NCBI RefSeq assembly: GCF_000023865.1
Contig: NC_013159.1
Coordinates: 4,180,001-4,244,000 of the forward strand
From: Saccharomonospora viridis DSM 43017
Lineage (GTDB): Bacteria; Actinomycetota; Actinomycetes; Mycobacteriales; Pseudonocardiaceae
DNA: 64,000 bases
Direction: 5' to 3'
Position numbers and translations under genes: made by a program. A model generated the notes under the pieces. It saw nothing but the letters and a program-made list of their open reading frames with translations. It did no database searches and was not told the DNA's origin. This document shows, piece after piece, positions 1 to 64,000 of this stretch (the stretch's first letter is position 1; every line of letters begins with the position of its first letter).

Positions 1-110
1 GAGTCACCGTTTTCGACTGCATCGAGATCGAGGAATTTCTCCCGGCTCCGCCCGTGGAGTCCGTATGCTTAGCGACCTAGCGAGCGGCCTCAGCAGCTGG
101 AGGTAGGTCG

Positions 111-917
111 GTGAGCAGCACGCAGCCTCGTGGGCTGATCGGCTCGGCCAGACGCGCCCTGCGGGTACTGGAGATCGTCGCAAGCGAGGGGGACGGCGTC
201 AGCGCGAAGGCCGTCGCACGCAAAGGAGGATTCACCCTCTCCACGACCTACCACCTGCTCAACACGCTCGTATACGAGGGTTATCTCGTCCGTCTCGGTC
301 ACGGCCGCGGGTTCGGCCTCGGTTACAAACTCGGCCCCCTCTACCACTCCCTGTGCGAGGCACTCGACGTCGACGAGGCGGTACGGGAAGAGCTCAACGC
401 CCTGCACAGGCAGGCCAGGGCCGCCGCGTACTACACGGTGCTGCGCGACACCGACGTCGTCGTGGCCGCCGTCGCCGACTCGCCGCGGTATCCCCGCGCC
501 CAACCGCTCGATTTCGGTTTCCACGAGGCCGCGCACGCCACCGCGTTCGGCAAGGTGCTGCTGTCGGCACTGACCCCCAAACAACGCCGCGACTACCTCA
601 CGAACACGGGGATGCCGAAACTGACCGAGCGCACACGGGTGCGGATCTCGGATCTGAACCGCGAGTTGAGCCAGGTCAGACGTTCCGGGGTGGCCAGGGA
701 CATCGAGGAGTTCCGCCCCGAGTTGGCGTGTGTGTCGGCCCCGGTGCGCGATGCCGACGACCGCGTGACGGCCGCGGTGGCGTTCTCCGTCCCCGTCGCC
801 GAGTTCGCCGTCAGGTACGCGGAACTGGAACGGCACGTCCGCGCGGGGGCCGCCCGCCTGTCCCGGGTACTGGCCGGTGACCTTCCGTCGGAGCCGCCGC
901 GGTTCAGCGCGGTTTGA
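111..917 (+). CDS. IclR-family transcriptional regulator
   Basis: This 268-residue protein has the usual IclR length. An N-terminal winged helix-turn-helix (about residues 10-75, with the STTYHLLNTL recognition-helix segment) is followed by the larger effector-binding domain containing the AFGKVLL segment and the ACVSAPVRD motif typical of the family. IclR proteins are cytoplasmic and sense small carboxylic or aromatic metabolites. The GTG start at 111 has GGAGGT six bases upstream. The last 14 bases overlap the convergent TetR gene. The upstream neighbour lies outside the window, so the target is unknown; nothing points to a specific ligand. Confidence 0.9.
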   Translation: MSSTQPRGLIGSARRALRVLEIVASEGDGVSAKAVARKGGFTLSTTYHLLNTLVYEGYLVRLGHGRGFGLGYKLGPLYHSLCEALDVDEAVREELNALHRQARAAAYYTVLRDTDVVVAAVADSPRYPRAQPLDFGFHEAAHATAFGKVLLSALTPKQRRDYLTNTGMPKLTERTRVRISDLNRELSQVRRSGVARDIEEFRPELACVSAPVRDADDRVTAAVAFSVPVAEFAVRYAELERHVRAGAARLSRVLAGDLPSEPPRFSAV

Positions 918-1464
918 GCAGGTAGTCCACCACGGGCCGCAGCTCCTCGGCGGTGGGTGGTTCGTCGTCGATGAGCCCCTGGATGAGCAGTCCGTCGATA
1001 CCCGCGAGGAACACGCGGAACGCCACCTCGTCGTCGTGCCGCACCATCGAGGTCAACACATCGAGCCAGCGTCGCGCGGCCGGACGCAGCTCGGGTCGGC
1101 GCGCCGCCAGCAGGTACAGCTCGTACTCGGCCATCGTACGCCCCCGGCGCGGCCCGATCGCCTCGGCGAGCAGGTTGGCGACCTCGTCGGCCCCCCTGCT
1201 GCCGCGCGACCGCGCCCTGTCGATCATCCAGTAGACCTCGGTGGCCATGTCGCGGGCGCAACTGATGAGCGTGGCGATCAGCAGGTCGTCGAGTGAGGAG
1301 AAGTGGTACGTGGTCGACGTGGTCGGGACACCGGCCTCCTTGGCCACCGTCCGGTGGGTGACACCCGCGACACCGTCACGTTCGATGACCCGCAACGTGG
1401 CCTCGATGATCTCCTGGCGGCGTTTCTCCCCCCTGGCCTTACGCCCGTCGACACGTTGTCTCAA
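904..1464 (-). CDS. TetR-family regulator, probably of the adjacent SMR pump
   Basis: This 186-residue protein has a TetR-type HTH at about residues 12-60 (GVAGVTHRTVAKEAGV, then TTYHFSSLDDLL) and an all-helical ligand domain. It starts with TTG at 1464, which overlaps the TGA stop of the upstream SMR gene in a TTGA junction, so the two genes are almost certainly translationally coupled and co-transcribed from the SMR promoter. The arrangement suggests a self-regulated drug or cation efflux unit. That role is inferred from position; the ligand cannot be read from sequence. Confidence 0.88.
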   Translation of the reverse strand: MRQRVDGRKARGEKRRQEIIEATLRVIERDGVAGVTHRTVAKEAGVPTTSTTYHFSSLDDLLIATLISCARDMATEVYWMIDRARSRGSRGADEVANLLAEAIGPRRGRTMAEYELYLLAARRPELRPAARRWLDVLTSMVRHDDEVAFRVFLAGIDGLLIQGLIDDEPPTAEELRPVVDYLLKPR

Positions 1465-1787
1465 TGCTCCCCTCCCAGTTCCAGGAGAACCACTCCACTG
1501 ATGACGAGGATGAGCCCGAGGATCATGGTCGGGTTCATCCGCTCACCGAGGAACAGAGTCCCGATCAGGGCCACCAACGCGACACCGGCGGCCGACCAGA
1601 TGGCGTAGACGACGCCGACCGGCATCCCCAGTTTCAGGATGCGCGACATCAGGTAGAAGGCCGTCCCGTAGCTGACGATCACCAAAGCCGAGGGCAGCAG
1701 CTTGGTGAAACCGTCGGTGTACTTCAGCGACACCGTGCCGGTCACCTCGACGGCGATCGCGGCCGCCAACAGGACGTAAACGTTCAT
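1461..1787 (-). CDS. Small multidrug resistance (SMR/EmrE-QacE) transporter
   Basis: This 108-residue protein has four hydrophobic segments. TM1 has AAAIAVEVTGTVSLKYTDGF, carrying the essential membrane-embedded Glu near residue 14. TM3 has the SMR stretch YAIWSAAGVALVALIG. SMR pumps work as antiparallel dimers exchanging protons for quaternary-ammonium or guanidinium cations. The start is placed at ATG 1787 because homologues begin M-(N/K)-x-Y there; the longer open frame reaching past 2300 is only a read-through of the promoter region. A TAGTGT -10-like hexamer lies seven bases upstream with no Shine-Dalgarno, so the mRNA may be leaderless. It is coupled to the TetR gene. Confidence 0.93.
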   Translation of the reverse strand: MNVYVLLAAAIAVEVTGTVSLKYTDGFTKLLPSALVIVSYGTAFYLMSRILKLGMPVGVVYAIWSAAGVALVALIGTLFLGERMNPTMILGLILVISGVVLLELGGEH

Positions 1788-1794
1788 GACTGAT

Positions 1795-1800
1795 ACACTA
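1795..1800 (-). promoter_or_regulatory. -10 hexamer TAGTGT for the SMR-TetR operon
   Basis: On the minus strand TAGTGT is followed after seven bases by the SMR start codon, and no Shine-Dalgarno is present. This is the usual actinobacterial leaderless layout (TANNNT six to eight bases before the start). Confidence 0.5.
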
Positions 1801-1940
1801 CCTGAACGAACGTCCCAATACTTTGAGAGTTGTGCGCCACATCTGTGGGACGCGAGAAAGGGCAATAGATTACTCATCAGTAGGAGAATCAGCTCTTCTC
1901 GAACCCACCGCGAAGTTTCCGATCCCGAAAGGCCCCGAAC

Positions 1941-4229
1941 ATGGGTGCACTGCAGATCACGATGGGCGTCATAGGCGTCGTCGTCAGCGTCGTCGCCTGG
2001 TACGTGTTCATCGCCGGCGTAGTCCGCCAAGTCCGCATCATTCGCCTCGGCCAGCCGGACCCGACCCGCAACGGTCCGTTCTGGCCCCGGATGCGCACCC
2101 TGATCAAGGAATTCGCAGCCCACACCCGCATGAACAAGTTCCGCCACGTCGGTCCGTGGCACTGGTTGATCATGTGGGGCTTCCTGCTGGGCTCGCTGGC
2201 CCTGTTCGAGGCCTACGGTGAGGTCTTCGTCCCGCACTTCGCCTGGCCGGTCATCGGACACTGGGCCCCGTGGCAGCTGCTGCTCGAACTGTTGGGCCTC
2301 GGCACCGTCCTCGGCGGTATCGCGCTGGCGATCATCCGCCAGCTCAACCACCCGCGCCGCGCCGACCGGCAGTCACGATTCGCCGGCTCCAACTTCGCCC
2401 AGGCCTACTTCGTCGAGGCCGTGGTGATCATCGAGGGCCTCGGCATCCTCGGCGTCAAGGCGTTCAAGATCGCCAGCGGTATCGAGGACCCGGCCCTGTG
2501 GAGCAGCTTCGTCACCAAGCCGCTGGCCACCCTGCTGCCCACCAGCACCGCCGCCGTGTCGGTGATGGCGCTGATCAAGCTGCTGTCCGGCATGATCTGG
2601 CTGCTGGTCGTCGGCCGCACCCTCACCATGGGCATCGCCTGGCACCGGTTCAGCGCGTTCTTCAACATCTACTTCAAGCGGGAGGACGACGGCGACGTCG
2701 CCCTGGGCCGGTTGAAGCCGATGATGAGCGGCGGCAAGCCGCTCGACTTCGAGGAGGCCGACCCCGAGAAGGACGTCTTCGGCGCCGGCCGGATCGAGGA
2801 CTTCACGTGGAAGGGCTGGCTCGACTTCTCCACCTGCACCGAATGCGGTCGTTGCCAGTCGCAGTGCCCGGCGTGGAACACCGGTAAGCCGCTGTCGCCG
2901 AAGCTGGTCATCACACAGCTGCGCGACCACGCCTACGCCAAGGCCCCCTACCTGCTCGCGGGCGGCAAGAAGGACGTCACCGGCGAGGAGGTCGGGCTCA
3001 CCGGCGACAACCCGTACGCCGGTATCGACGTGCTCGCGCTGGCCGAGGCCGAGCGTCCCCTCGTCGGCACCGGCGACGAGAACGGCGTGATCGACCCCGA
3101 CGTGCTGTGGTCGTGCACCACCTGCGGTGCGTGCGTCGAGCAGTGCCCCGTGGACATCGAGCACGTCGACCACATCGTCGACATGCGCCGCTACCAGGTG
3201 ATGATCGAGTCGAACTTCCCGAGCGAACTCAACGGGATGTTCAAGAACCTGGAGAACAAGGGCAACCCGTGGGGCCAGAACGCCCGCGACCGCCTGGCCT
3301 GGACCGAGGACCTCGACTTCGAGGTTCCCGTCTTCGACGGCGAACTGGGCGACGCCGAGTACCTGTTCTGGGTCGGCTGCGCCGGGGCGTTCGAGGACCG
3401 CGCCAAGAAGACCACGCGGGCCGTGGCGGAGCTCCTGCACATCGCCGGCGTGAAGTACACCGTGCTCGGCCCCGAGGAGACCTGCACCGGCGACCCGGCC
3501 CGGCGGGCGGGTAACGAGTTCCTCTTCCAGATGCTGGCGCAGCAGAACGTCGAGGTGCTGAACTCGGTGTTCGAGGGCGTCGAACCCGCCAAGCGCAAGA
3601 TCGTCGTCACGTGCGCGCACTGCTTCAACACGCTGGCCAACGAGTACCCGGAGCTGGGCGGCACCTACGAGGTCGTGCACCACACGCAGTTGCTCAACCG
3701 CCTCGTCCGGGAGAAGCGCCTCACCCCGGTGGCGCCGATCGCCGAGGACGTCACCTACCACGACCCCTGCTACCTGGGTCGACACAACAAGGTGTACGAG
3801 GCACCACGGGAGCTCGTCGGTGCGTCCGGTGCGTCGCTGCGGGAGATGCCGAGGCACGCCGACCGGTCGATGTGCTGCGGTGCCGGCGGTGCCCGGATGT
3901 GGATGGAGGAGCGCATCGGCAAGCGGATCAACGTCGAGCGTGTGGACGAGGCGCTCGGCACCGCACCGTCCAAGATCGCGACGGGCTGTCCGTTCTGCCG
4001 CGTGATGCTCACCGACGGTGTGACCGCTCGACAGAACGAGGGCAAGGCGGCGGAGAACCTCGAGGTCGTCGACGTCGCCCAGCTGCTGCTGTCGGCCGTG
4101 AAGCGGGGCCAGTCGGTGGGCGCCACGGTGTCCGCGTCCGGCGGCGAAGCGGAGGCCGACGGCCGCGCCGACGTCCCCACCGACGAGGTCGGGACTGGCG
4201 CTGCGCAGTCGACTGAGGACAAGGAGTAA
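1941..4229 (+). CDS. etfD: EtfD-type membrane Fe-S oxidoreductase (electron transfer from ETF to quinone)
   Basis: This 762-residue protein has an N-terminal membrane part (about residues 1-240, several helices) and then two 4Fe-4S motifs: CTECGRCQSQCP near 299-309 and CTTCGACVEQCP near 392-402. Two CCG-type cysteine domains follow (CAHC, DPCYLGRHN, and MCCGAGG near the C-terminus). This is the layout of M. tuberculosis Rv0338c (EtfD), known to be needed with EtfAB for acyl-CoA dehydrogenase turnover, and of Bacillus FadF. The protein would take electrons from reduced ETF and pass them to menaquinone. The last 40 residues are acidic and low in complexity. AAAGG lies upstream of ATG 1941. The acyl-CoA dehydrogenase genes elsewhere in the window fit this role. 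Confidence 0.92.
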   Translation: MGALQITMGVIGVVVSVVAWYVFIAGVVRQVRIIRLGQPDPTRNGPFWPRMRTLIKEFAAHTRMNKFRHVGPWHWLIMWGFLLGSLALFEAYGEVFVPHFAWPVIGHWAPWQLLLELLGLGTVLGGIALAIIRQLNHPRRADRQSRFAGSNFAQAYFVEAVVIIEGLGILGVKAFKIASGIEDPALWSSFVTKPLATLLPTSTAAVSVMALIKLLSGMIWLLVVGRTLTMGIAWHRFSAFFNIYFKREDDGDVALGRLKPMMSGGKPLDFEEADPEKDVFGAGRIEDFTWKGWLDFSTCTECGRCQSQCPAWNTGKPLSPKLVITQLRDHAYAKAPYLLAGGKKDVTGEEVGLTGDNPYAGIDVLALAEAERPLVGTGDENGVIDPDVLWSCTTCGACVEQCPVDIEHVDHIVDMRRYQVMIESNFPSELNGMFKNLENKGNPWGQNARDRLAWTEDLDFEVPVFDGELGDAEYLFWVGCAGAFEDRAKKTTRAVAELLHIAGVKYTVLGPEETCTGDPARRAGNEFLFQMLAQQNVEVLNSVFEGVEPAKRKIVVTCAHCFNTLANEYPELGGTYEVVHHTQLLNRLVREKRLTPVAPIAEDVTYHDPCYLGRHNKVYEAPRELVGASGASLREMPRHADRSMCCGAGGARMWMEERIGKRINVERVDEALGTAPSKIATGCPFCRVMLTDGVTARQNEGKAAENLEVVDVAQLLLSAVKRGQSVGATVSASGGEAEADGRADVPTDEVGTGAAQSTEDKE

Positions 4230-4250
4230 CCATCCGGGGCGGGACCGCGG

Positions 4251-4268
4251 CGAAAGTCGTGACTTTCG
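4251..4268 (+). terminator. Short hairpin after etfD
   Basis: CGAAAGTC-GT-GACTTTCG is a perfect inverted repeat 21 bases after the etfD stop, with a further copy of GACTTTCGG directly behind it. It may end the etfD transcript, but there is no U-tract. Confidence 0.35.
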
Positions 4269-4382
4269 GACTTTCGGACCTGCGGTTCCGCCTCACGGGG
4301 CTTCATTCCGGGTTAGCATGACGGCCTCGTGGAGAAGTCCCGGGTGAGGTCCAAGGCAGGCGATATGCAGGACGGAGGTTCC

Positions 4383-4853
4383 GTGAACGCGCCGGGCGGC
4401 GGTGTCTCCGAGCCGGCCGACGACAGATCGCCGTCCCTCCGACGGCGTCCCAAACCCGAACGGGTAGTGATGTCGCCACGTGACTCCTTCGCCGAGGACG
4501 ATGCCGACCTCGAGGTGAAAGAGCTTCGAACCCGTCCTTACGTGATGACGAAGGGGCGCACCCATGCCCGCCCCGACCTCGCCATCGAAACGCTCGTTTC
4601 AGCCACGCCTCACGCGCAGTGGCACCTGCACAAGAACCCCGAGTACCGCAAGGTCGGACAGGTGTGCGCCCAGCCCCGATCGGTCGCCGAGGTCGCCGCG
4701 CTCCTCGCGGTCCCGTTGGGGGTGGCCAGGGTGCTGATCAGCGACCTCGCCGACACGGGTTTCGTACGCATCCACGCCGCGCCACAGTCGACCGACGGCA
4801 GGCCCGACCGTCAGCTCATGCACCGCGTCCTGGCGGGCCTGCAGCGGCTGTGA
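4383..4853 (+). CDS. DUF742-domain protein, not in a conservon
   Basis: This 156-residue protein carries a C-terminal DUF742 domain (about residues 45-156): RPYVMTKGRTHARPDL, LVSATPH, then SVAEVAALLAVPLGVARVLISDLADTG, which resembles a winged helix. In Streptomyces conservons, DUF742 proteins (CvnC) sit with a histidine kinase, a roadblock protein and a small GTPase; none of those is adjacent here. GTG 4383 was chosen because GGAGG lies seven bases upstream. An in-frame GTG at 4329, nine bases after a TAGCAT hexamer, is a possible leaderless alternative adding 18 residues. The function is unknown. Confidence 0.8.
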   Translation: MNAPGGGVSEPADDRSPSLRRRPKPERVVMSPRDSFAEDDADLEVKELRTRPYVMTKGRTHARPDLAIETLVSATPHAQWHLHKNPEYRKVGQVCAQPRSVAEVAALLAVPLGVARVLISDLADTGFVRIHAAPQSTDGRPDRQLMHRVLAGLQRL

Positions 4854-4989
4854 CGGACCCGGGACCGACACCCGAGCGACACCCGGCCCCGCTCGGCTTG
4901 AACCAGTCCTGACCGGCGACGATGCCGATCGTCGAAGAGCATCGCCCACGGTGCCGCCCCGCGCGTGGGCCAGTCGGCCGCTGAAGTGG

Positions 4990-5016
4990 CCCCGACGCCC
5001 CCGAAGGTCGGGGTTT
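4990..5016 (+). terminator. Possible terminator of the DUF742 gene
   Basis: CCCCGAC and GTCGGGG form a seven-base stem around a ten-base loop and are followed by TTT. It lies 136 bases past the DUF742 stop and is weak by actinobacterial standards. Confidence 0.4.
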
Positions 5017-5211
5017 CGCATCCCCGGGGCTCCACCGTCCGCCTCATCGGTCCTTGCCCGGGCTCCGGAATCAGTGCTTCACTCCTGCCGTGGTCCACCG
5101 GCACCCGCCCGGTGTTCGACTTTCGGCCGTCACCGATCCGGCCGGAAGTCGGCAACGGGGACCTCACCGGTGTTTTCCCGAGGAGGTGGAGCCGGTGACC
5201 GTGTTGTTAGG

Positions 5212-5237
5212 CGTTGTTCGCCGACGTTGTTCGCCGA
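5212..5237 (+). repeat. Tandem 13-base direct repeat upstream of aidB-like gene
   Basis: CGTTGTTCGCCGA occurs twice head to tail, ending 18 bases before the start codon and just ahead of the AGGAG ribosome site. Two helically offset copies near a start could be a regulator site; this is inferred from position only. Confidence 0.55.
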
Positions 5238-5255
5238 CGCGTTAGGAGCCCCGCC

Positions 5256-6902
5256 ATGCCCCCCACTCACGAGGTGACCAACCAGGTGCCGCCGCTGGTC
5301 GACTACGACGTCGCCGACGATCCCGCGCTGCTGGAGAGCCTGCGCAGGGAGGGCGCGGACTGGGCCGAGCCGAAGGTGCGTGAACTCGGTGTGCTGGCCG
5401 GCAGCGAGCAGGCACAGGAGTGGGGCAGGCTCGCCAACGAGAATCCCCCGGTCCTGCACACACACGACCGCGTGGGCAGGCGTATCGACGAGGTCGAATT
5501 CCACCCGTACTGGCACCAACTGATGGCGACCGCCGTCTCACACGGCCTGCATGCGGCTCCATGGCGGCAGGACCGACCCGGGGCACACGTGGCACGTGCG
5601 GCGAAGTTCTACGTGTGGAGTCAGGTCGAAGCCGGACACACGTGCCCGATCTCGATGACCTACTCGGCCGTGCCCGCCCTCCGCTACAACGCCGAGCTCG
5701 CCAAGGACTACGAACCGCTGCTCGCGGCCCCGCACTACGACTTCGGCCTCCGTGTCCCCACCACCAAACGCGGGCTGATCGCGGGTATGTCCATGACGGA
5801 GAAACAGGGCGGGTCCGACGTCCGCACCAACACCACCCGCGCGGTACCCACCGAGGACGGCACCTACCGGCTCACCGGACACAAGTGGTTCACCTCGGCC
5901 CCGATGTCCGACGTGTTCCTCACGCTCGCGCAGGCGCCGGGCGGACTGTCGTGCTTCCTGCTGCCCCGGGTGCTGCCCGACGGCACCCGCAACGCGATCC
6001 ACTTCCAACGGCTCAAGGACAAACTCGGCAATCGTTCCAACGCCTCCGCCGAGGTCGAGTACGACGGCGCCGTCGGCTGGCTCATCGGCGAGGAGGGCCG
6101 GGGTGTTCGCACCATCATCGAGATGGTCAACAACACGCGTCTCGACTGCGTCATCGGCTCCGCCGCCGCCATGCGATACGGCACCGTGCGCGCCGTGCAC
6201 CACGCGACCCACCGTGCGGCGTTCGGGGCTCCGCTCGTAAGGCAGCCATTGATGACGAACGTGCTCGCCGACCTCGCCGTGGAGGCCGAGGCGGCCACCA
6301 TGGTCGCGTTGCGGTTGGCCGGCGCCACCGACCGGGCCGTCGCGGGCGATCACCAGGAGGCCGCGTTCCGCAGGTTCGCCCTGTCCGTGTCGAAGTACTG
6401 GGTGTGCAAACGCTCTCCGGCCCACGCCGCCGAAGCGCTCGAATGCCTGGGCGGCAACGGATACGTGGAGGAGTCCGGTATGCCCAGACTGTTCCGCGAA
6501 TCGCCGTTGCTGTCCATTTGGGAGGGTTCGGGTAACGTCACGGCGCTCGACACGTTGCGGGCGATGGCGAAACAACCGGAGTCCGTGGACGCCTTCCTCG
6601 CCGAGGTGGAATCGGCCCGGGGCGCGGACCCACGCCTCGACGAGGCGATCACGTCGGTGCGGCGCGACCTGGGCGACCCCGACGAGATCGAGTTCCGGGC
6701 ACGGAGGCTCGTGGAACGGCTGGCCCTGGTGCTTCAGGGTTCACTGCTGGTACGGCACGGCGACAAGTCCGTCGCGGACGCGTTCTGCGCCTCCCGACTC
6801 GGCGGCGACTGGGGTGCCGCGTTCGGAACCCTGCCCCGCGGCGTCGACACCGAGGCCGTGCTCGCCAGGGCCACGCCTTCGACGGGCACGGCCGCTCAGT
6901 AA
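5256..6902 (+). CDS. AidB-like acyl-CoA dehydrogenase
   Basis: This 548-residue protein matches the length of E. coli AidB (541). AidB-type motifs run through it: MSMTEKQGGSDVRTNTT (flavin/substrate loop), YRLTGHKWFTSAPMSD, GGLSCFLLPRVLPDG, LKDKLGNRSNAS, and near the end YVEESGMPRLFRESPL followed by IWEGSGN. Family members are FAD-binding homotetramers; AidB itself is induced by alkylation and binds DNA with weak isovaleryl-CoA dehydrogenase activity, while actinobacterial relatives are generally assigned to acyl-CoA oxidation. ATG 5256 has AGGAG seven bases upstream. It overlaps the convergent CAP gene by seven bases. The substrate is unknown. Confidence 0.9.
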   Translation: MPPTHEVTNQVPPLVDYDVADDPALLESLRREGADWAEPKVRELGVLAGSEQAQEWGRLANENPPVLHTHDRVGRRIDEVEFHPYWHQLMATAVSHGLHAAPWRQDRPGAHVARAAKFYVWSQVEAGHTCPISMTYSAVPALRYNAELAKDYEPLLAAPHYDFGLRVPTTKRGLIAGMSMTEKQGGSDVRTNTTRAVPTEDGTYRLTGHKWFTSAPMSDVFLTLAQAPGGLSCFLLPRVLPDGTRNAIHFQRLKDKLGNRSNASAEVEYDGAVGWLIGEEGRGVRTIIEMVNNTRLDCVIGSAAAMRYGTVRAVHHATHRAAFGAPLVRQPLMTNVLADLAVEAEAATMVALRLAGATDRAVAGDHQEAAFRRFALSVSKYWVCKRSPAHAAEALECLGGNGYVEESGMPRLFRESPLLSIWEGSGNVTALDTLRAMAKQPESVDAFLAEVESARGADPRLDEAITSVRRDLGDPDEIEFRARRLVERLALVLQGSLLVRHGDKSVADAFCASRLGGDWGAAFGTLPRGVDTEAVLARATPSTGTAAQ

Positions 6903-7681
6903 CCGAAGTTCTGCGTCCAGTACCAGCCGTCGGGGTTCACACCGACCCCGATGGCCGTGATCTTGCAGTTCACGATGTTGCGGCGGTGTCCCTCGGAGTC
7001 CATCCAGGCGTCCATCACCGCTTCGGCGCTGGCCATGCCCATGGCGATGTTCTCCGCGGCCGGATGCGGATACCCGGCCTCGGAGATCCGCTCGTCGAAC
7101 GTCGTGCCGTCGAGCGAGGTGTGCGACAGGTAGTTGTGTTCGGCCATGTCGTCGCTGTGGGCCTGGGCCGACTCGGTCAGTCGGTGATCCACGCGCACGG
7201 GAGCGCATCCGGCTTCGGCGCGTGCGTCGTTGACCAGTGCGACCACCTGCTCGGCGTGGTCGCCGGCGTTCGAGGCCGGAGGTTCGGACGACTCCGTGGA
7301 CCCGGTGTTCTCGGTGGCGGATCCCTCCACGGACGATTCGTCTGGATTGGACGAAGCGACACCGGATGGGATCGGCTCCGCCGAGGCTTCCGGTTCGGGT
7401 TCCGGCGTGGTCGGGCTCGGGGTGGACGTCGTCGACACCGTCTTCCCACCGGAGGTGGATGGTGGCGCGGTCCTCGTCTCGCCGCCGCCTGGCCGAGCGC
7501 CGTGTTCGAGCTCGGGGTCGGGCTCCTCGGACCGGGCGAGTGTCGTGTCGTCATTCGACGGCGGCAACCAGAACAGGTGAACACTGGCAGCGGCAACCAC
7601 CCCTACGAGCACGCTGACCATCACTAACAGTGACCGGATTCGCGGGCTCGGGGTAGACACAAGGCGGCAAGCTACCACCAA
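6896..7681 (-). CDS. Membrane-anchored CAP (SCP/PR1) domain protein
   Basis: This 261-residue protein has one N-terminal hydrophobic helix (about residues 15-38, signal anchor or uncleaved signal), then a Ser/Thr/Pro/Glu-rich linker of about 100 residues, then a C-terminal CAP domain (about 140-261). CAP signatures are seen: LVNDARAEAGCAPV, the His of AQAHSDDMAEHNYLSHTS, the Glu of AAENIAMG, and the GHRRNIVN motif. Bacterial CAP proteins are extracellular with mostly unknown function. TTG 7681 is the longest start with a usable signal; GTG 7678 is an alternative. No operon partner is evident. Confidence 0.85.
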   Translation of the reverse strand: MVVACRLVSTPSPRIRSLLVMVSVLVGVVAAASVHLFWLPPSNDDTTLARSEEPDPELEHGARPGGGETRTAPPSTSGGKTVSTTSTPSPTTPEPEPEASAEPIPSGVASSNPDESSVEGSATENTGSTESSEPPASNAGDHAEQVVALVNDARAEAGCAPVRVDHRLTESAQAHSDDMAEHNYLSHTSLDGTTFDERISEAGYPHPAAENIAMGMASAEAVMDAWMDSEGHRRNIVNCKITAIGVGVNPDGWYWTQNFGY

Positions 7682-7742
7682 AGCATGAGTTATTGAACCG
7701 TGATTTATCTGTCAGTGGTTCGTCTCGCAGCCACACACGGAA

Positions 7743-8330
7743 TCAACGTCGGGTGTCCACCCGATCGAAGTTCTTGTAAGCCCGACTGGGGGTGGGTCCA
7801 CGTTGTCCCTGGTACCGCGACCCGACCTCCGGTGAACCGTACGGGAACTCGGCCGCACTGGTGAGCTGGAACAGGCACAGCTGTCCGATCTTCATCCCCG
7901 GCCAGAGTGTGATGGGCAGATTCGCCACGTTCGACAGTTCCAACGTGATGTGTCCGGAGAAACCCGGGTCGATGAACCCGGCCGTGGAGTGGGTGAGCAA
8001 CCCGAGCCGCCCCAGCGACGACTTCCCCTCCAGCCTGCCCGCGAGGTCATCCGGCAAGGAGAAGAACTCGAACGTCGAGGCGAGCACGAACTCGCCCGGA
8101 TGCAGCACGAACGGATCGTCTTCGTCGTCCTTTTCCACCAGCGAGGTCAACTCGTCCTGGCGCAGCTGCGGATCGATGTGGGTGTACCTGCTGTTGTCGA
8201 ACACGCGGAAGAAACGGTCGAGCCGCACATCGATACTCGACGGCTGCACCATCGCCGGATCGAACGGGTCCACTCCGAGTCGCCCGGACTCGAGCGCCTT
8301 ACGAAGCTCACGGTCACTCAACAGCACCAT
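7743..8330 (-). CDS. dcd: dCTP deaminase (likely bifunctional dCTP deaminase/dUTPase)
   Basis: This 195-residue protein of the dCTP deaminase/dUTPase trimeric fold includes [16 protein letters not shown], the [14 protein letters not shown] motif with the nucleotide-binding Ser/Arg, and [18 protein letters not shown] with the catalytic Glu. Mycobacterial Dcd of this type makes dUMP directly from dCTP, sparing free dUTP; the same is likely here. It supplies dUMP for thymidylate synthesis in the cytoplasm. ATG 8330 follows GGGTGGG closely. It stands alone between the CAP gene and the DUF2236 gene, all on the minus strand. Confidence 0.95.
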
Positions 8331-8360
8331 CCCACCCTAACCGGGCCATACGCTGCGAGT

Positions 8361-9602
8361 TCAGGCGGCGGGCTCGGCCCGTACCCGCATGTACCGCGCA
8401 TAGGTGGGGTCGTGCCGCACCGACTTGCCGAGCAACTCGGCGTAGCGGCGCCGAGTGAACTCCCCGAGTCGCTCCTGTACCCATGTCGCGCCGGGCAGAC
8501 GTTGCCGCACGGTCTCGACGACGAAGTTGCCCGCCGCCACCGCGAGGACGGCGAGCTGCACGATCGGATCGTCGGGCAGGCCGAGGAAATCCGAATTGGA
8601 CTTACCGAGCACGAGGCGGCTGATCGAACCGTGCACCCGCATGGACAACTCGCCGAGCACGGCACCGAGCGGACCACCCCGTTCCCGACCCGTCTCCGCG
8701 TAGGCGTCCAGCAGGGCGGCCGCGAGTCGTTTCGAGTCCTCGTCCGGCACGAACTCGGTGGCGGCGAGCAGCCACAGCAACCGCCACGCGTCCTCCTCGG
8801 TCGCGGGCAGGAGTTCGTCGTCGACCCCCATGAGCCAGCCGACATACCGCCACAGGTGGATGATGTCGGCGCGTTCGGCGTCGGTGTAGCGAACGCCGAG
8901 CACTCGCATGCCCAGGACGTAGACCAGCGAGAACAGCAGTAGCGTGCCCGCGGTCTGCACCTGGTTGATGGGGCGATCCCACGACTCGTAATCCCAATCG
9001 TCGCGCCGGTTCATGGCGGCACGGACGTGGGCGTGCACGAGCCGTACCCGCAGCGCGGCGACGTAGCCCTCGGCACCGACGTGCAACGCACCGGGCGTGG
9101 TGACGTCGAACCACCAGCGGGCGGTCTCGGTGAGGCGGCGAGTGGCCGCGTACTCGATGACACCGGTTCCCACCAGCGGTTTGGTGGCGCGGGAGGCCAG
9201 GTAGCCGCCCATCAGCGCTATGTCACCCAGGGGGAAGAGGCTCAGCACACCCGTGCGCACGATGGCCCGCGCACCCCGGTCGAGCCGCTTGTGATCCACC
9301 CAGTACGGCGTCGCCTCGACCCTGCGGAAGAAGTCCACCAGCTCGACGGGTGGGTCGTCGAGGCTGTCGAGGCCGTGCTCGACGGCCCGGTTGAACAGTC
9401 GCCGCCCCTCACCCGCCGGCAGGCTGCGGATCATCGCGACGACCGCGTCGGCGAGGGGGTCCTCGGCTTGGGCGAACTCGCGCAGACGCCGACGTTGCCG
9501 CTCGGTCCCCCGAATGTCGCCGGGAGCCAGGAACGTGGCGGCGAGGCGGAACCCCCCTTGGCGCAACAGCTCCGGGTCCGGCAGTCGCTCCTCGGCCGTC
9601 AT
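8361..9602 (-). CDS. DUF2236 (MpaB/latex-clearing-like) oxygenase
   Basis: This 413-residue protein has the DUF2236 fold shared by fungal MpaB and rubber oxygenase Lcp, which carry a b-type haem. Seen are the RVEATPYWVDH segment, VRLVHAHVRAAM (candidate haem-pocket Arg/His), WDRPINQVQTAGTLLLFS, and the GWLMGVDDELLP segment typical of the family. No signal peptide is visible, so it is probably cytoplasmic or peripheral. The start is placed at ATG 9602 because a GGGGG ribosome site sits just upstream; a longer frame to 9641 would run into the palindromic operator-like sequence. The substrate is unknown. Confidence 0.85.
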   Translation of the reverse strand: MTAEERLPDPELLRQGGFRLAATFLAPGDIRGTERQRRRLREFAQAEDPLADAVVAMIRSLPAGEGRRLFNRAVEHGLDSLDDPPVELVDFFRRVEATPYWVDHKRLDRGARAIVRTGVLSLFPLGDIALMGGYLASRATKPLVGTGVIEYAATRRLTETARWWFDVTTPGALHVGAEGYVAALRVRLVHAHVRAAMNRRDDWDYESWDRPINQVQTAGTLLLFSLVYVLGMRVLGVRYTDAERADIIHLWRYVGWLMGVDDELLPATEEDAWRLLWLLAATEFVPDEDSKRLAAALLDAYAETGRERGGPLGAVLGELSMRVHGSISRLVLGKSNSDFLGLPDDPIVQLAVLAVAAGNFVVETVRQRLPGATWVQERLGEFTRRRYAELLGKSVRHDPTYARYMRVRAEPAA

Positions 9603-9633
9603 CGCGCCCCCAGCTACCCGCGAACGAACATGA

Positions 9634-9649
9634 GACAACAAGTGTTGTC
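9634..9649. promoter_or_regulatory. Perfect palindrome upstream of DUF2236 gene
   Basis: GACAACA-AG-TGTTGTC has seven-base perfect arms and lies 32 bases upstream of the DUF2236 start codon, where a TetR-type repressor would sit over the promoter. No regulator gene is adjacent. Confidence 0.55.
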
Positions 9650-9707
9650 ACTTCTTGGTGCGCACGTCAAGCGGCAGATCAGGCCGAAGCGGAGGAGGAG
9701 CACCCGC

Positions 9708-9736
9708 TTGCCAACGGGAGATCCACGCGGTATATC
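9708..9736 (+). promoter_or_regulatory. Promoter of tRNA-Gly
   Basis: TTGCCA (9708-9713) and TATATC (9731-9736) are separated by 17 bases and lie 14 bases before the tRNA 5' end, a good housekeeping-sigma promoter for an actinomycete. Confidence 0.65.
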
Positions 9737-9749
9737 ATGTGGGCTGCGT

Positions 9750-9823
9750 GCGGATGTAGTTCAATGGCAGAACATCAGCTTCCCAAGCTGAGAATGCGGG
9801 TTCGATTCCCGTCATCCGCTCCA
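9750..9823 (+). tRNA. tRNA-Gly (anticodon CCC)
   Basis: A 74-base cloverleaf can be folded: acceptor GCGGATG/CATCCGC, D arm with AGTTCAATGGCAGAAC, anticodon stem TCAGC/GCTGA around loop TTCCCAA (anticodon CCC, reading GGG), T arm GCGGG-TTCGATT-CCCGT, discriminator U and an encoded 3' CCA. The T loop and conserved D-loop GG are intact. A good promoter precedes it and a long hairpin follows it, so it is a monocistronic tRNA unit. Confidence 0.97.
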
Positions 9824-9825
9824 TC

Positions 9826-9870
9826 ACGAAGGCCCGGGCCGGGGCACCACCCTCGGATCCGGGCCTTCGT
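9826..9870 (+). terminator. Terminator of tRNA-Gly
   Basis: ACGAAGGCCCGG (9826-9837) and CCGGGCCTTCGT (9859-9870) are perfect 12-base inverted arms, beginning three bases after the tRNA CCA end. There is no U-tract, as is common in actinobacteria. Confidence 0.75.
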
Positions 9871-9975
9871 CGTCTCGAAACCCGGCATCCCGTGGCCCAC
9901 CGTCTCGGCTCGCCCGAGCCGGGTGCCGTCACTGTCGCCCACTCGTGTTGGAGGCGACTCCTCCGCCGCCCTCGC

Positions 9976-10401
9976 TCACAGCGCACCCAGATCGGCGGAC
10001 AGCCAGTGTTCCGGCCGCATGCGGATGATGACGTGCTCGCCGAGATGGGTCCGTTCGTACTCCACGAAGCCGTCGACCTTCTCCTCGGGGAGGTACCGCG
10101 CGGCCATCTCCCGGGCCGAGTCCTCGTCGTCCGGACCGATCCCGGTCACCGGCCCTTCCACCGACACGTAGCGGACCGTCGGCTCGGTTCGCTGAACCAT
10201 CAGGCTGAACCGTCCGGCGGCCTCGATCGCACGGACCTTCCGCGAGTCGGGCCCCGTGCGCACCCACAGCTCTCCCTTCGGGATGTACTGGTACCAGACC
10301 GGAATCGTCAGCGGCGCGCGAGCGGGGTCCTCGACCACCGACAACGCACCGACACGGGGTTCTGCGAGGAATCGTTCTCGTTCTTCTACCGACAGCGCCA
10401 T
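9976..10401 (-). CDS. PPOX-fold (split beta-barrel) flavin/F420-type protein
   Basis: This 141-residue protein of the pyridoxamine 5'-phosphate oxidase-like superfamily has FLAEPRVGALSVVEDPARAPLTIPVWY, then GELWVRTGPDSRKVRAIEAAGRFSLMVQ, both characteristic of the split barrel that binds FMN or F420. Actinobacterial relatives include F420-dependent reductases and haem-degrading proteins, so the exact cofactor is open. ATG 10401 is preferred; the longer open frame to 10575 would translate the intergenic palindromic repeat element into low-complexity Arg/Cys peptide. It is divergent from the phosphatase gene. Confidence 0.82.
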   Translation of the reverse strand: MALSVEERERFLAEPRVGALSVVEDPARAPLTIPVWYQYIPKGELWVRTGPDSRKVRAIEAAGRFSLMVQRTEPTVRYVSVEGPVTGIGPDDEDSAREMAARYLPEEKVDGFVEYERTHLGEHVIIRMRPEHWLSADLGAL

Positions 10402-10460
10402 GAACCCGAAGCTACTCCGCCCGACACCACCCAACAGCTCGAAGAAAGCTCGGGGGAACC

Positions 10461-10553
10461 CGTGTCCGCAGGCTACGCGGTTGTGTTCGCACCGCACGAT
10501 GCGAACACGACGACACAGGCTGCGGACACGACGACACAGGCTGCGGACACGAC
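10461..10553. repeat. Palindromic intergenic element, copy 1
   Basis: CGTGTCCGCAG (10461-10471) faces two copies of CTGCGGACACGAC at 10520 and 10541, spaced 21 bases apart. Nested inside is a hairpin GTGTTCGCA (10483-10491) / TGCGAACAC (10500-10508) with an eight-base loop. The same architecture recurs at 55771-55883. Both copies lie between divergent genes, so the element may be a REP-like repeat or a multi-site operator. Confidence 0.8.
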
Positions 10554-10582
10554 GGCGGGCGGGAACAGGGGACAATCGGAGT

Positions 10583-11050
10583 GTGAGCTCTGCACCACTG
10601 GCGGGAGCCGTTCGACTGCCCGACGGGGTATGGGTGCGAGGACGGGGCCTGCGCCGACCGCTCCCCGCCGGAGACCTCCCCGACTACGGGCTCTACCTGG
10701 GCGGATCGGCTCTACGAAAGCGCCACGAGCCGTCGTTGACGTGGCCGCACGACTGGGTGTTCTGGCGTGACGGCCTGCTGCCGAAAGACTGGGGGCTCAC
10801 CGCGCGGCGCCTGCTCGACCTCCACGAACGAGCGCGTGCCGGACAAGCCGTGGAGATCGCCTGCCACGGTGGACTCGGCCGTACCGGAACCGCCTTGGCG
10901 AGCCTGGCGACGCTGAGCGGGCTGTCATCGCGCGCCGCGGTGCGCTGGACCCGCGACCACTACCACCGACGCGCCGTCGAGATGCCCTGGCAACGTCTGT
11001 ACGTGTCGTGGTTCGCCCGTCACGTGGCCGGGAAACGGGCGGAGAAGTGA
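10583..11050 (+). CDS. Protein-tyrosine-phosphatase-like protein
   Basis: This 155-residue protein contains the Cys-X5-Arg phosphate-binding loop CHGGLGRTG (Cys94, Arg100), followed by a long helix and the RWTRDHYHRRAVE stretch. The residue before Cys, normally His in this family, is Ala. A general-acid Asp could be supplied by the WRDGLLPKDWG loop. It would be a cytoplasmic dual-specificity-like phosphatase. GTG 10583 was chosen because translation then begins just after the repeat element; a GGAG sequence lies immediately upstream. It is divergent from the PPOX gene. Confidence 0.75.
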   Translation: MSSAPLAGAVRLPDGVWVRGRGLRRPLPAGDLPDYGLYLGGSALRKRHEPSLTWPHDWVFWRDGLLPKDWGLTARRLLDLHERARAGQAVEIACHGGLGRTGTALASLATLSGLSSRAAVRWTRDHYHRRAVEMPWQRLYVSWFARHVAGKRAEK

Positions 11051-11066
11051 CGGTTACGTCGAATCC

Positions 11067-11085
11067 CCCGTCGGGCCCCGACGGG
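11067..11085 (+). terminator. Hairpin after phosphatase gene
   Basis: CCCGTC-GGGCCCC-GACGGG lies 17 bases past the phosphatase stop and is followed by ACTTTG. The stem is short but GC-rich. Confidence 0.4.
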
Positions 11086-11199
11086 ACTTTGCGCCACCAC
11101 GACCGTTCGACCGGTCCGGCGAGCGGCCATCAGCCGGATGGCCGAGGCACGGCCGTAAGCGCATCCGCTCGGCCGAGGTCACACACCGTGTCCGGGCCA

Positions 11200-11205
11200 T
11201 AGCGT
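11200..11205 (+). promoter_or_regulatory. -10 hexamer TAGCGT for the VanZ gene
   Basis: TAGCGT lies six bases before ATG 11212, with no Shine-Dalgarno between them: a leaderless layout. Confidence 0.5.
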
Positions 11206-11211
11206 CGAACC

Positions 11212-11949
11212 ATGACCTCGGCTCAGGAAACAGCGTTGACGTACGGATCACTCGCCTTCGCCGTCGTGTGGGGTGTGCTGCTCGTGCCCCAGCTCATCAG
11301 CCATTACGCCCGGTTCGGCAGGGTACACGGCAGGCGTGTCGTCACCACCGCCGTCGTGACGCTGTACTCCTGTCTCGCCGTGGCGGTGGTGCTGTTGCCG
11401 CTGCCCGCGCCGGGTGATGCGCGGTTGACGCAGACGGTGCAGCTGACACCGTTCCAGTGGATCGCCGATGTGGCCACGGAACTGGACGAACACGGCCTGT
11501 CCTACGCGCACGCCCCGTTCACCCTGGCCTTCCAACAACTGGCGATGAACGTGTTGCTGTTCGTCCCGTTGGGGATGTTCGTGGTGTTGTTGCGACGGCG
11601 CGACGTCCGGTGCGCGACCCTGACCGGTCTTGCGATGTCACTGCTGGTGGAGGTCACCCAACTCACGGCGAATTTCGGCACCGCACCGTACGCCTACCGC
11701 ATCTTCGACGTCGACGACCTGTTGGCGAACACGGCCGGGGCCGCGCTCGGCGGCACGGCGGCCGTGCTGTTCCTGGCGCTGCGACGGCTCAAGAGGACGA
11801 ACGCCGCAATCCGGGAAGCTGGAACCGTGACGGTGCCACGGGTGGCGGCTCCAACTCGCCCAATCGCACCAGGTACTCCCGCCGTAGGCGGTCCCGTCGA
11901 CGTGCCTCTCGTTGATCTTCGTACACGACCGTTGCCGCGGCCGCGATGA
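11212..11949 (+). CDS. VanZ-family membrane protein
   Basis: This 245-residue protein has four to five hydrophobic segments. The VanZ signature is in the second half: QQLAMNVLLFVPLGMFVVLL, a Glu-containing helix SLLVEVTQLT, and the FDVDDLLANTAGAALG motif. VanZ proteins confer low-level teicoplanin resistance in enterococci; most actinobacterial ones are uncharacterised envelope proteins. The start is ATG 11212, apparently leaderless. The hydrophilic C-terminal tail of about 55 residues is encoded opposite a small minus-strand gene, so either the tail or the antisense gene may be fortuitous. Confidence 0.85.
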   Translation: MTSAQETALTYGSLAFAVVWGVLLVPQLISHYARFGRVHGRRVVTTAVVTLYSCLAVAVVLLPLPAPGDARLTQTVQLTPFQWIADVATELDEHGLSYAHAPFTLAFQQLAMNVLLFVPLGMFVVLLRRRDVRCATLTGLAMSLLVEVTQLTANFGTAPYAYRIFDVDDLLANTAGAALGGTAAVLFLALRRLKRTNAAIREAGTVTVPRVAAPTRPIAPGTPAVGGPVDVPLVDLRTRPLPRPR

Positions 11950-11989
11950 GCAGGAGCACCACGCCACCGAAGACCAGAGCCAATTGCAC
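11789..11989 (-). CDS. Small single-pass membrane protein, antisense to vanZ 3' end
   Basis: This 66-residue product has one N-terminal membrane helix (LALVFGGVVLLLIAAAATVVY, about residues 3-23) followed by a strongly basic amphipathic stretch and a Pro-rich tail. The GTG start at 11989 has a strong AAAGGAG site five bases upstream, and the predicted membrane topology is sensible (short periplasmic N-terminus, basic cytoplasmic C-terminus). It overlaps the last 161 bases of vanZ on the other strand. The family is not recognised. Confidence is moderate because of the overlap. Confidence 0.5.
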   Translation of the reverse strand: MQLALVFGGVVLLLIAAAATVVYEDQREARRRDRLRREYLVRLGELEPPPVAPSRFQLPGLRRSSS

Positions 11990-12245
11990 GCCATCTCCTT
12001 TGACGCCGCTTGTGTGGCTTGTCACAGGGTAGGGCTTCGCGATCAAGAACACGAGTCCTTCGTCACATTTCGCCCCTCCGACCCCGGACGCCGAGATCCC
12101 GGGACGAGACCGCGCACACGTACGACCATGGCGTCGCTCTACCCGGTGCAACTGTTGTGGTTCGGTGTAACCGCTTCAGCCCAGCGGGAATACCCCATAC
12201 AGGGGAGCGAGCACGCTGGAGTCGAGCGTGCGGAGGGAGGACGGG

Positions 12246-12998
12246 ATGGCATACGGCGCACATGCCGCACGCGGCATCAACGGCATGGACAGGGCGACCC
12301 ACACGTTGACCGTCGCCGCAGTGGATACGACGCCGATCTTCCGCGAAGGGCTCGGCATGGTCGTGACTCGCGCCCACGGTCTTCGTTGGGGTGGGCATGC
12401 GGGCAGCCACCACGCCGGTATCCAGATGTGCGAGCAAGTGCGCCCGGACATCGTGCTCATCGATTCGGCACTCGATCCACTCGGACACCTGACCCGGCTG
12501 TTGGCCGAGGGACATCCGACCATGGTGATCGTCGTGCTCGTGGGGGAAGCGCAACGCACACCCGCCTATCTCGCCACCGTGAGAGCCGCCGGAGCGCACG
12601 GCGCGCTGCCTCGCTGGGCTGAGCCGCGGCAGCTCACCGACGGCATCCGCCGGGCTTACGTCGAGCGCCGTTACACCGACCCGACGTTGGCCGCGCTGGT
12701 GCCCTCACAGCGGACGATCGACGCCACCGATCTCACGAGCGGCCCGCACCGACTGGACATGCCGCTGTCCCGTCGCGAGTACCAGGTGCTGCAGCTGATC
12801 GCGGAAGGACTGGAGAACGCGGCGGTGGCCGACAAGCTCTACCTGTCGGTGGAGACGGTGCGCACGCACGTCAAGAGCATCCTGCGCAAATTGGGTGCGC
12901 GTGACCGCACGCACGCGGTGAGCAAGGCGTTCCGTTCCGGTCTCCTCGTCGCCACCCCGCCGAATCACACGGGTCTGGACCGGGCCTACCACCCCTGA
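12246..12998 (+). CDS. Orphan LuxR/NarL-type regulator with degenerate receiver
   Basis: This 250-residue protein has an N-terminal receiver-like domain (about residues 20-145) and a C-terminal LuxR HTH (about 172-235, LSRREYQVLQLIAEG and SVETVRTHVKSILRKLGARDRTHAV). The receiver keeps a phospho-acceptor-like Asp73 (IVLIDSALDP) and one of the acidic pair (Asp27, followed by Thr), but the conserved Lys is missing (GALPRWAEP). It may therefore act without phosphorylation. No histidine kinase is adjacent. ATG 12246 has a GGAGGGAGG site upstream; the longer frame from 12228 begins inside that site. Confidence 0.85.
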   Translation: MAYGAHAARGINGMDRATHTLTVAAVDTTPIFREGLGMVVTRAHGLRWGGHAGSHHAGIQMCEQVRPDIVLIDSALDPLGHLTRLLAEGHPTMVIVVLVGEAQRTPAYLATVRAAGAHGALPRWAEPRQLTDGIRRAYVERRYTDPTLAALVPSQRTIDATDLTSGPHRLDMPLSRREYQVLQLIAEGLENAAVADKLYLSVETVRTHVKSILRKLGARDRTHAVSKAFRSGLLVATPPNHTGLDRAYHP

Positions 12999-13067
12999 GT
13001 CGAGCAGCGTTCCCGACGACGCCGGCGGGCTTCGAGTCACAATCTCGCCGCGCCCCTGGCCTGCTGT

Positions 13068-13103
13068 TACCGGTTGGTAGTATCCTTATGTTACCGGCCA
13101 GTA
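13068..13103. promoter_or_regulatory. Double TetR-type operator upstream of fadE5
   Basis: TACCGGTTGGTA (13068-13079) and TACCGGCCAGTA (13092-13103) are near-perfect palindromes 24 bases apart. The same TACCGG-NNN-GTAG core occurs between fabG4 and fadA2 at 36528-36547. They sit 80-115 bases before fadE5, across the likely promoter. Confidence 0.65.
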
Positions 13104-13182
13104 GGGCAGCGTCATCCGCGTGTCCTGTCGGCGACAGGAAGTGCCCAGCCGGAATGCCGAACAACCCGTACGGAGTGACGAC

Positions 13183-15027
13183 ATGGGCCACTACAAAAGC
13201 AACGTCCGAGACCTGGAGTTCAACCTCTTCGAGGTGCTCGGCGTTCAAGAACGCCTCGGTAAGGGAGTGCTGGCGGAATCCGACGAGGAGACCGCCCGCG
13301 GCGTGCTGTCCGAACTGAACAACCTCGCGGTCGGCCCGCTCGCAGAATCCTTCGTCGACGCCGACCGCAACCCGCCGGTTTACGACCCCAAGACCTTCTC
13401 CGCCACACTGCCGGAGTCGTTCAAGAAGAGCTACCAGGCCCTCTGGGAGGGCGAATGGTGGCGGCTGGGCCTGCCCAACCACCTCGGCGGGTTCGGGCTG
13501 CCCCCCACGGTGCAGTGGGCCGCCTCCGAGCTGATCCTCGGCGCCAACCCCGCGCTGTACATGTACATGGCCGGCCCGAACTTCGCCATGGTCATCGACC
13601 GCAACGGCACCGAGGAGCAGAAGCGCTGGGCGCGGATCATGATCGACCGCGGGTGGGGCGCCACCATGGTGCTCACCGAGCCCGACGCCGGTTCCGACGT
13701 CGGCGCCGGCCGCACCAAGGCCGTCAAGCAGGAGGACGGCTCCTGGCACCTCGAGGGCGTCAAGCGCTTCATCACCTCGGGCGACCAGGACATGACCGAG
13801 AACATCATGCACCTGGTGCTGGCCCGACCCGAAGGTCCCGGCATCGAACCGAAGCCCGGCACCAAGGGGCTGTCCCTGTTCCTGGTCCCGAAGTTCCTCT
13901 TCGACACCAACACCGGCGAACTCGGTGAACGCAACGGCGTGTTCGTCACCGGTGTCGAGGAGAAGATGGGCCTCAAGGTCTCCACGACCTGCGAGCTCAC
14001 CTTCGGCCAGCACGGCACGCCCGCCAAGGGCTGGCTGCTCGGCGAGGTGCACGACGGCATCGCGCAGATGTTCCAGGTCATCGAGTACGCCCGCATGATG
14101 GTGGGCACCAAGGCCATCGCGACGCTGTCCACCGGCTACCTCAACGCGCTGGAGTACGCCAAGGAACGCGTTCAGGGCCCCGATCTCACCCGCCAGACCG
14201 ACAAGACCGCCCCGCGCGTCACGATCACGCACCACCCGGACGTGCGCCGGTCGCTGATGATGCAGAAGGCGTACGCCGAGGGGCTGCGCGCCGTCTACCT
14301 GTACACGGCGTCGTTCCAGGACCAGGTATGGACCCAGGAGGGCGACGCCGAGTCGCTCGATCTGGCCGAACGCGTCAACGACCTGCTGCTGCCCATCGTC
14401 AAGGGGGTCGGCTCCGAGCGGGCCAGCGAGCAGCTCATCCAGTCACTGCAGACCCTCGGTGGTTCCGGCTTCCTGCAGGACTACCCCATCGAGCAGTACA
14501 TCCGCGACTCGAAGATCGACTCGCTGTACGAGGGCACCACCGCCATCCAGTCGATGGACTTCTTCTTCCGCAAGATCGTCCGCGACAAGGGCAAGGCGCT
14601 GACCTACCTCGCCGGCGAGATCACGAAGTTCATCGAGTCGGAGTCGGGCAACGGCCGACTCAAGAAGGAACGCGCCCTGCTCAAGCAGGCGCTGGACGAC
14701 CTCCAGGGCATGCTCGGCGCGATGCTCGGCTACCTCACGTCGGCGCAGGAGGACGTGACCAACATCTACAAGGTGGGTCAGCACACCGTGCGACTGCTGA
14801 TGTCGGCCGGTGACCTGCTCGTCGGCTGGCAGCTGCTCAAGCAGGCCGAGATCGCCCAGACCAAGCTCGACAACGGCGCCTCCGACAAGGACGTGCCGTT
14901 CTACCAGGGCAAGATCGCCGTGGCGTCGTTCTTCGCCAAGAACGTGCTGCCGGAGCTCTCCGCCCGGCGCGCGATCGTCGAGGCCGCCGACAACGACCTC
15001 ATGGAGGTCGACGAGGCCGCGTTCTGA
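13183..15027 (+). CDS. fadE5: Acyl-CoA dehydrogenase FadE5
   Basis: This 614-residue protein is colinear with mycobacterial FadE5 (Rv0244c) from [18 protein letters not shown] to the terminal [12 protein letters not shown]. Conserved blocks include [20 protein letters not shown] (FAD/substrate loop), [48 protein letters not shown] (read with the following [11 protein letters not shown]), and a long C-terminal helical domain. FadE5 oxidises acyl-CoAs of broad chain length to enoyl-CoA, reducing FAD; electrons would go to ETF and EtfD. ATG 13183 has GGAG eight bases upstream. It is monocistronic, with a strong hairpin after the stop and a double operator before it. Confidence 0.95.
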
Positions 15028-15068
15028 TCGACCGTCCTCGCCGGACAGCGGCTCACCGGCGTCGCTTG

Positions 15069-15116
15069 CGAAGGGCCACCTTCTTCCGTCGCACGAGGCG
15101 GGAAGGTGGCCCTTCG
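15069..15116 (+). terminator. Terminator of fadE5
   Basis: CGAAGGGCCACCTTC (15069-15083) pairs perfectly over 15 bases with GAAGGTGGCCCTTCG (15102-15116), 41 bases past the fadE5 stop. There is no U-tract. Confidence 0.75.
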
Positions 15117-15194
15117 TATGCGCACGGTTGGCAGTCGATACGGGCGGGTACCTCTATCGGGTCGTTGACCCCGGCTTTGAACGGAGCGCGCACC

Positions 15195-15470
15195 ATGGAG
15201 ATTTCGGGAATCATCTCCGCGATCCTGGTGGGTTTGGTGCTCGGTGTCCTCGCGAGGCTGATTCTGCCCGACAAGCAGAACATCCCGGTCTGGCTCACCG
15301 TCGTCGTCGGCATCATCGCCGCGTTCCTCGGCACGGCGATCGCACGGGGGTTCGGTTACGCCGACACCGCCGGATGGGATTGGTTGGAGTTCATCACCCA
15401 GCTCGGGCTGGCCGCGATCGGTGTGGCGCTTGCGGCGGGCATGTACCCGCGCAGACGCGTCAAGGCGTGA
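15195..15470 (+). CDS. GlsB/YeaQ/YmgE-family membrane protein
   Basis: This 91-residue protein has three membrane helices (about residues 4-24, 31-50, 66-86) and the family pattern GLVLGVLARLILPDKQ...W.TVVVGIIAAFLGT. These Gly-rich proteins (transglycosylase-associated superfamily) are general stress proteins of the cytoplasmic membrane with unclear biochemistry. ATG 15195 begins just before the first helix; longer in-frame versions would translate the fadE5 terminator. It is a single gene between the fadE5 terminator and a convergent gene. Confidence 0.85.
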   Translation: MEISGIISAILVGLVLGVLARLILPDKQNIPVWLTVVVGIIAAFLGTAIARGFGYADTAGWDWLEFITQLGLAAIGVALAAGMYPRRRVKA

Positions 15471-15540
15471 CGGCAACGGGGCAGGGCCCGGGGCCGGCCT
15501 GCCGACTCACCCGCGTACACGGTGCCGGTCGAGGGTGGTG

Positions 15541-16788
15541 TCAGTTGGGGGCGTGCCGGGACCGGAGGAGGTCGTCGGTGGTCACTGCGGGTTCGAGGAT
15601 GTCGTAGACCACCGGGACCTCCCGCTCACGTGACTCCCCCGGGACCGACGGGGTCTGCGGTCCCCACAGCGCCTCGGCCTCCACACCCGCTTCGGCCTCC
15701 GCCGCCGGCCTCGTCACCGTCCGCATCAGCTCGGTGAACGTGCGGTCCCAGTCGATGCGCGCGCCCGGCTCCGAGGGCAACACCTTGGGAACCCCGGAAA
15801 CACCGGTGGCGGACACCAACGCCGCGTTCTTCGCCGGCTTCTCACTGGCCCGTAGTTCCGTGGCCACCGCGGCGCGCAACACCGCGTGGTCGAGCATCAC
15901 GTGCAACTCGCCGTGCCGGATCTCGAACCTGAGCGCCCTGCGGACGTCCTCGGGAAGCAGCACCGACTCCACGCCGTTGCCTCGCAGCAGGATCGGTCCC
16001 GCCAGCAGTGGACGCACGATCCCTTCCAACGCGGCGTCCACCGCCCGGGACGTCAGCTTCGGCTCGACCGGCTCGACGGGCAGGTCGAAGCGGTCGACCC
16101 CGGGCCAACGCGACCGCATGGCCTCCACAACGGTGTCCACGCCAGACACCCGGACCCCCGCTTTCGGCTCGATCGCCTGTGGCTGCACAGCGCCTCGACC
16201 CACGTCGTCCTCGGCGTCAGGGGCCCGAAAACCGATACCGCCGTCGACGGCGGGACGGTTGATCCGTCGCTCGACCAGATCGTCCAATCTCTCCCGTGCC
16301 GTCCGTTCGTCCACCACCGTCACCAGCGGGGTGTCCTGCTCCCGGAAGAACGACAGCGCCCTCGTCCACGGATCCCACGGTTGGCGGGCCGCGCGCTCCA
16401 CCGTCGCCGCCCAGTTCACGGCGAGGCCCAGCTCACCGGGGTCGAGCGACACCGTGACCTCCCCAGCGCGCAGTTCGACCGGCTTCTCCACCCGGGGCCC
16501 CAGTTCACGGCGCAGTACCGCCTCGGCCTCCTTCCGGTCGAGCCCGGCGACGGACACCCCGTTCACCGTCACGCCCCGGGGGACCTTCCCGGCGCTCAGC
16601 ACGACGTCCACCACGTAGGCGACGGCCAGAAGCCCGACGAGCGCCCCGATGATCACGAAGGCGTTGCCGATACCACGCTGAACTCGGTTGAGCAGCCGCG
16701 TACGGGGATGCGGTCCACTCGGTTGGAGGAGCTCGTCGACGAGGTCAGTCTCGGAGGTGCGCTCCCTCCAATCGTCCCGACCGGCCAC
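15541..16788 (-). CDS. Membrane-anchored PG_binding_4-type protein without a VanW domain
   Basis: This 415-residue protein has a cytoplasmic N-terminus, one helix (about residues 42-66, FVIIGALVGLLAVAYVVDVV), then the block KVPRGVTVNGVSVAGLDRKEAEAVL that opens PG_binding_4 domains of YoaR/VanW-type proteins. A second, weaker repeat lies around residues 215-320. Such proteins normally end in a VanW domain; none is present here before the stop, and the downstream 70 bases do not encode one. It is predicted to act at the cell wall. GTG 16788 has GGAGG upstream. It follows the GroES-like gene by 19 bases, probably in one operon. Confidence 0.75.
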   Translation of the reverse strand: MAGRDDWRERTSETDLVDELLQPSGPHPRTRLLNRVQRGIGNAFVIIGALVGLLAVAYVVDVVLSAGKVPRGVTVNGVSVAGLDRKEAEAVLRRELGPRVEKPVELRAGEVTVSLDPGELGLAVNWAATVERAARQPWDPWTRALSFFREQDTPLVTVVDERTARERLDDLVERRINRPAVDGGIGFRAPDAEDDVGRGAVQPQAIEPKAGVRVSGVDTVVEAMRSRWPGVDRFDLPVEPVEPKLTSRAVDAALEGIVRPLLAGPILLRGNGVESVLLPEDVRRALRFEIRHGELHVMLDHAVLRAAVATELRASEKPAKNAALVSATGVSGVPKVLPSEPGARIDWDRTFTELMRTVTRPAAEAEAGVEAEALWGPQTPSVPGESREREVPVVYDILEPAVTTDDLLRSRHAPN

Positions 16789-16807
16789 GGGCCCCTCCTC
16801 GGATCAC

Positions 16808-17161
16808 TTACAAATACAGGCCCGTCCCGTGCTCTGTCCGTTCACTGGCCACGGCGTGGATGTCGCGTTCCCGCATCACGAGGTACGCATCGCCCTGGAT
16901 CTCGACCTCCAGCTGTTCCTCGGAGTTGAACAGCACTCGGTCGCCCACCTTGACGTTACGTACGTTGTTACCCACTCCCAGGACATCGCCCCAGGACAAC
17001 CGTCGCGCGACCTGCGCGGTCGCCGGGATCACGATGCCGCCGGTGCTGCGTCGCTCGCCGTCGTTGGACGGCATCCGCACGAGCACTCGGTCGTGCAGCA
17101 TCTGGATTTCGAGCTTCGCATCCGAGCTGAGCGGTTCGTTGGCTTCTGACACGGGATTCAT
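16808..17161 (-). CDS. GroES-like (Cpn10-fold) protein
   Basis: This 117-residue protein of the Cpn10 fold shows LHDRVLVRM, STGGIVIPATAQ, WGDVLGVGNNV, VKVGDRVLFNSEEQLEVEIQGDAYLVMRERDIHAV. The mobile-loop region (NDGERRSTGGIVIP) is present but differs from true GroES, and there is no groEL beside it. It is probably a specialised paralogue rather than the housekeeping co-chaperonin. ATG 17161 was chosen since homology starts shortly after it; the longer frame to 17416 would antisense-overlap the upstream gene's end. It sits between the NHLRC2-like gene and the PG-binding gene on the same strand. Confidence 0.8.
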   Translation of the reverse strand: MNPVSEANEPLSSDAKLEIQMLHDRVLVRMPSNDGERRSTGGIVIPATAQVARRLSWGDVLGVGNNVRNVKVGDRVLFNSEEQLEVEIQGDAYLVMRERDIHAVASERTEHGTGLYL

Positions 17162-17246
17162 GCTACGTCGCGTAGAGGACTGGATGTCGGCATGTCCTGG
17201 GACAACACCGCTCGCGTGGACCGCACGGGGCGACATCGTGCCCAGG

Positions 17247-19202
17247 CTACTCAGACGGGGTTCCCGCCATGACGAGAGGCAACCCTCTCGCCCCGTCCGG
17301 ATCGAGCCGCACCGGTACACCCCAATCCTGTCGGGTGATGCGGCAGACCGGGTGTTCGACGTCCGAGGCACAGCTGGCGGCCTGGGCCACCACCTGCAAC
17401 ACCCCGCTCTCGACACCCTCGGCCAGGGTAATGGTGCGTTCGAGTTCGGTACCGACGCCTCCGCCCTCGACGAGCAGTTCGGGAGGTGAGGCGCTGATCT
17501 CCAGTCGGGTGGACGGACCGTAGCGGTCGTCGAGCTTCTCTCCGGGTGGTGGCACGAACGTCACCGACAACCGCACCTGCCCCGGTGCGAGCACGGTCGG
17601 CGGCCTGCGCACGGCGAGTTCGTCACCGGCCATGGTCTCGCCCCGGGCGGTCGCGGCCTCGTCACCCCCACCGTCGGCGAGCGGGCGCAGTCGATGCGCC
17701 GCCGACTCCACCACGAGGACCCCGCTGTCGGTCACGACGAGCCCCGACGGTTCGGCGAGGCCGCGTCGCAACGTCGTCATCTCGCCCGTGGCCGGGTCGA
17801 ACCGACGCACCGCACCGTTGTAGGTGTCAGCCACGGCGACGGCGCCGTCGGGCAGCACCGTGGCCCCCAGCGGATGCTGCAGCAACGCCTCAGCGGCGGA
17901 CCCGTCGCGGTGTCCGAAGGTGAACAGGTCGTGGCCCACGGCGGTGCCCACCACGAATCGCGGGGTGTCCTCATCCGCGCTCCCGGGATCACGTTCGACG
18001 TAGCGCAACGCCGACGTCTCGGCGTCCACCAACCACAGTCGCTCGCCCGCCACGGCGAGACCGGAGGTCTGCGCGAAGAACGCCTCGTCGACGGGCCCGT
18101 CGCGCAAACCCTCGACCGTGGTCCCCGCGAACCGCGAGATCGTCCCCCGGATCGGGTCGAACAGGCCCAACGTGTGGTTGCCCGCCATCGCGACAACCAC
18201 GCCACCCGCGACGTCCCACCAACGCACGTCCCACGGACTCGTGAGGTCGACCTCCAGCGCCGCACCGGAGTCGTCGCCGTCGCGCCATTGCCGCCCCGTC
18301 CCGGCCACCGTACGCACGGCACCCGTGCGCAGGTCGACGCCGCGCAGCAGGTGGTTGGCGGTGTCGGCGACCAGCAAGTGATATCCGACCTCGTCGGCGA
18401 TGTGGGTGGGCAGCAGGGTCAGTCCGGACGGTTCGGCGAAGCGCGCCACGTCGAAGGCCCCGTCCACCGCACCGCGCCTGCCGTCACCGAAGCGGCGCAA
18501 CAGGGTCTCGGCGTCGGAGGCGAACTCGGCGACGGAGTGGTTGGCGGTGTCGGCCACCAGTATCCGCCCCTCGGCCGTCACCACGGCCTTCGCCGGGAAC
18601 CGCAACCCATCGGCCCCGGTCGACGCTGCGGACTCGGCGGCGACACACGCGGCCTCGGTCCAGTCCAGCGGGCCACGACGCAGCGTCCCCTTGCCCTCGT
18701 GCAGGGACACCAGCTCCTGGATCACACGGCGCAGCGCGTCACCGTGGCCTTCGCCCGCGGCGACGTGCACCACATAACCTTCCGGGTCGATGAGCACGAG
18801 GGTCGGCCACGCCTTCACGGCGTACTGCTGCCACAGGCTCATGTCCGGATCGCTCACGACCGGGTGTTCCACGCCGTAGCGTGCGACGGCGGCGGCGACG
18901 GACTCGCGATCACCCTCGTGCGCGAACTTCGGCGAGTGCACGCCGACGGTCACGAGCACGTCGGCGAACTCCGCCTCCAGCGGACGCAACTCGTCGAGCA
19001 CGTGCAGACAGTTGATGCAGCCCGACGTCCAAAAGTCCAGCAACACGATCTTGCCGCGAAGCCCCGCCAAGGTCAGGGGCCGTCCGCCCGTGTTCCACCA
19101 CGCGTCGCCGACCAACTCGGGGGCGCGCACATGCGGACGGGAAGCGGCCCCGGAAGGCGGTTGGGAAGGCACAGCACTCACGGCTGTAGTCAACACGACC
19201 AT
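17247..19202 (-). CDS. NHLRC2-like thioredoxin/beta-propeller protein
   Basis: This 651-residue protein begins with a thioredoxin-like domain (about residues 25-165) carrying the NHLRC2-type motif FWTSGCINCLH (Cys62, Cys65) and GVHSPKFAHE. An NHL-type six-bladed propeller follows (about 195-530, repeated VADTANH, VADTYNGAVRRFDPATG), and then a C-terminal beta domain ending with Cys residues. Human NHLRC2 shares the architecture; its function is not well defined. No signal peptide or lipobox is seen, so it is likely cytoplasmic. The start is uncertain: ATG 19202 is used, with GTG 19181 also possible. The first gene of a probable NHLRC2-GroES-PG-binding operon. Confidence 0.85.
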   Translation of the reverse strand: MVVLTTAVSAVPSQPPSGAASRPHVRAPELVGDAWWNTGGRPLTLAGLRGKIVLLDFWTSGCINCLHVLDELRPLEAEFADVLVTVGVHSPKFAHEGDRESVAAAVARYGVEHPVVSDPDMSLWQQYAVKAWPTLVLIDPEGYVVHVAAGEGHGDALRRVIQELVSLHEGKGTLRRGPLDWTEAACVAAESAASTGADGLRFPAKAVVTAEGRILVADTANHSVAEFASDAETLLRRFGDGRRGAVDGAFDVARFAEPSGLTLLPTHIADEVGYHLLVADTANHLLRGVDLRTGAVRTVAGTGRQWRDGDDSGAALEVDLTSPWDVRWWDVAGGVVVAMAGNHTLGLFDPIRGTISRFAGTTVEGLRDGPVDEAFFAQTSGLAVAGERLWLVDAETSALRYVERDPGSADEDTPRFVVGTAVGHDLFTFGHRDGSAAEALLQHPLGATVLPDGAVAVADTYNGAVRRFDPATGEMTTLRRGLAEPSGLVVTDSGVLVVESAAHRLRPLADGGGDEAATARGETMAGDELAVRRPPTVLAPGQVRLSVTFVPPPGEKLDDRYGPSTRLEISASPPELLVEGGGVGTELERTITLAEGVESGVLQVVAQAASCASDVEHPVCRITRQDWGVPVRLDPDGARGLPLVMAGTPSE

Positions 19203-19227
19203 GCCCCGGGCGGCCTCCCGGGGCATG
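19200..19227 (-). terminator. Strong hairpin between small lipoprotein and NHLRC2-like genes
   Basis: CATGCCCCGGG-CGGCCT-CCCGGGGCATG is a perfect 11-base stem with a six-base loop, 39 bases past the lipoprotein stop and touching the ATG of the next gene. It may terminate the lipoprotein transcript or occlude initiation of the following gene. Confidence 0.6.
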
Positions 19228-19266
19228 GCGAATTGGCGATTACGCCACCGTGGCGGCTCGACGACG

Positions 19267-19434
19267 TCACCGTGTCCGGGTGGGTCCACCCGCCGGTTCG
19301 GTGAGCGTCACCGTCGGCGTCTGGGACGTCGTTTTCGGGTGGGTGGAGTTCGATGGCACGCCCTGTCGACCCGAACAGCCGGACACGAGAACGGCGACGA
19401 GGACGGTGGCGACGACCGGGCTGACGTATCGCAT
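19267..19434 (-). CDS. Small lipoprotein, unrecognised family
   Basis: A 55-residue frame begins MRYVSPVVATVLVAVLVSGC, a textbook lipoprotein signal with the lipobox VSGC (Cys20), followed by a short Ser/Thr/Pro-rich tail without further structure. After lipid attachment only about 36 residues would remain at the outer face of the membrane. No good Shine-Dalgarno precedes ATG 19434, which lowers confidence. A perfect hairpin follows the gene. The function is unknown; such tiny lipoproteins are often missed because of length. Confidence 0.55.
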   Translation of the reverse strand: MRYVSPVVATVLVAVLVSGCSGRQGVPSNSTHPKTTSQTPTVTLTEPAGGPTRTR

Positions 19435-19531
19435 GATGGCGTGTCTTTACGAAAAGTACGGATTCGACACCTGCCTCATCGCCACCGTGACATGCGACGT
19501 TACGACTCCGTGCCCTGTTTCACCCGGTTCT

Positions 19532-21886
19532 TTAGTTCACGTTGGTGCGCCGTAGGGTCCTGGTCACACCGGCCGCGACCGTGGTGACGAGCACCCACCC
19601 CATGGCGATGAACCCCGTGGACACCCACTTGTCCGCGTCCGCCATGTGCCAACGACCCTTGTTGCCGAAATCGGCGATGGGCACCAGCAGGTCCACCGTG
19701 TACAGCACGGGGTTCCACTCCAGACCCGTGTCGTCGGCGTTGACCACGCATCGTTCACCGACGATGACGAACCGCTCCGGGTCGTTCACGCAGTCGTCGC
19801 TGCCGAGCCCGAACCACAGACTGCCCCCGACGAGCATCGCCAACAGCCACGCCACCGCGCGGACGGGACGGTAACCGTAGCCGACCATCCACCGTTGCAA
19901 CCAACTCCACAGCCGCACGCCGGAACCGAAGAACCAGCCGTAGCCTTTGGCCAACGATTCGTAGCGGTACTGCTGTTTGCGCATCAGCACCGTGTCGGCG
20001 TGTTCCTCGTTACCGCACTCCCGCAGCATCGTGGCGAACTGGTCGTAGGGGCCGGGCCGATAGCCGCGCATCGCATGCCGCAGCCACTTCAACCGCTCCT
20101 CGATCTGTTCGTCGTCCTTGAGATCGATGGGGTCGTCGAGCGCGTCGTAGCGGAAGTCCTCCAGTTCGATACCACCGGTGGCGTACCACAGCTGCATGTT
20201 GTCGTGCAGGGTTCCGCACTGGGCCCCGCGCAGCGACACCCTGCCCCGGGGCACCTCGTCCGGGGTGAGGTCGAACTCCTCGGCCACGGTGTCACCGGCG
20301 TCCAGGACGATCTCGTCCCGGCCCGCCTGCAACACCGCACCGGCGATGCTGAGCCGCCGTTTGATCACAGCGCCGTCGAAGGTCACCCCGCCGTCACAGC
20401 GGAACGACGCATGGGGGGAGCTGTGCAACAGCACACTCCGGGCCACGTGCACCGAGCGCAGGTCCACACCCCACCGTCCGGTCTCCTCCGGCTCCGGTTC
20501 AAAGATGTTGGAGTCGCGGAAGTCGATGCTGCCGCCCACCGTCACACCCTGCAGCCGGACGGTGCCTTTCATGATGCACTCGGTGAGCATGATGTTCCCC
20601 GACACGCGACTGCGCCGTGCCGAGACGACGTCCCGCTTCGCATGCGACAGGTTGCCGCGCCGGATGAAGACGTTGCCCTTCACCGTCACGTCGGCGAGCC
20701 GGAACTGGCCTCTGGTGCGTAGGTCGCTGCCTTCGAGGTCGCCGTTGATCTCGCTGCCGTCGAGATGGATCGCCCGGTCCGGTGGCTCGACGTTGGGGGG
20801 GACGGTGACCTCGGCCTTGGCCAGCCGTAACGCCCCTCCGATGTGGGTGTTGACCATCCGCAACGTGCCGGTGGCGCGCAGCCCGTCGCCCATCTCGACG
20901 TTGCCGTGGACGTACATGCGGTCGGCGATGAACGCCGGGTACGGGTCCAAGTACCAGTCGCCGGTCTTCCACGCGTCCACGAGGATCTCACCCGTCGGAT
21001 CGACCTGAAGCTGTGCGCCTTTGAACACGAGGTCACCGTCGACGTGGATGTTCGGCATGAACACCATGCCGTGGGCCGTGAACGGTCGTGGCGGGGACGA
21101 GGGATCGTAATTGTCCGTTTCGCACAGGAAGTTCCCGGACACGACGATTCCGTTGCCGCTGAGGGCGAACCCCTTCGGGTTGTCCAGTCGGGCGCCCGAG
21201 AAGTTGACGTTGCCGCCCGCCCTCAGCCCCGGGATCCGGACCTCGCCCTCGGTGGTGAGCCGGTAGGCCAACAACGCCCCCGTGATCGCCAACCGGTCCC
21301 CCTGGAACGCCTTGCCCTTGGGGTGTTTGATCGTGGTTCCGGTGAGGATCACCGACCCCTTGACCACGGCGTCGGTGAGGTTCACGGCCGCGTTGGGCAT
21401 CCCGCGGTCCGTCCTGTTCATGAGGACGTCGGTGCCCTCCTCGGGCCTGTCGGCGTCCACCTCCACCCTGCAGTGGATGAGCCGCACGTCGTTGCGGCTG
21501 CGGAAGTTCCGGGCCTTCAACCCCGGCAGCCAGCAGCGCCGGAACGACAGGCCCAACAGCTTCGCCTCACGTACGTCCGGCGGGTACTCGAACCGACAGT
21601 TCTCGAACCGGAACAACACGTCCAGGTCGGCTGCTCGCAGGTTCAACCTGCCTTTGACGTAGTAGTTGTCGAGCCGCAGGATCGGCGCCTGGACCGCCTG
21701 CCGCCGCCACCGCAACAGCCCACTGCTCTCCGGCTCCAACAGCGGCCTCAGCAGCTCCTCGGCGTCGATCGTCGCCTCGGGCGCCGGGTTGGGGTCGAAC
21801 GCGTCGAAGTCCGCTGGGCCCACACCGTCCCTGTCGAACCCGTCGTCGGAGTTGCCCGACATGGGACGCCACCGAATCGTTGGCAT
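19532..21886 (-). CDS. Large beta-solenoid protein with C-terminal membrane helices
   Basis: This 784-residue protein begins with a hydrophilic segment. Residues about 55-580 are a run of short beta-rich repeats of the type V-x-G-x-(I/V)-x-(F/L)-x-x-(A/S)-x-(I/L), for example VKGSVILTGTTIKHPKG, AGGNVNFSGARLDNPKG, VKGNVFIRRGNLSHAKR and VGGSIDFRDSNIF. They recall bactofilin or pentapeptide-like solenoids. A helical linker and two membrane helices (about 690-715 and 755-780) follow. Streptomyces relatives are loosely annotated as membrane-associated oxidoreductases, but no cofactor motif is visible. ATG 21886 has GGGAGG upstream. It may form a membrane-tethered scaffold; this is inference. Confidence 0.75.
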   Translation of the reverse strand: MPTIRWRPMSGNSDDGFDRDGVGPADFDAFDPNPAPEATIDAEELLRPLLEPESSGLLRWRRQAVQAPILRLDNYYVKGRLNLRAADLDVLFRFENCRFEYPPDVREAKLLGLSFRRCWLPGLKARNFRSRNDVRLIHCRVEVDADRPEEGTDVLMNRTDRGMPNAAVNLTDAVVKGSVILTGTTIKHPKGKAFQGDRLAITGALLAYRLTTEGEVRIPGLRAGGNVNFSGARLDNPKGFALSGNGIVVSGNFLCETDNYDPSSPPRPFTAHGMVFMPNIHVDGDLVFKGAQLQVDPTGEILVDAWKTGDWYLDPYPAFIADRMYVHGNVEMGDGLRATGTLRMVNTHIGGALRLAKAEVTVPPNVEPPDRAIHLDGSEINGDLEGSDLRTRGQFRLADVTVKGNVFIRRGNLSHAKRDVVSARRSRVSGNIMLTECIMKGTVRLQGVTVGGSIDFRDSNIFEPEPEETGRWGVDLRSVHVARSVLLHSSPHASFRCDGGVTFDGAVIKRRLSIAGAVLQAGRDEIVLDAGDTVAEEFDLTPDEVPRGRVSLRGAQCGTLHDNMQLWYATGGIELEDFRYDALDDPIDLKDDEQIEERLKWLRHAMRGYRPGPYDQFATMLRECGNEEHADTVLMRKQQYRYESLAKGYGWFFGSGVRLWSWLQRWMVGYGYRPVRAVAWLLAMLVGGSLWFGLGSDDCVNDPERFVIVGERCVVNADDTGLEWNPVLYTVDLLVPIADFGNKGRWHMADADKWVSTGFIAMGWVLVTTVAAGVTRTLRRTNVN

Positions 21887-22032
21887 GGGTGCCTCCCATC
21901 GTTCGTCCGCGGGCGGTGCATACGCGCACATCCGTCCCCGGTGTCGGGACGGTCACCGGTGCTGGGACGATCGCCTTACGCAGTCAGTTCCATGCGCGGC
22001 GTCACGAAACGCCGCGCCATCCGTCGACCGCG

Positions 22033-22788
22033 TTATCCGTCGGCGTCGATGGGGTTGAGCACACGGGCCAGGAACGTCCGGGTGCGTTGCTGCTGGGGGT
22101 TGCCGATCACCTGGTTCGGCGATCCCTGCTCGACCACCACTCCGCCGTCCATGAACAGCACCGTGTCGGCGACCTCGCGGGCGAACTGCATCTCGTGGGT
22201 GACCACGAGCATCGTCATGCCCTCGTCGGCGAGTTGCCGCATCACCGCGAGGACGTCGCCCACGAGTTCGGGGTCGAGCGCCGACGTCGGCTCGTCGAAC
22301 AGCATCACGGCGGGGTTCATGGACAACGCCCTGGCGATGGCCACCCGCTGTTGCTGCCCACCGGACAGCTGCGCGGGCATGGCCCCGGCCTTGTCCGACA
22401 GTCCCACCTTGGCGAGGTTGTCCAGCGCGATCCGTTCGGCCTCGGCCTTGTCCCGCTTCAGCACCTTGCGCTGCGCGACGGTGAGGTTGTCCAACACGGA
22501 CAGATGACCGAACAGGTTGAAACTCTGGAACACCATGCCGATGGTGCGCCGGGCCCGGTCGATGTCGACGTCCGGATCGGTCAGTTCGAATCCGTTGACC
22601 ACGACCTTGCCGGAGTTCGGCTCCTCCAACAGGTTCACGCACCGCAACAGCGTCGACTTACCCGAACCGGACGGCCCGATGATGCACACGACCTCACCGC
22701 GGCGTACTTCGAGGTCGATGCCCTTGAGCACCTCCAGGTGGCCGAAGGACTTGTGCAGGTCGGAGACCTCGACGATCACATCACTCAT
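22033..22788 (-). CDS. Polar amino-acid ABC transporter, ATP-binding subunit
   Basis: This 251-residue GlnQ-type ATPase has Walker [10 protein letters not shown], the Q loop [17 protein letters not shown], signature [15 protein letters not shown], Walker [15 protein letters not shown] and switch His in VVTHEM. It powers uptake of a polar or acidic amino acid together with the permease and binding protein upstream. It overlaps the permease stop by one base (TGATG), showing translational coupling. It is last in the importer operon. The substrate is not readable from this subunit. Confidence 0.95.
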
Positions 22789-23597
22789 CAGGCCGTCACC
22801 TTCAACCCTCGCTCCTCCTTGCGGCCACTACGGCGTTCCAGGTACCGCGACAGGTACCCCAACGGCACAGTGATGATCAGGTAACACACCCCGGCGAGCA
22901 GGATCGGGGTGAGCGAACCGGTCGCGTTCAGCCCCTCCCGGCCGAACTTGGCCAGTTCGTACTCCTCCCGCGCCAAACCCAGCAGGTAGATCAGCGACGA
23001 GTCCTTGGTGAGCAGGATCAGCTCGTTGGTCAACGGCGGCAGGATGATCCGGAACGCCTGCGGGATCACCACCGTGACCGTGGTCCTCGCCTGCGACATG
23101 CCCAGCGACCGCGCGGCCTCGACCTGTCCCTTCGGGACGGCCTGGATACCTGCGCGCAGTGTTTCGGCGATGTAGGCGGAGCCGACCAACCCCAACGCGA
23201 TCGCGGCGGTGGAGTAGATGTCGAACCGGATACCGAACGCCAGCGGCACCCCGTAGCCGAGGGCGATGAACACCAACAGCGCCGGAATCCCGCGGAAGAA
23301 CTCGATGTACAACGTCGCCAGCCAGCGATAGGGACCGACGGACGACAGTTTCATCAGGGCAAGCACCATGCCGATGACGAGCCCCAGACCGAATCCGAGC
23401 GCCGTGTACACGATGGTGTTGACCAACGCGGTGCTCAGGATCTCGGGGAACTGCGCCGACGCGGCCTCGACGTTGAAGAACGCGTCCTTGATGGTTTCCC
23501 AGTCGGCGAGGAACGCCAACAGCGCGAAGACCAGTACGAGTACGGCGTACTGACCACCGCGGATCACTTTTGCGCGCTTGCGCCGCGACATCGCCAT
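22788..23597 (-). CDS. Polar amino-acid ABC transporter, permease subunit
   Basis: This 269-residue HisMQ/GlnP-type permease has five membrane helices. The EAA-loop motif that contacts the ATPase is [22 protein letters not shown], here with the usual Gly at its centre. The N-terminal 20 residues are basic and cytoplasmic. A single permease gene implies a homodimer. ATG 23597 follows an AGGAG site. It is separated from the binding-protein gene by 125 bases holding a long hairpin, consistent with lower expression than the binding protein. Confidence 0.95.
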
Positions 23598-23614
23598 ACG
23601 ACTAACTCCTCAAA

Positions 23615-23664
23615 GGACAACCGGTGCGGACTCATCGGTCACTGCCCGGCCCGCACCGGTGTCC
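23615..23664 (-). terminator. Intercistronic hairpin between binding protein and permease genes
   Basis: GGACA-A-CCGGTGCGG pairs with CCGCACCGGTGTCC: a 14-base stem with one bulged A. Placed after the binding-protein gene, it is suited to partial termination or 3'-end protection that keeps binding protein in excess. Confidence 0.6.
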
Positions 23665-23722
23665 GTTCCTGATGCACAGTGGCTGTGTGGGCTGCTCGCC
23701 CCGGTTCTCCGCTACGCCCCGG

Positions 23723-24541
23723 TCATTTGGTCTCCGGCTTCTGGCCGAACCACTTCTCGTAGATCTCGTCGTATCGGCCGTCGCTCTTCGCGGCGTCCAA
23801 CACTTCGTTGATCTTGGCGAGCAATGCGCCGTTGCCCTTGCGGACGGCGATGCCGTACTCCTCGCCCGTCTCGAACTCCGCGGTGACCTCGACGTCCGAG
23901 TTGTTCTTGACGTAGTCGTAGAACACGCTGTTGTCGTTGATACCGGCCGCCACCTGGCCCGTCTTCACCGCCGTCTGCAGCAGTGCGAGGTCCTCGAACT
24001 GCCGGGTGGTGTAACCGAACTCCTCCTTGTGCTCCTCGGCGTACTTCTCACCGGTGGTGCCGAGTTGGACGCCGAGCACCTTGCCCTTCAGATCTGACAG
24101 GTCGGAGATGTCGGAACCCTTCTTCACCAACAGGGCCTGATTGGCGTCGTAGTAGCCCTCGGAGAAGTCCATGACCTTCTTACGGACGTCGGTGATGCTC
24201 ATCCCCGCCGCGGCGAGGTCGCATTGACCGGTGTCCAGCGCCGCACCGGACTCGATGCTTTCGAAGGAGGTGTCGAAGACCTCCTGCTCGACACCGAGTT
24301 CCTCGGCGACGAGGTCCACGAGATCGACGTCGAAGCCCACCGTCTTGCCGTTCTCGGTGAACTGGAACGGCTTGTAGGGCAGGTGGGTGCAGGTGGTCAA
24401 CTTGCCCTCGTTGACCAGGGTGATCTCGCCACCGGCCTCGCTGTCTCCGCCGGTGTTGACTTCCTCCGCGCAGCTTGTCGCCGTGATGGCGAGGGCGAAG
24501 GCTGGCAGCAGGGTCAGCGCCCTTGTGAGTCGACGCGCCAC
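23723..24541 (-). CDS. Polar amino-acid ABC transporter, lipoprotein substrate-binding subunit
   Basis: This 272-residue family-3 solute-binding protein has a lipoprotein signal ending in TATSC (Cys24). The two-lobe fold shows THLPYKPFQFTENGKTVGFDVDLVDLVAEELG, CDLAAAGMSITDVRKKVMDFSEGYY with the amino-acid carboxylate Arg, and DLKGKVLGVQLGTTGEKYA. The N-lobe Thr/Arg set fits an alpha-amino acid ligand; polar amino acids are typical. GTG 24541 has AGGAG seven bases upstream. First gene of the importer operon. Confidence 0.93.
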   Translation of the reverse strand: MARRLTRALTLLPAFALAITATSCAEEVNTGGDSEAGGEITLVNEGKLTTCTHLPYKPFQFTENGKTVGFDVDLVDLVAEELGVEQEVFDTSFESIESGAALDTGQCDLAAAGMSITDVRKKVMDFSEGYYDANQALLVKKGSDISDLSDLKGKVLGVQLGTTGEKYAEEHKEEFGYTTRQFEDLALLQTAVKTGQVAAGINDNSVFYDYVKNNSDVEVTAEFETGEEYGIAVRKGNGALLAKINEVLDAAKSDGRYDEIYEKWFGQKPETK

Positions 24542-24648
24542 GATGTAACTCCTAGTAGTCCAGGCCGGCCCAGTCCACGTATGGTGCCACCTGAAGGTGC
24601 TAATTCACAGCATTAGCTTTGTTACAGGTTGGCTAGTACCGGCGTTGC

Positions 24649-26076
24649 TCAGCTGGTGGCATGGGCGTCGAGCACGGTGGCGATCGCCTCAGTGACCTGC
24701 TGCGCATAGTCGAGATGCAACCACTCGTCGGGCACGTGCGCATTCGAATCGGGCCCGAGCGCACCGGTGACGAGGAACTGGGCCTCCGGGTACTTCTGCC
24801 CGAGCAGCCCCATGAACGGGATCGAGCCACCGAGGCCCATGCTCCCGTACGGCTTGCCGAACACCTCGTCGCTGACCTTGTCCAACGCCTTGGCCAGCCA
24901 CGGCGACAGCTCGGGGGCGTTCCAACCGTCCGCCGCCTCGACCCCCGACAGCTCCACGGTCGCCCCGTACGGGACGTCGGTGGTGAGCGCCTTGGAGATC
25001 GCGTCCAGGGCCGCCTGCGAGTCGGCGGTCGGTGGGAGCCGGAAGCTCAACGCCAACGTGGTGCTCGTCCGCAGCACGTTACCCGCGTCGGCGGGTTCGG
25101 GCAGGCCGGAGGCACCGATCACGGACAGCGTCGGACGCCAGGTGTTGTTCAGCAGCAGTTCCACCTCGTCGTCCACGACCGGCCGGGTGGAGCCGTGCAG
25201 GGGGAAGGAACCGATGAAGGAGCCGGGCGCCGAGGCCACCGTGGCCCGCGCCTCGTCGATCCGGTTGGCCGGGATCTCGACGTGGCATTGCTCGACCGTG
25301 ACGGTGCCGCTTTCGACGTCCTCGATGCGGTCGAGCAATGCCCGCAGCACCCGGAACGAACTGGGCACCACACCGCTGGCCAGGCCCGAATGCTGCGCGG
25401 TGTCGAGTACTCGCACGGTGACGTGGACCTGGGCCAACCCCCGCAGACTGGTGGTCAGCCAGAGTCGTTCGTAGTCGTTGCCGCCCGAGTCGAGGCAGAC
25501 GACGAGGGAGACCCGGCCGAGCCGGTCGCTCAGGTGATCGAGGTAGGCGGGCAGGTCGGGGCTACCGGATTCCTCACCGGTCTCCAACAGCACGACGATG
25601 CGCGCGTGCGACCCGCCGGCCGCCCGCAGCGCCTCGAGCGCGACGGTCGCCGCGTACCCGGCGTAGCCGTCGTCGGCGGAACCACGCCCGTAGAGCCTGC
25701 CGTCCCGGAGCACCGGGGTCCACGGCCCGAGCCCTTCGGACCACCCTCCGACGGGGGGCTGTTTGTCCAGGTGGCCGTACATCAAAACGGTGCCCTTGTC
25801 CTCCGCGCCCTCGGTGGCGGGCACGTCGAACAACAGCACGGGACTGCGTCCCGGAAGTCGCACCACGTCGGTGCGCGCACCCTCGATCCCCCGGGCGTCC
25901 AACCACGCCTTGACGTGTTCGACGGCGGCGTCCAGGTGCCCGTTCTCGGCCCAGTCGGCGTCGAAGACCGGGGACAGCGCCGGGATGGAGATGAGTTTCG
26001 ACAGGCTGGGCACCACGTCGTCGGCCCACAGCCGTCGGACTGAGTTCTTCACTTTCGCCAGTTCCACGCGCACCAT
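24649..26076 (-). CDS. M20-family metallopeptidase (dipeptidase)
   Basis: This 475-residue M20 peptidase has metal ligands in place: His of MYGHLDKQP, bridging Asp of RGSADDGYAGY, catalytic Glu pair in ETGEESGSPD, Asp in VVCLDSGG, and the late His in HVPDEWLHL. The dimerisation domain lies at about residues 215-370. Such enzymes cleave dipeptides or deacylate amino acids with two Zn ions in the cytoplasm. ATG 26076 is the first good start. It is on the same strand as, but separated by 107 bases from, the amino-acid importer, and may use peptides rather than serve the importer. Confidence 0.92.
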   Translation of the reverse strand: MVRVELAKVKNSVRRLWADDVVPSLSKLISIPALSPVFDADWAENGHLDAAVEHVKAWLDARGIEGARTDVVRLPGRSPVLLFDVPATEGAEDKGTVLMYGHLDKQPPVGGWSEGLGPWTPVLRDGRLYGRGSADDGYAGYAATVALEALRAAGGSHARIVVLLETGEESGSPDLPAYLDHLSDRLGRVSLVVCLDSGGNDYERLWLTTSLRGLAQVHVTVRVLDTAQHSGLASGVVPSSFRVLRALLDRIEDVESGTVTVEQCHVEIPANRIDEARATVASAPGSFIGSFPLHGSTRPVVDDEVELLLNNTWRPTLSVIGASGLPEPADAGNVLRTSTTLALSFRLPPTADSQAALDAISKALTTDVPYGATVELSGVEAADGWNAPELSPWLAKALDKVSDEVFGKPYGSMGLGGSIPFMGLLGQKYPEAQFLVTGALGPDSNAHVPDEWLHLDYAQQVTEAIATVLDAHATS

Positions 26077-26447
26077 CGTGCCACTCGATGAGACGAGTGA
26101 GTGTCTTCACAGAAATATGTCCGGTTCCCGACGACACAATTCGTAACAACGTTTCACAGAGCGTGCCGAACCCGCGACGGCACAGGTCCCGGCGTTGCTC
26201 CGAATTACGAAATTCGGCTGTTGCACCATCGGTGGCCCAAGCGTTTTCCCAGCTCAACAACGGGGCAACAGCAAGAAGTGGCCCTCAGGGACTCTCCACA
26301 ACGCCGATTTCCATGCCAGGATGAGCGCGTGAACCGTCAACGCCGACGGACACCCAGCGCTCTCGGACCCAGATGCGTGCAGGTGGCCGGCGGCGCGCCG
26401 CAACGGCCGCCACAAGCGGCCACGCGGCACGACACCAAGGAGATGCG
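26077..26447. other. Divergent control region of M20 gene and bkd operon
   Basis: This 371-base gene-free interval is more AT-rich in its first half than its surroundings. It contains the palindrome at 26200-26217. No small gene with a convincing ribosome site was found. Confidence 0.6.
26200..26217. promoter_or_regulatory. Palindrome CCGAATT-ACGA-AATTCGG, possible bkd operator
   Basis: Seven-base perfect arms around a four-base spacer lie in the divergent region 230 bases upstream of bkdA. Its AT-rich centre stands out locally. An Lrp/AsnC- or TetR-type regulator is possible; this is inference. Confidence 0.45.
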
Positions 26448-27659
26448 ATGTCGTCCCCAGAACAGTGGACGCGCCCGCAGTCTGGCGCCGGATCGGCCGC
26501 GACAGCGGCGCAACCGTCCCCAGAGCAGGTGATAGCGGGCCTGCGAGCCACCACCGAAGGCGGAGCTGAACTGACCCAGCTTCTGAATCCCGAAGGCGAA
26601 CGCCTGCCCTCGCCGGAGTTCGATCCTTACGTCGCCGACATCGACGCCGAAGCGCTGCGCGGCCTCTACCGTGACATGGTCCTGGTCCGCCGCGGCGACC
26701 GCGAGTGCAACGCCATGCAACGGCAGGGGCAGCTCGGTATCTGGGTTCCGCTCCTCGGCCAGGAGGCCGCCCAGATCGGCTCGGGACGCGCCCTGAAACC
26801 GCAGGACATGGCGTTTCCCAGTTACCGCGAACACGGGGTGGCCTACACCCGCGGGGTGAGCTTCACCGAGCTGCTTGGCATCTTCCGCTGCACCGACCAC
26901 AGCGGCTGGGACTTCCGCCGCCGCAGGTTCCACCCGTACACCATCGTGATCGGCAACCAGGTGCTCAACGCCACCGGCTACGCGATGGGACAGAAGTTCG
27001 AGGGCAAGGTCGGTGACGGCCCCGACGCCGAGGCCACGATCTGCTACTTCGGGGACGGCGCCACCAGCCAGGGCGACGTCCACGAGGGCTTCGTGTGGGC
27101 CTCCGTGTACGACGCCCCGGTGGTGTTCTTCTGCCAGAACAACCAGTGGGCCATCTCCGAACCCACCGAACGGCAGACCCGACTGCCGCTGTACCAGCGC
27201 GCCCGCGGCTACGGCTTCCCCGGCATCCGCGTCGACGGCAACGACGTGCTCGCCTGCCTGGCCGTCACCCGCTGGGCCCTGGAGGAGTGCCGCCGCGGCA
27301 ACGGTCCGGTGCTGATCGAGGCGTTCACCTACCGCATGGACGCCCACACCACCACCGACGACCCGACGCGTTACCGCCTGGCGGACGAGGTGGAGGCGTG
27401 GAAGCTCAAGGACCCCATCGAGCGTGTCCGCGTGCACCTGACCCGTACCGGCAACGCCGACCAGGCGTTCTTCGACGAAGTGGAGGCCGAGGCCGACAGG
27501 TTCGCGGCCGAGTTGCGTGACTTCTGCTTCAACATGCCTGATCCGCCACCCGAGCGGGTCTTCTCCGCCGTCTACGCGGAACCGTCCCCGCAGTTGGACG
27601 CACAGCGCGAGGAGTACCTGGCATATCTCTCCGGTTTCGCCGATGGAGGTGAGCGGTGA
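26448..27659 (+). CDS. bkdA: Branched-chain 2-oxoacid dehydrogenase E1 alpha subunit
   Basis: This 403-residue E1 alpha has the thiamine-diphosphate motif GDGATSQGDVHEG ... NNQWAIS (about residues 202-235). The phosphorylation-loop region YRMDAHTTTDDPTRYR matches branched-chain oxoacid dehydrogenase alpha subunits and M. tuberculosis BkdA (Rv2497c, formerly PdhA). With BkdB it decarboxylates the 2-oxo acids of Val, Leu and Ile and acylates the E2 lipoyl group. ATG 26448 has AAGGAG six bases upstream. It overlaps bkdB (TGATG). The N-terminal 35 residues are low-complexity. Confidence 0.93.
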   Translation: MSSPEQWTRPQSGAGSAATAAQPSPEQVIAGLRATTEGGAELTQLLNPEGERLPSPEFDPYVADIDAEALRGLYRDMVLVRRGDRECNAMQRQGQLGIWVPLLGQEAAQIGSGRALKPQDMAFPSYREHGVAYTRGVSFTELLGIFRCTDHSGWDFRRRRFHPYTIVIGNQVLNATGYAMGQKFEGKVGDGPDAEATICYFGDGATSQGDVHEGFVWASVYDAPVVFFCQNNQWAISEPTERQTRLPLYQRARGYGFPGIRVDGNDVLACLAVTRWALEECRRGNGPVLIEAFTYRMDAHTTTDDPTRYRLADEVEAWKLKDPIERVRVHLTRTGNADQAFFDEVEAEADRFAAELRDFCFNMPDPPPERVFSAVYAEPSPQLDAQREEYLAYLSGFADGGER

Positions 27660-28696
27660 TGGCAGCCCCCGTGAAGGCCCCCAACACGAACGCGACGCAG
27701 TCGGCGTCGAACGTGCAGAACCTCACCATCGGCAAGGCCCTCAACGCGGGCCTGCGTGCCGCGATGGAGGCCGACGACAAGGTCATCGTGCTGGGCGAGG
27801 ACGTCGGCAAGCTCGGCGGCGTCTTCCGCATCACCGACGGTCTGCAGAAGGACTTCGGTGAACACCGCGTGCTCGACACGCCGTTGGCCGAGTCGGGCAT
27901 CATCGGCACCGCGGTCGGGCTGGCCGTGCGCGGCTTCCGACCGGTGTGCGAGATCCAGTTCGACGGGTTCGTCTTCCCCGCCTTCGACCAGATCGTCAGC
28001 CAGTTGGCGAAGCTGCACTACCGCACGCAGGGCGGACTCAAGGTGCCCGTGGTGGTCCGCATCCCGTTCGGCGGGGGGATCGGCTCGGTCGAGCACCACT
28101 CGGAATCACCGGAGTCGCTGTTCGCACACACCGCGGGTCTCAAGGTCGTGGCGTGTTCGAACCCGGTGGACGCCTACTGGATGATCCAGCAGGCCATCCG
28201 GTGCGACGACCCGGTGGTGTTCTTCGAGCCGAAGCGCTTCTACCACTCGGGGGCGTTGAAGGCGCCGGTGGACCCCTCGGCCACACCCGACCCGCTGTTC
28301 GCCTCGCGCGTCGTGCGACAGGGCACGGCGGCCACCCTGGTGACGTACGGCCCGTCGGTGCGGGTGTGCCTCGACGCCGCCGAGGCCGCGGCCGAGGAGG
28401 GCACGGAGCTGGAGGTCATCGACCTACGCGCACTGTCGCCGTTGGACCTGGGCCCGGTGTTCGAGTCGGTGCGTCGCACCGGCCGGCTGATCGCGGTGAG
28501 CGAGGCCCCGCCGGAGGCGTCGATCACCTCCGAGATCGCGGCCCGGGTGCAACAGGAGTGCTTCTACTCGCTGGAGGCGCCGGTGCTGCGGGTGACCGGA
28601 TTCGACACCCCGTACCCGCCGGCCAAGGCGGAGGAGCATTTCCTGCCGGACCTCGACCGGGTACTCCACGCCGTCGACCGCGCTCTGGACTGGTGA
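27659..28696 (+). CDS. bkdB: Branched-chain 2-oxoacid dehydrogenase E1 beta subunit
   Basis: This 345-residue E1 beta shows LGEDVGKLGGVFRITDGL, DTPLAESGIIGTAVGLAVRG, EIQFDGFVFPAFDQI, and the C-terminal PYPPAKAEEHFLPD typical of BCKDH beta subunits. It forms the alpha2beta2 E1 with BkdA. The start overlaps the bkdA stop (TGATG); ATG 27659 is given, and GTG 27656 is equally near the GGAGG at 27645-27649. The middle gene of the operon. Confidence 0.94.
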   Translation: MAAPVKAPNTNATQSASNVQNLTIGKALNAGLRAAMEADDKVIVLGEDVGKLGGVFRITDGLQKDFGEHRVLDTPLAESGIIGTAVGLAVRGFRPVCEIQFDGFVFPAFDQIVSQLAKLHYRTQGGLKVPVVVRIPFGGGIGSVEHHSESPESLFAHTAGLKVVACSNPVDAYWMIQQAIRCDDPVVFFEPKRFYHSGALKAPVDPSATPDPLFASRVVRQGTAATLVTYGPSVRVCLDAAEAAAEEGTELEVIDLRALSPLDLGPVFESVRRTGRLIAVSEAPPEASITSEIAARVQQECFYSLEAPVLRVTGFDTPYPPAKAEEHFLPDLDRVLHAVDRALDW

Positions 28697-28706
28697 GGAG
28701 GAAGGG

Positions 28707-30128
28707 ATGCCCGAGTACAAGCAGTTTCTCCTCGCCGACACCGCGGAGGGGCTGACCGAGGCCGAGATCGTCGAATGGAAGGTCCAGCCCGGCGATGAGG
28801 TGAAGGTCAACCAGATCGTCGTGGAGATCGAGACCGCGAAAGCCGCCGTCGAGCTGCCGATCCCATGGGCCGGCGTGGTGACCGAGTTGTTGGCGGAGCC
28901 GGGCCAGACCGTGGAGGTGGGTTCGCCCATCCTCACCGTGGACGTCGACCCGAACGGCACGGCGAGCCCGACACCGTCGGGGAACGGGGCGGAGCCCGCG
29001 TCCGCCGACTCCGGCGGTGACACCTCCGGTGGCAAGGGCGAGGAGGAGATGCAACCGCTGGTGGGGTACGGGTCGAAGGGTTCCGCACCGGCCAAGCGCA
29101 GGCCTCGTAAGAAGGCGGCCGCGGTACGGACCGGTGCCCCCGAGCCGGTGCAGACGGTGGAGGTCGTCAGGCCGCGGACGGCCGTCGAGGACATGACCAA
29201 GCCGGCGGTTCCCCCCTCGCCCGCTTCCGCCTCGACGTTCGTGCCGTTGGCGAAGCCGCCGGTACGCAAGCTCGCCAAGGAGCTGGGCGTCGATCTGCGT
29301 ACGGTGCCGGGCGCGGCCCAGGGTGAGGTGATCACGCGCGAGGACGTGCTCCGCGCCGCCGAGGGCACCTCCACGCCCCCGGCCGCGACCGGGGCGGCCA
29401 GGGCGGCACAGCCCGCCGTGGACCCCGCCACTCGGGAACGTCGCGTGCCCATCCGGGGTGTTCGCAAGGCGACCGCGCAGGCCATGGTGGCCAGCGCGTA
29501 CACCGCGCCGCACGTCACGGAGTTCCTCACCGTCGACGTGACCCCCATGATGGAACTGCGCGAGAAGCTCAAGAACAGCCCCGAGTTCGCCGGCATCAAG
29601 TTGACGCCGCTGGCGTTCGCGGCCAAGGCGGTGTGTTTGGCCGCGAAACGCACCCCGGACGTCAACGCGGTGTGGGACGAGGACGCGGGCGAGATCGTCT
29701 ACAAGGACTACGTGCACCTGGGCATCGCGGCGGCCACGCCACGGGGCCTCGTGGTGCCCAAGGTCCGCGACGCCGACTCCCTGTCGCTGGCGGAGCTCGC
29801 ACGCGCCATCGCCGACCTGACCGCCACGGCCCGGGAGGGCAGGACACCGCCTGAGGACATGCTGAACGGCACGTTCACCATCACCAACGTCGGCGTGTTC
29901 GGCGTCGACGGCGGTACCCCGATCATCAATCCCGGGGAGTCGGCCATTCTGGCGCTGGGTGCGGTTCGGGACATGCCGTGGGTGGTGGACGGCGAGCTCG
30001 CGGTGCGCAAGGTGATGCAGCTGTCGCTGAGCTTCGACCACCGAGTGGTCGATGGGCAGCAGGGTTCGCAATTCCTCGCCGACGTGGGCGCGCTGTTGTC
30101 CGACCCGGCTGTGGCGATCACGTACTGA
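28707..30128 (+). CDS. bkdC: Branched-chain 2-oxoacid dehydrogenase E2 (dihydrolipoamide acyltransferase)
   Basis: This 473-residue protein has one lipoyl domain (about residues 1-78, lipoylated Lys in EIETAKAAVEL near residue 45). A basic, Ala/Pro-rich linker follows, then a peripheral subunit-binding domain (VRKLAKELGVDLRTV, about 185-215) and the acyltransferase core (about 245-473) with the HRVVDG catalytic motif near 445. It transfers branched acyl groups to CoA. GGAGGAAGG lies just upstream of ATG 28707, ten bases after bkdB. No E3 (lipoamide dehydrogenase) gene is in the operon; a shared one elsewhere is expected. Confidence 0.95.
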   Translation: MPEYKQFLLADTAEGLTEAEIVEWKVQPGDEVKVNQIVVEIETAKAAVELPIPWAGVVTELLAEPGQTVEVGSPILTVDVDPNGTASPTPSGNGAEPASADSGGDTSGGKGEEEMQPLVGYGSKGSAPAKRRPRKKAAAVRTGAPEPVQTVEVVRPRTAVEDMTKPAVPPSPASASTFVPLAKPPVRKLAKELGVDLRTVPGAAQGEVITREDVLRAAEGTSTPPAATGAARAAQPAVDPATRERRVPIRGVRKATAQAMVASAYTAPHVTEFLTVDVTPMMELREKLKNSPEFAGIKLTPLAFAAKAVCLAAKRTPDVNAVWDEDAGEIVYKDYVHLGIAAATPRGLVVPKVRDADSLSLAELARAIADLTATAREGRTPPEDMLNGTFTITNVGVFGVDGGTPIINPGESAILALGAVRDMPWVVDGELAVRKVMQLSLSFDHRVVDGQQGSQFLADVGALLSDPAVAITY

Positions 30129-30304
30129 GTCACCGAACGGGCCGTGATCGGCGTGGCATGGTTCGTAGCCGACCGGTCACGGCCCGACGGTGGGAGCGGT
30201 TTTCCGTCGGTTCTTTTCGCGTCCGTGTTCCGGGATTTGTTCCGAGATGACGATTCGCGGTGGCGGGCGGGAGCAAATCGACGGGTGCGTACGTTGATGT
30301 TTAT

Positions 30305-30772
30305 ATGGCCGCCATGTTTCTGCTTTGGGTGATCGCCGAGGTCGCCGCGGTGTGGGCCGTGGCCTCCGCCATCGGCCTGTGGGCCACGCTTGCCCTGTTG
30401 CTCGCCGGGGCGCTGGTGGGTTCGTGGCTGGCTCGTCGCGAGGGCGGCAAGGCGATCCGCGCGGTCATGGAGACGGCGAGGTCCGGTCGATCCCCGCACA
30501 ACGAGATCACCGACAGCATGCTCGTGGGGCTGGGCGGTCTGTTGATCTTCGTACCGGGGTTCATCACCGACGCCGCGGGGCTGTTGTTGCTGCTGCCGCC
30601 TACCCGTAAGGTGGTGCGCCGCGTGTGGCTGCGTCGACTCAAACGTCGTGGTCCGCTGCGGGCCGGAGGGTTCGCGAGCCGGAGCCGGGTGATCGTGGTG
30701 GACAGCGAGGTCGTGCCCGACGCCGATGACCGCCACGACCCACCGCAACGCCGGGTGATCGAGTCCGAGTGA
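30305..30772 (+). CDS. fxsA: FxsA-family membrane protein
   Basis: This 155-residue FxsA protein has membrane helices at about residues 3-25, 28-45 and 75-100 and the family pattern LLAGALVGSWLARREGG ... DSMLVGLGGLLIFVPGFITDAAGLLLLLPPTR. The C-terminal 50 residues are basic and cytoplasmic. E. coli FxsA (YjeG) modulates F-exclusion of phage T7; the general role is unknown. ATG 30305 is chosen as homologues begin just before the first helix; ATG 30314 and GTG 30260 are alternatives, none with a strong ribosome site. Confidence 0.85.
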   Translation: MAAMFLLWVIAEVAAVWAVASAIGLWATLALLLAGALVGSWLARREGGKAIRAVMETARSGRSPHNEITDSMLVGLGGLLIFVPGFITDAAGLLLLLPPTRKVVRRVWLRRLKRRGPLRAGGFASRSRVIVVDSEVVPDADDRHDPPQRRVIESE

Positions 30773-30846
30773 CCACCCGAGCACCCCGTGTCAACAGCCC
30801 GAATGTCCTGGTCAGGTAGCGTTTGACCGGACAACGGGAGGTACTG

Positions 30847-31503
30847 GTGGCGCAGGACGTACGGCGCTCGTCCGAAAGGGCTAAGCGGCTGCCCCGAGCG
30901 GTCCGCGAGAAGCAGATCCTCGACGCGGCGGTGGAGGTGTTCTCGCAGCACGGCTATCACATGGCGTCGATGGACGTGATCTCCGAGGTCGCGGGTGTGT
31001 CCAAGCCGATGATCTACAGCTACCTCGGGGCGAAGGAGGAGCTGTTCGGCCACTGCATCCGCAGGGAGTCGAATCGGCTTTTCGAGGCCGTGCGCGACGG
31101 CATCCGACCCGATGTGCCGCCGGACATGCAGCTGTGGCACGGACTGCGTTCGTTCTACGGATTCGTCGCCGAGTACCGGCAGTCGTGGATCGTGCTGCAC
31201 CGCCACGCGCTCGCCGCGGGTGATCCGTTCGCCAAGGAGGTCACGGCCCTGCGTACCCGGGCTATCGAGCTTGTCAGGGACCTGGTGGTGTCGGCGGGCA
31301 CCCAGCGGGGCCTGGCTTCGCAGGCCGAGTTCTCCGGTGAGGGCATGGCGGCCGCCCTGGTGGGCGCGGCCGAGTCACTGGCGGACTGGTGGCTGGATAA
31401 TCCGCACGTACCCGAGGGCGTACTCGCCTCGTGGTTGATGAACCTCACCTGGCTGGGCTTCAACGACCTCGTGGAGGGCTCCGTCTGGCGCCCGCTGGAA
31501 TAG
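30847..31503 (+). CDS. TetR-family transcriptional regulator
   Basis: This 218-residue protein has an N-terminal HTH (about residues 22-68): AVEVFSQHGYHMASMDVISEVAGVSKPMIYSYLGAKEELF is the full TetR pattern (given in pieces, VISEVAGVSKPMIY is the HTH core). The C-terminal domain is helical with Trp-rich ends. GTG 30847 has GGGAGG five bases upstream. Neither flank is an obvious target, so it may control genes elsewhere; it is one candidate for the regulator of the TACCGG palindromes at fadE5 and fadA2, but nothing in the sequence proves this. Confidence 0.88.
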   Translation: MAQDVRRSSERAKRLPRAVREKQILDAAVEVFSQHGYHMASMDVISEVAGVSKPMIYSYLGAKEELFGHCIRRESNRLFEAVRDGIRPDVPPDMQLWHGLRSFYGFVAEYRQSWIVLHRHALAAGDPFAKEVTALRTRAIELVRDLVVSAGTQRGLASQAEFSGEGMAAALVGAAESLADWWLDNPHVPEGVLASWLMNLTWLGFNDLVEGSVWRPLE

Positions 31504-31646
31504 AGATCTCAGCTGGCGACGGGATTCTCGATCAATTTTCGAATAGCGCCAAACCGCTGAGAAAATCTTTGAGATAACCGGCAGGAATTCTATCACGGCA
31601 GTAGACTCCCCCGAACGCACAGGGCGCGAAACCACGGGGGTGTGCC

Positions 31647-32097
31647 ATGCCGCTGGAACTGAACTCGGGCGAGGGCTTTCAGACGGCCGTAGCCAGATCC
31701 GTATCGGCCCTGAACGCCGAGGTGATCGCGCAGACGAGGGCTGAGACTGAAGAAGTTGGTCGACTCCGCGGAGTCCGGCGGCTTCCGTATCAGCCCCGAA
31801 GGCGTGGAACCACTGAAGCAGGCTCTTGCGCGGATGCAGGAACGGCTAGACAGCCTGGCGTATACGACGATCTTCGCCCTGAAGCAGGAGCCGAAACTCG
31901 GAAGCCACGCATACGGGAAAACCGTTGCAAACCATTCGCTCAAAGGCGCAGTAGAAGACCCCGGTTCGGCGAGCATGGTCATCGAAAAATTGCGAAACAT
32001 CCTGGAAGACGCAGGAAAAGCACTCGACCTCGCCGTGGCGAATTACCTGGAGCACGAGCATGGAATCGCGCAGACCCTGAAAAGGAGAAATATCTGA
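31647..32097 (+). pseudogene. Frameshifted first gene of PPE-like cluster
   Basis: Translation from ATG 31647 starts MPLELNSGEGFQTAVARSV ... QTRAE, then turns into Arg-rich nonsense. The next frame, from 31747, reads LKKLVDSAESGGFRISPEG and continues sensibly to the stop at 32097 (GKALDLAVANYLEHEHG near the end). Removing one base at about 31746 joins both halves into a single 149-residue helical protein. A one-base insertion (or a sequencing error) is the simplest reading; TTG 31756 as a separate start lacks a ribosome site. The product has WXG100-like helical character and no recognised family. Confidence 0.65.
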
Positions 32098-32669
32098 TGC
32101 CCAGGATGTCCACCATTTCCTCCATCGGCATCGGCGCACTCCTATCGCTGATTCTTTGTGGTTGCTCGAACAGTGAAACAGGGTCCGCCGAACCAACGGA
32201 TGAACCGCCCAACCCACAACCGAGCGCAAGCTCTGCCCCGACAGGATCCGGTGAGACACCGGACTCCGAGGAGTTGGAACCCTGCTCACTTCTCTCACTT
32301 TCAGACATTGAGGAATTCGGTAGCTTCCAGCCACCAGCCGAGAAAAAGACCGGCGGATTACGACACTGTGCTTTCATCGGGGAACGACAAAACGGGGAAA
32401 GCGGAAGAATCCCATCGATCGGTGTGGGGATTCGAGAGAGCAGTGTCGGCGAGGCCGTCGACGTCGGACTCGGTGTCGAGGAGGCGACCTTCAACAGCCG
32501 TGAAGCGGCATTGATCCCCGATCCGGACGGCGGCTGCATCATCGCCCTCGCCTTGACCGAGACCTCACGTGTCGACGTCGGTGTCACTGGAATCGACACC
32601 GAGGAAGCCTGCCAGCTTGTCGAGCAAGTCACCGAGATCGTCGAACCGAGGCTCCCTGGGGGGAACTGA
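32097..32669 (+). CDS. DUF3558-type lipoprotein
   Basis: This 190-residue protein has a lipoprotein signal ending LILCGC (lipobox Cys near residue 23), an acidic Ser/Pro-rich linker, and a domain of about 130 residues opening ELEPCSLLSLSDIEEFG, the usual opening of DUF3558. Three further Cys probably form disulphides. DUF3558 lipoproteins are common beside PPE/WXG-like genes in Pseudonocardiaceae; their function is unknown. ATG 32097 overlaps the preceding stop (TGATG) and has AGGAG nine bases upstream; only one base separates it from the PPE-like gene, so the trio is one operon. Confidence 0.82.
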   Translation: MPRMSTISSIGIGALLSLILCGCSNSETGSAEPTDEPPNPQPSASSAPTGSGETPDSEELEPCSLLSLSDIEEFGSFQPPAEKKTGGLRHCAFIGERQNGESGRIPSIGVGIRESSVGEAVDVGLGVEEATFNSREAALIPDPDGGCIIALALTETSRVDVGVTGIDTEEACQLVEQVTEIVEPRLPGGN

Positions 32670-32670
32670 G

Positions 32671-34221
32671 ATGACTGAGCACACGCCGTCACCGGTCGAT
32701 GCCGAAGAATTCTTGCGGATGTCGGCGTTCGAGCAACGGGATTACCTGGAACAGGGTGGTGTCCCACCCAAACTGACCAGCGACCAGATCCAACAGCTTC
32801 CGTCAGTCCAAGTGGACGATTACCTGCGCGCCCGCTACAACGCCGAGGGAGGCGGGTTGAGTTGGTTCGGCTTCCTGAACTCGATCAGAGCCGAGCTCGA
32901 AGCAGGCGCCATCAACGCAGAGAAATGGAAAGAAATCCACGACTCGAACTCCGAATTCAACTACGTCGACGGCCTGCAACCGTCTGATGCCCACTACCCC
33001 GGCCACGAACACGAAAGCCTGAAGAGATACGTCAACGAGGAGCTCGATCCGGCACTCGTTGAGGACATCTCGAGGGCCTACCACGACCTACACACGGCTT
33101 TCAAGGATTTCACCACCGAACTGAAAGAGGCCATCGGGAAGTCCCAACAGGAATGGGAGGGTGAGGCAGCCAGCGGCGCTCACGGCTACTTCGACAGCCT
33201 CGCGGGTTGGTCGGAGGCCAACTCGCACAACGCTGAACTCGCATCGTCGGTCATGGCACAGCAGTCCGAGGCCGCCAGTACGGCGAAGAACAGTATGCCC
33301 GAGCCCATCCCCTTCGATCTGTCGAAGGAGATGGGGAACTGGTTCTCGAACCCTCTCAACATCGTCGATGAGATCTCCCAGACCATTCAAAAGTCGGAGG
33401 ACAGCCGGGCCGCGCATGAGCAGGCCGCGGAGGTCATGCACCGCTACGACAACCAGCTGTACGAGGCAGCGTCGAAACAACCGCTGTTCGCCGAGCCGCC
33501 GACGTTCGGTGGGGGCAGTGGCGACAGTGGCACCAAGCCCAGCGAGACGATTCGGGTTCCGGAGACTTCCACCGACAGCGGTACTACCACCTCGGGGTTC
33601 GTCGACGGTGGTGTGCCCAAAGGATCGGTTCCCTCCACCACCGGTGGCAATACGGGCTACACCGGTGGTGGCTCCACCCCGATTCCGCCTGGGGGTGGGC
33701 CTTCGACCGGGGCTGGTGTGGTGCCACCGGCGACACGGCCCTCCGGACTGAACCCCGGCGGCATGACCCGGCCTCCGGCCGGGGGACGCGGTTCCCAGCG
33801 CAGTGGGTTCGGACCCGGCAGCATGGGCGCGGTCCCGGCCGCGGGTATGGCCGGTGGCTTCGGCCCCGGCGGCGCCGGAGGCGGAGGCTACAGCGGCGGC
33901 CGGGTGCCGGGAGCTGGGTTCGGCCCCGGCGGCGCCGCCGGGGCTGGCGGTGCTGGAGCCGGACCAGGTGCGGCTACCGGGGCCAGGCCGATGGGCGGTC
34001 CGGGCACAGCCGGACCCGGCGCCGCGGCGGCCGCCGGCGCCGGAGCAGCCGGCCGCGGCGGCGCGGGTGCGGCCCCTATGGGAGCCGGAGCCGGCGCGGG
34101 CAAAGGTGGGCGGGGCGGGGAGGACGACGAGCACCAACGCCCCACCTACCTGGTCGAAGCCGACCCTGACGACATCTTCGGCACCGACCAGCGCACCGCA
34201 CCACCGGTCCTCGGCACCTGA
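32671..34221 (+). CDS. PPE-like domain protein with Gly-rich tail
   Basis: This 516-residue protein has an N-terminal helical region (about residues 60-250) with FGFLNSIRAELEAGAIN and a WEGEAASGAHGYFDSLAGW segment typical of PPE/WXG-fold proteins. A Gly/Ala/Pro-rich low-complexity stretch (about 280-480) and a conserved-looking acidic end (QRPTYLVEADPDDIFGTDQ) follow. Relatives are assumed to be type VII secretion substrates or surface proteins. No ESX core genes (EccB/C/D, MycP) lie in the window. One base separates it from the DUF3558 stop. Base composition at the 5' end is less GC-rich than the surroundings. Confidence 0.8.
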   Translation: MTEHTPSPVDAEEFLRMSAFEQRDYLEQGGVPPKLTSDQIQQLPSVQVDDYLRARYNAEGGGLSWFGFLNSIRAELEAGAINAEKWKEIHDSNSEFNYVDGLQPSDAHYPGHEHESLKRYVNEELDPALVEDISRAYHDLHTAFKDFTTELKEAIGKSQQEWEGEAASGAHGYFDSLAGWSEANSHNAELASSVMAQQSEAASTAKNSMPEPIPFDLSKEMGNWFSNPLNIVDEISQTIQKSEDSRAAHEQAAEVMHRYDNQLYEAASKQPLFAEPPTFGGGSGDSGTKPSETIRVPETSTDSGTTTSGFVDGGVPKGSVPSTTGGNTGYTGGGSTPIPPGGGPSTGAGVVPPATRPSGLNPGGMTRPPAGGRGSQRSGFGPGSMGAVPAAGMAGGFGPGGAGGGGYSGGRVPGAGFGPGGAAGAGGAGAGPGAATGARPMGGPGTAGPGAAAAAGAGAAGRGGAGAAPMGAGAGAGKGGRGGEDDEHQRPTYLVEADPDDIFGTDQRTAPPVLGT

Positions 34222-34242
34222 CGACCCACAACGACACACAAA

Positions 34243-34272
34243 GGGCGTGGCCACCCACCCATGGCCACGCCC
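34243..34272. terminator. Bidirectional terminator between PPE-like gene and htdX
   Basis: GGGCGTGGCCA and TGGCCACGCCC pair perfectly over 11 bases with an eight-base loop, placed between two convergent genes. Confidence 0.7.
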
Positions 34273-34285
34273 CGTCACAGCACAC

Positions 34286-35146
34286 TCACTCCGGTGTGAT
34301 GCTGCCTCGAAGATGCGGTTTCGGCTTGCGCGCGTTCCACAGTTCGAACGCCCAACCGCCGTCGTCGGCCCACGACGTGAAGGCCACCTTCGCGGGCAAC
34401 AACACCGGCAGTTTGAACGCCACGTCGACCGTGTAGGCGTCGGGCAGCCTGCCCTCGAACGCGGCGAGGCAACGGGCCTTGGTCCACATGCCGTGCGCGA
34501 TCGCCGAGCGGAACCCGAACATCCGCGCCGTCAACGGGTTCAGGTGGATCGGGTTACGGTCGCCCGACACCTCGGCGTAACGGCGTCCGATGTCCCCCGG
34601 CACCCGCCAGTCCGCCTTCGGCGCGGGTGGTGCCAGCTCCGTCCTCCTCTCCCGTTTCTGTCCGGACGCACCACCCCTGCGCAGGTAGGTGCTGACATCC
34701 GTCCACACCGGCTCGCCCGCTGGGTCTAGTTCGGACAGAAGTTCACTGACCACATCGAACTGCTTGCCCTTCTCGTGTGGCCGCAGGTGCTGTGCCCTCA
34801 CCCGCAGCGTGAACTTCTCCGTGACCCGAATCGGACGTCGCTGCGTGATCCGGTTGGCCACGTGCACCATCCCGAGCAGCGGGAACGGGAAGTCCGGTTC
34901 CGTCATCAGCGCCATCTGCAGCGGGAACGCCAGGATGTGCGGGTAGGTGGCGGGCAGGGTGTCGGCGAGCCGGAACTCGCACACCTGGTTGTAGGCCGCC
35001 AGGTGGGCCGGGTCCACGGTGACGCCGCTGCGCACGAACTCGGTGTCGGGCAGGATGTCGCCACCGCTTTTGCGGAGTCCCCCCAGTACCGCCTTCGGGT
35101 ACAGGCTCGACAGGCTCGGTGAACTGCTCAATTCCTTGACGGTCAT
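34286..35146 (-). CDS. htdX: MaoC-like (R)-3-hydroxyacyl dehydratase HtdX
   Basis: This 286-residue double hot-dog protein of the mycobacterial HtdX (Rv0241c) type has a C-terminal half with the hydratase-2 motif: YAEVSGDRNPIHLNPLTARM followed by FGFRSAIAHGMW (catalytic Asp/His). It would interconvert (R)-3-hydroxyacyl and trans-2-enoyl thioesters, partnering FabG4. ATG 35146 starts two bases after the fabG4 stop, so the two are one operon transcribed from the promoter shared with fadA2. In mycobacteria the order Rv0241c-Rv0242c-Rv0243 is the same. Confidence 0.9.
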   Translation of the reverse strand: MTVKELSSSPSLSSLYPKAVLGGLRKSGGDILPDTEFVRSGVTVDPAHLAAYNQVCEFRLADTLPATYPHILAFPLQMALMTEPDFPFPLLGMVHVANRITQRRPIRVTEKFTLRVRAQHLRPHEKGKQFDVVSELLSELDPAGEPVWTDVSTYLRRGGASGQKRERRTELAPPAPKADWRVPGDIGRRYAEVSGDRNPIHLNPLTARMFGFRSAIAHGMWTKARCLAAFEGRLPDAYTVDVAFKLPVLLPAKVAFTSWADDGGWAFELWNARKPKPHLRGSITPE

Positions 35147-35148
35147 GC

Positions 35149-36492
35149 CTATGCCCCCAAAAAGCCCTGGCCGCACACGCGCACCACGTTCCCGTTGACG
35201 GCCGATGAGGCCGGATTGGCGTACCAGGCGATGGTCTCGGCGACGTCCACGGGCAGCCCGCCCTGCGCGAGGCTGGACAGCCGACGGCCGAACTCACGGA
35301 TCATCAGCGGGATCTGCGCGGTCATCTGGGTCTCGATGAACCCGGGCGCGACCGCGTTGATGGTGCCTTTCCGTTCGGCCAGTCGCGGCGCACCGTCATT
35401 CACCATCCCGATGACACCGGCCTTGCTGACGGCGTAGTTGGACTGTCCGACGTTGCCGGCGATACCGGCCATGGAGGACACACCGATGATGCGTCCGCCC
35501 TCGTGGAGCACCTTGTCGTCGAGCAGTTTGTCGTTGACCGCAAGCTGCGACACCAGGTTCACCGACAGCACCGAGTCCCATGCGGACTCGGGCATCTTGG
35601 CCAGTGTCTTGTCCCGGGTGATCCCGGCGTTGTGCACGACGATGTCGACCCCACCGTGACGTTGGGTGAGGTGATCGGCGAGCCGCTGCGGCGCGTCGGA
35701 GGCGGTGATGTCCAACTGCAGCGCCGTCCCGCCGACTCGGTTGACCACAGCGGACAACTCCCCGCCCTGTGCGGGGATGTCGAGCGCCACGACGTGCGCA
35801 CCGTCACGGGCGAGCACCTCGGCGATGGCGGCGCCGATACCGCGGGAGGCGCCCGTGACCAGCGCGACCTTGCCGTCCAGCGGCTTGTCCCAGTTCGCCG
35901 GTGGTTGCGCGGTCTTGCTGCCCGCCGTACCGATGCGGATCACCTGGCCGCTGACGAACGCGGACTTCGCCGACAGCAGGAACCGCATGGTCGACTCGGT
36001 GGCCTCTTCCGCGCCCTCGGCGACGTAGACGAGCTGCGAGGTGGCGCCGCGTTTGAGCTCCTTACCGACCGTGCGGGTGAAGCCTTCGAGCGCGCGCTGC
36101 GCGATGCGTTCCCGTCCTTCGACGAGCTCGGGCGGGGTGCCGAGCACCACCACGCGGCCGCTCGGACCCACCTCGCGGATGACGGGGTGGAAGAAGTCGT
36201 ACAGCTCGCGCAGCTGCACCGGGTCGGTGATGCCGGTGGCGTCGAACACCAGCGCCCCGTAACGCGTGCCTTCCTTCGACTCCCGCAGGACGTCGATGCC
36301 CGCGGCGTCGAGCTGGCGGGTCAACGTCTTCTCCAGCCTGCCGTTCGGCGCCGCACCGAGAAGTGCGGGACCATCGAGTGGCGGCTGGCCGGGCCGGTAC
36401 CGCCGCAGCACGGGCGGCTTGGGCAGGCCCAACTTCGACGTGACGAACTTGCCCAGGGGTGTCGTGGTGAACTGCTGGTACTTGTCAGCCAT
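35149..36492 (-). CDS. fabG4: 3-oxoacyl thioester reductase FabG4
   Basis: This 447-residue protein is a high-molecular-weight FabG4-type (Rv0242c, 454 aa) short-chain dehydrogenase. An N-terminal flavodoxin-like domain (about residues 1-205) lacks a dinucleotide motif. The C-terminal SDR domain (about 205-447) has VTGASRGIGAAIAEVL for cofactor binding and the SSMAGIAGNVGQSNYAVSK catalytic Ser-Tyr-Lys set. It reduces 3-oxoacyl-CoA/ACP, probably with NADH. ATG 36492 has GGAGG upstream. Divergent from fadA2 across a palindromic operator. Confidence 0.93.
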   Translation of the reverse strand: MADKYQQFTTTPLGKFVTSKLGLPKPPVLRRYRPGQPPLDGPALLGAAPNGRLEKTLTRQLDAAGIDVLRESKEGTRYGALVFDATGITDPVQLRELYDFFHPVIREVGPSGRVVVLGTPPELVEGRERIAQRALEGFTRTVGKELKRGATSQLVYVAEGAEEATESTMRFLLSAKSAFVSGQVIRIGTAGSKTAQPPANWDKPLDGKVALVTGASRGIGAAIAEVLARDGAHVVALDIPAQGGELSAVVNRVGGTALQLDITASDAPQRLADHLTQRHGGVDIVVHNAGITRDKTLAKMPESAWDSVLSVNLVSQLAVNDKLLDDKVLHEGGRIIGVSSMAGIAGNVGQSNYAVSKAGVIGMVNDGAPRLAERKGTINAVAPGFIETQMTAQIPLMIREFGRRLSSLAQGGLPVDVAETIAWYANPASSAVNGNVVRVCGQGFLGA

Positions 36493-36527
36493 CGGTTGCC
36501 TCCCGTGCCAGTGTGCAGCGCCAGCCT

Positions 36528-36547
36528 AACCTACCGGCGAGTAGGTT
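36528..36547. promoter_or_regulatory. Operator between fabG4-htdX and fadA2
   Basis: AACCTAC-CGGCGA-GTAGGTT has seven-base perfect arms and the TACCGG-NNN-GTAG core also found twice before fadE5. It is 36 bases upstream of fabG4 and 46 bases upstream of fadA2, placed to control both promoters. Confidence 0.7.
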
Positions 36548-36593
36548 ACACTTTCGATGGGTCCGAAAACGCTCACCAGGGAGGGCCAGAGCC

Positions 36594-37922
36594 ATGACCT
36601 CAGCGCAGAAGTCCGGTGGCGGCCGGGCACGGTCGAGCCGGAACAAGGAAGCAGGTGTCCGCAAGGTCGCGATCGTCGGTGCGAATCGGATCCCGTTCGC
36701 CCGGTCGAACGGCCCCTACGCCGACGCCTCCAACCAGGACATGCTCACCGCCGCTCTCGACGGCCTGGTCAGCAGGTTCTCCCTACAGAACGAGCAGATC
36801 GGCGAGTTCGCCGCGGGCGCGGTGCTGAAACACTCCAGGGACTTCAACCTCGCCCGGGAAGTGGTGCTCGGCAGCGCTCTCGCCCCCACCACCCCCGCGT
36901 CGGACGTGCAGATGGCATGCGGCACAGGCCTGCAGGCCATCATCAACGTCGCCAACAAGATCGCGTTGGGACAGATCGACTCGGCCATCGCGGGTGGCGT
37001 GGACACCACCAGTGACGCGCCGCTGGCCGTCAACGACCGGCTGCGCAAGCTTCTGGTGAAGCTGAACGCCGCCAAGTCGAACGCCGATCGACTCAAACTG
37101 CTGGCGAAGATCCGCCCGGGCCACATCGTGCCGGAGATCCCGCGCAACGCCGAGCCGAGGACCGGCCTGTCGATGGGCGAGCACGCCGCCCTCACGGCGA
37201 AGGCGTGGGGCATTTCGCGCGCCGAACAGGACGAGCTGGCGGCGACGAGTCACCAACGGCTCGCGGCCGCCTACGACCGGGGTTTCTTCGACGACCTGAT
37301 GACCTCGTACCTGGGGCTGAGCCGGGACCAGAACCTGCGCCCCGATTCGACCCCGGAGAAGCTGGCGAAGTTGAAGCCGGTGTTCGGCGGACGTGACGGC
37401 ACGATGACGGCGGGCAACTCCACGCCGCTGTCCGACGGCGCGTCGGTGGTGCTGCTGGCCACCGAGGAATGGGCGAAGAAGCGCAACCTACCGGTCCTGG
37501 CGTATCTGACGTTCTCGCAGACCGCCGCGGTGGACTACGTGCACGGCGACGAAGGCCTGCTCATGGCCCCCGCGTACGCGGTGCCGCGCATGCTCGACCG
37601 CGCGGGACTGACGCTGGCCGACTTCGACTTCTACGAGATCCACGAGGCGTTCGCCTCACAGGTGCTCGCGACGTTGAAGGCGTGGGAGGACCCCGTGTTC
37701 GCCAAGGAGAGGCTGGGCCGCGACGAACCGTTGGGCAAGATCGATCGCGCCAAGCTCAACGTCAACGGGTCCTCGCTGGCCGCGGGTCACCCGTTCGCCG
37801 CGACCGGTGGCCGCATCGTGGGCACGTTGGCGAAGCTGCTGGCCGAGAAGGGTTCGGGTCGGGGACTCATCTCCGTCTGCGCGGCCGGCGGCCAAGGCGT
37901 CACGGCGATCCTGGAGCGGTAG
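36594..37922 (+). CDS. fadA2: Acetyl-CoA acetyltransferase / thiolase FadA2
   Basis: This 442-residue thiolase has the acylated Cys in MACGTGLQ (near 108), the HEAFA motif near 349, GHPFAATGGR with the second catalytic His, and CAAGGQG near 428. Its length and an N-terminal basic extension (GGGRARSSRNKEAGVRKV) match the mycobacterial FadA2 (Rv0243) subfamily. It would cleave 3-oxoacyl-CoA in the last step of beta-oxidation. ATG 36594 follows GGGAGGG at nine bases. A strong hairpin ends the transcript. Confidence 0.92.
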   Translation: MTSAQKSGGGRARSSRNKEAGVRKVAIVGANRIPFARSNGPYADASNQDMLTAALDGLVSRFSLQNEQIGEFAAGAVLKHSRDFNLAREVVLGSALAPTTPASDVQMACGTGLQAIINVANKIALGQIDSAIAGGVDTTSDAPLAVNDRLRKLLVKLNAAKSNADRLKLLAKIRPGHIVPEIPRNAEPRTGLSMGEHAALTAKAWGISRAEQDELAATSHQRLAAAYDRGFFDDLMTSYLGLSRDQNLRPDSTPEKLAKLKPVFGGRDGTMTAGNSTPLSDGASVVLLATEEWAKKRNLPVLAYLTFSQTAAVDYVHGDEGLLMAPAYAVPRMLDRAGLTLADFDFYEIHEAFASQVLATLKAWEDPVFAKERLGRDEPLGKIDRAKLNVNGSSLAAGHPFAATGGRIVGTLAKLLAEKGSGRGLISVCAAGGQGVTAILER

Positions 37923-37947
37923 GGGCTTCCGGGTCTTCGGAAGTTCG

Positions 37948-37982
37948 CGGATCCCGTCCGACCCTTCGTCGGGCGGGATCCG
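37948..37982 (+). terminator. Terminator of fadA2
   Basis: CGGATCCCGTCCGAC pairs with GTCGGGCGGGATCCG (15 positions, one T-G wobble) around a five-base loop, 26 bases past the stop. A smaller hairpin (CTTCCG/CGGAAG) just precedes it. Confidence 0.75.
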
Positions 37983-38136
37983 TGCGTTCCCGACCGTTTT
38001 CCGGGTGGACCCGACGGGCGGCCCGGAAGAGACTCGTCCCGGGCAACGACACGGTCGTCGATCACGGAGTGTCACTTCAGTTTCAGCCGGAAGGGTAGTT
38101 GCCCCCGGTTCCCTAAGGGTGAAGACTCTCCGTCGA

Positions 38137-38183
38137 GATGTAGCGCGCTACATCCGCAAGGGGAGTGAGTTGACAGCGCTGTC
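38137..38183 (+). promoter_or_regulatory. Two perfect palindromes at a TTGACA box
   Basis: GATGTAGCGCGCTACATC (38137-38154) is an 18-base perfect palindrome. GACAGCGCTGTC (38172-38183) is a 12-base perfect palindrome overlapping TTGACA (38170-38175). Together they look like operators over a -35 box about 80 bases before the gene at 38260; no clear -10 was found. Confidence 0.5.
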
Positions 38184-38259
38184 TTCGCCGGCTTCGTCAT
38201 GTCCACGAAGTCACTCCACGTCGTCACCCCACACCACTTCACGAACCTCGGAGGATCAT

Positions 38260-38784
38260 ATGACCGAGTTGTTGGCCTTCCGACCCCGGACGTCGAACCG
38301 CCGCAGAGCACGCCACCGCGCCACCGGAGCACACAGACCCCCGCGCAGGCCCGCACACAGGCTGCGGTCCCGCTGGTTCGCCTGGATGACCCCACGCCGG
38401 AAGACCGCCCCGACCCCCGCTCGCCCGACCCCGAACCCCACAGTCCCGACCTCCACAGTCCCGACCCCCACAACACCGGCCCCCACAACACCGGTCCCCG
38501 CCTCTCCGACGAAAACCTCCCCGGCGAGGACCTCCCCGACCAGGACTTGCCTTCCCAGGCCGAACACGGTTTCACCCACCCACCCTCGGACCGGCGAACT
38601 CCGCACCAACGTGCTCTCCCGAGTCCCGCACTGGCCCGACGACAACGACCTACTGAGAGCCGACCTGCGCAGGGCCGAGCTGCGGGCAGCTCGAGCCCGA
38701 ACCGTGAGCACCCACGCATCCGTCGAGGACGATCCACACCTGGCGTTCCTCAACCGCATCCTGGAGGGATTGCGCGCGCTTTGA
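38260..38784 (+). CDS. Hypothetical protein with basic N-terminus and Pro/Thr linker
   Basis: This 174-residue protein is unrecognised. Residues 1-48 are very Arg-rich, 50-105 are a Pro/Thr repeat encoded by imperfect 12-18-base tandem units (VPTSTVPTPTTPAP), and the C-terminal 60 residues are a well-formed helical region ending HLAFLNRILEGLRAL. GGAGG lies six bases before ATG 38260 and the third codon position is GC-rich, which favours this frame over two overlapping open frames at 38199-38906 and 38256-38759. Upstream palindromes suggest regulation. No function can be assigned. Confidence 0.6.
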   Translation: MTELLAFRPRTSNRRRARHRATGAHRPPRRPAHRLRSRWFAWMTPRRKTAPTPARPTPNPTVPTSTVPTPTTPAPTTPVPASPTKTSPARTSPTRTCLPRPNTVSPTHPRTGELRTNVLSRVPHWPDDNDLLRADLRRAELRAARARTVSTHASVEDDPHLAFLNRILEGLRAL

Positions 38785-38832
38785 CGACACCCCTCCTCAG
38801 CACCGGCGGCAACACGGCACCGGCCAGCGCCA

Positions 38833-39516
38833 TCAGGCGCTCTGCTGATCGAAATGCGCCAGGCACAGCGACGGCTCGACGAACGGCTCCAATCGCCGGG
38901 CGGTGACCGGCGCTCCCACCTCGGCCAAGACCCCTTGCATCAAGCCCAGATGCAAGGAACACACCACGTCACCGTGCACCCGAGCGACCTCCTGGAAAGG
39001 GCAGTGCCGCAGCGGCAGGACTCGGGGACCCGCACCACTCACCTCACCCGGCGCGAAACCGGCCTCGGCGAGGACGTTCGCCACCCGCCGGATCCCCTCC
39101 TCGGCATCGACGTGCTCGAACGGGGCCGGGCGCTTGGCGAGGTAACGACCCCATTCCCGCCCCGCCGCGATCGCGGCCTCTCTCGGCTCGGGCATCACCC
39201 TGTCGATCAGAGTGCTGAGCATCGTGGCGAGCAGTCGATAGCTGCGCGGCCCTTCGGAGGCGCGGTGCGCGACGGCGCGGTACACCATGCGCGGCCGACC
39301 CGGCCGACCCGCCCCCTCGGTGCCGCGCTGCGCCAATCCCGCCTCGACCAGGGCATCCAGATGGAAGCGGGCCGTGTTGACGTGGAAGCCGACCCGCTGG
39401 GCGACCTGGTGCGCCGTGAGCGGACCGTCGGTCGTACGCAGCAGCTCCAGCACACGCGTCCGGCTTCGGCCCAGCGCCGGGCCGGACGCCTCGTCGGTCA
39501 ACGACGTCTCAGGCAT
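38833..39516 (-). CDS. Winged-HTH regulator with three conserved-type Cys (SufR-like)
   Basis: This 227-residue protein has a winged helix at about residues 15-85 (AHQVAQRVGFHVNTARFHLDAL) and a C-terminal half with Cys172 in HCPFQEVA, Cys186 in VVCSLHLGL and Cys218. The CPF ... C-x-LH pattern is that of SufR-type ArsR/DeoR regulators, in which Cys ligate an Fe-S cluster. A redox- or NO-sensing role is plausible but inferred. It is divergent from a small membrane-protein gene, its likely target. The start used is ATG 39516. Confidence 0.8.
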   Translation of the reverse strand: MPETSLTDEASGPALGRSRTRVLELLRTTDGPLTAHQVAQRVGFHVNTARFHLDALVEAGLAQRGTEGAGRPGRPRMVYRAVAHRASEGPRSYRLLATMLSTLIDRVMPEPREAAIAAGREWGRYLAKRPAPFEHVDAEEGIRRVANVLAEAGFAPGEVSGAGPRVLPLRHCPFQEVARVHGDVVCSLHLGLMQGVLAEVGAPVTARRLEPFVEPSLCLAHFDQQSA

Positions 39517-39678
39517 ACCGCCACCTTAAATCCAACAAACATTGTGCAAATTCGAGAACGGGAAAGACATCAGAGATGGCCGCTGATTCTCCACCACCCT
39601 CCCCATCGCCCACACCATTTACACAAGGAGACTTTGGGTAAACTCCGCCGTATCGGACCCGCAGGAGGTGAAGCGGCG

Positions 39679-40104
39679 ATGACTCCCGGACCCGCGATCA
39701 TGACGGCGGCGATCTTCATCTGGTTGGGCATGGTGCTGGCCATCTCCTTCATGGAAGCACCGTTGAAGTTCCGAGCACCGGGCATCACCATCCGGCTCGG
39801 ACTCGGCATCGGCCGTCTCGTCTTCCGAGCCCTCAACACCGCCGAAGCCGTTCTCGCCGCGGTCGTCGTCATCGCAGCGCTCGTGGACGTCCCGACCACG
39901 GGAGCACTCGCCTCGGGCGCGGCCGCCATCGCGGTTCTGATCATCCAGCTGGCCCTGGTGCGGCCTCGGCTGAATCGGCGTTCCGACCGGGTCCTGGCCG
40001 GTGAGGACGCCCCTCGGTCCCGGGCCCACTACGTCTACGTCGGATTCGAAGTGATCAAAGCCGTTCTGCTGATCACCACGGGGGTGCTCCTCCTGGCCGC
40101 GTGA
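39679..40104 (+). CDS. Four-helix membrane protein next to SufR-like regulator
   Basis: This 141-residue protein has four hydrophobic segments (about residues 4-25, 45-67, 73-93, 117-140). EAPLKFRAPGITIRLGLGIGRLVFRALN forms a basic loop after helix 1. The family is not recognised with certainty. ATG 39679 has GGAGGTG ten bases upstream. Its 162-base divergent spacing from the SufR-like regulator suggests that it is the regulated gene. Confidence 0.75.
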   Translation: MTPGPAIMTAAIFIWLGMVLAISFMEAPLKFRAPGITIRLGLGIGRLVFRALNTAEAVLAAVVVIAALVDVPTTGALASGAAAIAVLIIQLALVRPRLNRRSDRVLAGEDAPRSRAHYVYVGFEVIKAVLLITTGVLLLAA

Positions 40105-40182
40105 CGGCTCCGACGGCGGGCGCCCCCGCGGTTCTTCGTGGTTCTCCGTGGTTCTTCCCCAGCGACCCACGGCCCACGCTCC

Positions 40183-40188
40183 TACTCT
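40183..40188 (+). promoter_or_regulatory. -10 hexamer TACTCT for the DrrAB-type transporter
   Basis: TACTCT lies six bases before ATG 40195 with no Shine-Dalgarno: a leaderless layout, which also supports that start. Confidence 0.5.
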
Positions 40189-40194
40189 GGCTCT

Positions 40195-41172
40195 ATGCCC
40201 GCCATGGACGAACAGGTCGCGGTCCGGGCCCGTGGCCTCGTCAAAAGCTACGGTTCCACGCAAGCATTGAACGGGGTCGATCTCGACGTCCTCTCAGGCC
40301 GAGTCCTCGGTCTGCTCGGCCCCAACGGCGCGGGCAAGACCACGGTCGTGCGCATCCTCACCACCCTGCTCCGCCCGGACGCCGGTGAAGCGTCGGTAGC
40401 GGGACACGACGTACTCACCGAACCCGACGCCGTACGCGCGGCCATCGGGGTGTCCGGGCAGTACGCCGCCGTGGACGAGAACCTCACCGGGTTCGAGAAC
40501 CTCTACATGATCGGCAGGCTCTACGGGCTGAGTAAGCGGCACGCCAAACAGCGTTCACGCGAACTGCTGAAACGGTTCCAGCTCGCCGAGGCCGCGGATC
40601 GGACCGCCAGGGGGTACTCCGGCGGTATGCGCCGACGACTCGACCTCGCCGGAGCCCTGGTGGCCGAGCCGAAAGTCGTCGTCCTGGACGAGCCCACGAC
40701 AGGCCTGGACCCGCGCGGCAGGCTCGAGATGTGGCAGGTCATCGAACAGCTCGTGGCCACCGGAGCCACCGTCCTGCTCACCACCCAGTACCTCGAAGAG
40801 GCCGACCGGCTCGCCGACTCCATCGTCGTCATCGACAAAGGCGTGGTCATCGCGCGCGGCACCGCCGAGGAACTGAAACAGCGCATCGGCGGTGAACGAC
40901 TCGAACTCGTCCTCGAGGACGCGGCGGACGTGCCTCGTGCCGTGCGGATACTCGAAGAGGTCGGCACCAGCGAACCGGTCGTGGAAGAACCCATCCGCAC
41001 GGTGACGGTGTCCGTCGACGCGGGCGCGAAGGCCCTGGTGCAAGCACTGCGCAAACTCGACGCACAACACCTCGCCCTCCAGGACGTGGCACTGCGCCGT
41101 CCCACGCTCGACGACGTCTTCCTGGCACTCACCGGACGCGCCACCGCCACCGACGAGGAGACGACATCATGA
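40195..41172 (+). CDS. DrrA-type ABC exporter ATP-binding protein
   Basis: This 325-residue ATPase of the daunorubicin-resistance type has Walker A GPNGAGKTT, signature YSGGMRRRLDLAGAL, Walker B VVVLDEPTTGLDPRGR, and a C-terminal extension of about 90 residues ending with RRPTLDDVFLALTGR, a feature of DrrA. It energises export of a drug or lipid together with the permease, whose start overlaps its stop (ATGA). ATG 40195 is favoured by the -10 spacing; ATG 40204 is possible. Confidence 0.92.
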   Translation: MPAMDEQVAVRARGLVKSYGSTQALNGVDLDVLSGRVLGLLGPNGAGKTTVVRILTTLLRPDAGEASVAGHDVLTEPDAVRAAIGVSGQYAAVDENLTGFENLYMIGRLYGLSKRHAKQRSRELLKRFQLAEAADRTARGYSGGMRRRLDLAGALVAEPKVVVLDEPTTGLDPRGRLEMWQVIEQLVATGATVLLTTQYLEEADRLADSIVVIDKGVVIARGTAEELKQRIGGERLELVLEDAADVPRAVRILEEVGTSEPVVEEPIRTVTVSVDAGAKALVQALRKLDAQHLALQDVALRRPTLDDVFLALTGRATATDEETTS

Positions 41173-41984
41173 CCGGTCTGGCCAAAGTGATCTCCGACAG
41201 CTCCACGATCACCTGGCGCAACGTGATGAACGTCCGACGCAACCCCGACTGGCTGCTCGGCGCCACCGCGTTCCCGATCATGTTCGTGTTGCTGTTCGCC
41301 TACGTCTTCGGTGACGCCATCGGCGGTCCGGGCGGGGGTGGCGGCGAGTACCGCGAGTTCCTCATCGCCGGGATCTTCGCCCAGACGGTCGCGTTCAACT
41401 CGTCCTACACGGTCATCGGGTTCGCCAACGACCTCCAGAAAGGGATCATCGACCGATTCCGCTCACTGCCCATGTCACGGCTCGCGGTGCTGGTCGGCCG
41501 CACGACCGCCGATCAGGTGCTCAGCGTCGTCGTGCTGGTGGTGATGTCGCTGTGCGGACTGCTGATCGGCTGGCGCATCCGAAGCAGCGTGCTCGACGCG
41601 ATCCTCGGCTACCTCATGATCCTGTTGTTCGCCTTCGCGATGTCCTGGATCGGGGCGTACATCGGTCTCATCGCCCGTAGTGTCGAGGTGGCCAACAGCG
41701 CCGGACTGATCTGGATGTTCCCCTTGACGTTCATCTCATCCGCGTTCGTGCCGCAGGAGAGCCTGCCGGGCATCCTCGGCTCGATCGCCGATTGGAACCC
41801 GTTCACGGCGGCGGTCAACGCCACGAGAGAACTGTTCGGCAACACGAGTCCCACCGGCTGGCCCGAACCGTCCGGGTGGCCCGCCGAGAACGCCGCCCTG
41901 TACGCGATCCTCAGCTGCGTCGTCATCGTCGCGATCTTCGCGCCGCTCGCGACGGCCCGCTACCGTCGGGTGGCCAGTAGATGA
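41169..41984 (+). CDS. DrrB-type ABC-2 permease
   Basis: This 271-residue protein has six hydrophobic segments and the ABC-2 pattern FLIAGIFAQTVAFNSSYTVIGFANDLQKGIIDRFRSLPMSRLAVL typical of DrrB (RFRSLPMSR is the core). It ends with a basic cytoplasmic tail. It is translationally coupled to the ATPase. It probably exports an amphipathic compound; no biosynthetic genes are nearby, so it may be a general resistance pump. Confidence 0.92.
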   Translation: MTGLAKVISDSSTITWRNVMNVRRNPDWLLGATAFPIMFVLLFAYVFGDAIGGPGGGGGEYREFLIAGIFAQTVAFNSSYTVIGFANDLQKGIIDRFRSLPMSRLAVLVGRTTADQVLSVVVLVVMSLCGLLIGWRIRSSVLDAILGYLMILLFAFAMSWIGAYIGLIARSVEVANSAGLIWMFPLTFISSAFVPQESLPGILGSIADWNPFTAAVNATRELFGNTSPTGWPEPSGWPAENAALYAILSCVVIVAIFAPLATARYRRVASR

Positions 41985-42007
41985 CCCAGCCACCCGGCCG
42001 GCCCGGA

Positions 42008-42724
42008 TCAGGACGCCATCATCGACTTCCGGCCGCGGTGCCGCTTGGAACGCATGGCGACCATGGCGGGTTTCGACGCCGTCTTCGCCGACTTCCTCAT
42101 CGCCTTGGCGGCTTTGCCCTTGCCCTTCGCGGTGCCCGCCACCAGACCGGTGGTCTTGCCCGCCTTACCGCTCACCTTGTTGCTCACCTTGGCGGCCTTG
42201 GTGGCGGCCATACCGGCCTTACGCTGCACGGTCCCCGTGACACCGTGCATCTGGTGACTCGCCTCCTCGGCCACGTGGCGGGCCCGCCAACCGAGTGACG
42301 GTTTGCCGCCCGTGTCGGCGATGGCCAACAACAACCCACCCGCGAGACCGGCGTTTTTGAGGAAATGGACGGTCTGCTGCTGCCGCTGTTCGGCGTCCTC
42401 GTACTCCCAGAACGAATGCGCCGCCAACGTCGTGGGAACGAGACTGCCCAGCAGGAGCATCGACGAGACCCGGGGCATGATGCCGAGCGACAGCATGGTG
42501 CCCCCGACGATCTTCGCGACCGCATCCACCTGGACGAGCGTCATCGGGGCGGCCGGCAGCGAATCCTCCGGATCACCGGTCTTGTTCCCCAGGGCCTTGC
42601 GAGCGACCTTGTGGAGCCACGGCCGGACGGCCTCGGTGTGGGCCTCCTTCTGCCGCAGCGCATTGATGCCACCCGAGATGAAGATAGAGGCGAGGAGTGG
42701 ACGTGCCACCCGACGGAGAATCAT
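42008..42724 (-). CDS. DoxX-family membrane protein with histone H1-like tail
   Basis: This 238-residue protein opens as a DoxX protein: RPLLASIFISGGINALR, then helices at about 65-82, 86-103 and 122-138. Residues 165-238 are Lys/Ala/Gly/Arg-rich with repeats such as AGMAATKAAKVSNKVSGKAGK and GKGKAAKAMRKSAKTASKP. That tail resembles the C-terminal arm of mycobacterial HupB (MDP1) and histone H1. It could bind nucleic acid or acidic phospholipids from the cytoplasmic side. Ordinary DoxX proteins lack such a tail. The start is ATG 42724. Confidence 0.82.
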   Translation of the reverse strand: MILRRVARPLLASIFISGGINALRQKEAHTEAVRPWLHKVARKALGNKTGDPEDSLPAAPMTLVQVDAVAKIVGGTMLSLGIMPRVSSMLLLGSLVPTTLAAHSFWEYEDAEQRQQQTVHFLKNAGLAGGLLLAIADTGGKPSLGWRARHVAEEASHQMHGVTGTVQRKAGMAATKAAKVSNKVSGKAGKTTGLVAGTAKGKGKAAKAMRKSAKTASKPAMVAMRSKRHRGRKSMMAS

Positions 42725-43196
42725 GTGCCCTCCTTGTTCGAAGTCCGGTCTGGGAACTCACCGTCTGGTAGCTACCCACTCCCGACCGTCTTCATCCGCG
42801 TCGAGGTCACAGTGGGTACGACTCGGGCACCGTGAATTCCCGCTCCACCGCGCGGCGCAACCGGGCCGAAGGAGACTGACCGTTCCTGCCGTTCCCGCCG
42901 TCGATGGACGAGCGGCCCCTGACTCACCGTCGCATGAGGAGATTCCGGCCGAAGAGGCATGCGCAAACGATTGCGCCCCGCCGGTACCGCCCGTCACGCC
43001 CGAGTGGTCGTGGAGCAGGAAGGTCCGCGCGATCACACGGGACGGTGCGACGCCCCCTCGAACGGGGGGTGGCATCACCCGACGATCCACGGGCACAGCA
43101 CGTGGTGTGAACCTCCCACACCCCCTTAAGTGTGATACACGCTACAAAAGATTTTAGGTGTAACGCGCCCGGGGGCGCGGTCGATAAGCCGGATGA

Positions 43197-43242
43197 CCCC
43201 GTGATGCTGGCGGACCCCCGACCTGGCAGCATCACGGGGTTT
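43197..43242 (+). terminator. Orphan intrinsic terminator
   Basis: CCCCGTGATGCTG (43197-43209) pairs perfectly over 13 bases with CAGCATCACGGGG (43227-43239), followed by TTT. No annotated plus-strand gene precedes it for more than 1.2 kb. Confidence 0.7.
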
Positions 43243-43362
43243 CCAATGTCTGGACCTGTCTGGACCGGCCTGGCAAGATGTCACGACCCGTTCGCCGGCC
43301 GCCCCTTTGGGCCTGCCACACCGGACGGGTGGCAGTATCAGGTGAGCTCGGACGCCACTCGG

Positions 43363-43368
43363 TAGGGT
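43363..43368 (+). promoter_or_regulatory. -10 hexamer TAGGGT for the septum-formation lipoprotein
   Basis: TAGGGT lies seven bases before ATG 43376 and no Shine-Dalgarno is present: a leaderless layout. Confidence 0.5.
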
Positions 43369-43375
43369 CGAACCG

Positions 43376-44284
43376 ATGTCGAGACACGGGTTAGCACTAG
43401 CCATGGCCACGCTGTTGGCCACTGTCACCGTGGCTTCGTGCGCCGCTCAGATCGAAGGAACGGCCACCCCACAAGCCACGGTTCCCACGGACTCCCACAA
43501 CGCGGCCGATCCCTCCGAGAAACCGGCGACCACCGAACCGCCCGAGTCCGCCGACCCGGACCGCGTCTCCGACACCGTCGTCGCCGATCCCGGCGAATGC
43601 GTGAACGGGAACGAACCCACCCCTGTGGACTGCGAGGAACCGCACACCGTCGAGATCACCGCGTCGGGCACGTTCGGCGGGGCGCTGGCCGACGGCCCAC
43701 CCAACCGGGACGAGATCTTCGAAACGGTGTTCCCCTCCTGCCGGGAGGAAGCCGCCAGATACCTGGGCAGCGACGAGTACGACCTCACCACCCTGTCCGC
43801 GTGGCTGCTGTGGGCGGGCGAGGACGCGTGGGCCCGCGGCGAACGCTGGTATCGCTGCGGTGTGGCCGAACTCGACGACACCAACGAAGCCAAGCAGCGC
43901 ACCGGCTCGGTCCGTGGGGCGCTGAAGGGCGACGGCGTGCACGAGTACCGTTTCTGCTCACTGCCGGCCCCGTCGAAACAGCCACCCGTGCCGACACCGT
44001 GCGATCAGCCCCACCGCGCCGAAGCCGTCGCCGTGGTGTCGATGGGTGAACCCACCGATCCGCTGCCGAGCGAGGAGGAATTCGTCGCCGCCGCGAAGAG
44101 GGAATGCGAGAAGGCGGTGGTCGAGTACCTGGGGACGAAACGCCGCGACGTGTCGGTCACGTGGCGGTGGCCCGACGAGGTCGCGTGGAAGCGTGGGTTC
44201 AACAACTTCACGTGCTACGCCCAGACCGACGAACCCATCACGGGCACGCTCCGCGACATCGAAGCCGACCCGCTTCCCCAGTAG
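43376..44284 (+). CDS. Septum-formation-family lipoprotein with two repeats
   Basis: This 302-residue protein has a lipoprotein signal ending VTVASC (Cys22) and a Thr/Pro/Glu-rich linker. Two copies follow of a domain patterned GECV...C..PHTVE.....W.RG..W..C (about residues 70-165 and 175-285), with paired Cys likely forming disulphides. This fits the actinobacterial septum-formation domain family, whose members sit at the cell envelope; direct evidence for a septal role is limited. ATG 43376 appears leaderless. Single gene. Confidence 0.75.
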   Translation: MSRHGLALAMATLLATVTVASCAAQIEGTATPQATVPTDSHNAADPSEKPATTEPPESADPDRVSDTVVADPGECVNGNEPTPVDCEEPHTVEITASGTFGGALADGPPNRDEIFETVFPSCREEAARYLGSDEYDLTTLSAWLLWAGEDAWARGERWYRCGVAELDDTNEAKQRTGSVRGALKGDGVHEYRFCSLPAPSKQPPVPTPCDQPHRAEAVAVVSMGEPTDPLPSEEEFVAAAKRECEKAVVEYLGTKRRDVSVTWRWPDEVAWKRGFNNFTCYAQTDEPITGTLRDIEADPLPQ

Positions 44285-44332
44285 CGGCCGCAACACCTCG
44301 TTTGCCGTATTTCCTTCCGACCACCGCCGGTC

Positions 44333-44338
44333 TAGCGT
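44333..44338 (+). promoter_or_regulatory. -10 hexamer TAGCGT for the Nramp-related gene
   Basis: TAGCGT lies six bases before ATG 44345 with no Shine-Dalgarno. Confidence 0.5.
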
Positions 44339-44344
44339 GCTCGC

Positions 44345-45646
44345 ATGTCGAACGACACGCACCACGGTGACGTGGTCGAAGACGTGCCCGTGACCTGGAA
44401 GGCTCGGATACGCCAGATCGGTCCGGGCATCATGGCCGCCGCCACGGGAGTCGGCGCGGGCGATCTCGTCGCCACGATGGTGGCCGGGTCCCGCTACGGC
44501 TACACCCTGCTGTGGGCGGTGATCCTGGGGACCGTCTTCAAACTCGCGCTCGGCGAGGCCGTCGGCCGCTGGCATCTCACCTCGGGGCAGACGCTGCTGG
44601 CGGGATGGCGCACCCTCGGCAGGTGGGTGCTGGTCTACTTCGGCGCCTACGCCGTCGTGTGGGGATTCGTCTACGGCGCCACCGCGATGTCGGCGTCGGG
44701 GCTGCCACTGAACGCGCTCATTCCGGGTCTTTCGGTGCGCTACTGGGCGATCATCTGCGGCGTACTCGGTTTCGTGCTCGTGTGGTTCGGACGTTACGCC
44801 GTCATCGAGAAGATCATGACGGTGTTCGTGGGGATCATGTTCGTCACGGTCGTCGGCACCGCCGTACTCGTGACACCGAACCTGTTCGACGCGAGCAAGG
44901 GGCTGGTGCCCCGACTGCCCGACGGTTCACTCGTCTACGTCCTCGGCCTGGTCGGGGGCGTCGGCGGAACCATCACGATGGCCGCCTACGGCTACTGGGC
45001 CTTGGCCAAGGGCTGGCGCTCCTCACGCTGGCTGCCGATGCTGCGCCTCGACAACGCGGCCGGCTACGTCACCACCGGCGTCTTCGTCGTGGCCATGCTG
45101 ATCGTCGGTTCGGAACTGCTGCTCAACCAGGAGATCGTGACCGGCGACGCGGGTCTGCTGATGCTGGGGGACCGGCTCGCCGAGGACTACGGGCACTGGG
45201 CCCGTATCCCGTTCCTCGTGGGTTTCTTCGCCGTGTCGTTCACCTCACTGATCGGGGTGTGGAACGGTGTGAGTCTGCTGTTCGCCGACTGGTGGCGTAC
45301 CTGGCGACTGCCCGCCTACCGCAAGGGCGAGGCCGAGGCGGACCTTCAGGACTACGAACGCAAGGCCGGGGAGCGCAGTCCCGTCTTCCGTGCCTACCTG
45401 GTGTGGTTGACGTTCCCGCCGATGATGTTGCTGTTCCTCGACCGACCGTTCCAGCTCACCGTCGCCTACGGTGTGCTCGGCGCGCTGTTCATGCCGTTTC
45501 TGGCGGGCACGCTGCTGGTGCTGCTGAACTCGCGTCGCGTCTCGCCTGAGGGACGGTCCCGGTGGGTGTCGAACACGCTGTTGACCGTCTGCTTGCTCCT
45601 GTTCGCCACCCTCGCCGTGCACGAACTGATCGACCTGTTCGACTGA
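44345..45646 (+). CDS. Nramp-related transporter with altered metal-site motif
   Basis: This 433-residue protein has about eleven membrane helices in the Nramp (APC/LeuT-fold) order and opens IRQIGPGIMAAATGVGAGDL. In canonical Nramp, TM1 carries DPGN, whose Asp and Asn bind Mn or Fe; here that position reads GAGD. The TM6 Met/His motif is replaced by GGTITMAAYGYWALAKG. The metal specificity may therefore differ or be lost, as in divergent Nramp-related clades. ATG 44345 appears leaderless. It is convergent with the deacetylase gene. Confidence 0.82.
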   Translation: MSNDTHHGDVVEDVPVTWKARIRQIGPGIMAAATGVGAGDLVATMVAGSRYGYTLLWAVILGTVFKLALGEAVGRWHLTSGQTLLAGWRTLGRWVLVYFGAYAVVWGFVYGATAMSASGLPLNALIPGLSVRYWAIICGVLGFVLVWFGRYAVIEKIMTVFVGIMFVTVVGTAVLVTPNLFDASKGLVPRLPDGSLVYVLGLVGGVGGTITMAAYGYWALAKGWRSSRWLPMLRLDNAAGYVTTGVFVVAMLIVGSELLLNQEIVTGDAGLLMLGDRLAEDYGHWARIPFLVGFFAVSFTSLIGVWNGVSLLFADWWRTWRLPAYRKGEAEADLQDYERKAGERSPVFRAYLVWLTFPPMMLLFLDRPFQLTVAYGVLGALFMPFLAGTLLVLLNSRRVSPEGRSRWVSNTLLTVCLLLFATLAVHELIDLFD

Positions 45647-45679
45647 CCCCGGCGGCTCCGCCGAACGGGCACGGCCCGG

Positions 45680-46567
45680 TCAGGACGCCGGATTCCGGGG
45701 TCTACGCTGCCGGAAGTCGTCGGCGATCTGGTCGAACGTGGCCCAACGAACACCGTCGTGGCTGCGGATGTGTCCGAACAACCGCTCCAGCATGAGCAGG
45801 TTCTGCGGGCGTCCGGACACATCCGGATGCACCGTGACCGCGAACACCGCGTACTCGCATTCCCGGTACACCCAATCGAATTGGTCCCGCCACAGTATTT
45901 CGAGATCGCGCGGATTGACGAAGCCGTGACTGTTCGGGTTGGCCTTGATGAACATCATCGGCGGGAGATCGTCGAGATACCACGATGCGGGTATCTCGAT
46001 CAGGTCCGTTTCCTCTCCCCTTTCCAGAGGTTTCATCCACGTTTCGGCCGGCTGTTCGTAGTCGATTTTCGACCAGGAGTCACCGACCCGCAGATAATAG
46101 GGCTCGAAATCACGGTGCATCAGCGAGTGGTCGTATTTGATGCCGCGTTCGAGCAACAATTCGTTGGTCACCGGTGAGAATTCCCACCACGGTGCGACAT
46201 ACCCGGTGGGACGCCTCCCGGTCCGCTCGGTGATCAATGAAATGCAATGGTCCAGGATCGCGGATTCCTGCTCCCGACTCATCGCTATGGGGTTCTCGTG
46301 ACTGTAACCGTGCACCCCGATCTCGTGACCCGCCGCCACACAGGCGTCGAATTGTTCGGGAAAGGTTTCGATGGAATGCCCCGGCCAGAACCACGTCGTG
46401 GGTATTTCGGCCCTGCGGAAGAGTTCGAGCATCCGGGGGACACCGACCTCCCCTGCGAACAGACCGCGAGAGATGTCGCACGGGGAGTCCTCACCACCGT
46501 AGGAACCGAGCCATCCGCCGACCGCGTCGACGTCGACACCGAACGCGACGAAGATCTCCTTGGCCAT
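45680..46567 (-). CDS. Polysaccharide deacetylase (HP0310/PuuE-like)
   Basis: This 295-residue NodB-type carbohydrate esterase starts with [14 protein letters not shown] (metal Asp). It continues with [35 protein letters not shown] (the [10 protein letters not shown] metal His pair), [14 protein letters not shown] and a final [12 protein letters not shown]. The lack of a signal peptide and these motifs place it with the cytoplasmic H. pylori HP0310/allantoinase-like PuuE branch rather than secreted chitin deacetylases. It begins 12 bases after the asparaginase stop, so the two are probably co-transcribed. Confidence 0.85.
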
Positions 46568-46579
46568 ATCGCCACCGCC

Positions 46580-47587
46580 TCACTCGACTTGTCCGGGGAT
46601 CGCCCCGACTTCCTGCAACCAGACACGGCACCGGCGCTCCACGCCCTCCGCCGTCCCCTCGACCGCCAACGCAGCGGCCAGCACGATGCGGGCCTGCCAG
46701 GGGGAGAGGTCGCCGAAGAAGAAGGCGCCCGCTTCGGCGAGATCCCAGCCACCCCCCGTGTAGAGTCCGGCGACCGCTCCCTCCCCGACCCGGCTGGTCA
46801 CCGCCACCGGTATCCCGACCCCCAGCACCCGCGCACAGGCCTGGGTGATCGCGGGCGTGGTGTTGCCCGCACCGAACGCCGCCAGGACGATGCCCTGCGT
46901 CCCGGCCGCCACCGCCGCCTCGACGGCGGTGGCGTCGGCACCCAGATACAGCGGGACGACATCCACCCGGGGGAGTTCGGCGACGCCCGGCGGCAACAGC
47001 GGCGACGGCCGCCGTGACGTCGCATGTCGTCGCACACCGTCCTGGCCGACGTAGCCGATCGGCCCCCGCCCGGGAGCGTGGAACGCGTCCACGGCGAGGG
47101 TGTGGACCTTACGCACCCCGATGCCCGGCAACACCCGGCCGTTGAACACCACCGTCACTCCGGAATCCACCGCGTCGGCAGAAGCGGCCCACCGCAGCGC
47201 GGTGGCGAGATTGCGCGGCCCGTCGGTCGCCGGATCGTCGAAAGGACGTTGGGCCCCGGTGAGCACGACGGGCACCGGACCCCGATGGGCGACCGCCAAC
47301 AAAGCGGCCGTCTCCTCCAGGGTGTCGGTGCCGTGGGTGATCACCACCCCCTCGTACTTCTGCGCCGCGACCCGAACCTGCTCGGCCAGCCTGAGCACGT
47401 CGGCCGTGGTGGCGGCGAAACTCGCCGTCCTCGCCACATCCCGCGCATCGACGTCCTCGACGGACACATCGCCGAACGCCCTCACCGCGTCCAGCAACTC
47501 GGCCGCGTCCGCGGCCACCGCCCTTCCCTCGGAGGTCGTGCGGGCGGCGATGGTGCCACCGGCCGCGAGCAGACACAATGAGCCCAC
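46580..47587 (-). CDS. L-asparaginase
   Basis: This 335-residue protein of the bacterial asparaginase I/II family has the first catalytic motif LLAAGGTIAAR near the N-terminus and the second, VITHGTDTLEETAALL, with Thr, Asp and downstream Lys-equivalent region. The VVLTGAQRPFDDPATDGPRN stretch is also typical. There is no signal peptide, so the enzyme is cytoplasmic. It hydrolyses asparagine to aspartate and ammonia. GTG 47587 has GGGGG upstream; homologues start only a few residues before AAGGTIA, which rules out the longer frame to 47656. Confidence 0.9.
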   Translation of the reverse strand: MGSLCLLAAGGTIAARTTSEGRAVAADAAELLDAVRAFGDVSVEDVDARDVARTASFAATTADVLRLAEQVRVAAQKYEGVVITHGTDTLEETAALLAVAHRGPVPVVLTGAQRPFDDPATDGPRNLATALRWAASADAVDSGVTVVFNGRVLPGIGVRKVHTLAVDAFHAPGRGPIGYVGQDGVRRHATSRRPSPLLPPGVAELPRVDVVPLYLGADATAVEAAVAAGTQGIVLAAFGAGNTTPAITQACARVLGVGIPVAVTSRVGEGAVAGLYTGGGWDLAEAGAFFFGDLSPWQARIVLAAALAVEGTAEGVERRCRVWLQEVGAIPGQVE

Positions 47588-47806
47588 GAACACCCCCGGA
47601 CAACTTCCTTCGCACTTGCTGGAGAGTTGTCCGGCCACCTCGAGATGAAACCGCAAGACAGCCGACGACGGCCCACTCGGGAGGAACGAGCGTCACCGCC
47701 CCTGCCGCGTCCCCACCATGGAGCGCCGCGGGGTCGGTCCCGCAGGGTGTCGAACCCCCTGCTCACGACACCCTGCCCTGGACCTCGCTGTTGTCCTTCC
47801 CGCCGG

Positions 47807-48697
47807 TCAGCGCAGCCGGTCGAGCACCCCGGCGAAGTCGGTCAAGTGGTCGTCGAACACGGTGAAGTAACCGACGCCGTACCGCGCACGGTGGGCACGC
47901 ACCTGTTCGGCGATCTCCTCGGGCGTGCCCACCAGCAGATAGGGCAGCTGTCCCAGCTTCTCGACGGACATACCGGCGGACATGCCCTCGAACTCGCGTG
48001 CCAGGGCCTCCAAGGCCGCGGCCCGGTCTTCGGTCACCACGACCCGCTGCACGAGCAGGTTGAACTCCAGTTCGTCGGCCCGCTCACCCGCCGCCTCGCG
48101 CACGAACTCGACCCGCTCGGCCAACTCCTCGGCATCACCGAGAACCGGCCCGGAAGGGGTGAACGAGATACCCGTGAACCCGACGATGTCGGCTTCCCTC
48201 GCGGCGAGCCGCAGCATGCGGTCGCCGTGACCGGCGAGCAGGAGCGGTGGAGCAGGATGCTGGGCCGGAGCGGGCCTCGCCTCGGCGAAGGCCCGCCGCA
48301 GCTCGGTGACCGTGTGCCGCAGGTGGTCGACCCGCGCGCCGGGCCCCGGGAACGGTATCCCCGCCGCGTCGAACTCCGCCTTGGCGTAGCCGGTACCGAG
48401 CCCCAGCTCCAACCTGCCGTCACTGAGCTGATCGGTGCTCGCGGCGTCACGGGCCAGCAGCACGGGGTTGTAGAACGCCGCGTTGAGCACGAACGTGCCC
48501 AGTCGTACTCGATTCGTCGCCTGCGCGGCGACGGCCAGTGCCGGAAACGGCGCGAATATTCCCAGGTGGTCGGGTACGCACACCACGTCGTACCCGAGCC
48601 GCTCGGCCTGACGTGCCCTGTCGACCAGCTCATCACGCGTGGTGAACCGGAACAGGCTCACCCCGAAGCGGAACGGCTTGTCCTCGATGTCTGTCAC
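47807..48697 (-). CDS. LLM-class F420-type oxidoreductase
   Basis: This 296-residue luciferase-like (TIM-barrel) protein shows FRFGVSLFRFTTRDELVDRARQAERLGYDVVCVPDHLG, LGTFVLNAAFYNPVLLARDAAS, LELGLGTGYAKAEFDAAGIPF and LLVGTPEEIAEQV. The GTGYAKAEFDAAGIPF segment and actinobacterial context fit the F420-binding MSMEG_2516-type group; FMN cannot be excluded. Substrate unknown. The GTG start at 48697 is preceded by TACCGT at six bases and has no Shine-Dalgarno. Confidence 0.88.
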   Translation of the reverse strand: MTDIEDKPFRFGVSLFRFTTRDELVDRARQAERLGYDVVCVPDHLGIFAPFPALAVAAQATNRVRLGTFVLNAAFYNPVLLARDAASTDQLSDGRLELGLGTGYAKAEFDAAGIPFPGPGARVDHLRHTVTELRRAFAEARPAPAQHPAPPLLLAGHGDRMLRLAAREADIVGFTGISFTPSGPVLGDAEELAERVEFVREAAGERADELEFNLLVQRVVVTEDRAAALEALAREFEGMSAGMSVEKLGQLPYLLVGTPEEIAEQVRAHRARYGVGYFTVFDDHLTDFAGVLDRLR

Positions 48698-48703
48698 ACA
48701 AGC

Positions 48704-48709
48704 ACGGTA
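48704..48709 (-). promoter_or_regulatory. -10 hexamer TACCGT for the LLM oxidoreductase
   Basis: On the minus strand TACCGT precedes GTG 48697 by six bases: a leaderless layout. Confidence 0.5.
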
Positions 48710-48726
48710 GGGGAGCGGAAGACGGC

Positions 48727-48764
48727 GGAAGGCCGCCTTCGCAACGGGCGAACGGCGGCCTTCC
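48727..48764 (-). terminator. Terminator of pckG
   Basis: GGAAGGCCGCC (48727-48737) and GGCGGCCTTCC (48754-48764) form an 11-base stem beginning 17 bases past the pckG stop. Confidence 0.75.
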
Positions 48765-48781
48765 GGACGTCCACACGCGAC

Positions 48782-50608
48782 TCAGCCCAGACGCTGCTTC
48801 ATCCGCTCCAGCTCGTCGAGCAGCTCCGCCGGGACCTTGTCCCGACCGATCTTGTCGAACCACTCCTCGATGAGCGGGATCTCCTGGCGCCACTCCTCGG
48901 GGTTGACCTCCAGGGCCGCCTGGATGTCGGCCAGCGGCTCCTTCAGCCCCTCCAGATCGAGGTCCTCGGCCTTCGGCACGAGACCGACCGGGGTCTCGAC
49001 GGCCGAGGCCTTGCCCTCGATGCGCTCGACGATCCACTTCAGCACGCGGGAGTTCTCGCCGAAGCCCGGCCACAGGAACCGCCGGTCGTCGCCCCGACGG
49101 AACCAGTTCACGTAGAAGATCTTGGGCAGCTTGTCGCTGTCGGCCTTCTTGCCGATCTCCAGCCAGTGCTGGAAGTAGTCACCCACGTGGTAGCCGAGGA
49201 ACGGCAGCATCGCCATCGGGTCGCGCCGCACCTCGCCGACCTTGCCCGCGGCGGCAGCGGTCTTCTCCGACGACATCGTGGCGCCCATGAACACACCGTG
49301 CTGCCAGTCCCGGGCCTCGTTGACCAGCGGCACCGTGGTCGCACGGCGACCACCGAACAGGATCGCCGAGATCGGCACACCCTTCGGGTCGTCCCATTCG
49401 GGAGCGAGGATCGGGCACTGCGACATCGGCGTGCAGTACCGCGAGTTCGGGTGCGCGGCCGGCTCGTCGGAGTCGGGCGTCCAGTCCTCCCGCTTCCACG
49501 ACGTCAGGTGCTCGGGCGTCTCCGCCATGCCCTCCCACCACACGTCACCGTCATCGGTCAGGGCCACGTTGGTGAAGACCGTGTTGCCCTTCTCGATGGT
49601 CTTCATCGCGTTGGGGTTGGTGTGGTAGTCGGTGCCGGGCGCCACGCCGAAGAACCCGAACTCGGGGTTGATGGCGTACAGCCTGCCGTCCTCACCGAAA
49701 CGCAACCACGCGATGTCGTCACCGAGCGTCTCGGCACGCCAGCCCGGGATCGTGGGTTGCAGCATCGCCAGGTTGGTCTTGCCGCAGGCGCTGGGGAACG
49801 CCGCCGCGATGTAGTACGCCTTGTTCTCGGGCGAGATCAGCTTCAGGATCAGCATGTGCTCGGCGAGCCAGCCCTCGTCCCGGGCCATCACCGAGGCGAT
49901 GCGCAGCGAGTAGCACTTCTTGCCGAGCAGCGAGTTACCGCCGTAGCCGGAGCCGTAGCTCCAGATGGTGCGCGTTTCCGGGAAGTGGCTGATGTACTTC
50001 GTGTCGTTGCACGGCCACGGCACGTCCTTCTCGCCCGGCTCCAGCGGCTTGCCGACCGAGTGCAGCGCGGGCACGAACTCCCGCTCGGTGCCGTCGGGGG
50101 CGATGAACTTGTCGAGCGCGGCCTTACCCACCCGCGTCATGACGCGCATCGACGCGACCACGTACGCGAAGTCGGTGATCTCGATGCCGAGCTTCGGCTC
50201 CTCGGCGCCGAGCGGCCCCATGCAGAACGGGATCACGTACATCGTGCGACCACGCATGCAGCCCCGGTAGAGCTCGGTCATGGTGGCCTTCATTTCCTTC
50301 GGGTCCATCCAGTTGTTGGTGGGACCCGCGTCCTCCTCGCGCTCCGAGCAGATGAACGTCCGCTCCTCCACGCGAGCGACGTCGCTCGGGTCGGAGGCCG
50401 CCCAGTACGAGTTGGGCTTGGCCTTCAACGGCACGAACGTGCCTGCCTCGACGAGCTCGGCATTGATGCGCTCGGCTTCTTCGTCAGAACCGTCCACCCA
50501 CACGACTCGGTCGGGCGTGGTGAGCTCGGCGACCTCCCGTACCCAGGAAAGTACGCCGCTGTGTGTCGTTGGTGCCTTGTCAAGACCGGGGATGGCTACT
50601 GCAGTCAT
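48782..50608 (-). CDS. pckG: GTP-dependent phosphoenolpyruvate carboxykinase
   Basis: This 608-residue protein is the GTP-class PEPCK: kinase-1 loop [15 protein letters not shown], kinase-2 region GDDIAWLRF, hyper-reactive Cys in the same loop, and [12 protein letters not shown] plus the [15 protein letters not shown] nucleotide segment. It converts oxaloacetate and GTP to PEP, CO2 and GDP, the first step of gluconeogenesis from fatty or amino acids, fitting the fatty-acid genes nearby. ATG 50608 has GGAG five bases upstream. A hairpin lies in the probable 5' leader. Confidence 0.97.
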
Positions 50609-50634
50609 CTCTACTCCTGTCTTCGACGACAAAA

Positions 50635-50664
50635 GCCCACACCGGACGAGGTCCGGATGCGGGC
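50635..50664 (-). other. Hairpin in the probable pckG leader
   Basis: GCCCACA-CCGGAC pairs imperfectly with GTCCGG-ATGCGGGC around a three-base loop, 27-56 bases upstream of the pckG start. It could affect translation or mRNA stability. Confidence 0.4.
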
Positions 50665-50855
50665 TCCGTTGCCGCGACCGAATGGCTCAAAGCCGCACCG
50701 TCGAAGCGGTGTTGTTGGCGTTGGTTTCCCCGAGACTAACGGTCCAACACGAGCGTATCCGAGCTCTGACCTGTCGCTTCTCTCACAAGAACGATAAGGG
50801 GATCGATTCAGATCTTGCTGAATCGCGCAAGTATGAAAGACATTTGACGTATACG

Positions 50856-50890
50856 AAAACGACCCGGTGTCCCACTACCGGGTCGTTTTT
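50856..50890. terminator. Strong bidirectional terminator
   Basis: AAAACGACCCGGT and ACCGGGTCGTTTT pair perfectly over 13 bases with an eight-base loop, flanked by A and T runs. It ends the acidic-repeat gene on the minus strand and shields pckG control sequences. Confidence 0.85.
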
Positions 50891-50931
50891 CACGCTATCC
50901 CTTTTATTGTCCCGTTGAGAGTGATACAGGA

Positions 50932-51612
50932 TCAGTTCTGGCTGATCCATTGGCCGGTGACCGAGTCGATTCGAGCCACCCCCTCCAACGGCTCCGGACG
51001 CCCCCACGCGCCGTCGGTGGTACCCGTCCCGCCCGGGGAGACACCGTCGATCTCGACCCACTCACCGTCACCGGTGTGCTCGTAGGTCACCGCGTTACCG
51101 CTGTCGTCGATCTCCACCGCCACGTCGGCGTTCCCATCGCCGTCGACGTCCGTGAAGACCAACGTGGTTCCGTCCTCGGCGGTGACCACGGCCGTGTCAT
51201 TGACGCCGTCCTCGTCCGTGTCCACCGTCGCCGGACCGACCTCGACCTCACCACCGGGCAACTCCGCCGTGATCGTGTCCCCCGTGCTGGCCTGCACCTC
51301 GGGATCGGCACCTCCGGCCGGCTCACCGCCGACCCAATCACCGGTGGCCTCGTCGTACTCGGCGTAAACCGTGACGTTCCGCTGCTCGTCGAGGACGAGG
51401 TACACGTCGGCCTCGCCGTCACCGTCCTCGTCGACGAACGCCTGCACGGTCCCGTCCGCGTGCTCGATCACAGCGGTGTCGGCAACGCCGTCCTCGTCGA
51501 TGTCCAGGTTCAGCTCGGCCGCGTACTGCTCACCCTCGACGGTGATCAACAGCTCGTCCGAGGTTCCCTCGGGACCGGGGACCTCAGCCCCGCCACTCTC
51601 CTCGACCCACAC
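50932..51612 (-). CDS. Acidic protein with DxDxDG-type repeats
   Basis: This 226-residue, very acidic protein has four or more DxDxDG-like loops: DIDEDGVADTAV, DEDGDGEADVYLV, DTDEDGVNDTAVV, DVDGDGNADVAVEI. They fall in two repeats of about 85 residues. Such loops bind Ca in EF-hand, dockerin and integrin-propeller proteins. There is no signal peptide or membrane helix, so it appears cytoplasmic, which is unusual for this motif type. GTG 51612 has GGAGGGGGAG eight bases upstream. It follows the dynamin-like operon by 104 bases on the same strand and may belong to it. Confidence 0.75.
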   Translation of the reverse strand: MWVEESGGAEVPGPEGTSDELLITVEGEQYAAELNLDIDEDGVADTAVIEHADGTVQAFVDEDGDGEADVYLVLDEQRNVTVYAEYDEATGDWVGGEPAGGADPEVQASTGDTITAELPGGEVEVGPATVDTDEDGVNDTAVVTAEDGTTLVFTDVDGDGNADVAVEIDDSGNAVTYEHTGDGEWVEIDGVSPGGTGTTDGAWGRPEPLEGVARIDSVTGQWISQN

Positions 51613-51716
51613 TGGCGTTACTCCCCCTCCGGTCGGAGCGCGGTTTGGTCGGTGTTAGGACTCACCGTAGGCACATTCGGTTCCCGAACCAAGGCGCCGA
51701 ACCGCGAAACCTCAGG

Positions 51717-53570
51717 TCATCCCTGGCTCGGCCGGTCCCGCAACGCCCTGATGCGCTCCAGGAAGCCCTCGGCCTGCCGCAACCCCTCCTCGACCTCCTT
51801 GATCCGCCTCGACACCCGGGTGAGCTTCCTCGCGCGCTCCTTCTCGTCCAACTTGATGGTGGTGTCGATCTCCTTCAGCTCCGCCTCGATGGCCTCGATC
51901 CGCCGGCTCAACGCGTCGTCGAGGGCGAGGGCGAGTTGCTGCTCGGCCTCGATGAGCTGCTCCGCCACCAACTGATCCAGCGTCGAGCGCGCGTCGGCGA
52001 TCGACTCGATGAGCCACTGCTTCGCGTGCTGTTTGTCGGCGGCGTGCCTGCGCGTACGGGCCATCCACCAGCCCGCCCCGAGACCGATCACGATGGTGGC
52101 CGGCAGCACCACGGGCGCGAACAGGGCGGCACTGACGAACGGTGCCGCGACCAGCTTGGCCGCGCCCGCACCGCCGGAGACCCCCATGAACACCAGCAAC
52201 TTGTCCTCGGCGGTCGGCGGTCGCTTGTCGGGCGGACGCAACACCACCGGCGGGCCACCACCGCGGGCGAGCTGTGCCCGGATGACCGCCAACTCCTCGG
52301 CGGAGAACAGCTCGGCCAGCACCGCTTCGGTGATCTCGTTCAACCGCTGCGTGAGCAGACCCGACACCCGCTGCGACACGGTCTGCAACGTGGCGTCCAC
52401 CTGCTGCGGCAGCGCGGCCAGCTCCTCCCGGCCCGCCGCGTCGATCCGCTGCCGGAAGTACGCCTGCGCCTCCCGCATCTGCCTGCCGACCTCGTGGCCC
52501 AGATCGATCCGGGCCCGCTGCACCTCACCGCGCAACCGCAGCTGCCAACCCCGCGTGGACGAACGTCGGTCGGCGACGAGCTGATCACGACGCTCCCTCA
52601 GCTGCCGTGCCTCCGACTCACCCGACCGCAGCGCCCGCTCGTTGGCGGTCAACTTCACCCGCTGCTCGGCCAACGCGCTCGACAACGCACGCAGGGTGTT
52701 GGCCTCACCCAACATCGCCGCGCGGCCCACCAGCAGCTCTTGCAACGCCGTCTGCAGCTCGGCCACACCCGACTTCTCGCGCAGCATGGCGGCGGCCTGC
52801 TCGTTGGGCGCCTTGGCGGCCAGCTCGAACATCCGCGCGGAGACCGGGTGGAACGGACAGTCGGCGAACCGCGGCGCGTGTTCGGCCAGCAACCGCTTGT
52901 TAGCCTCCAGGATCTGCCGCCAACCACGGAACTGGTCGGTCTTCGACAGCGCGAACACCACCGTCTCGACGCGGTCGGCCAACATCGTCAGAAAACGCAG
53001 CTCCGGCATGGTGAACGGGGCCGAGGCGTCCACCACGAACAGCAGCGCGGTCGCCCCGGCCGCGGCCTCCATCGCCAGCTCACCGTGCGCGGAATCCAGC
53101 CCGCCCACCCCCGGGGTGTCCACCACGCTGATGCGCTCCAGAAGCGGCACCGGGCCGCTCACCTCGACATAGCGCGGGGGCAGTTGTCCCTCGGGGAGAT
53201 CGTGCCGCACACTCACCCAGCGTTCGAGCTCCTCCAGCCCGAACTCCACCGGCGCCAGCTGACCCGGGTAACACGCCTGCGCCCGCCACTCCTCCGCGTG
53301 GTCGAACACCAGGTAGGTCGCCGTGGCCACCTCCGCTTCGACAGGCGACAGCCCCGGCTTGGCCAACAGCGCGTTGACCAGGGAACTCTTCCCCCGATTC
53401 GTCTCCCCGACCACGACGACCGACGGTTTGGTCGTCTTCGCACCACGCTGCTCCTCGACCCACTTCGCCGCCTGGGCGTCGAGGTCCCGCAACAGCGCCA
53501 GTAGCGATTCACGCGCCTTTTTCACCTGTGCGGGCAGGCTCGGCTTGCCGATCGAAGGTGCCGTGCTCAC
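51717..53570 (-). CDS. Dynamin-like GTPase A (membrane-associated)
   Basis: This 617-residue protein has a GTPase domain with P-loop GETNRGKSS (55-63), G3 DTPGVGG (151-157) and G4 SKTD (209-212). A long helical region (270-440), a hydrophobic paddle-like segment (about 458-503, LLVFMGVSGGAGAAKLVAAP then VVLPATIVIGLGAGWWMA) and C-terminal coiled coil (520-612) follow. This is the layout of bacterial dynamin-like proteins (IniA, DynA), which remodel membranes. GTG 53570 follows TAGGGT by eight bases. Third gene after dynamin B and the GrpE-like gene, with a 52-base gap. Confidence 0.88.
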   Translation of the reverse strand: MSTAPSIGKPSLPAQVKKARESLLALLRDLDAQAAKWVEEQRGAKTTKPSVVVVGETNRGKSSLVNALLAKPGLSPVEAEVATATYLVFDHAEEWRAQACYPGQLAPVEFGLEELERWVSVRHDLPEGQLPPRYVEVSGPVPLLERISVVDTPGVGGLDSAHGELAMEAAAGATALLFVVDASAPFTMPELRFLTMLADRVETVVFALSKTDQFRGWRQILEANKRLLAEHAPRFADCPFHPVSARMFELAAKAPNEQAAAMLREKSGVAELQTALQELLVGRAAMLGEANTLRALSSALAEQRVKLTANERALRSGESEARQLRERRDQLVADRRSSTRGWQLRLRGEVQRARIDLGHEVGRQMREAQAYFRQRIDAAGREELAALPQQVDATLQTVSQRVSGLLTQRLNEITEAVLAELFSAEELAVIRAQLARGGGPPVVLRPPDKRPPTAEDKLLVFMGVSGGAGAAKLVAAPFVSAALFAPVVLPATIVIGLGAGWWMARTRRHAADKQHAKQWLIESIADARSTLDQLVAEQLIEAEQQLALALDDALSRRIEAIEAELKEIDTTIKLDEKERARKLTRVSRRIKEVEEGLRQAEGFLERIRALRDRPSQG

Positions 53571-53578
53571 GGAGCGAC

Positions 53579-53584
53579 ACCCTA
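53579..53584 (-). promoter_or_regulatory. Possible internal -10 (TAGGGT) before dynamin-like A
   Basis: TAGGGT lies eight bases before GTG 53570 on the minus strand with no Shine-Dalgarno, so dynamin-like A may also have its own leaderless promoter. Confidence 0.4.
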
Positions 53585-53622
53585 TCGTGGGACGCTCCGC
53601 TCCGTCCGGCTGATCGGCGGGG

Positions 53623-54069
53623 TCAGCGGCGGGTGTAGACGGTGACGACCGGTGCCCGCAACAGCCGATCGTGGTCGACGAAGCCCACCACCTCGGTCTC
53701 GGCCACCGTGCCCTCCAGCGCCGCGTCATCGGTCGGCACGGCGCCGCCGGCCTCGTGCAACGACGGATCGAAACGCTGGCCGTCGGGCCGCAAGGCGTGT
53801 ACCCCGACACTCGCCAGCCCCTGCTCGATCCGTTCGGCGACACCCCCGCTACGAGCCCGGTCCATCGCGTAGAGACACAGCTGGATGAGTGCGTGACGAT
53901 CAGCGAGCGCCCGTTCGTGGTCGATCGGCGCCACAGTTGCTCCCACGGGTTCCACGTCGGATTCCGACGCATCCGGCCCCGCTCCGGTTCCCACTGTCAC
54001 CCAGCTGGTCGAGTGCGTTCCGGGGCACTCGATCCGCCCCGTCGGAACGTCCTCGGCATGGACGCTCAT
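53623..54069 (-). CDS. Short GrpE-like nucleotide-exchange-factor homologue
   Basis: This 148-residue protein has a variable N-terminus (1-50), a short helix (about 52-88, RALADRHALIQLCLYAMDRA) and a C-terminal beta domain (about 88-148, LASVGVHALRPDGQRFDPSLHEA then VVGFVDHDRLLRAPVVTVY). This aligns with the GrpE wing (GVE ... G..FDP..HEA ... G....R.LRPA.V.V). The long dimerising helix of true GrpE is mostly missing. No dnaK lies in the window. ATG 54069 overlaps the stop of dynamin-like B (ATGA), so translation is coupled. A partnership with the dynamins or with a distant Hsp70 is open. Confidence 0.75.
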   Translation of the reverse strand: MSVHAEDVPTGRIECPGTHSTSWVTVGTGAGPDASESDVEPVGATVAPIDHERALADRHALIQLCLYAMDRARSGGVAERIEQGLASVGVHALRPDGQRFDPSLHEAGGAVPTDDAALEGTVAETEVVGFVDHDRLLRAPVVTVYTRR

Positions 54070-55676
54070 CGCCCACCTCCGGGCGTTCTCAACTGCTGCC
54101 AAGCCAGGAAGTACGCCCGGTGGACCACGTGTGCCACCCGACTCTGCGCCGGTGTCGCGCCGAACGACGCGAACGAACGCCACCACCCGGCCCGCTCGAG
54201 CGCGTACGTCGCGAGCTCCTCCCGCGTAGCGCCCGGTTTACCCAACTGAGTCGGGATGTCGGCGTTACTGCCGACCCGCAGCACCTCCTCGGTGAGGTCG
54301 TCCGGCATCTCCACGGCCCCCGAGGCCACCAACGTCAACGCCTCCAACACGCGCAGCTGGTGCGCTTCCGGCCTGGCCAACAGCACCTCGATGGCGTCGT
54401 GCACCCGCTGCCGCTCCGCGGCGTTGCCCGAGGCGTGCGCCAACGCGGTGATCGACGCCAACGCCGCGGCCGCCTTGATGCCGTCGGCCCGCGCCGCGAA
54501 CACCGTGTTCAACCTCGCCCGCACAGCGGCGAGACCGGAGGCGTCGAGCAGCAGTCGGCGCAACGCCCCCGCGGTGATGTCCGGCTGCGCGCGGATCGCC
54601 TCGACGGCCCGCCGGACCCCGTACAGGTCGAGCTTCTCCAACAGCCGCGCCCGCACCCCGTTGGGCACGTCGCACTCCCAGCTTGTGAACATGTCAGCCG
54701 ACAGCAACATCACGTCGAGTGCGTCGTCGAGCTCGGCGAGCTGGCGCAACGCCTCCGCGTCGGCCGAGGTGAACTGCCCAGACTCCGCGGACTCGGCGAT
54801 CAGTCCGATCACCGGCAACACATCGGCGACCCGCGGCTTCAAGGTGTCGGCCTGCCTCTTCGCCAACAGCGTCGCCGCCTTCCACACGTCGCCGTCCGAG
54901 CCCTCCACGGTCTCGGGAACGATCGTGTCGGCCTTGTTCAACACCGCGATCGCGTTGACCGGCCCGGCCTCGCGGCTGGCGGTGGCCGCCGTGAACGCGG
55001 CCAACGCCTGTTCGTCGTCGGCCCGCAGTCCCTGCGTCATGACGTACAGCACCGCCTCGGCACCCGCCACGGCGTTACGCGACGTCTCGTCCAGCTCGTC
55101 CGAACCACCCGGCTCGCCGCTGTCATCGTCACCGCCGTCGGCGCCGTCACCGGAGCCGTCGACCCGCTGACCGGCGTCCCGCAGCAGGTGTTCCGTACGC
55201 GCGACCGACGCGGCGTCCAGTGAACCCAGCCCCGGTGTGTCGATCACGGTCATGTGCTCCAACGCGGCGTTGGTCAGATACGCCTCGATGTGCGACACGG
55301 TGTCGATGTCCACACCCAGTTCGGCGGGGATCATGCCGTCGGGAGCGAAGGGGAGCACCTGCTTGCGCCCGTCCCGGAAGACCACCTCGATCCGGTCCAC
55401 GGTGCCGTACTGGAACCGCGTGACCAACCGGGTGCACTCACCGATGTCGGTGGGGGCCACCCTCCTGCCGATGAGGGCGTTGACGAGCGTGGACTTACCC
55501 GACTTGATCCGCCCCGCCACGGCCACCTGCAAAGGCGCGCCGAGGCGGCGTAACACCTGGGCGAACCCTGCCGCCGTGCGCGGCGACACCTGTGGTTGTA
55601 ACCGGCGGCAGAGGTCGGCCACCGACGCCGACAGCGGCCCCGCAAGCCTGCCGCCTTGCTGTGCCGTCGTGCTCAC
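54066..55676 (-). CDS. Dynamin-like GTPase B
   Basis: This 536-residue protein has P-loop GRIKSGKST (55-63), switch I GECTRLVTRF (79-88), G3 DTPG (146-149) and G4 NKAD (247-250). Between G3 and G4 is an acidic Gly-rich insert (about 171-197, GSGDGADGGDDDSGEPGGSD), unusual inside a GTPase domain. The C-terminal half is helical with no clear membrane segment, in contrast to partner A, as in other paired bacterial dynamins. GTG 55676 has GGGGG five bases upstream; ATG 55703 is an alternative. First gene of the operon. Confidence 0.87.
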   Translation of the reverse strand: MSTTAQQGGRLAGPLSASVADLCRRLQPQVSPRTAAGFAQVLRRLGAPLQVAVAGRIKSGKSTLVNALIGRRVAPTDIGECTRLVTRFQYGTVDRIEVVFRDGRKQVLPFAPDGMIPAELGVDIDTVSHIEAYLTNAALEHMTVIDTPGLGSLDAASVARTEHLLRDAGQRVDGSGDGADGGDDDSGEPGGSDELDETSRNAVAGAEAVLYVMTQGLRADDEQALAAFTAATASREAGPVNAIAVLNKADTIVPETVEGSDGDVWKAATLLAKRQADTLKPRVADVLPVIGLIAESAESGQFTSADAEALRQLAELDDALDVMLLSADMFTSWECDVPNGVRARLLEKLDLYGVRRAVEAIRAQPDITAGALRRLLLDASGLAAVRARLNTVFAARADGIKAAAALASITALAHASGNAAERQRVHDAIEVLLARPEAHQLRVLEALTLVASGAVEMPDDLTEEVLRVGSNADIPTQLGKPGATREELATYALERAGWWRSFASFGATPAQSRVAHVVHRAYFLAWQQLRTPGGGR

Positions 55677-55991
55677 TGCTGCCCCCTGTACCACGACAGA
55701 CATCTTCCCACGCACCGGACGGATCGGAGGTGGGACGCGGAACTCACCCCGCACGGCCGCTCCCGACATCGTGTCCGCAGCCCATGTAGACGTGTCCGCA
55801 TCGTGCGATGTGAACACAGCCACACAAGCTGCGGACACGACTACCCAACCTGCGGACACGACGACGCAGGCTGCGGACACGGCGGGCCGGGGTGTCGGGG
55901 CTGTTCTCAGGGTTTGTTCAGGGAGACCACGGAGGTCACGGCAAAACGGATACGGCATGCTGACGTGGACACGGGCATCAGGGAGGACCGA
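55677..55991. other. Divergent control region of dynamin operon and ABC exporter
   Basis: These 315 bases hold the second palindromic repeat element (55771-55883) between the start of dynamin-like B and the ABC exporter. Open frames through it encode only repetitive Cys/Val/Ala peptide and are not genes. Confidence 0.65.
55771..55883. repeat. Palindromic intergenic element, copy 2
   Basis: GTGTCCGCAG (55771-55780) faces three copies of CTGCGGACACG(A/G)C at 55829, 55850 and 55871, spaced exactly 21 bases. Inside is an imperfect hairpin GTGTCCGCA (55792-55800) / TGTGAACAC (55809-55817) with an eight-base loop. The design is that of copy 1 (10461-10553) with one more unit, and again between divergent genes. 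Confidence 0.8.
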
Positions 55992-56945
55992 ATGATCGAG
56001 GCGCAGAGCCTCACCAAGCGATACGGCAAGAAACTCGCCGTCGACGACCTGTCCTTCAGCGTCACACCGGGCAAGGTCACCGGGTTCCTCGGCCCCAACG
56101 GGGCGGGCAAGTCCACGACCATGCGCATGATCCTCGGGCTCGACAAGCCCACGTCGGGTCAGGTGCGGATCGGTGGCAAGCGTTACGAGGAACTGCGGCA
56201 TCCACTGCGGACGGTGGGTGCCCTGCTGGACGCCAAGTGGGTGCACCCCAACCGCTCAGCGCGTGCCCACCTGCTGTGGATGGCACGGTCGAACAAGATC
56301 CCGACCCGCAGGGTCGACGAGGTACTCGACATCGTCGGGTTGAGCTCCGTGGCCGACAAACGCGCCGGCGGGTTCTCGCTCGGCATGTCCCAACGGCTCG
56401 GCATCGCGGGCGCGCTGCTCGGCGATCCCGAGGTGCTGCTGTTCGACGAGCCGGTCAACGGCCTGGACCCGGAGGGCATCCTCTGGATCCGGCAGTTCAT
56501 GCAGCGACTCGCCGACGAGGGCCGCACGGTGTTCGTGTCGAGTCACCTGCTGTCCGAAATGGCACTGACGGCGTCCGAACTGGTCGTCATCGGCCGAGGC
56601 AAACTCATCGCGCAGAGCAGCACGGAGGAGTTCGTCGCCCGGGCCACCGGCCAGTCGGTGAAGGTACGCAGCCCTCAGCTGGACGTACTCAGCAAGGCGT
56701 TGAGCGCCGAGGGGGCCAACCTCACGGACACCGACGACGGCCTGATTGTGTCTGGATTGGACAGTGAACGCATCGGGGAGATCGCGCTGGCGCACAACGT
56801 CGTGTTGCACGAGCTGAGCCCGCAACGCGGCTCGCTGGAGCAGGCGTTCATGAGCATCACCGGTGACTCCGTGGAGTACCACGCGGAAGCAGGAACCGGA
56901 CCCGGAACCGAGACATCGAACCCGCTTCCCACGACGGACAACTGA
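55992..56945 (+). CDS. ABC-2 type exporter ATP-binding protein
   Basis: This 317-residue ATPase has Walker A GPNGAGKST, signature FSLGMSQRLGIAGALL, Walker B VLLFDEPVNGLDPEG and VFVSSHLL. A C-terminal part of about 100 residues follows; the sequence resembles actinobacterial BcrA/NatA-type exporters of unknown substrate. ATG 55992 has GGGAGG at a normal distance. The permease gene follows after 14 bases. Confidence 0.92.
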   Translation: MIEAQSLTKRYGKKLAVDDLSFSVTPGKVTGFLGPNGAGKSTTMRMILGLDKPTSGQVRIGGKRYEELRHPLRTVGALLDAKWVHPNRSARAHLLWMARSNKIPTRRVDEVLDIVGLSSVADKRAGGFSLGMSQRLGIAGALLGDPEVLLFDEPVNGLDPEGILWIRQFMQRLADEGRTVFVSSHLLSEMALTASELVVIGRGKLIAQSSTEEFVARATGQSVKVRSPQLDVLSKALSAEGANLTDTDDGLIVSGLDSERIGEIALAHNVVLHELSPQRGSLEQAFMSITGDSVEYHAEAGTGPGTETSNPLPTTDN

Positions 56946-56959
56946 CGAGGCAAGGACGA

Positions 56960-57727
56960 ATGACTCTGCTCGCGGTCGAACGCATCAAGTTGCTCACCAC
57001 CCGCTCACCGTGGTGGTGCGCGATCGTCTGCATCGTGCTGACAAGCGCTTTCACGGCGCTCATCGTCGGCAACACCCCGGAGGACGTATTCCCGGTTTCC
57101 GTCGCCATGACGCAGTACAGCTACACGATCGGGCTCGCCGTCATCATGGTGCTCGGTGCGCTGGCGGTGACGACCGAGTACCGCTTCGGCACCATCCGCA
57201 CCACGTTCCAAGCGGCGCCCAATCGGACCGCGGCGCTGCTGGCCAAGGCCACCGTGGTCGCTGTACTCGCGTTGCTCATCGGGGAGCTCACCGCCTTCAC
57301 CTCGTGGGGTGTCTCGCTGCTGCTCGCGCCCGAGGCCGACCTGGCGCTCGACAGCGCCGCCGACGTCATCAACGTCGCCGGTGTCGGGATCATCTACGCG
57401 CTGTCGGCGGTGATCGCCGTGGCGGTGGGCGCGCTGGTACGGCACAGCGCGGGTGCCATCTCCCTGCTGTTGATCTACGTGTTCGCGGCGGAGGGCCTGA
57501 TCATGGTCATCCCGGAGATCGGCGACGACATCTACAAGTGGCTGCCGTTCAACGTGGCTCACAAATTCCTCACCGGGGACGGCGAATCCAGTGGCGGTGA
57601 CAGTCTCGCGGCCGAGACGCTGTCCACGTCCCCGCTGAGCCCCGGGTGGGCACTCGCGTACTTCGCGGCATTCGCGGTCGCACTGTTGTTCGCGGCGATC
57701 ACCGTCGCGAACAAACGGGACGCCTGA
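56960..57727 (+). CDS. ABC-2 type permease
   Basis: This 255-residue protein has six hydrophobic helices, with the ABC-2 feature TTEYRFGTIRTTFQAAPNRTAALLAK after helix 2. AAGGA precedes ATG 56960. It works with the ATPase immediately upstream; substrate unknown. A true intrinsic terminator with a run of six T follows, so the operon has two genes. Confidence 0.9.
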   Translation: MTLLAVERIKLLTTRSPWWCAIVCIVLTSAFTALIVGNTPEDVFPVSVAMTQYSYTIGLAVIMVLGALAVTTEYRFGTIRTTFQAAPNRTAALLAKATVVAVLALLIGELTAFTSWGVSLLLAPEADLALDSAADVINVAGVGIIYALSAVIAVAVGALVRHSAGAISLLLIYVFAAEGLIMVIPEIGDDIYKWLPFNVAHKFLTGDGESSGGDSLAAETLSTSPLSPGWALAYFAAFAVALLFAAITVANKRDA

Positions 57728-57741
57728 AACGAAAATGTCAC

Positions 57742-57783
57742 GCCGTGGGAGCCGAACTTCGAATCGGCACCCACGGCTTTTTT
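57742..57783 (+). terminator. Intrinsic terminator of ABC exporter operon
   Basis: GCCGTGGGAGCCGA pairs with TCGGCACCCACGGC (one mismatch) around an eight-base loop and is followed by TTTTTT, the best classical terminator in the window. Confidence 0.9.
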
Positions 57784-57906
57784 GTGCGCCCAACCGGGTT
57801 CATTATCGGTAAAGTCGCCGTAAAAACACCCACTCGATGCGTTTATGACACATAACAGTACGTAATAGTGGGTATTGCGGCGTCAGGAAAAGCCCGGAGG
57901 TGCCCC

Positions 57907-58434
57907 TTGACGGCGACACAATTTCTCCATTTGGAGCCCATGGCCGAGCTTGAATGGTCAGCGGCGATTGAACAGCAGTTTCATCCCACGGTGGCGAGCT
58001 GCCCCGCCGATGCGCGGCGAGCCTGGATACACCGGGCCCCGGAACACGAGGTGTTGGCACTTTACCGGGCGACCCGAACACATTCGGGACCTATTCCCTC
58101 GCCGTGGTGGTTACGGGCCGTGTCCTCCGGTCGACTTCGTTGCCGAACCGACGGTTTCCGAGCGGAAGATCTTATTCACGCGCTGTTGACCGGGCGTCCG
58201 GGGTGGGAATACGTGCCGTGGGCCGCCGACGGTGAATCCGGTTATTGGGAATTCGCGCCGTCCGAACGCGATGTCTCGGGGCATCGCATTCCGACCACCG
58301 TGTCGCTGACCGACCGACACGACGGCTGGATCGACGTATTGGCCGCGCACAGTGGTCCACCACCCGAGCCGGTGGCGGTGGCGGGTATCGCCGAGCTGCG
58401 GAAACTGGCGGGGGAGTTCGAGGCGATGGGCTGA
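57907..58434 (+). CDS. Hypothetical cytoplasmic protein
   Basis: This 175-residue protein is not recognised. It is Trp-rich (for example SPWWLRAVSSGRL, GWEYVPWAADGESGYWEF), has no signal or membrane segment, and ends with an Ala/Glu-rich helix (GIAELRKLAGEFEAMG). TTG 57907 is chosen because GGAGG lies seven bases upstream; GTG 57868 and ATG 57940 are alternatives. It lies just upstream of trmB on the same strand, 30 bases apart, but trmB seems to have its own promoter. Confidence 0.65.
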   Translation: MTATQFLHLEPMAELEWSAAIEQQFHPTVASCPADARRAWIHRAPEHEVLALYRATRTHSGPIPSPWWLRAVSSGRLRCRTDGFRAEDLIHALLTGRPGWEYVPWAADGESGYWEFAPSERDVSGHRIPTTVSLTDRHDGWIDVLAAHSGPPPEPVAVAGIAELRKLAGEFEAMG

Positions 58435-58451
58435 GGCGCAAGCGACACGGC

Positions 58452-58457
58452 TATCGT
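58452..58457 (+). promoter_or_regulatory. -10 hexamer TATCGT for trmB
   Basis: TATCGT lies seven bases before GTG 58465. The in-frame GTG at 58456 overlaps this box, so 58465 is the better start. Confidence 0.45.
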
Positions 58458-58464
58458 GCGATTC

Positions 58465-59190
58465 GTGGGAAGCGAGCACAAGCCGGACGAACACGAGCCG
58501 CATCGACCGAGGTGGCGCAGCGTCGTCAGCTACGTCAACCGTGGCGGGCGGATGACGCCCGGTCAGCAACGCGCATGGGATCGGTTGTGGCCGGTGTGGG
58601 GTCGGACCGTCTCGGAACTGCCGGAAGGGCCGATCGACTTCGCCGAGTGGTTCGGCAGGCAGGCCCCGGTCGTGTTGGAGATCGGCTCCGGCATGGGGGA
58701 GGCGACGTCACAGCTCGCTGCCGCCGAACCGGAGGTGAACTACGTCGCCGTCGAGGTGTACGAGGCGGGGCTCGGTCAGCTCATGCGACGGGCCGAGCAA
58801 CTCGGCGTGGAGAACCTGCGGCTGATCAAGGGGGACGCCGTCGTGCTGCTCTCCGAGCACATCGCCCCGGAGTCGTTGTCGGCGGTGCGGATCTTCTACC
58901 CGGACCCGTGGCCCAAAAAGCGCCACCACAAGCGCAGGTTGATCCAGCCGTCGTTCGTGAAGCTGGTGGCCTCCAGGATGGCCCCGAAGGCGACCCTGCA
59001 CCTGGCCACCGACTGGGAGGACTACGCCGAGCAGATGCTCGAGGTGTGTTCGGCCGAACCCACGTTGCGTAACCGTTACGACGGTTGGGCACCGCGTCCC
59101 GATTTCCGCCCGGTGACCAAGTTCGAACAGCGGGCCCGTGAGGAAGGCCGGGAAAGCCGCGATCTGATCTTCGAGAAGATCTCCGAATAG
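58465..59190 (+). CDS. trmB: tRNA (guanine-N7-)-methyltransferase
   Basis: This 241-residue SAM-dependent enzyme makes m7G46 in the tRNA variable loop. It has SAM motif VVLEIGSGMGEATSQLA, GVENLRLIKGDAVVLL, the class signature RIFYPDPWPKKRHHKRRLI and C-terminal TKFEQRAREEGR. The 40-residue N-terminal part is charged as in other actinobacterial TrmB. The start is chosen from the -10 spacing (leaderless); GTG 58456 would add three residues. Confidence 0.95.
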   Translation: MGSEHKPDEHEPHRPRWRSVVSYVNRGGRMTPGQQRAWDRLWPVWGRTVSELPEGPIDFAEWFGRQAPVVLEIGSGMGEATSQLAAAEPEVNYVAVEVYEAGLGQLMRRAEQLGVENLRLIKGDAVVLLSEHIAPESLSAVRIFYPDPWPKKRHHKRRLIQPSFVKLVASRMAPKATLHLATDWEDYAEQMLEVCSAEPTLRNRYDGWAPRPDFRPVTKFEQRAREEGRESRDLIFEKISE

Positions 59191-59208
59191 CTCCTGTCGA
59201 ACGCCGGT

Positions 59209-59242
59209 GAGGCCACCCGTCCGCTCGGGGACGGGCGGCCTC
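59209..59242. terminator. Terminator between trmB and the FtsX-type gene
   Basis: GAGGCCACCCGTCC and GGACGGGCGGCCTC form a 14-base stem with one mismatch around a six-base loop, between two convergent genes. Confidence 0.7.
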
Positions 59243-59271
59243 CACGGCCTCCACGGTTCTCTCCTCCGCCC

Positions 59272-61509
59272 TCACTCGTCGGAGAGCGGCTCGGCGCTGA
59301 CCCGTTTCAACGCGGGTGTGCACACCGAGGCGGCGATCACGGCGGTGACGATGCCGAGCACCACCGGCGCGAGTACCCACGGCGTGATCACGGACGGCGC
59401 GGTGGTGATCGGGTACAGCAGGCCGATACCGATGACCACGCCCACCGCTCCGGCTCCGATCGTCGCCACCAGTGCCGGCATCGCGGCTTCGGTGCGCAGT
59501 GCCTTACTCAGCGTTCGCACGGGCGTACCGGCGGCCATGAGCGCCCCGAAGGTACGGCGTCGGTCCAGCACCGATCCCGCCGTCGTGATGGCGGCGCTGC
59601 AGCCACTCAACAGGACCGCTGCCACAAGACCGATCACCGTCACGCGTCGTAGGTCGCCCAGCAGGGTCTCCTGCGCGACGAGTTGGGCTGTGACACTCCC
59701 GACCTGGCGCCCGTCCGCACTTCGGGCCAACGCCGTCCGAACGACTTCGACGTTGTCCGGGGTCGACGTCACGAGCACGGCTTTGCGTGCCGGCTCCACG
59801 GTCTCGGGAACCACGGCGGGGTCGATGAACAGCACGGACGAAACGTGCTGGCTTTCCATCCACACCTCGCGCACCGGGATGTCGGCGGGGAGAGGGGTTC
59901 CGGGTTCGTCCGGGTCCACCGCCACGGCGAGTCGGTCGTCGTCGCTCACTCCCATCGAGACGGGGACGTGGATTCCCGGTGCCTCCCCACAGGTCCTCGC
60001 CGGATCGATGCGGAAGAACCGCTCCGCCGTTTCGCAGTCCAGGACGTACGCCTCCCGGCGGAGATCACCGCTCACCAACTCCACGGAGTCGACCGTCAGG
60101 GCACGTTCGTTCTGTCCGTAGCGGGCAAGGGCCTCGTTGGTGCGTTCGGCGATCTCCTCGGCGTCCACTCCGTCCGCATGCACGTACAGCACCGAGTCCC
60201 GGAACGACGAGGAGGACCCCGCCAGTGATTCGAACGACGCCAGCAGGGTCAGCGCCATCGAGCCGGTGAACACGGCCAGCACCACACCCGCGGACGACCG
60301 GTAGGCGCCCTTCGGGTCGTGCCGCAACCGGCGACCGGCGAGCAGCACCGACGGTTTCCGCCAGCTTCGGGCGAACACCGCCCCGATCGCCGCCGTGACC
60401 CACGGGCCGATGACCATCGACGAACCGATGACCAGGCCCAGGGCCCCCAACAGCAACACCGCGCCCAGCGTGTCGCCCATGTTCCGCAACAGCACGAAGA
60501 ACAGCACTCCGGCGGCGGGCAGGGACAGCAACCGCACCCAGTGGGGTCTGCGCGGCCGGTGCGCGTTGGCCGCACCGAGCGGGGCCCGCACCACCCGCCG
60601 GAGTCCGAGCACGGCGGCCAGCAACACCAACAGCGGGACTCCGGCCACGACGGACAGCGACAACGACGCCGGCAGCGCGAAGTCAGCGGCCTGCCAGGTA
60701 CCGCCCTGCCACGGCACCTGCGCCACGAGGGGCCGCAACAGCGGGTTCACGGCCCAGCCGAACAACGCCCCGCCCACTGCGGCGATCAGGTTCTCCCCGG
60801 CGACCATCGCCACCACCTGCCGGGGTGTGGCACCCGCCAGGCGCAGCGCCGCGAGCCGTTTCTCCCTGCGCGTGGCGGTGAGTCGGGCCGCCGAGGCCAC
60901 CAGGACGAGACTGGGCACCAGGAGCACGACGACACCGACCCCGGCGAGCAGCCCCAGCAGCGGATCGACCATGTCGGCCGAGAGGGCGAACCCGTCGACC
61001 GGTATCCCGGAGTGCGCCAACTCCTCGGGTGTGTGTCCCACCAACGCGACCAACTGGTCGGGTCCGAGCAGCGCGTCCGTTCCGAGCAGTCCGACGACCT
61101 CGCCGGGGAAGCGTTCGGCGAGCACCGAGCCCGGTAGCTCAGCGGCGAGGTCCCGCAACGCGGGTGACAACAGCACCTCGCCGGGGCCGGGGAACCGCTC
61201 GACACCCGGCGGAAGCTCGATGTCCGAGGGGTCACCGTACGCGGCGACGTCCACCCTCCTGATGTGGCGCTCGCCGTGGAAGTCCTCACTGACCGCGATC
61301 AACATCGGGGGGTTGTCGGGGTCGTCGACGCTGTGGAACCCCTCCTGCCACGCCGTGCGGTCGGCGCGTGAGTGGGTGGCCCCCGGCAACGACACCAGCA
61401 CCAACATCAGACTCGTGGCGACGGCGACACCCACCCCCATGAGGATCGCCGACGTGCGGGTGCGCCTGTCGCCCCACAGGATCCGCAACGCGATACGTAA
61501 CGCCGTCAC
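59272..61509 (-). CDS. FtsX-like (MacB-type) ABC permease
   Basis: This 745-residue protein has an N-terminal helix (about residues 20-40), a large extracytoplasmic domain, and two FtsX-type four-helix blocks: one around 190-330 with the ATRREKRLAALRLAGATPRQV motif, the other at the C-terminus with VLDRRRTFGALMAAGTPVRTL. This double-FtsX layout is typical of actinobacterial peptide-antibiotic sensing or resistance ABC systems. GTG 61509 overlaps the ATPase stop (GTGA). Confidence 0.88.
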   Translation of the reverse strand: MTALRIALRILWGDRRTRTSAILMGVGVAVATSLMLVLVSLPGATHSRADRTAWQEGFHSVDDPDNPPMLIAVSEDFHGERHIRRVDVAAYGDPSDIELPPGVERFPGPGEVLLSPALRDLAAELPGSVLAERFPGEVVGLLGTDALLGPDQLVALVGHTPEELAHSGIPVDGFALSADMVDPLLGLLAGVGVVVLLVPSLVLVASAARLTATRREKRLAALRLAGATPRQVVAMVAGENLIAAVGGALFGWAVNPLLRPLVAQVPWQGGTWQAADFALPASLSLSVVAGVPLLVLLAAVLGLRRVVRAPLGAANAHRPRRPHWVRLLSLPAAGVLFFVLLRNMGDTLGAVLLLGALGLVIGSSMVIGPWVTAAIGAVFARSWRKPSVLLAGRRLRHDPKGAYRSSAGVVLAVFTGSMALTLLASFESLAGSSSSFRDSVLYVHADGVDAEEIAERTNEALARYGQNERALTVDSVELVSGDLRREAYVLDCETAERFFRIDPARTCGEAPGIHVPVSMGVSDDDRLAVAVDPDEPGTPLPADIPVREVWMESQHVSSVLFIDPAVVPETVEPARKAVLVTSTPDNVEVVRTALARSADGRQVGSVTAQLVAQETLLGDLRRVTVIGLVAAVLLSGCSAAITTAGSVLDRRRTFGALMAAGTPVRTLSKALRTEAAMPALVATIGAGAVGVVIGIGLLYPITTAPSVITPWVLAPVVLGIVTAVIAASVCTPALKRVSAEPLSDE

Positions 61510-62219
61510 AACTGCACCCTGCCGTCGCGCATGGACACCATCCGCGGCATCGACGCCGCCAGCTCCCGATCGTGGGTGACGACCACGACCGCGGCGTCGG
61601 TCTCCGCCGCCGCGTCGAGCAGCGCCCGCATGGTCTCCGCACCCGTGCGACTGTCGAGTGCGCCGGTGGGCTCGTCGGCGAAGATGACGCTCGGCCGGTG
61701 CCCGAGTGCCCGCGCGATGGCCACCCGCTGGGCCTCACCCCCGGACAGCTGCCCCGGCAGCCGCTTCTCCTTGCCCTCAAGTCCCATCCTCGACAGCCAT
61801 TCGGCCGCGGTGGCCATCGCCTTCCGGCGCGACGTCCCGCCGAGCAACAGCGGCAGCGCCGCGTTCTCCTGGGCGGTCAGTTCGGAGACGAGCATGCCCG
61901 ACTGGAACACGAACCCGAACTCGTCACGTCGCAGTTTGCTGCGACGGGTCTCGCCGAGCCTGTCGATCCGTTGCCCGGCCAGGAACACCTCACCCTCGTC
62001 GGCGGGGAGGATGCCCGCGAGGACGTGCAGCAAGGTGCTCTTGCCCGAGCCCGACGGTCCGACGATCGCCACGGCCTCACCGCGGGCGATCTCGATACTC
62101 ACTCCGTCGAGCGCTCGCTGGGTGTCGTAGGTCTTGATCAGTCCGCGCCCGACGAGCACGGGCGGAACACCGCTCCCGGTGGACGCACCGAGGGCTTGAG
62201 TCTCTGTCTGCGAACGCAT
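61506..62219 (-). CDS. MacB/LolD-type ABC ATPase
   Basis: This 237-residue ATPase has Walker [11 protein letters not shown] loop FQSGMLVSELTAQENAALPLL, signature [15 protein letters not shown], Walker B VIFADEPTGALDSRTG and VVVTHDREL. It drives the coupled FtsX-type permease, probably as a mechanotransmission exporter. ATG 62219 is given; ATG 62231 is equally possible, as neither has a clear ribosome site. It is divergent from the histidine kinase, a layout typical of Bce/Vra-like antibiotic-response modules. Confidence 0.9.
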   Translation of the reverse strand: MRSQTETQALGASTGSGVPPVLVGRGLIKTYDTQRALDGVSIEIARGEAVAIVGPSGSGKSTLLHVLAGILPADEGEVFLAGQRIDRLGETRRSKLRRDEFGFVFQSGMLVSELTAQENAALPLLLGGTSRRKAMATAAEWLSRMGLEGKEKRLPGQLSGGEAQRVAIARALGHRPSVIFADEPTGALDSRTGAETMRALLDAAAETDAAVVVVTHDRELAASMPRMVSMRDGRVQL

Positions 62220-62283
62220 GCACAGCAGCATCCGAGAACACCGGTGATTCCACCTCGGACAGACGGGCGGAACCCGGTCGGCT

Positions 62284-62307
62284 CGCCTCGGCCGTTCGGC
62301 CGAGGCG
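62284..62307. promoter_or_regulatory. Perfect hairpin/palindrome between ABC transporter and kinase genes
   Basis: CGCCTCGGCC-GTTC-GGCCGAGGCG has ten-base perfect arms. Placed between divergent genes, it could be the operator of the missing response regulator. Confidence 0.5.
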
Positions 62308-62349
62308 GCGATGGCCGGATGGCCAACCCCGGCCGAACGGCGACTGCCC

Positions 62350-62355
62350 TACCGT
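62350..62355 (+). promoter_or_regulatory. -10 hexamer TACCGT for the histidine kinase
   Basis: TACCGT lies six bases before GTG 62362 with no Shine-Dalgarno: a leaderless layout. Confidence 0.5.
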
Positions 62356-62361
62356 CGAGGC

Positions 62362-64000
62362 GTGTCCCGACGCTCGGTCCGCGATCTCGCCGCGCTGGTG
62401 TCGCAACGGTTCGGTCTTCCCGAGATCGCGCTGTTCGCGGCAGTGCTGTGTGACCTGGTCATCATCGCCACGTCGGCCTTCGACGGCATCGACGCCGTAG
62501 TGCAGGAGCTCTGGCTCCTGTCCGGCGTCGTGGCGCTGTGCGCGTGCGCACTGTGGTCCGCCACCAGACCGGGACGGGCGGTGATGGCCGGGGCCGCGGT
62601 CCTGGTGTCGTCCAGCGTGTTGTTCAAACTCACCGACACCCCGTCGTTCACCGCGTTGTTGGAAGGCATCACCTTCGCCGAGACGGTGGCGGGTGTCGAG
62701 TTGCTGTACTACGCCGTACTGCGACTGCCGCCGATCGCGGCGTTCTGCGCGAGCGCGCTGCTGGTGGCGGCCACACTCCTCGCGTCGGCGGTGCGGACGG
62801 ATTTCTGGAAGGACGACACTCCCATAACGACGCTCTTCGCGGGTGCCGTCGTGTTCCTGCTGATCGTGCTGGCCGTGGCCTACCAGCGCATGTCACGACG
62901 CCCCCGCCTCGAGCAGAATCCCCTGACGGCGTTGCTGCGGCAGCAGTGGTTGCTCGTGGCTCCGCTGGCGACCCTACTGCTGCTGGAGATGTTCACCGCC
63001 GCCGAAACCGGCTTGTTCGGCCTCCTGGTGCTGCTGTGCTCGGTCGGCACGGTCGTGGCCGCCGTCCTGGCACCCCGGGCACCCGCGTGGTCGGCGGTCT
63101 ACTACAGCGTCTTCATCGTCGTGGCGGGTGCGATCCGGTGGTTCACCGGCGTGCTGGCCGGCTATGCGGACCTTCATGGACTGTCGTACACGGTGATGCT
63201 CAGCGGCATGGCCGTGGTCGTGTCCGTCGTCCGACACGAACCGCCGGCCCGGGCCGCGTGGCTGCTCGTACTCCAGTCGTCGGCCGTCGCCATGGTCGTC
63301 CTGCCCAACATGCCGAAGAACCTCGTGGAGATCCGGATCACGTTCGTCATGGCGTTGTTGGCGCTGGGCATTTGCGTGGCCATCGGCATGTTCCTCCGTG
63401 CCCGCGACTCCGAACGGGCACGCGTCATCGCCGCCGCCGTGAGCGACGCGCAGACTGCCGAGCGGATGGCACTGGCGCGGGAACTGCACGACGTCGTGGC
63501 GCACCATGTCACGGGAATCGTGGTGCAGGCGCAGGCGGCGCGGATGCTCGCCGAACAGAACCCGGCCGTGGTGGTGGAGGCGCTCGGGCAGATCGAGAAG
63601 GCGGGCACCGACGCGATGAAGGCGATGCGCAGGCTCGTGCAGAGCATGCGGGGAGACGCCCCCGCGGGTGCCAGCGAGTTCAGTGAGCAGGCCACCAGTG
63701 ACCTGGCCGCCGACCTGCGACGCCTGGTGGACGCGGGGAACCACGGCGTACCGACCGGACTGGAACTCGACATCCCCCCCGATCTGCCGCAGGAGGTGTC
63801 GCGGTCGACGCTGCGAGTGGTGCAGGAATCGCTCACCAACGTCGGTAAGCACGCCGAGAACGCGACCAAGGCGTCCGTCACGGTGCGCGCCGTGGACGGT
63901 GAGCTGCACATTCGCGTGGCCGACGACGGTACGGGCGGCACCCGGCAGCGCGCGGGCCGGCCGACCGAGGACTCCGGATACGGTTTGGTCGGCATGCGTG
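62362..64000 (+). CDS. NarL-type sensor histidine kinase (partial, runs off the window)
   Basis: The frame stays open from GTG 62362 to the window end (546 codons). About ten membrane helices (residues about 18-350) form the sensor. HisKA_3 follows with the phospho-His in RELHDVVAHHVTGIVVQ (near residue 375). The HATPase_c N-box RVVQESLTNVGKHAENAT and the D/G box VADDGTGG are present; the last motif begins GYGLVGM at the edge. Only the C-terminal few dozen residues appear to be missing. A LuxR-type response regulator probably follows outside the window. Confidence 0.9.
   Translation, partial: MSRRSVRDLAALVSQRFGLPEIALFAAVLCDLVIIATSAFDGIDAVVQELWLLSGVVALCACALWSATRPGRAVMAGAAVLVSSSVLFKLTDTPSFTALLEGITFAETVAGVELLYYAVLRLPPIAAFCASALLVAATLLASAVRTDFWKDDTPITTLFAGAVVFLLIVLAVAYQRMSRRPRLEQNPLTALLRQQWLLVAPLATLLLLEMFTAAETGLFGLLVLLCSVGTVVAAVLAPRAPAWSAVYYSVFIVVAGAIRWFTGVLAGYADLHGLSYTVMLSGMAVVVSVVRHEPPARAAWLLVLQSSAVAMVVLPNMPKNLVEIRITFVMALLALGICVAIGMFLRARDSERARVIAAAVSDAQTAERMALARELHDVVAHHVTGIVVQAQAARMLAEQNPAVVVEALGQIEKAGTDAMKAMRRLVQSMRGDAPAGASEFSEQATSDLAADLRRLVDAGNHGVPTGLELDIPPDLPQEVSRSTLRVVQESLTNVGKHAENATKASVTVRAVDGELHIRVADDGTGGTRQRAGRPTEDSGYGLVGMR

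Follow-up and report, generated by a model that had tools for sequence, protein, structure and literature searches.

The locus lies in Saccharomonospora viridis DSM 43017 (GCF_000023865.1, NC_013159.1), in a window comprising the whole stretch of 64,000 nucleotides analysed (4,180,001–4,244,000), to which the feature coordinates in Table 1 refer. All three genes are transcribed from the minus strand in the order dynA, GRPL, dynB, GRPL being our name for the 148-aa GrpE-like protein encoded between two dynamin genes. The sequence confirmed the coordinates given in an earlier note on this DNA, together with the ATGA overlap of the first two genes and the gap of 52 bp (53622–53571) between the GRPL stop and the dynB start. 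The three-gene operon described there also stands, with the qualification that transcription starts with the 536-aa dynamin and the TM-bearing 617-aa dynamin comes last. The start codon of dynA is GTG, and a start further upstream is possible. A DUF6802 gene is found 3' of dynB in most loci examined and is probably a neighbour rather than a component of the system.

Table 1. Features of the dynA–GRPL–dynB locus of S. viridis (window positions).
Feature	Position	Strand	Description
dynA	54066..55676	-	Dynamin-family GTPase, 536 aa; first gene of the operon
ATGA	54066..54069	-	TGA stop of dynA overlapping ATG start of GRPL (direct sequence reading)
GRPL	53623..54069	-	Short GrpE-like protein, 148 aa; Pfam GrpE, profile–profile and structure match
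GRPL two short helices, residues 51–71 and 77–87	53809..53919	-	AF2, pLDDT >90; equivalent to GrpE bundle helices
GRPL GrpE wing, residues 90–147	53629..53802	-	AF2 model, Foldseek
dynB	51717..53570	-	IniA-like dynamin-family GTPase, 617 aa
dynB predicted membrane segment region, ~residues 474–525	51996..52151	-	Hydropathy peak at 479–497
DUF6802 gene	50932..51612	-	Pfam DUF6802, 47.6 bits; kept as next gene in Pseudonocardiaceae

Both large proteins are dynamin-like, as had been claimed, with scores against Pfam Dynamin_N (cut-off 27) of 48.2 bits for dynA and 57.3 bits for dynB. The motifs of dynA are a P-loop GRIKSGKST, DTPG and NKAD. No TM segment was predicted in dynA by the TM scan, and its AF2 model, built with 17 close relatives, had a pLDDT of 49, too low to read helical bundles. 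Residues 36–588 of dynB align with residues 22–580 of M. smegmatis IniA (6j72; phmmer E 2e-18), and residues 463–485 of IniA are a predicted TM segment (PMC6715688).

GRPL as a reduced relative of GrpE

GrpE is the nucleotide-exchange factor of DnaK-type Hsp70s, which are protein folders. From our sequence and structure comparisons, we conclude that GRPL is a genuine GrpE relative in reduced form, consisting of short bundle helices and the wing. GRPL scored 38.8 bits against Pfam GrpE (PF01025; curated cut-off 25.8) in the wing part only, its residues 79–144 matching profile positions 99–163 of 165, and profile–profile comparison with GrpE (hhalign) gave an E of 9e-17. A chance match was considered and ruled out, as independent members such as that of locus L175 also score 38.8 bits. 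Scores against all NCBIfam GrpE equivalog models were far under their cut-offs. The structure prediction that the earlier note had named as a refuting test contains a GrpE wing: the AF2 model (pLDDT 86.5) matched DnaK NBD-bound E. coli GrpE (1dkg_B) with a Z of 12.4 over residues 49–147, GRPL from residue 49 onward corresponding to E. coli GrpE 79–195, and Foldseek rows 1–12 were all GrpE with a probability of 1.00. Non-GrpE entries in the structure comparison had Z values of 3.9 or below and were therefore not taken as relatives, so that GrpE is the sole convincing family. The wing strands in the model are residues 90–93, 106–113, 121–127, 129–132, 135–138 and 141–147. Because the Pfam match begins at profile position 99, the long dimerising N-terminal helix is absent from GRPL, in agreement with the original description of a wing without most of this helix; the model likewise has none before residue 51. 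N-terminal TMs are present in the GRPL of many lineages, as found in the TM scan.

GRPL shares the wing fold, the short bundle helices and the core motifs with GrpE (PF01025; complexes 1dkg, 4ani, 8gb3 and 9bls). The wing core residues kept are FDPxxHEA, GY/GF, R and VxV, although the perfect conservation of FDPSLHEA in the GrpE comparison set is partly the result of selection, as it belonged to the search pattern that built this set. In M. tuberculosis GrpE, the side chains of R169 and H181 contact the DnaK NBD, and the long helix contacts the DnaK substrate-binding domain (SBD) and subdomain IA and is required for DnaK-driven refolding (PMC10803776). GRPL differs from GrpE at these NBD contacts, having V or L at the R169 position (mostly Q/R in GrpE) and A at the H181 position (mostly P/H in GrpE), and has conserved residues of its own that are missing in GrpE, namely A123, E126, D132 and P140. 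It also differs in being encoded with dynamins and, in other families, with a non-DnaK Hsp70.

Conservation of the gene order and linkage to Hsp70-like genes

GRPL was found in 123 of 150 Pseudonocardiaceae genomes. The synteny survey in relatives that the earlier note had called for showed that order and strand of dynA–GRPL–dynB are kept in 74 of 75 scored loci, an arrangement that goes beyond chance. A strong out-of-order match in genome G401 (L254), considered as a case of horizontal transfer, lies on an 11-kb contig with near-identical dynamins; this contig resembles contamination and was therefore excluded from the count. Shared regulation can preserve gene clusters, and an IniR-like LuxR-type ATPase regulator is encoded divergently beside dynA in some families, both of which are consistent with a stress cluster of an ordinary kind, whose genes are transcribed together without any mechanistic connection between GRPL and the dynamins. 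We consider this improbable, given that many families share the gene order, the strand and the tight spacing, with GRPL and dynB commonly overlapping by 4 bases, and that close Hsp70-like homologues are missing in most genomes without GRPL.

Outside the Pseudonocardiaceae, an Hsp70-like gene was found within ~7 kb in 21 of 31 loci, representing eight families, where less than one of the 31 loci would be expected by chance given about one Hsp70 gene per Mb. This gene directly precedes dynA in family f3 and most of f4, and is adjacent, divergent or nearby in families f5, f11, f12, f13, f16 and f32. Locus L175 contains the Hsp70 gene within the operon, in the order dynB–GRPL–Hsp70–dynA, and in one Pseudonocardiaceae genome (L145) an Hsp70-like gene directly follows dynB. 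The survey for an Hsp70-like gene elsewhere, likewise proposed beforehand, thus had a positive outcome. Families f15 and f31 have the dynamin–GRPL set without a nearby Hsp70.

The linked Hsp70-like proteins match Pfam HSP70 with 89–130 bits in the NBD part only; the match stops at about position 370 of 599, and an SBD was not found in them. The NBD is followed by a Pro-rich linker and then usually a TM segment, and a hydrophobic segment past the NBD was present in 13 of 16 scanned proteins. The nucleotide residues D8, T11, K70, D194, T199, K270, S274 and R342 are kept, and E267 (DnaK position) is replaced by R/K. A charge swap between this R/K and E126 of GRPL was considered, but E126 is offset by one residue from where R169 stands in M. 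tuberculosis GrpE; the idea was dropped because E126 probably faces the opposite side.

In the tree, the Hsp70-like genes, whether operonic or unlinked, group in a single clade (100/98) separate from DnaK, and all GRPL-positive genomes checked carry an Hsp70-like homologue. Those of S. viridis, with identities of 61% and 52%, are unlinked to the operon; the two lie at 3.01 Mb and 0.43 Mb. The 0.43 Mb type, which is encoded within a type VII secretion cluster, is the only Hsp70-like protein universal in GRPL-positive genomes. S. viridis also has an ini-type locus apart from this operon, next to which a further, degenerate Hsp70-like gene is found.

Housekeeping grpE and dnaK are located at contig positions 4,175,744–4,178,214. 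The earlier note's remark that no dnaK is in the window is therefore literally true, but it is not a meaningful absence, because the window begins just past these genes. GRPL might be a second exchange factor of housekeeping DnaK, recruiting it to the dynamins, for example for disassembly of a dynamin coat. Its fold is that of the DnaK exchange factor, and genus g33 yielded no Hsp70s other than DnaK and the 0.43 Mb type. We regard such a role as improbable, as a housekeeping GrpE is already present, the dynamin-linked Hsp70 genes group apart from DnaK, and GRPL has no basic contact residue where M. tuberculosis GrpE has R169, nor the long helix needed in DnaK refolding (PMC10803776).

A putative nucleotide switch for a dynamin pair

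We propose, with a probability of roughly 0.57, that an NBD-only Hsp70/GrpE nucleotide switch is dedicated to the IniA/IniC-like dynamin pair. GRPL would be devoted to nucleotide exchange on an Hsp70-like ATPase that lacks an SBD and is usually membrane-anchored, presumably binding this protein and speeding its ADP release. Together they would form an ATP/ADP switch that acts on the dynamins, controlling the assembly or release of dynA and dynB at the cell membrane. In S. viridis, the partner may be either of the two unlinked Hsp70-like proteins.

This proposal is supported by a reciprocal reduction, the Hsp70-like proteins being without an SBD and GRPL without the helix that touches the DnaK SBD, and by membrane co-location, given the hydrophobic segments of the former and the N-terminal TMs of the latter. 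The GrpE fold and family match of GRPL, the conserved gene order, the Hsp70 linkage in eight families, the kept nucleotide residues and the availability of a non-DnaK partner in all GRPL-positive genomes checked also argue for it. Against it count the altered R169 and H181 positions, the unlinked Hsp70-like genes of S. viridis, the location of the universal type in a type VII secretion cluster, and the f15 and f31 loci.

Of the two roles raised in the earlier note, gene order gives strong support to a link between an Hsp70 and membrane remodelling, whereas the idea that GRPL promotes exchange or release on the dynamins themselves found no support, since all findings tie GRPL to an Hsp70 NBD. 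GRPL could still be a direct dynamin adaptor or assembly factor; in that case Pseudonocardiaceae would have lost an ancestral connection to Hsp70, and a dynamin would now be the ligand of the wing. The two dynamins are its only invariant neighbours, the f15 and f31 loci have no Hsp70 nearby, and its DnaK-contact side chains are changed alongside conserved residues of its own; the recurrent joining of Hsp70-like genes, the homologue in every GRPL-positive genome checked and the retained wing core make this rather unlikely.

An extension of the proposed Hsp70/GrpE switch, which we put forward only tentatively and do not favour, is a four-part machine new to bacteria, in which a transmembrane Hsp70-like protein and a membrane-associated mini-GrpE drive a heterodimeric dynamin through rounds of assembly and disassembly, the extracytoplasmic tail of the Hsp70-like protein possibly sensing the outside. 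It would be a counterpart of Hsc70 with dynamin and clathrin.

Comparison with known dynamin pairs and implications

IniA and IniC are induced by cell-wall drugs in mycobacteria. They are likewise paired dynamin-like GTPases in one operon, iniBAC (6j72; PMC6715688); dynB aligns to IniA over nearly its full length, and some GRPL loci have the divergent IniR-like regulator, but iniBAC includes IniB, and a GrpE-like protein is not described there. The divisome dynamins DynA/DynB of Streptomyces also form a pair, DynB having two membrane segments (PMC8748795), and no published GrpE or Hsp70 partner was found for them. A dynB search at E 0.001, run without a positive control, gave no match in six genomes of a family presumed to be Streptomyces. 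The operon-paired dynamins CjDLP1/2 of Campylobacter, for which a structure has been solved, form hetero-oligomers tethering membranes; unlike for dynA–GRPL–dynB, a GrpE-like or Hsp70-like partner is not mentioned in the abstract (PMC6104087).

A literature search, with most subscription journals outside its reach, found nothing relevant that connects bacterial dynamins or iniBAC with GrpE, Hsp70 or DnaK. Our results suggest an Hsp70/GrpE switch controlling bacterial dynamins that has so far been undescribed, an idea that can be tested directly on the linked operons of other families. A reduced GrpE and an SBD-less Hsp70 seem to be coupled to membrane GTPases and not to protein folding. If true, this would be a chaperone switch serving as a pure regulator, and would provide a handle on the control of bacterial dynamin pairs such as IniA/IniC.

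The dynA-GRPL-dynB operon

The genes for a dynamin-family GTPase (dynA), the short GrpE-like protein GRPL and an IniA-like dynamin-family GTPase (dynB) are transcribed from high to low coordinates, and the products of dynA and dynB alike exceeded the Pfam Dynamin_N cut-off. Downstream in the window lie a DUF6802 gene, whose product carries acidic repeats with DxDxDG motifs, and next a gene which reads as phosphoenolpyruvate carboxykinase; in most Pseudonocardiaceae, both come after the set.

Features of the operon and its downstream neighbour
Feature	Coordinates	Strand	Description
dynA	55676-54066	minus	536 aa; stop TGA overlaps GRPL ATG
GRPL	54069-53623	minus	148 residues; Pfam GrpE match
dynB	53570-51717	minus	617 aa; start 52 bases past GRPL
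DUF6802 gene	51612-50932		after dynB

GRPL was detected at E < 1e-14 in 123 of 150 Pseudonocardiaceae genomes sampled evenly across the family, and four further genomes gave weak matches (E 1e-5 to 1e-3). Order and strand were kept in 74 of 75 scorable loci, and GRPL and dynB frequently overlap by 4 bases. The dynamin-GrpE-dynamin triad described in the earlier note is thereby confirmed as an old and conserved arrangement, with a wider distribution than could be known from a single sequence. That note had also pointed to the lack of dnaK in the window; the absence is correct, but it carries no meaning because the housekeeping grpE and dnaK lie directly beyond the left edge. In genome G118 (L145, 8269-9921), a serine/threonine kinase gene and a second gene, related in its C-terminal part, lie between dynA and GRPL. 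A near-Pseudonocardiaceae set on an 11-kb contig of another family (L254, genome G401) was rejected as probable contamination.

GRPL as a reduced GrpE

GRPL is a reduced GrpE. The Pfam GrpE profile matched with 38.8 bits (cut-off 25.8), residues 79-144 aligning to profile positions 99-163. The AlphaFold2 model (mean pLDDT 86.5) comprises two helices (residues 51-71 and 77-87) and, at 90-147, a wing of six strands, with no helix ahead of residue 51. With this model, Foldseek rows 1-12 were GrpE throughout (probability 1.00), and VIA-align matched E. coli GrpE, from its complex with the nucleotide-binding domain (NBD) of DnaK, over 98 residues with Z 12.4, against only Z 3.9 for the top non-GrpE row, which bears out the GrpE wing previously proposed. 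Profile-profile comparison of 49 GRPLs with 22 GrpEs gave E 9e-17, and both share a core of D70, G89, G97, F100, D101, P102, H105, E106, A107, G129, R138, V142 and V144. GrpE of M. tuberculosis contacts DnaK through R169 and H181 (PMC10803776); GRPL has V or L at the former position and A at the latter. Conserved residues particular to GRPL are A123, E126, D132 and P140. N-terminal membrane segments occur in GRPL of families f5, f11, f13, f15, f16 and some others.

Hsp70-like genes near the dynamin loci

Outside Pseudonocardiaceae, the taxonomic order was searched with dynB, neighbourhoods were read, and the class was then searched with a GRPL profile; truncated loci were extended. In the resulting 31 loci with dynA, GRPL and dynB, covered to about 7 kb with gene calls by a mechanical script, 21 contained an Hsp70-like gene within that distance (families f3, f4, f5, f11, f12, f13, f16 and f32). 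Since Hsp70 gene density is about 1 per megabase, fewer than one of the 31 would be expected to be linked by chance. The Hsp70-like gene lies immediately upstream of dynA on the same strand, mostly with a gap of <100 bases, in the f3 loci and six of eight f4 loci (L156, L157, L161-L164, L274, L275, L286 and L287). The f4 locus L175 has overlapping genes in the order dynB-GRPL-Hsp70-dynA, and the f32 clusters (L255-L257) hold 1-3 Hsp70-like genes each. Within Pseudonocardiaceae, such a gene directly follows dynB in L145 and lies 6-12 kb from the operon in genera g34, g19 and g24. Gene order gives good support to the suggested link between an Hsp70 and membrane remodelling. Our literature search found no published account of GrpE or Hsp70 together with bacterial dynamins.

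No Hsp70-like gene was found within about 7 kb in the other ten loci (five in f15, three in f31, and those of genomes G174 and G269). Together with the altered DnaK-contact residues of GRPL, these loci leave room for two other explanations: GRPL could have been co-opted as a direct dynamin adaptor, or it could work for DnaK.

The Pfam HSP70 match of the Hsp70-like proteins is restricted to the NBD, ending near position 370 of the 599 in the profile, and is followed by a proline-rich stretch. In 13 of 16 proteins scanned, a hydrophobic segment past the NBD lies at the very C-terminus or precedes a further domain. Nucleotide-contact residues are retained, except for R or K at the position of DnaK E267. 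In a tree of 85 NBDs, used for this split only because several branches are long, the dynamin-linked genes and two unlinked genes of the window genome, at 3.01 Mb (61% identity) and 0.43 Mb (52% identity), formed one clade (100/98 support) without DnaK and without the Hsp70-like genes of ini loci. Among 100 genomes checked for both, and uncorrected for shared descent, all 81 GRPL-positive genomes had a clade member and 12 of 19 GRPL-negative genomes had no close one. In genus g33, the sole candidate Hsp70s are DnaK and the 0.43 Mb type. In the window genome, the latter (L238, 6444-8441) is membrane-anchored and has an FtsK/SpoIIIE ATPase gene on one side and two WXG100 genes on the other, which places it inside a type VII secretion cluster.

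Several related loci were observed. An ini-type locus of the window genome (L187, about 4.00 Mb) holds IniB-, IniA- and IniC-like genes, an 836-aa IniR-like gene and, in divergent orientation, an Hsp70-like gene whose nucleotide residues are degenerate (D8 to H, T11 to A, K70 to L). A divergent gene of 800-870 aa adjoins dynA in L166 (1192-3792) and, similarly, in L165, L167 and L170-L172; the one scanned, from L166, is a regulator of the ATPase type that carries a LuxR domain at its C-terminus and resembles IniR. Dynamin-free triads in L262 (G490) and L263 (G417) combine an Hsp70-like gene, a gene of about 380 aa with a J-domain-resembling start and a short GrpE-like gene. In L266-L272 (f31 and f32), a short GrpE-like gene adjoins an Hsp70-like gene without dynamin, in several cases alongside a 900-1300 aa protein. 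Other systems, too, seem to make use of reduced Hsp70/GrpE pairs.

A putative nucleotide cycle at the membrane

The long helix of M. tuberculosis GrpE touches the substrate-binding domain and subdomain IA of DnaK (PMC10803776). In contrast, the linked Hsp70-like proteins lack the substrate-binding domain and GRPL lacks the long helix, so that each is reduced to its nucleotide-exchange part. GRPL would open the NBD of the Hsp70-like protein, which would thus alternate between ATP and ADP states, and this cycle would govern the two dynamins at the membrane. IniA, which dynB resembles, divides membranes (PMC6715688). We infer that a nucleotide cycle of GRPL and the Hsp70-like protein probably controls dynA and dynB.
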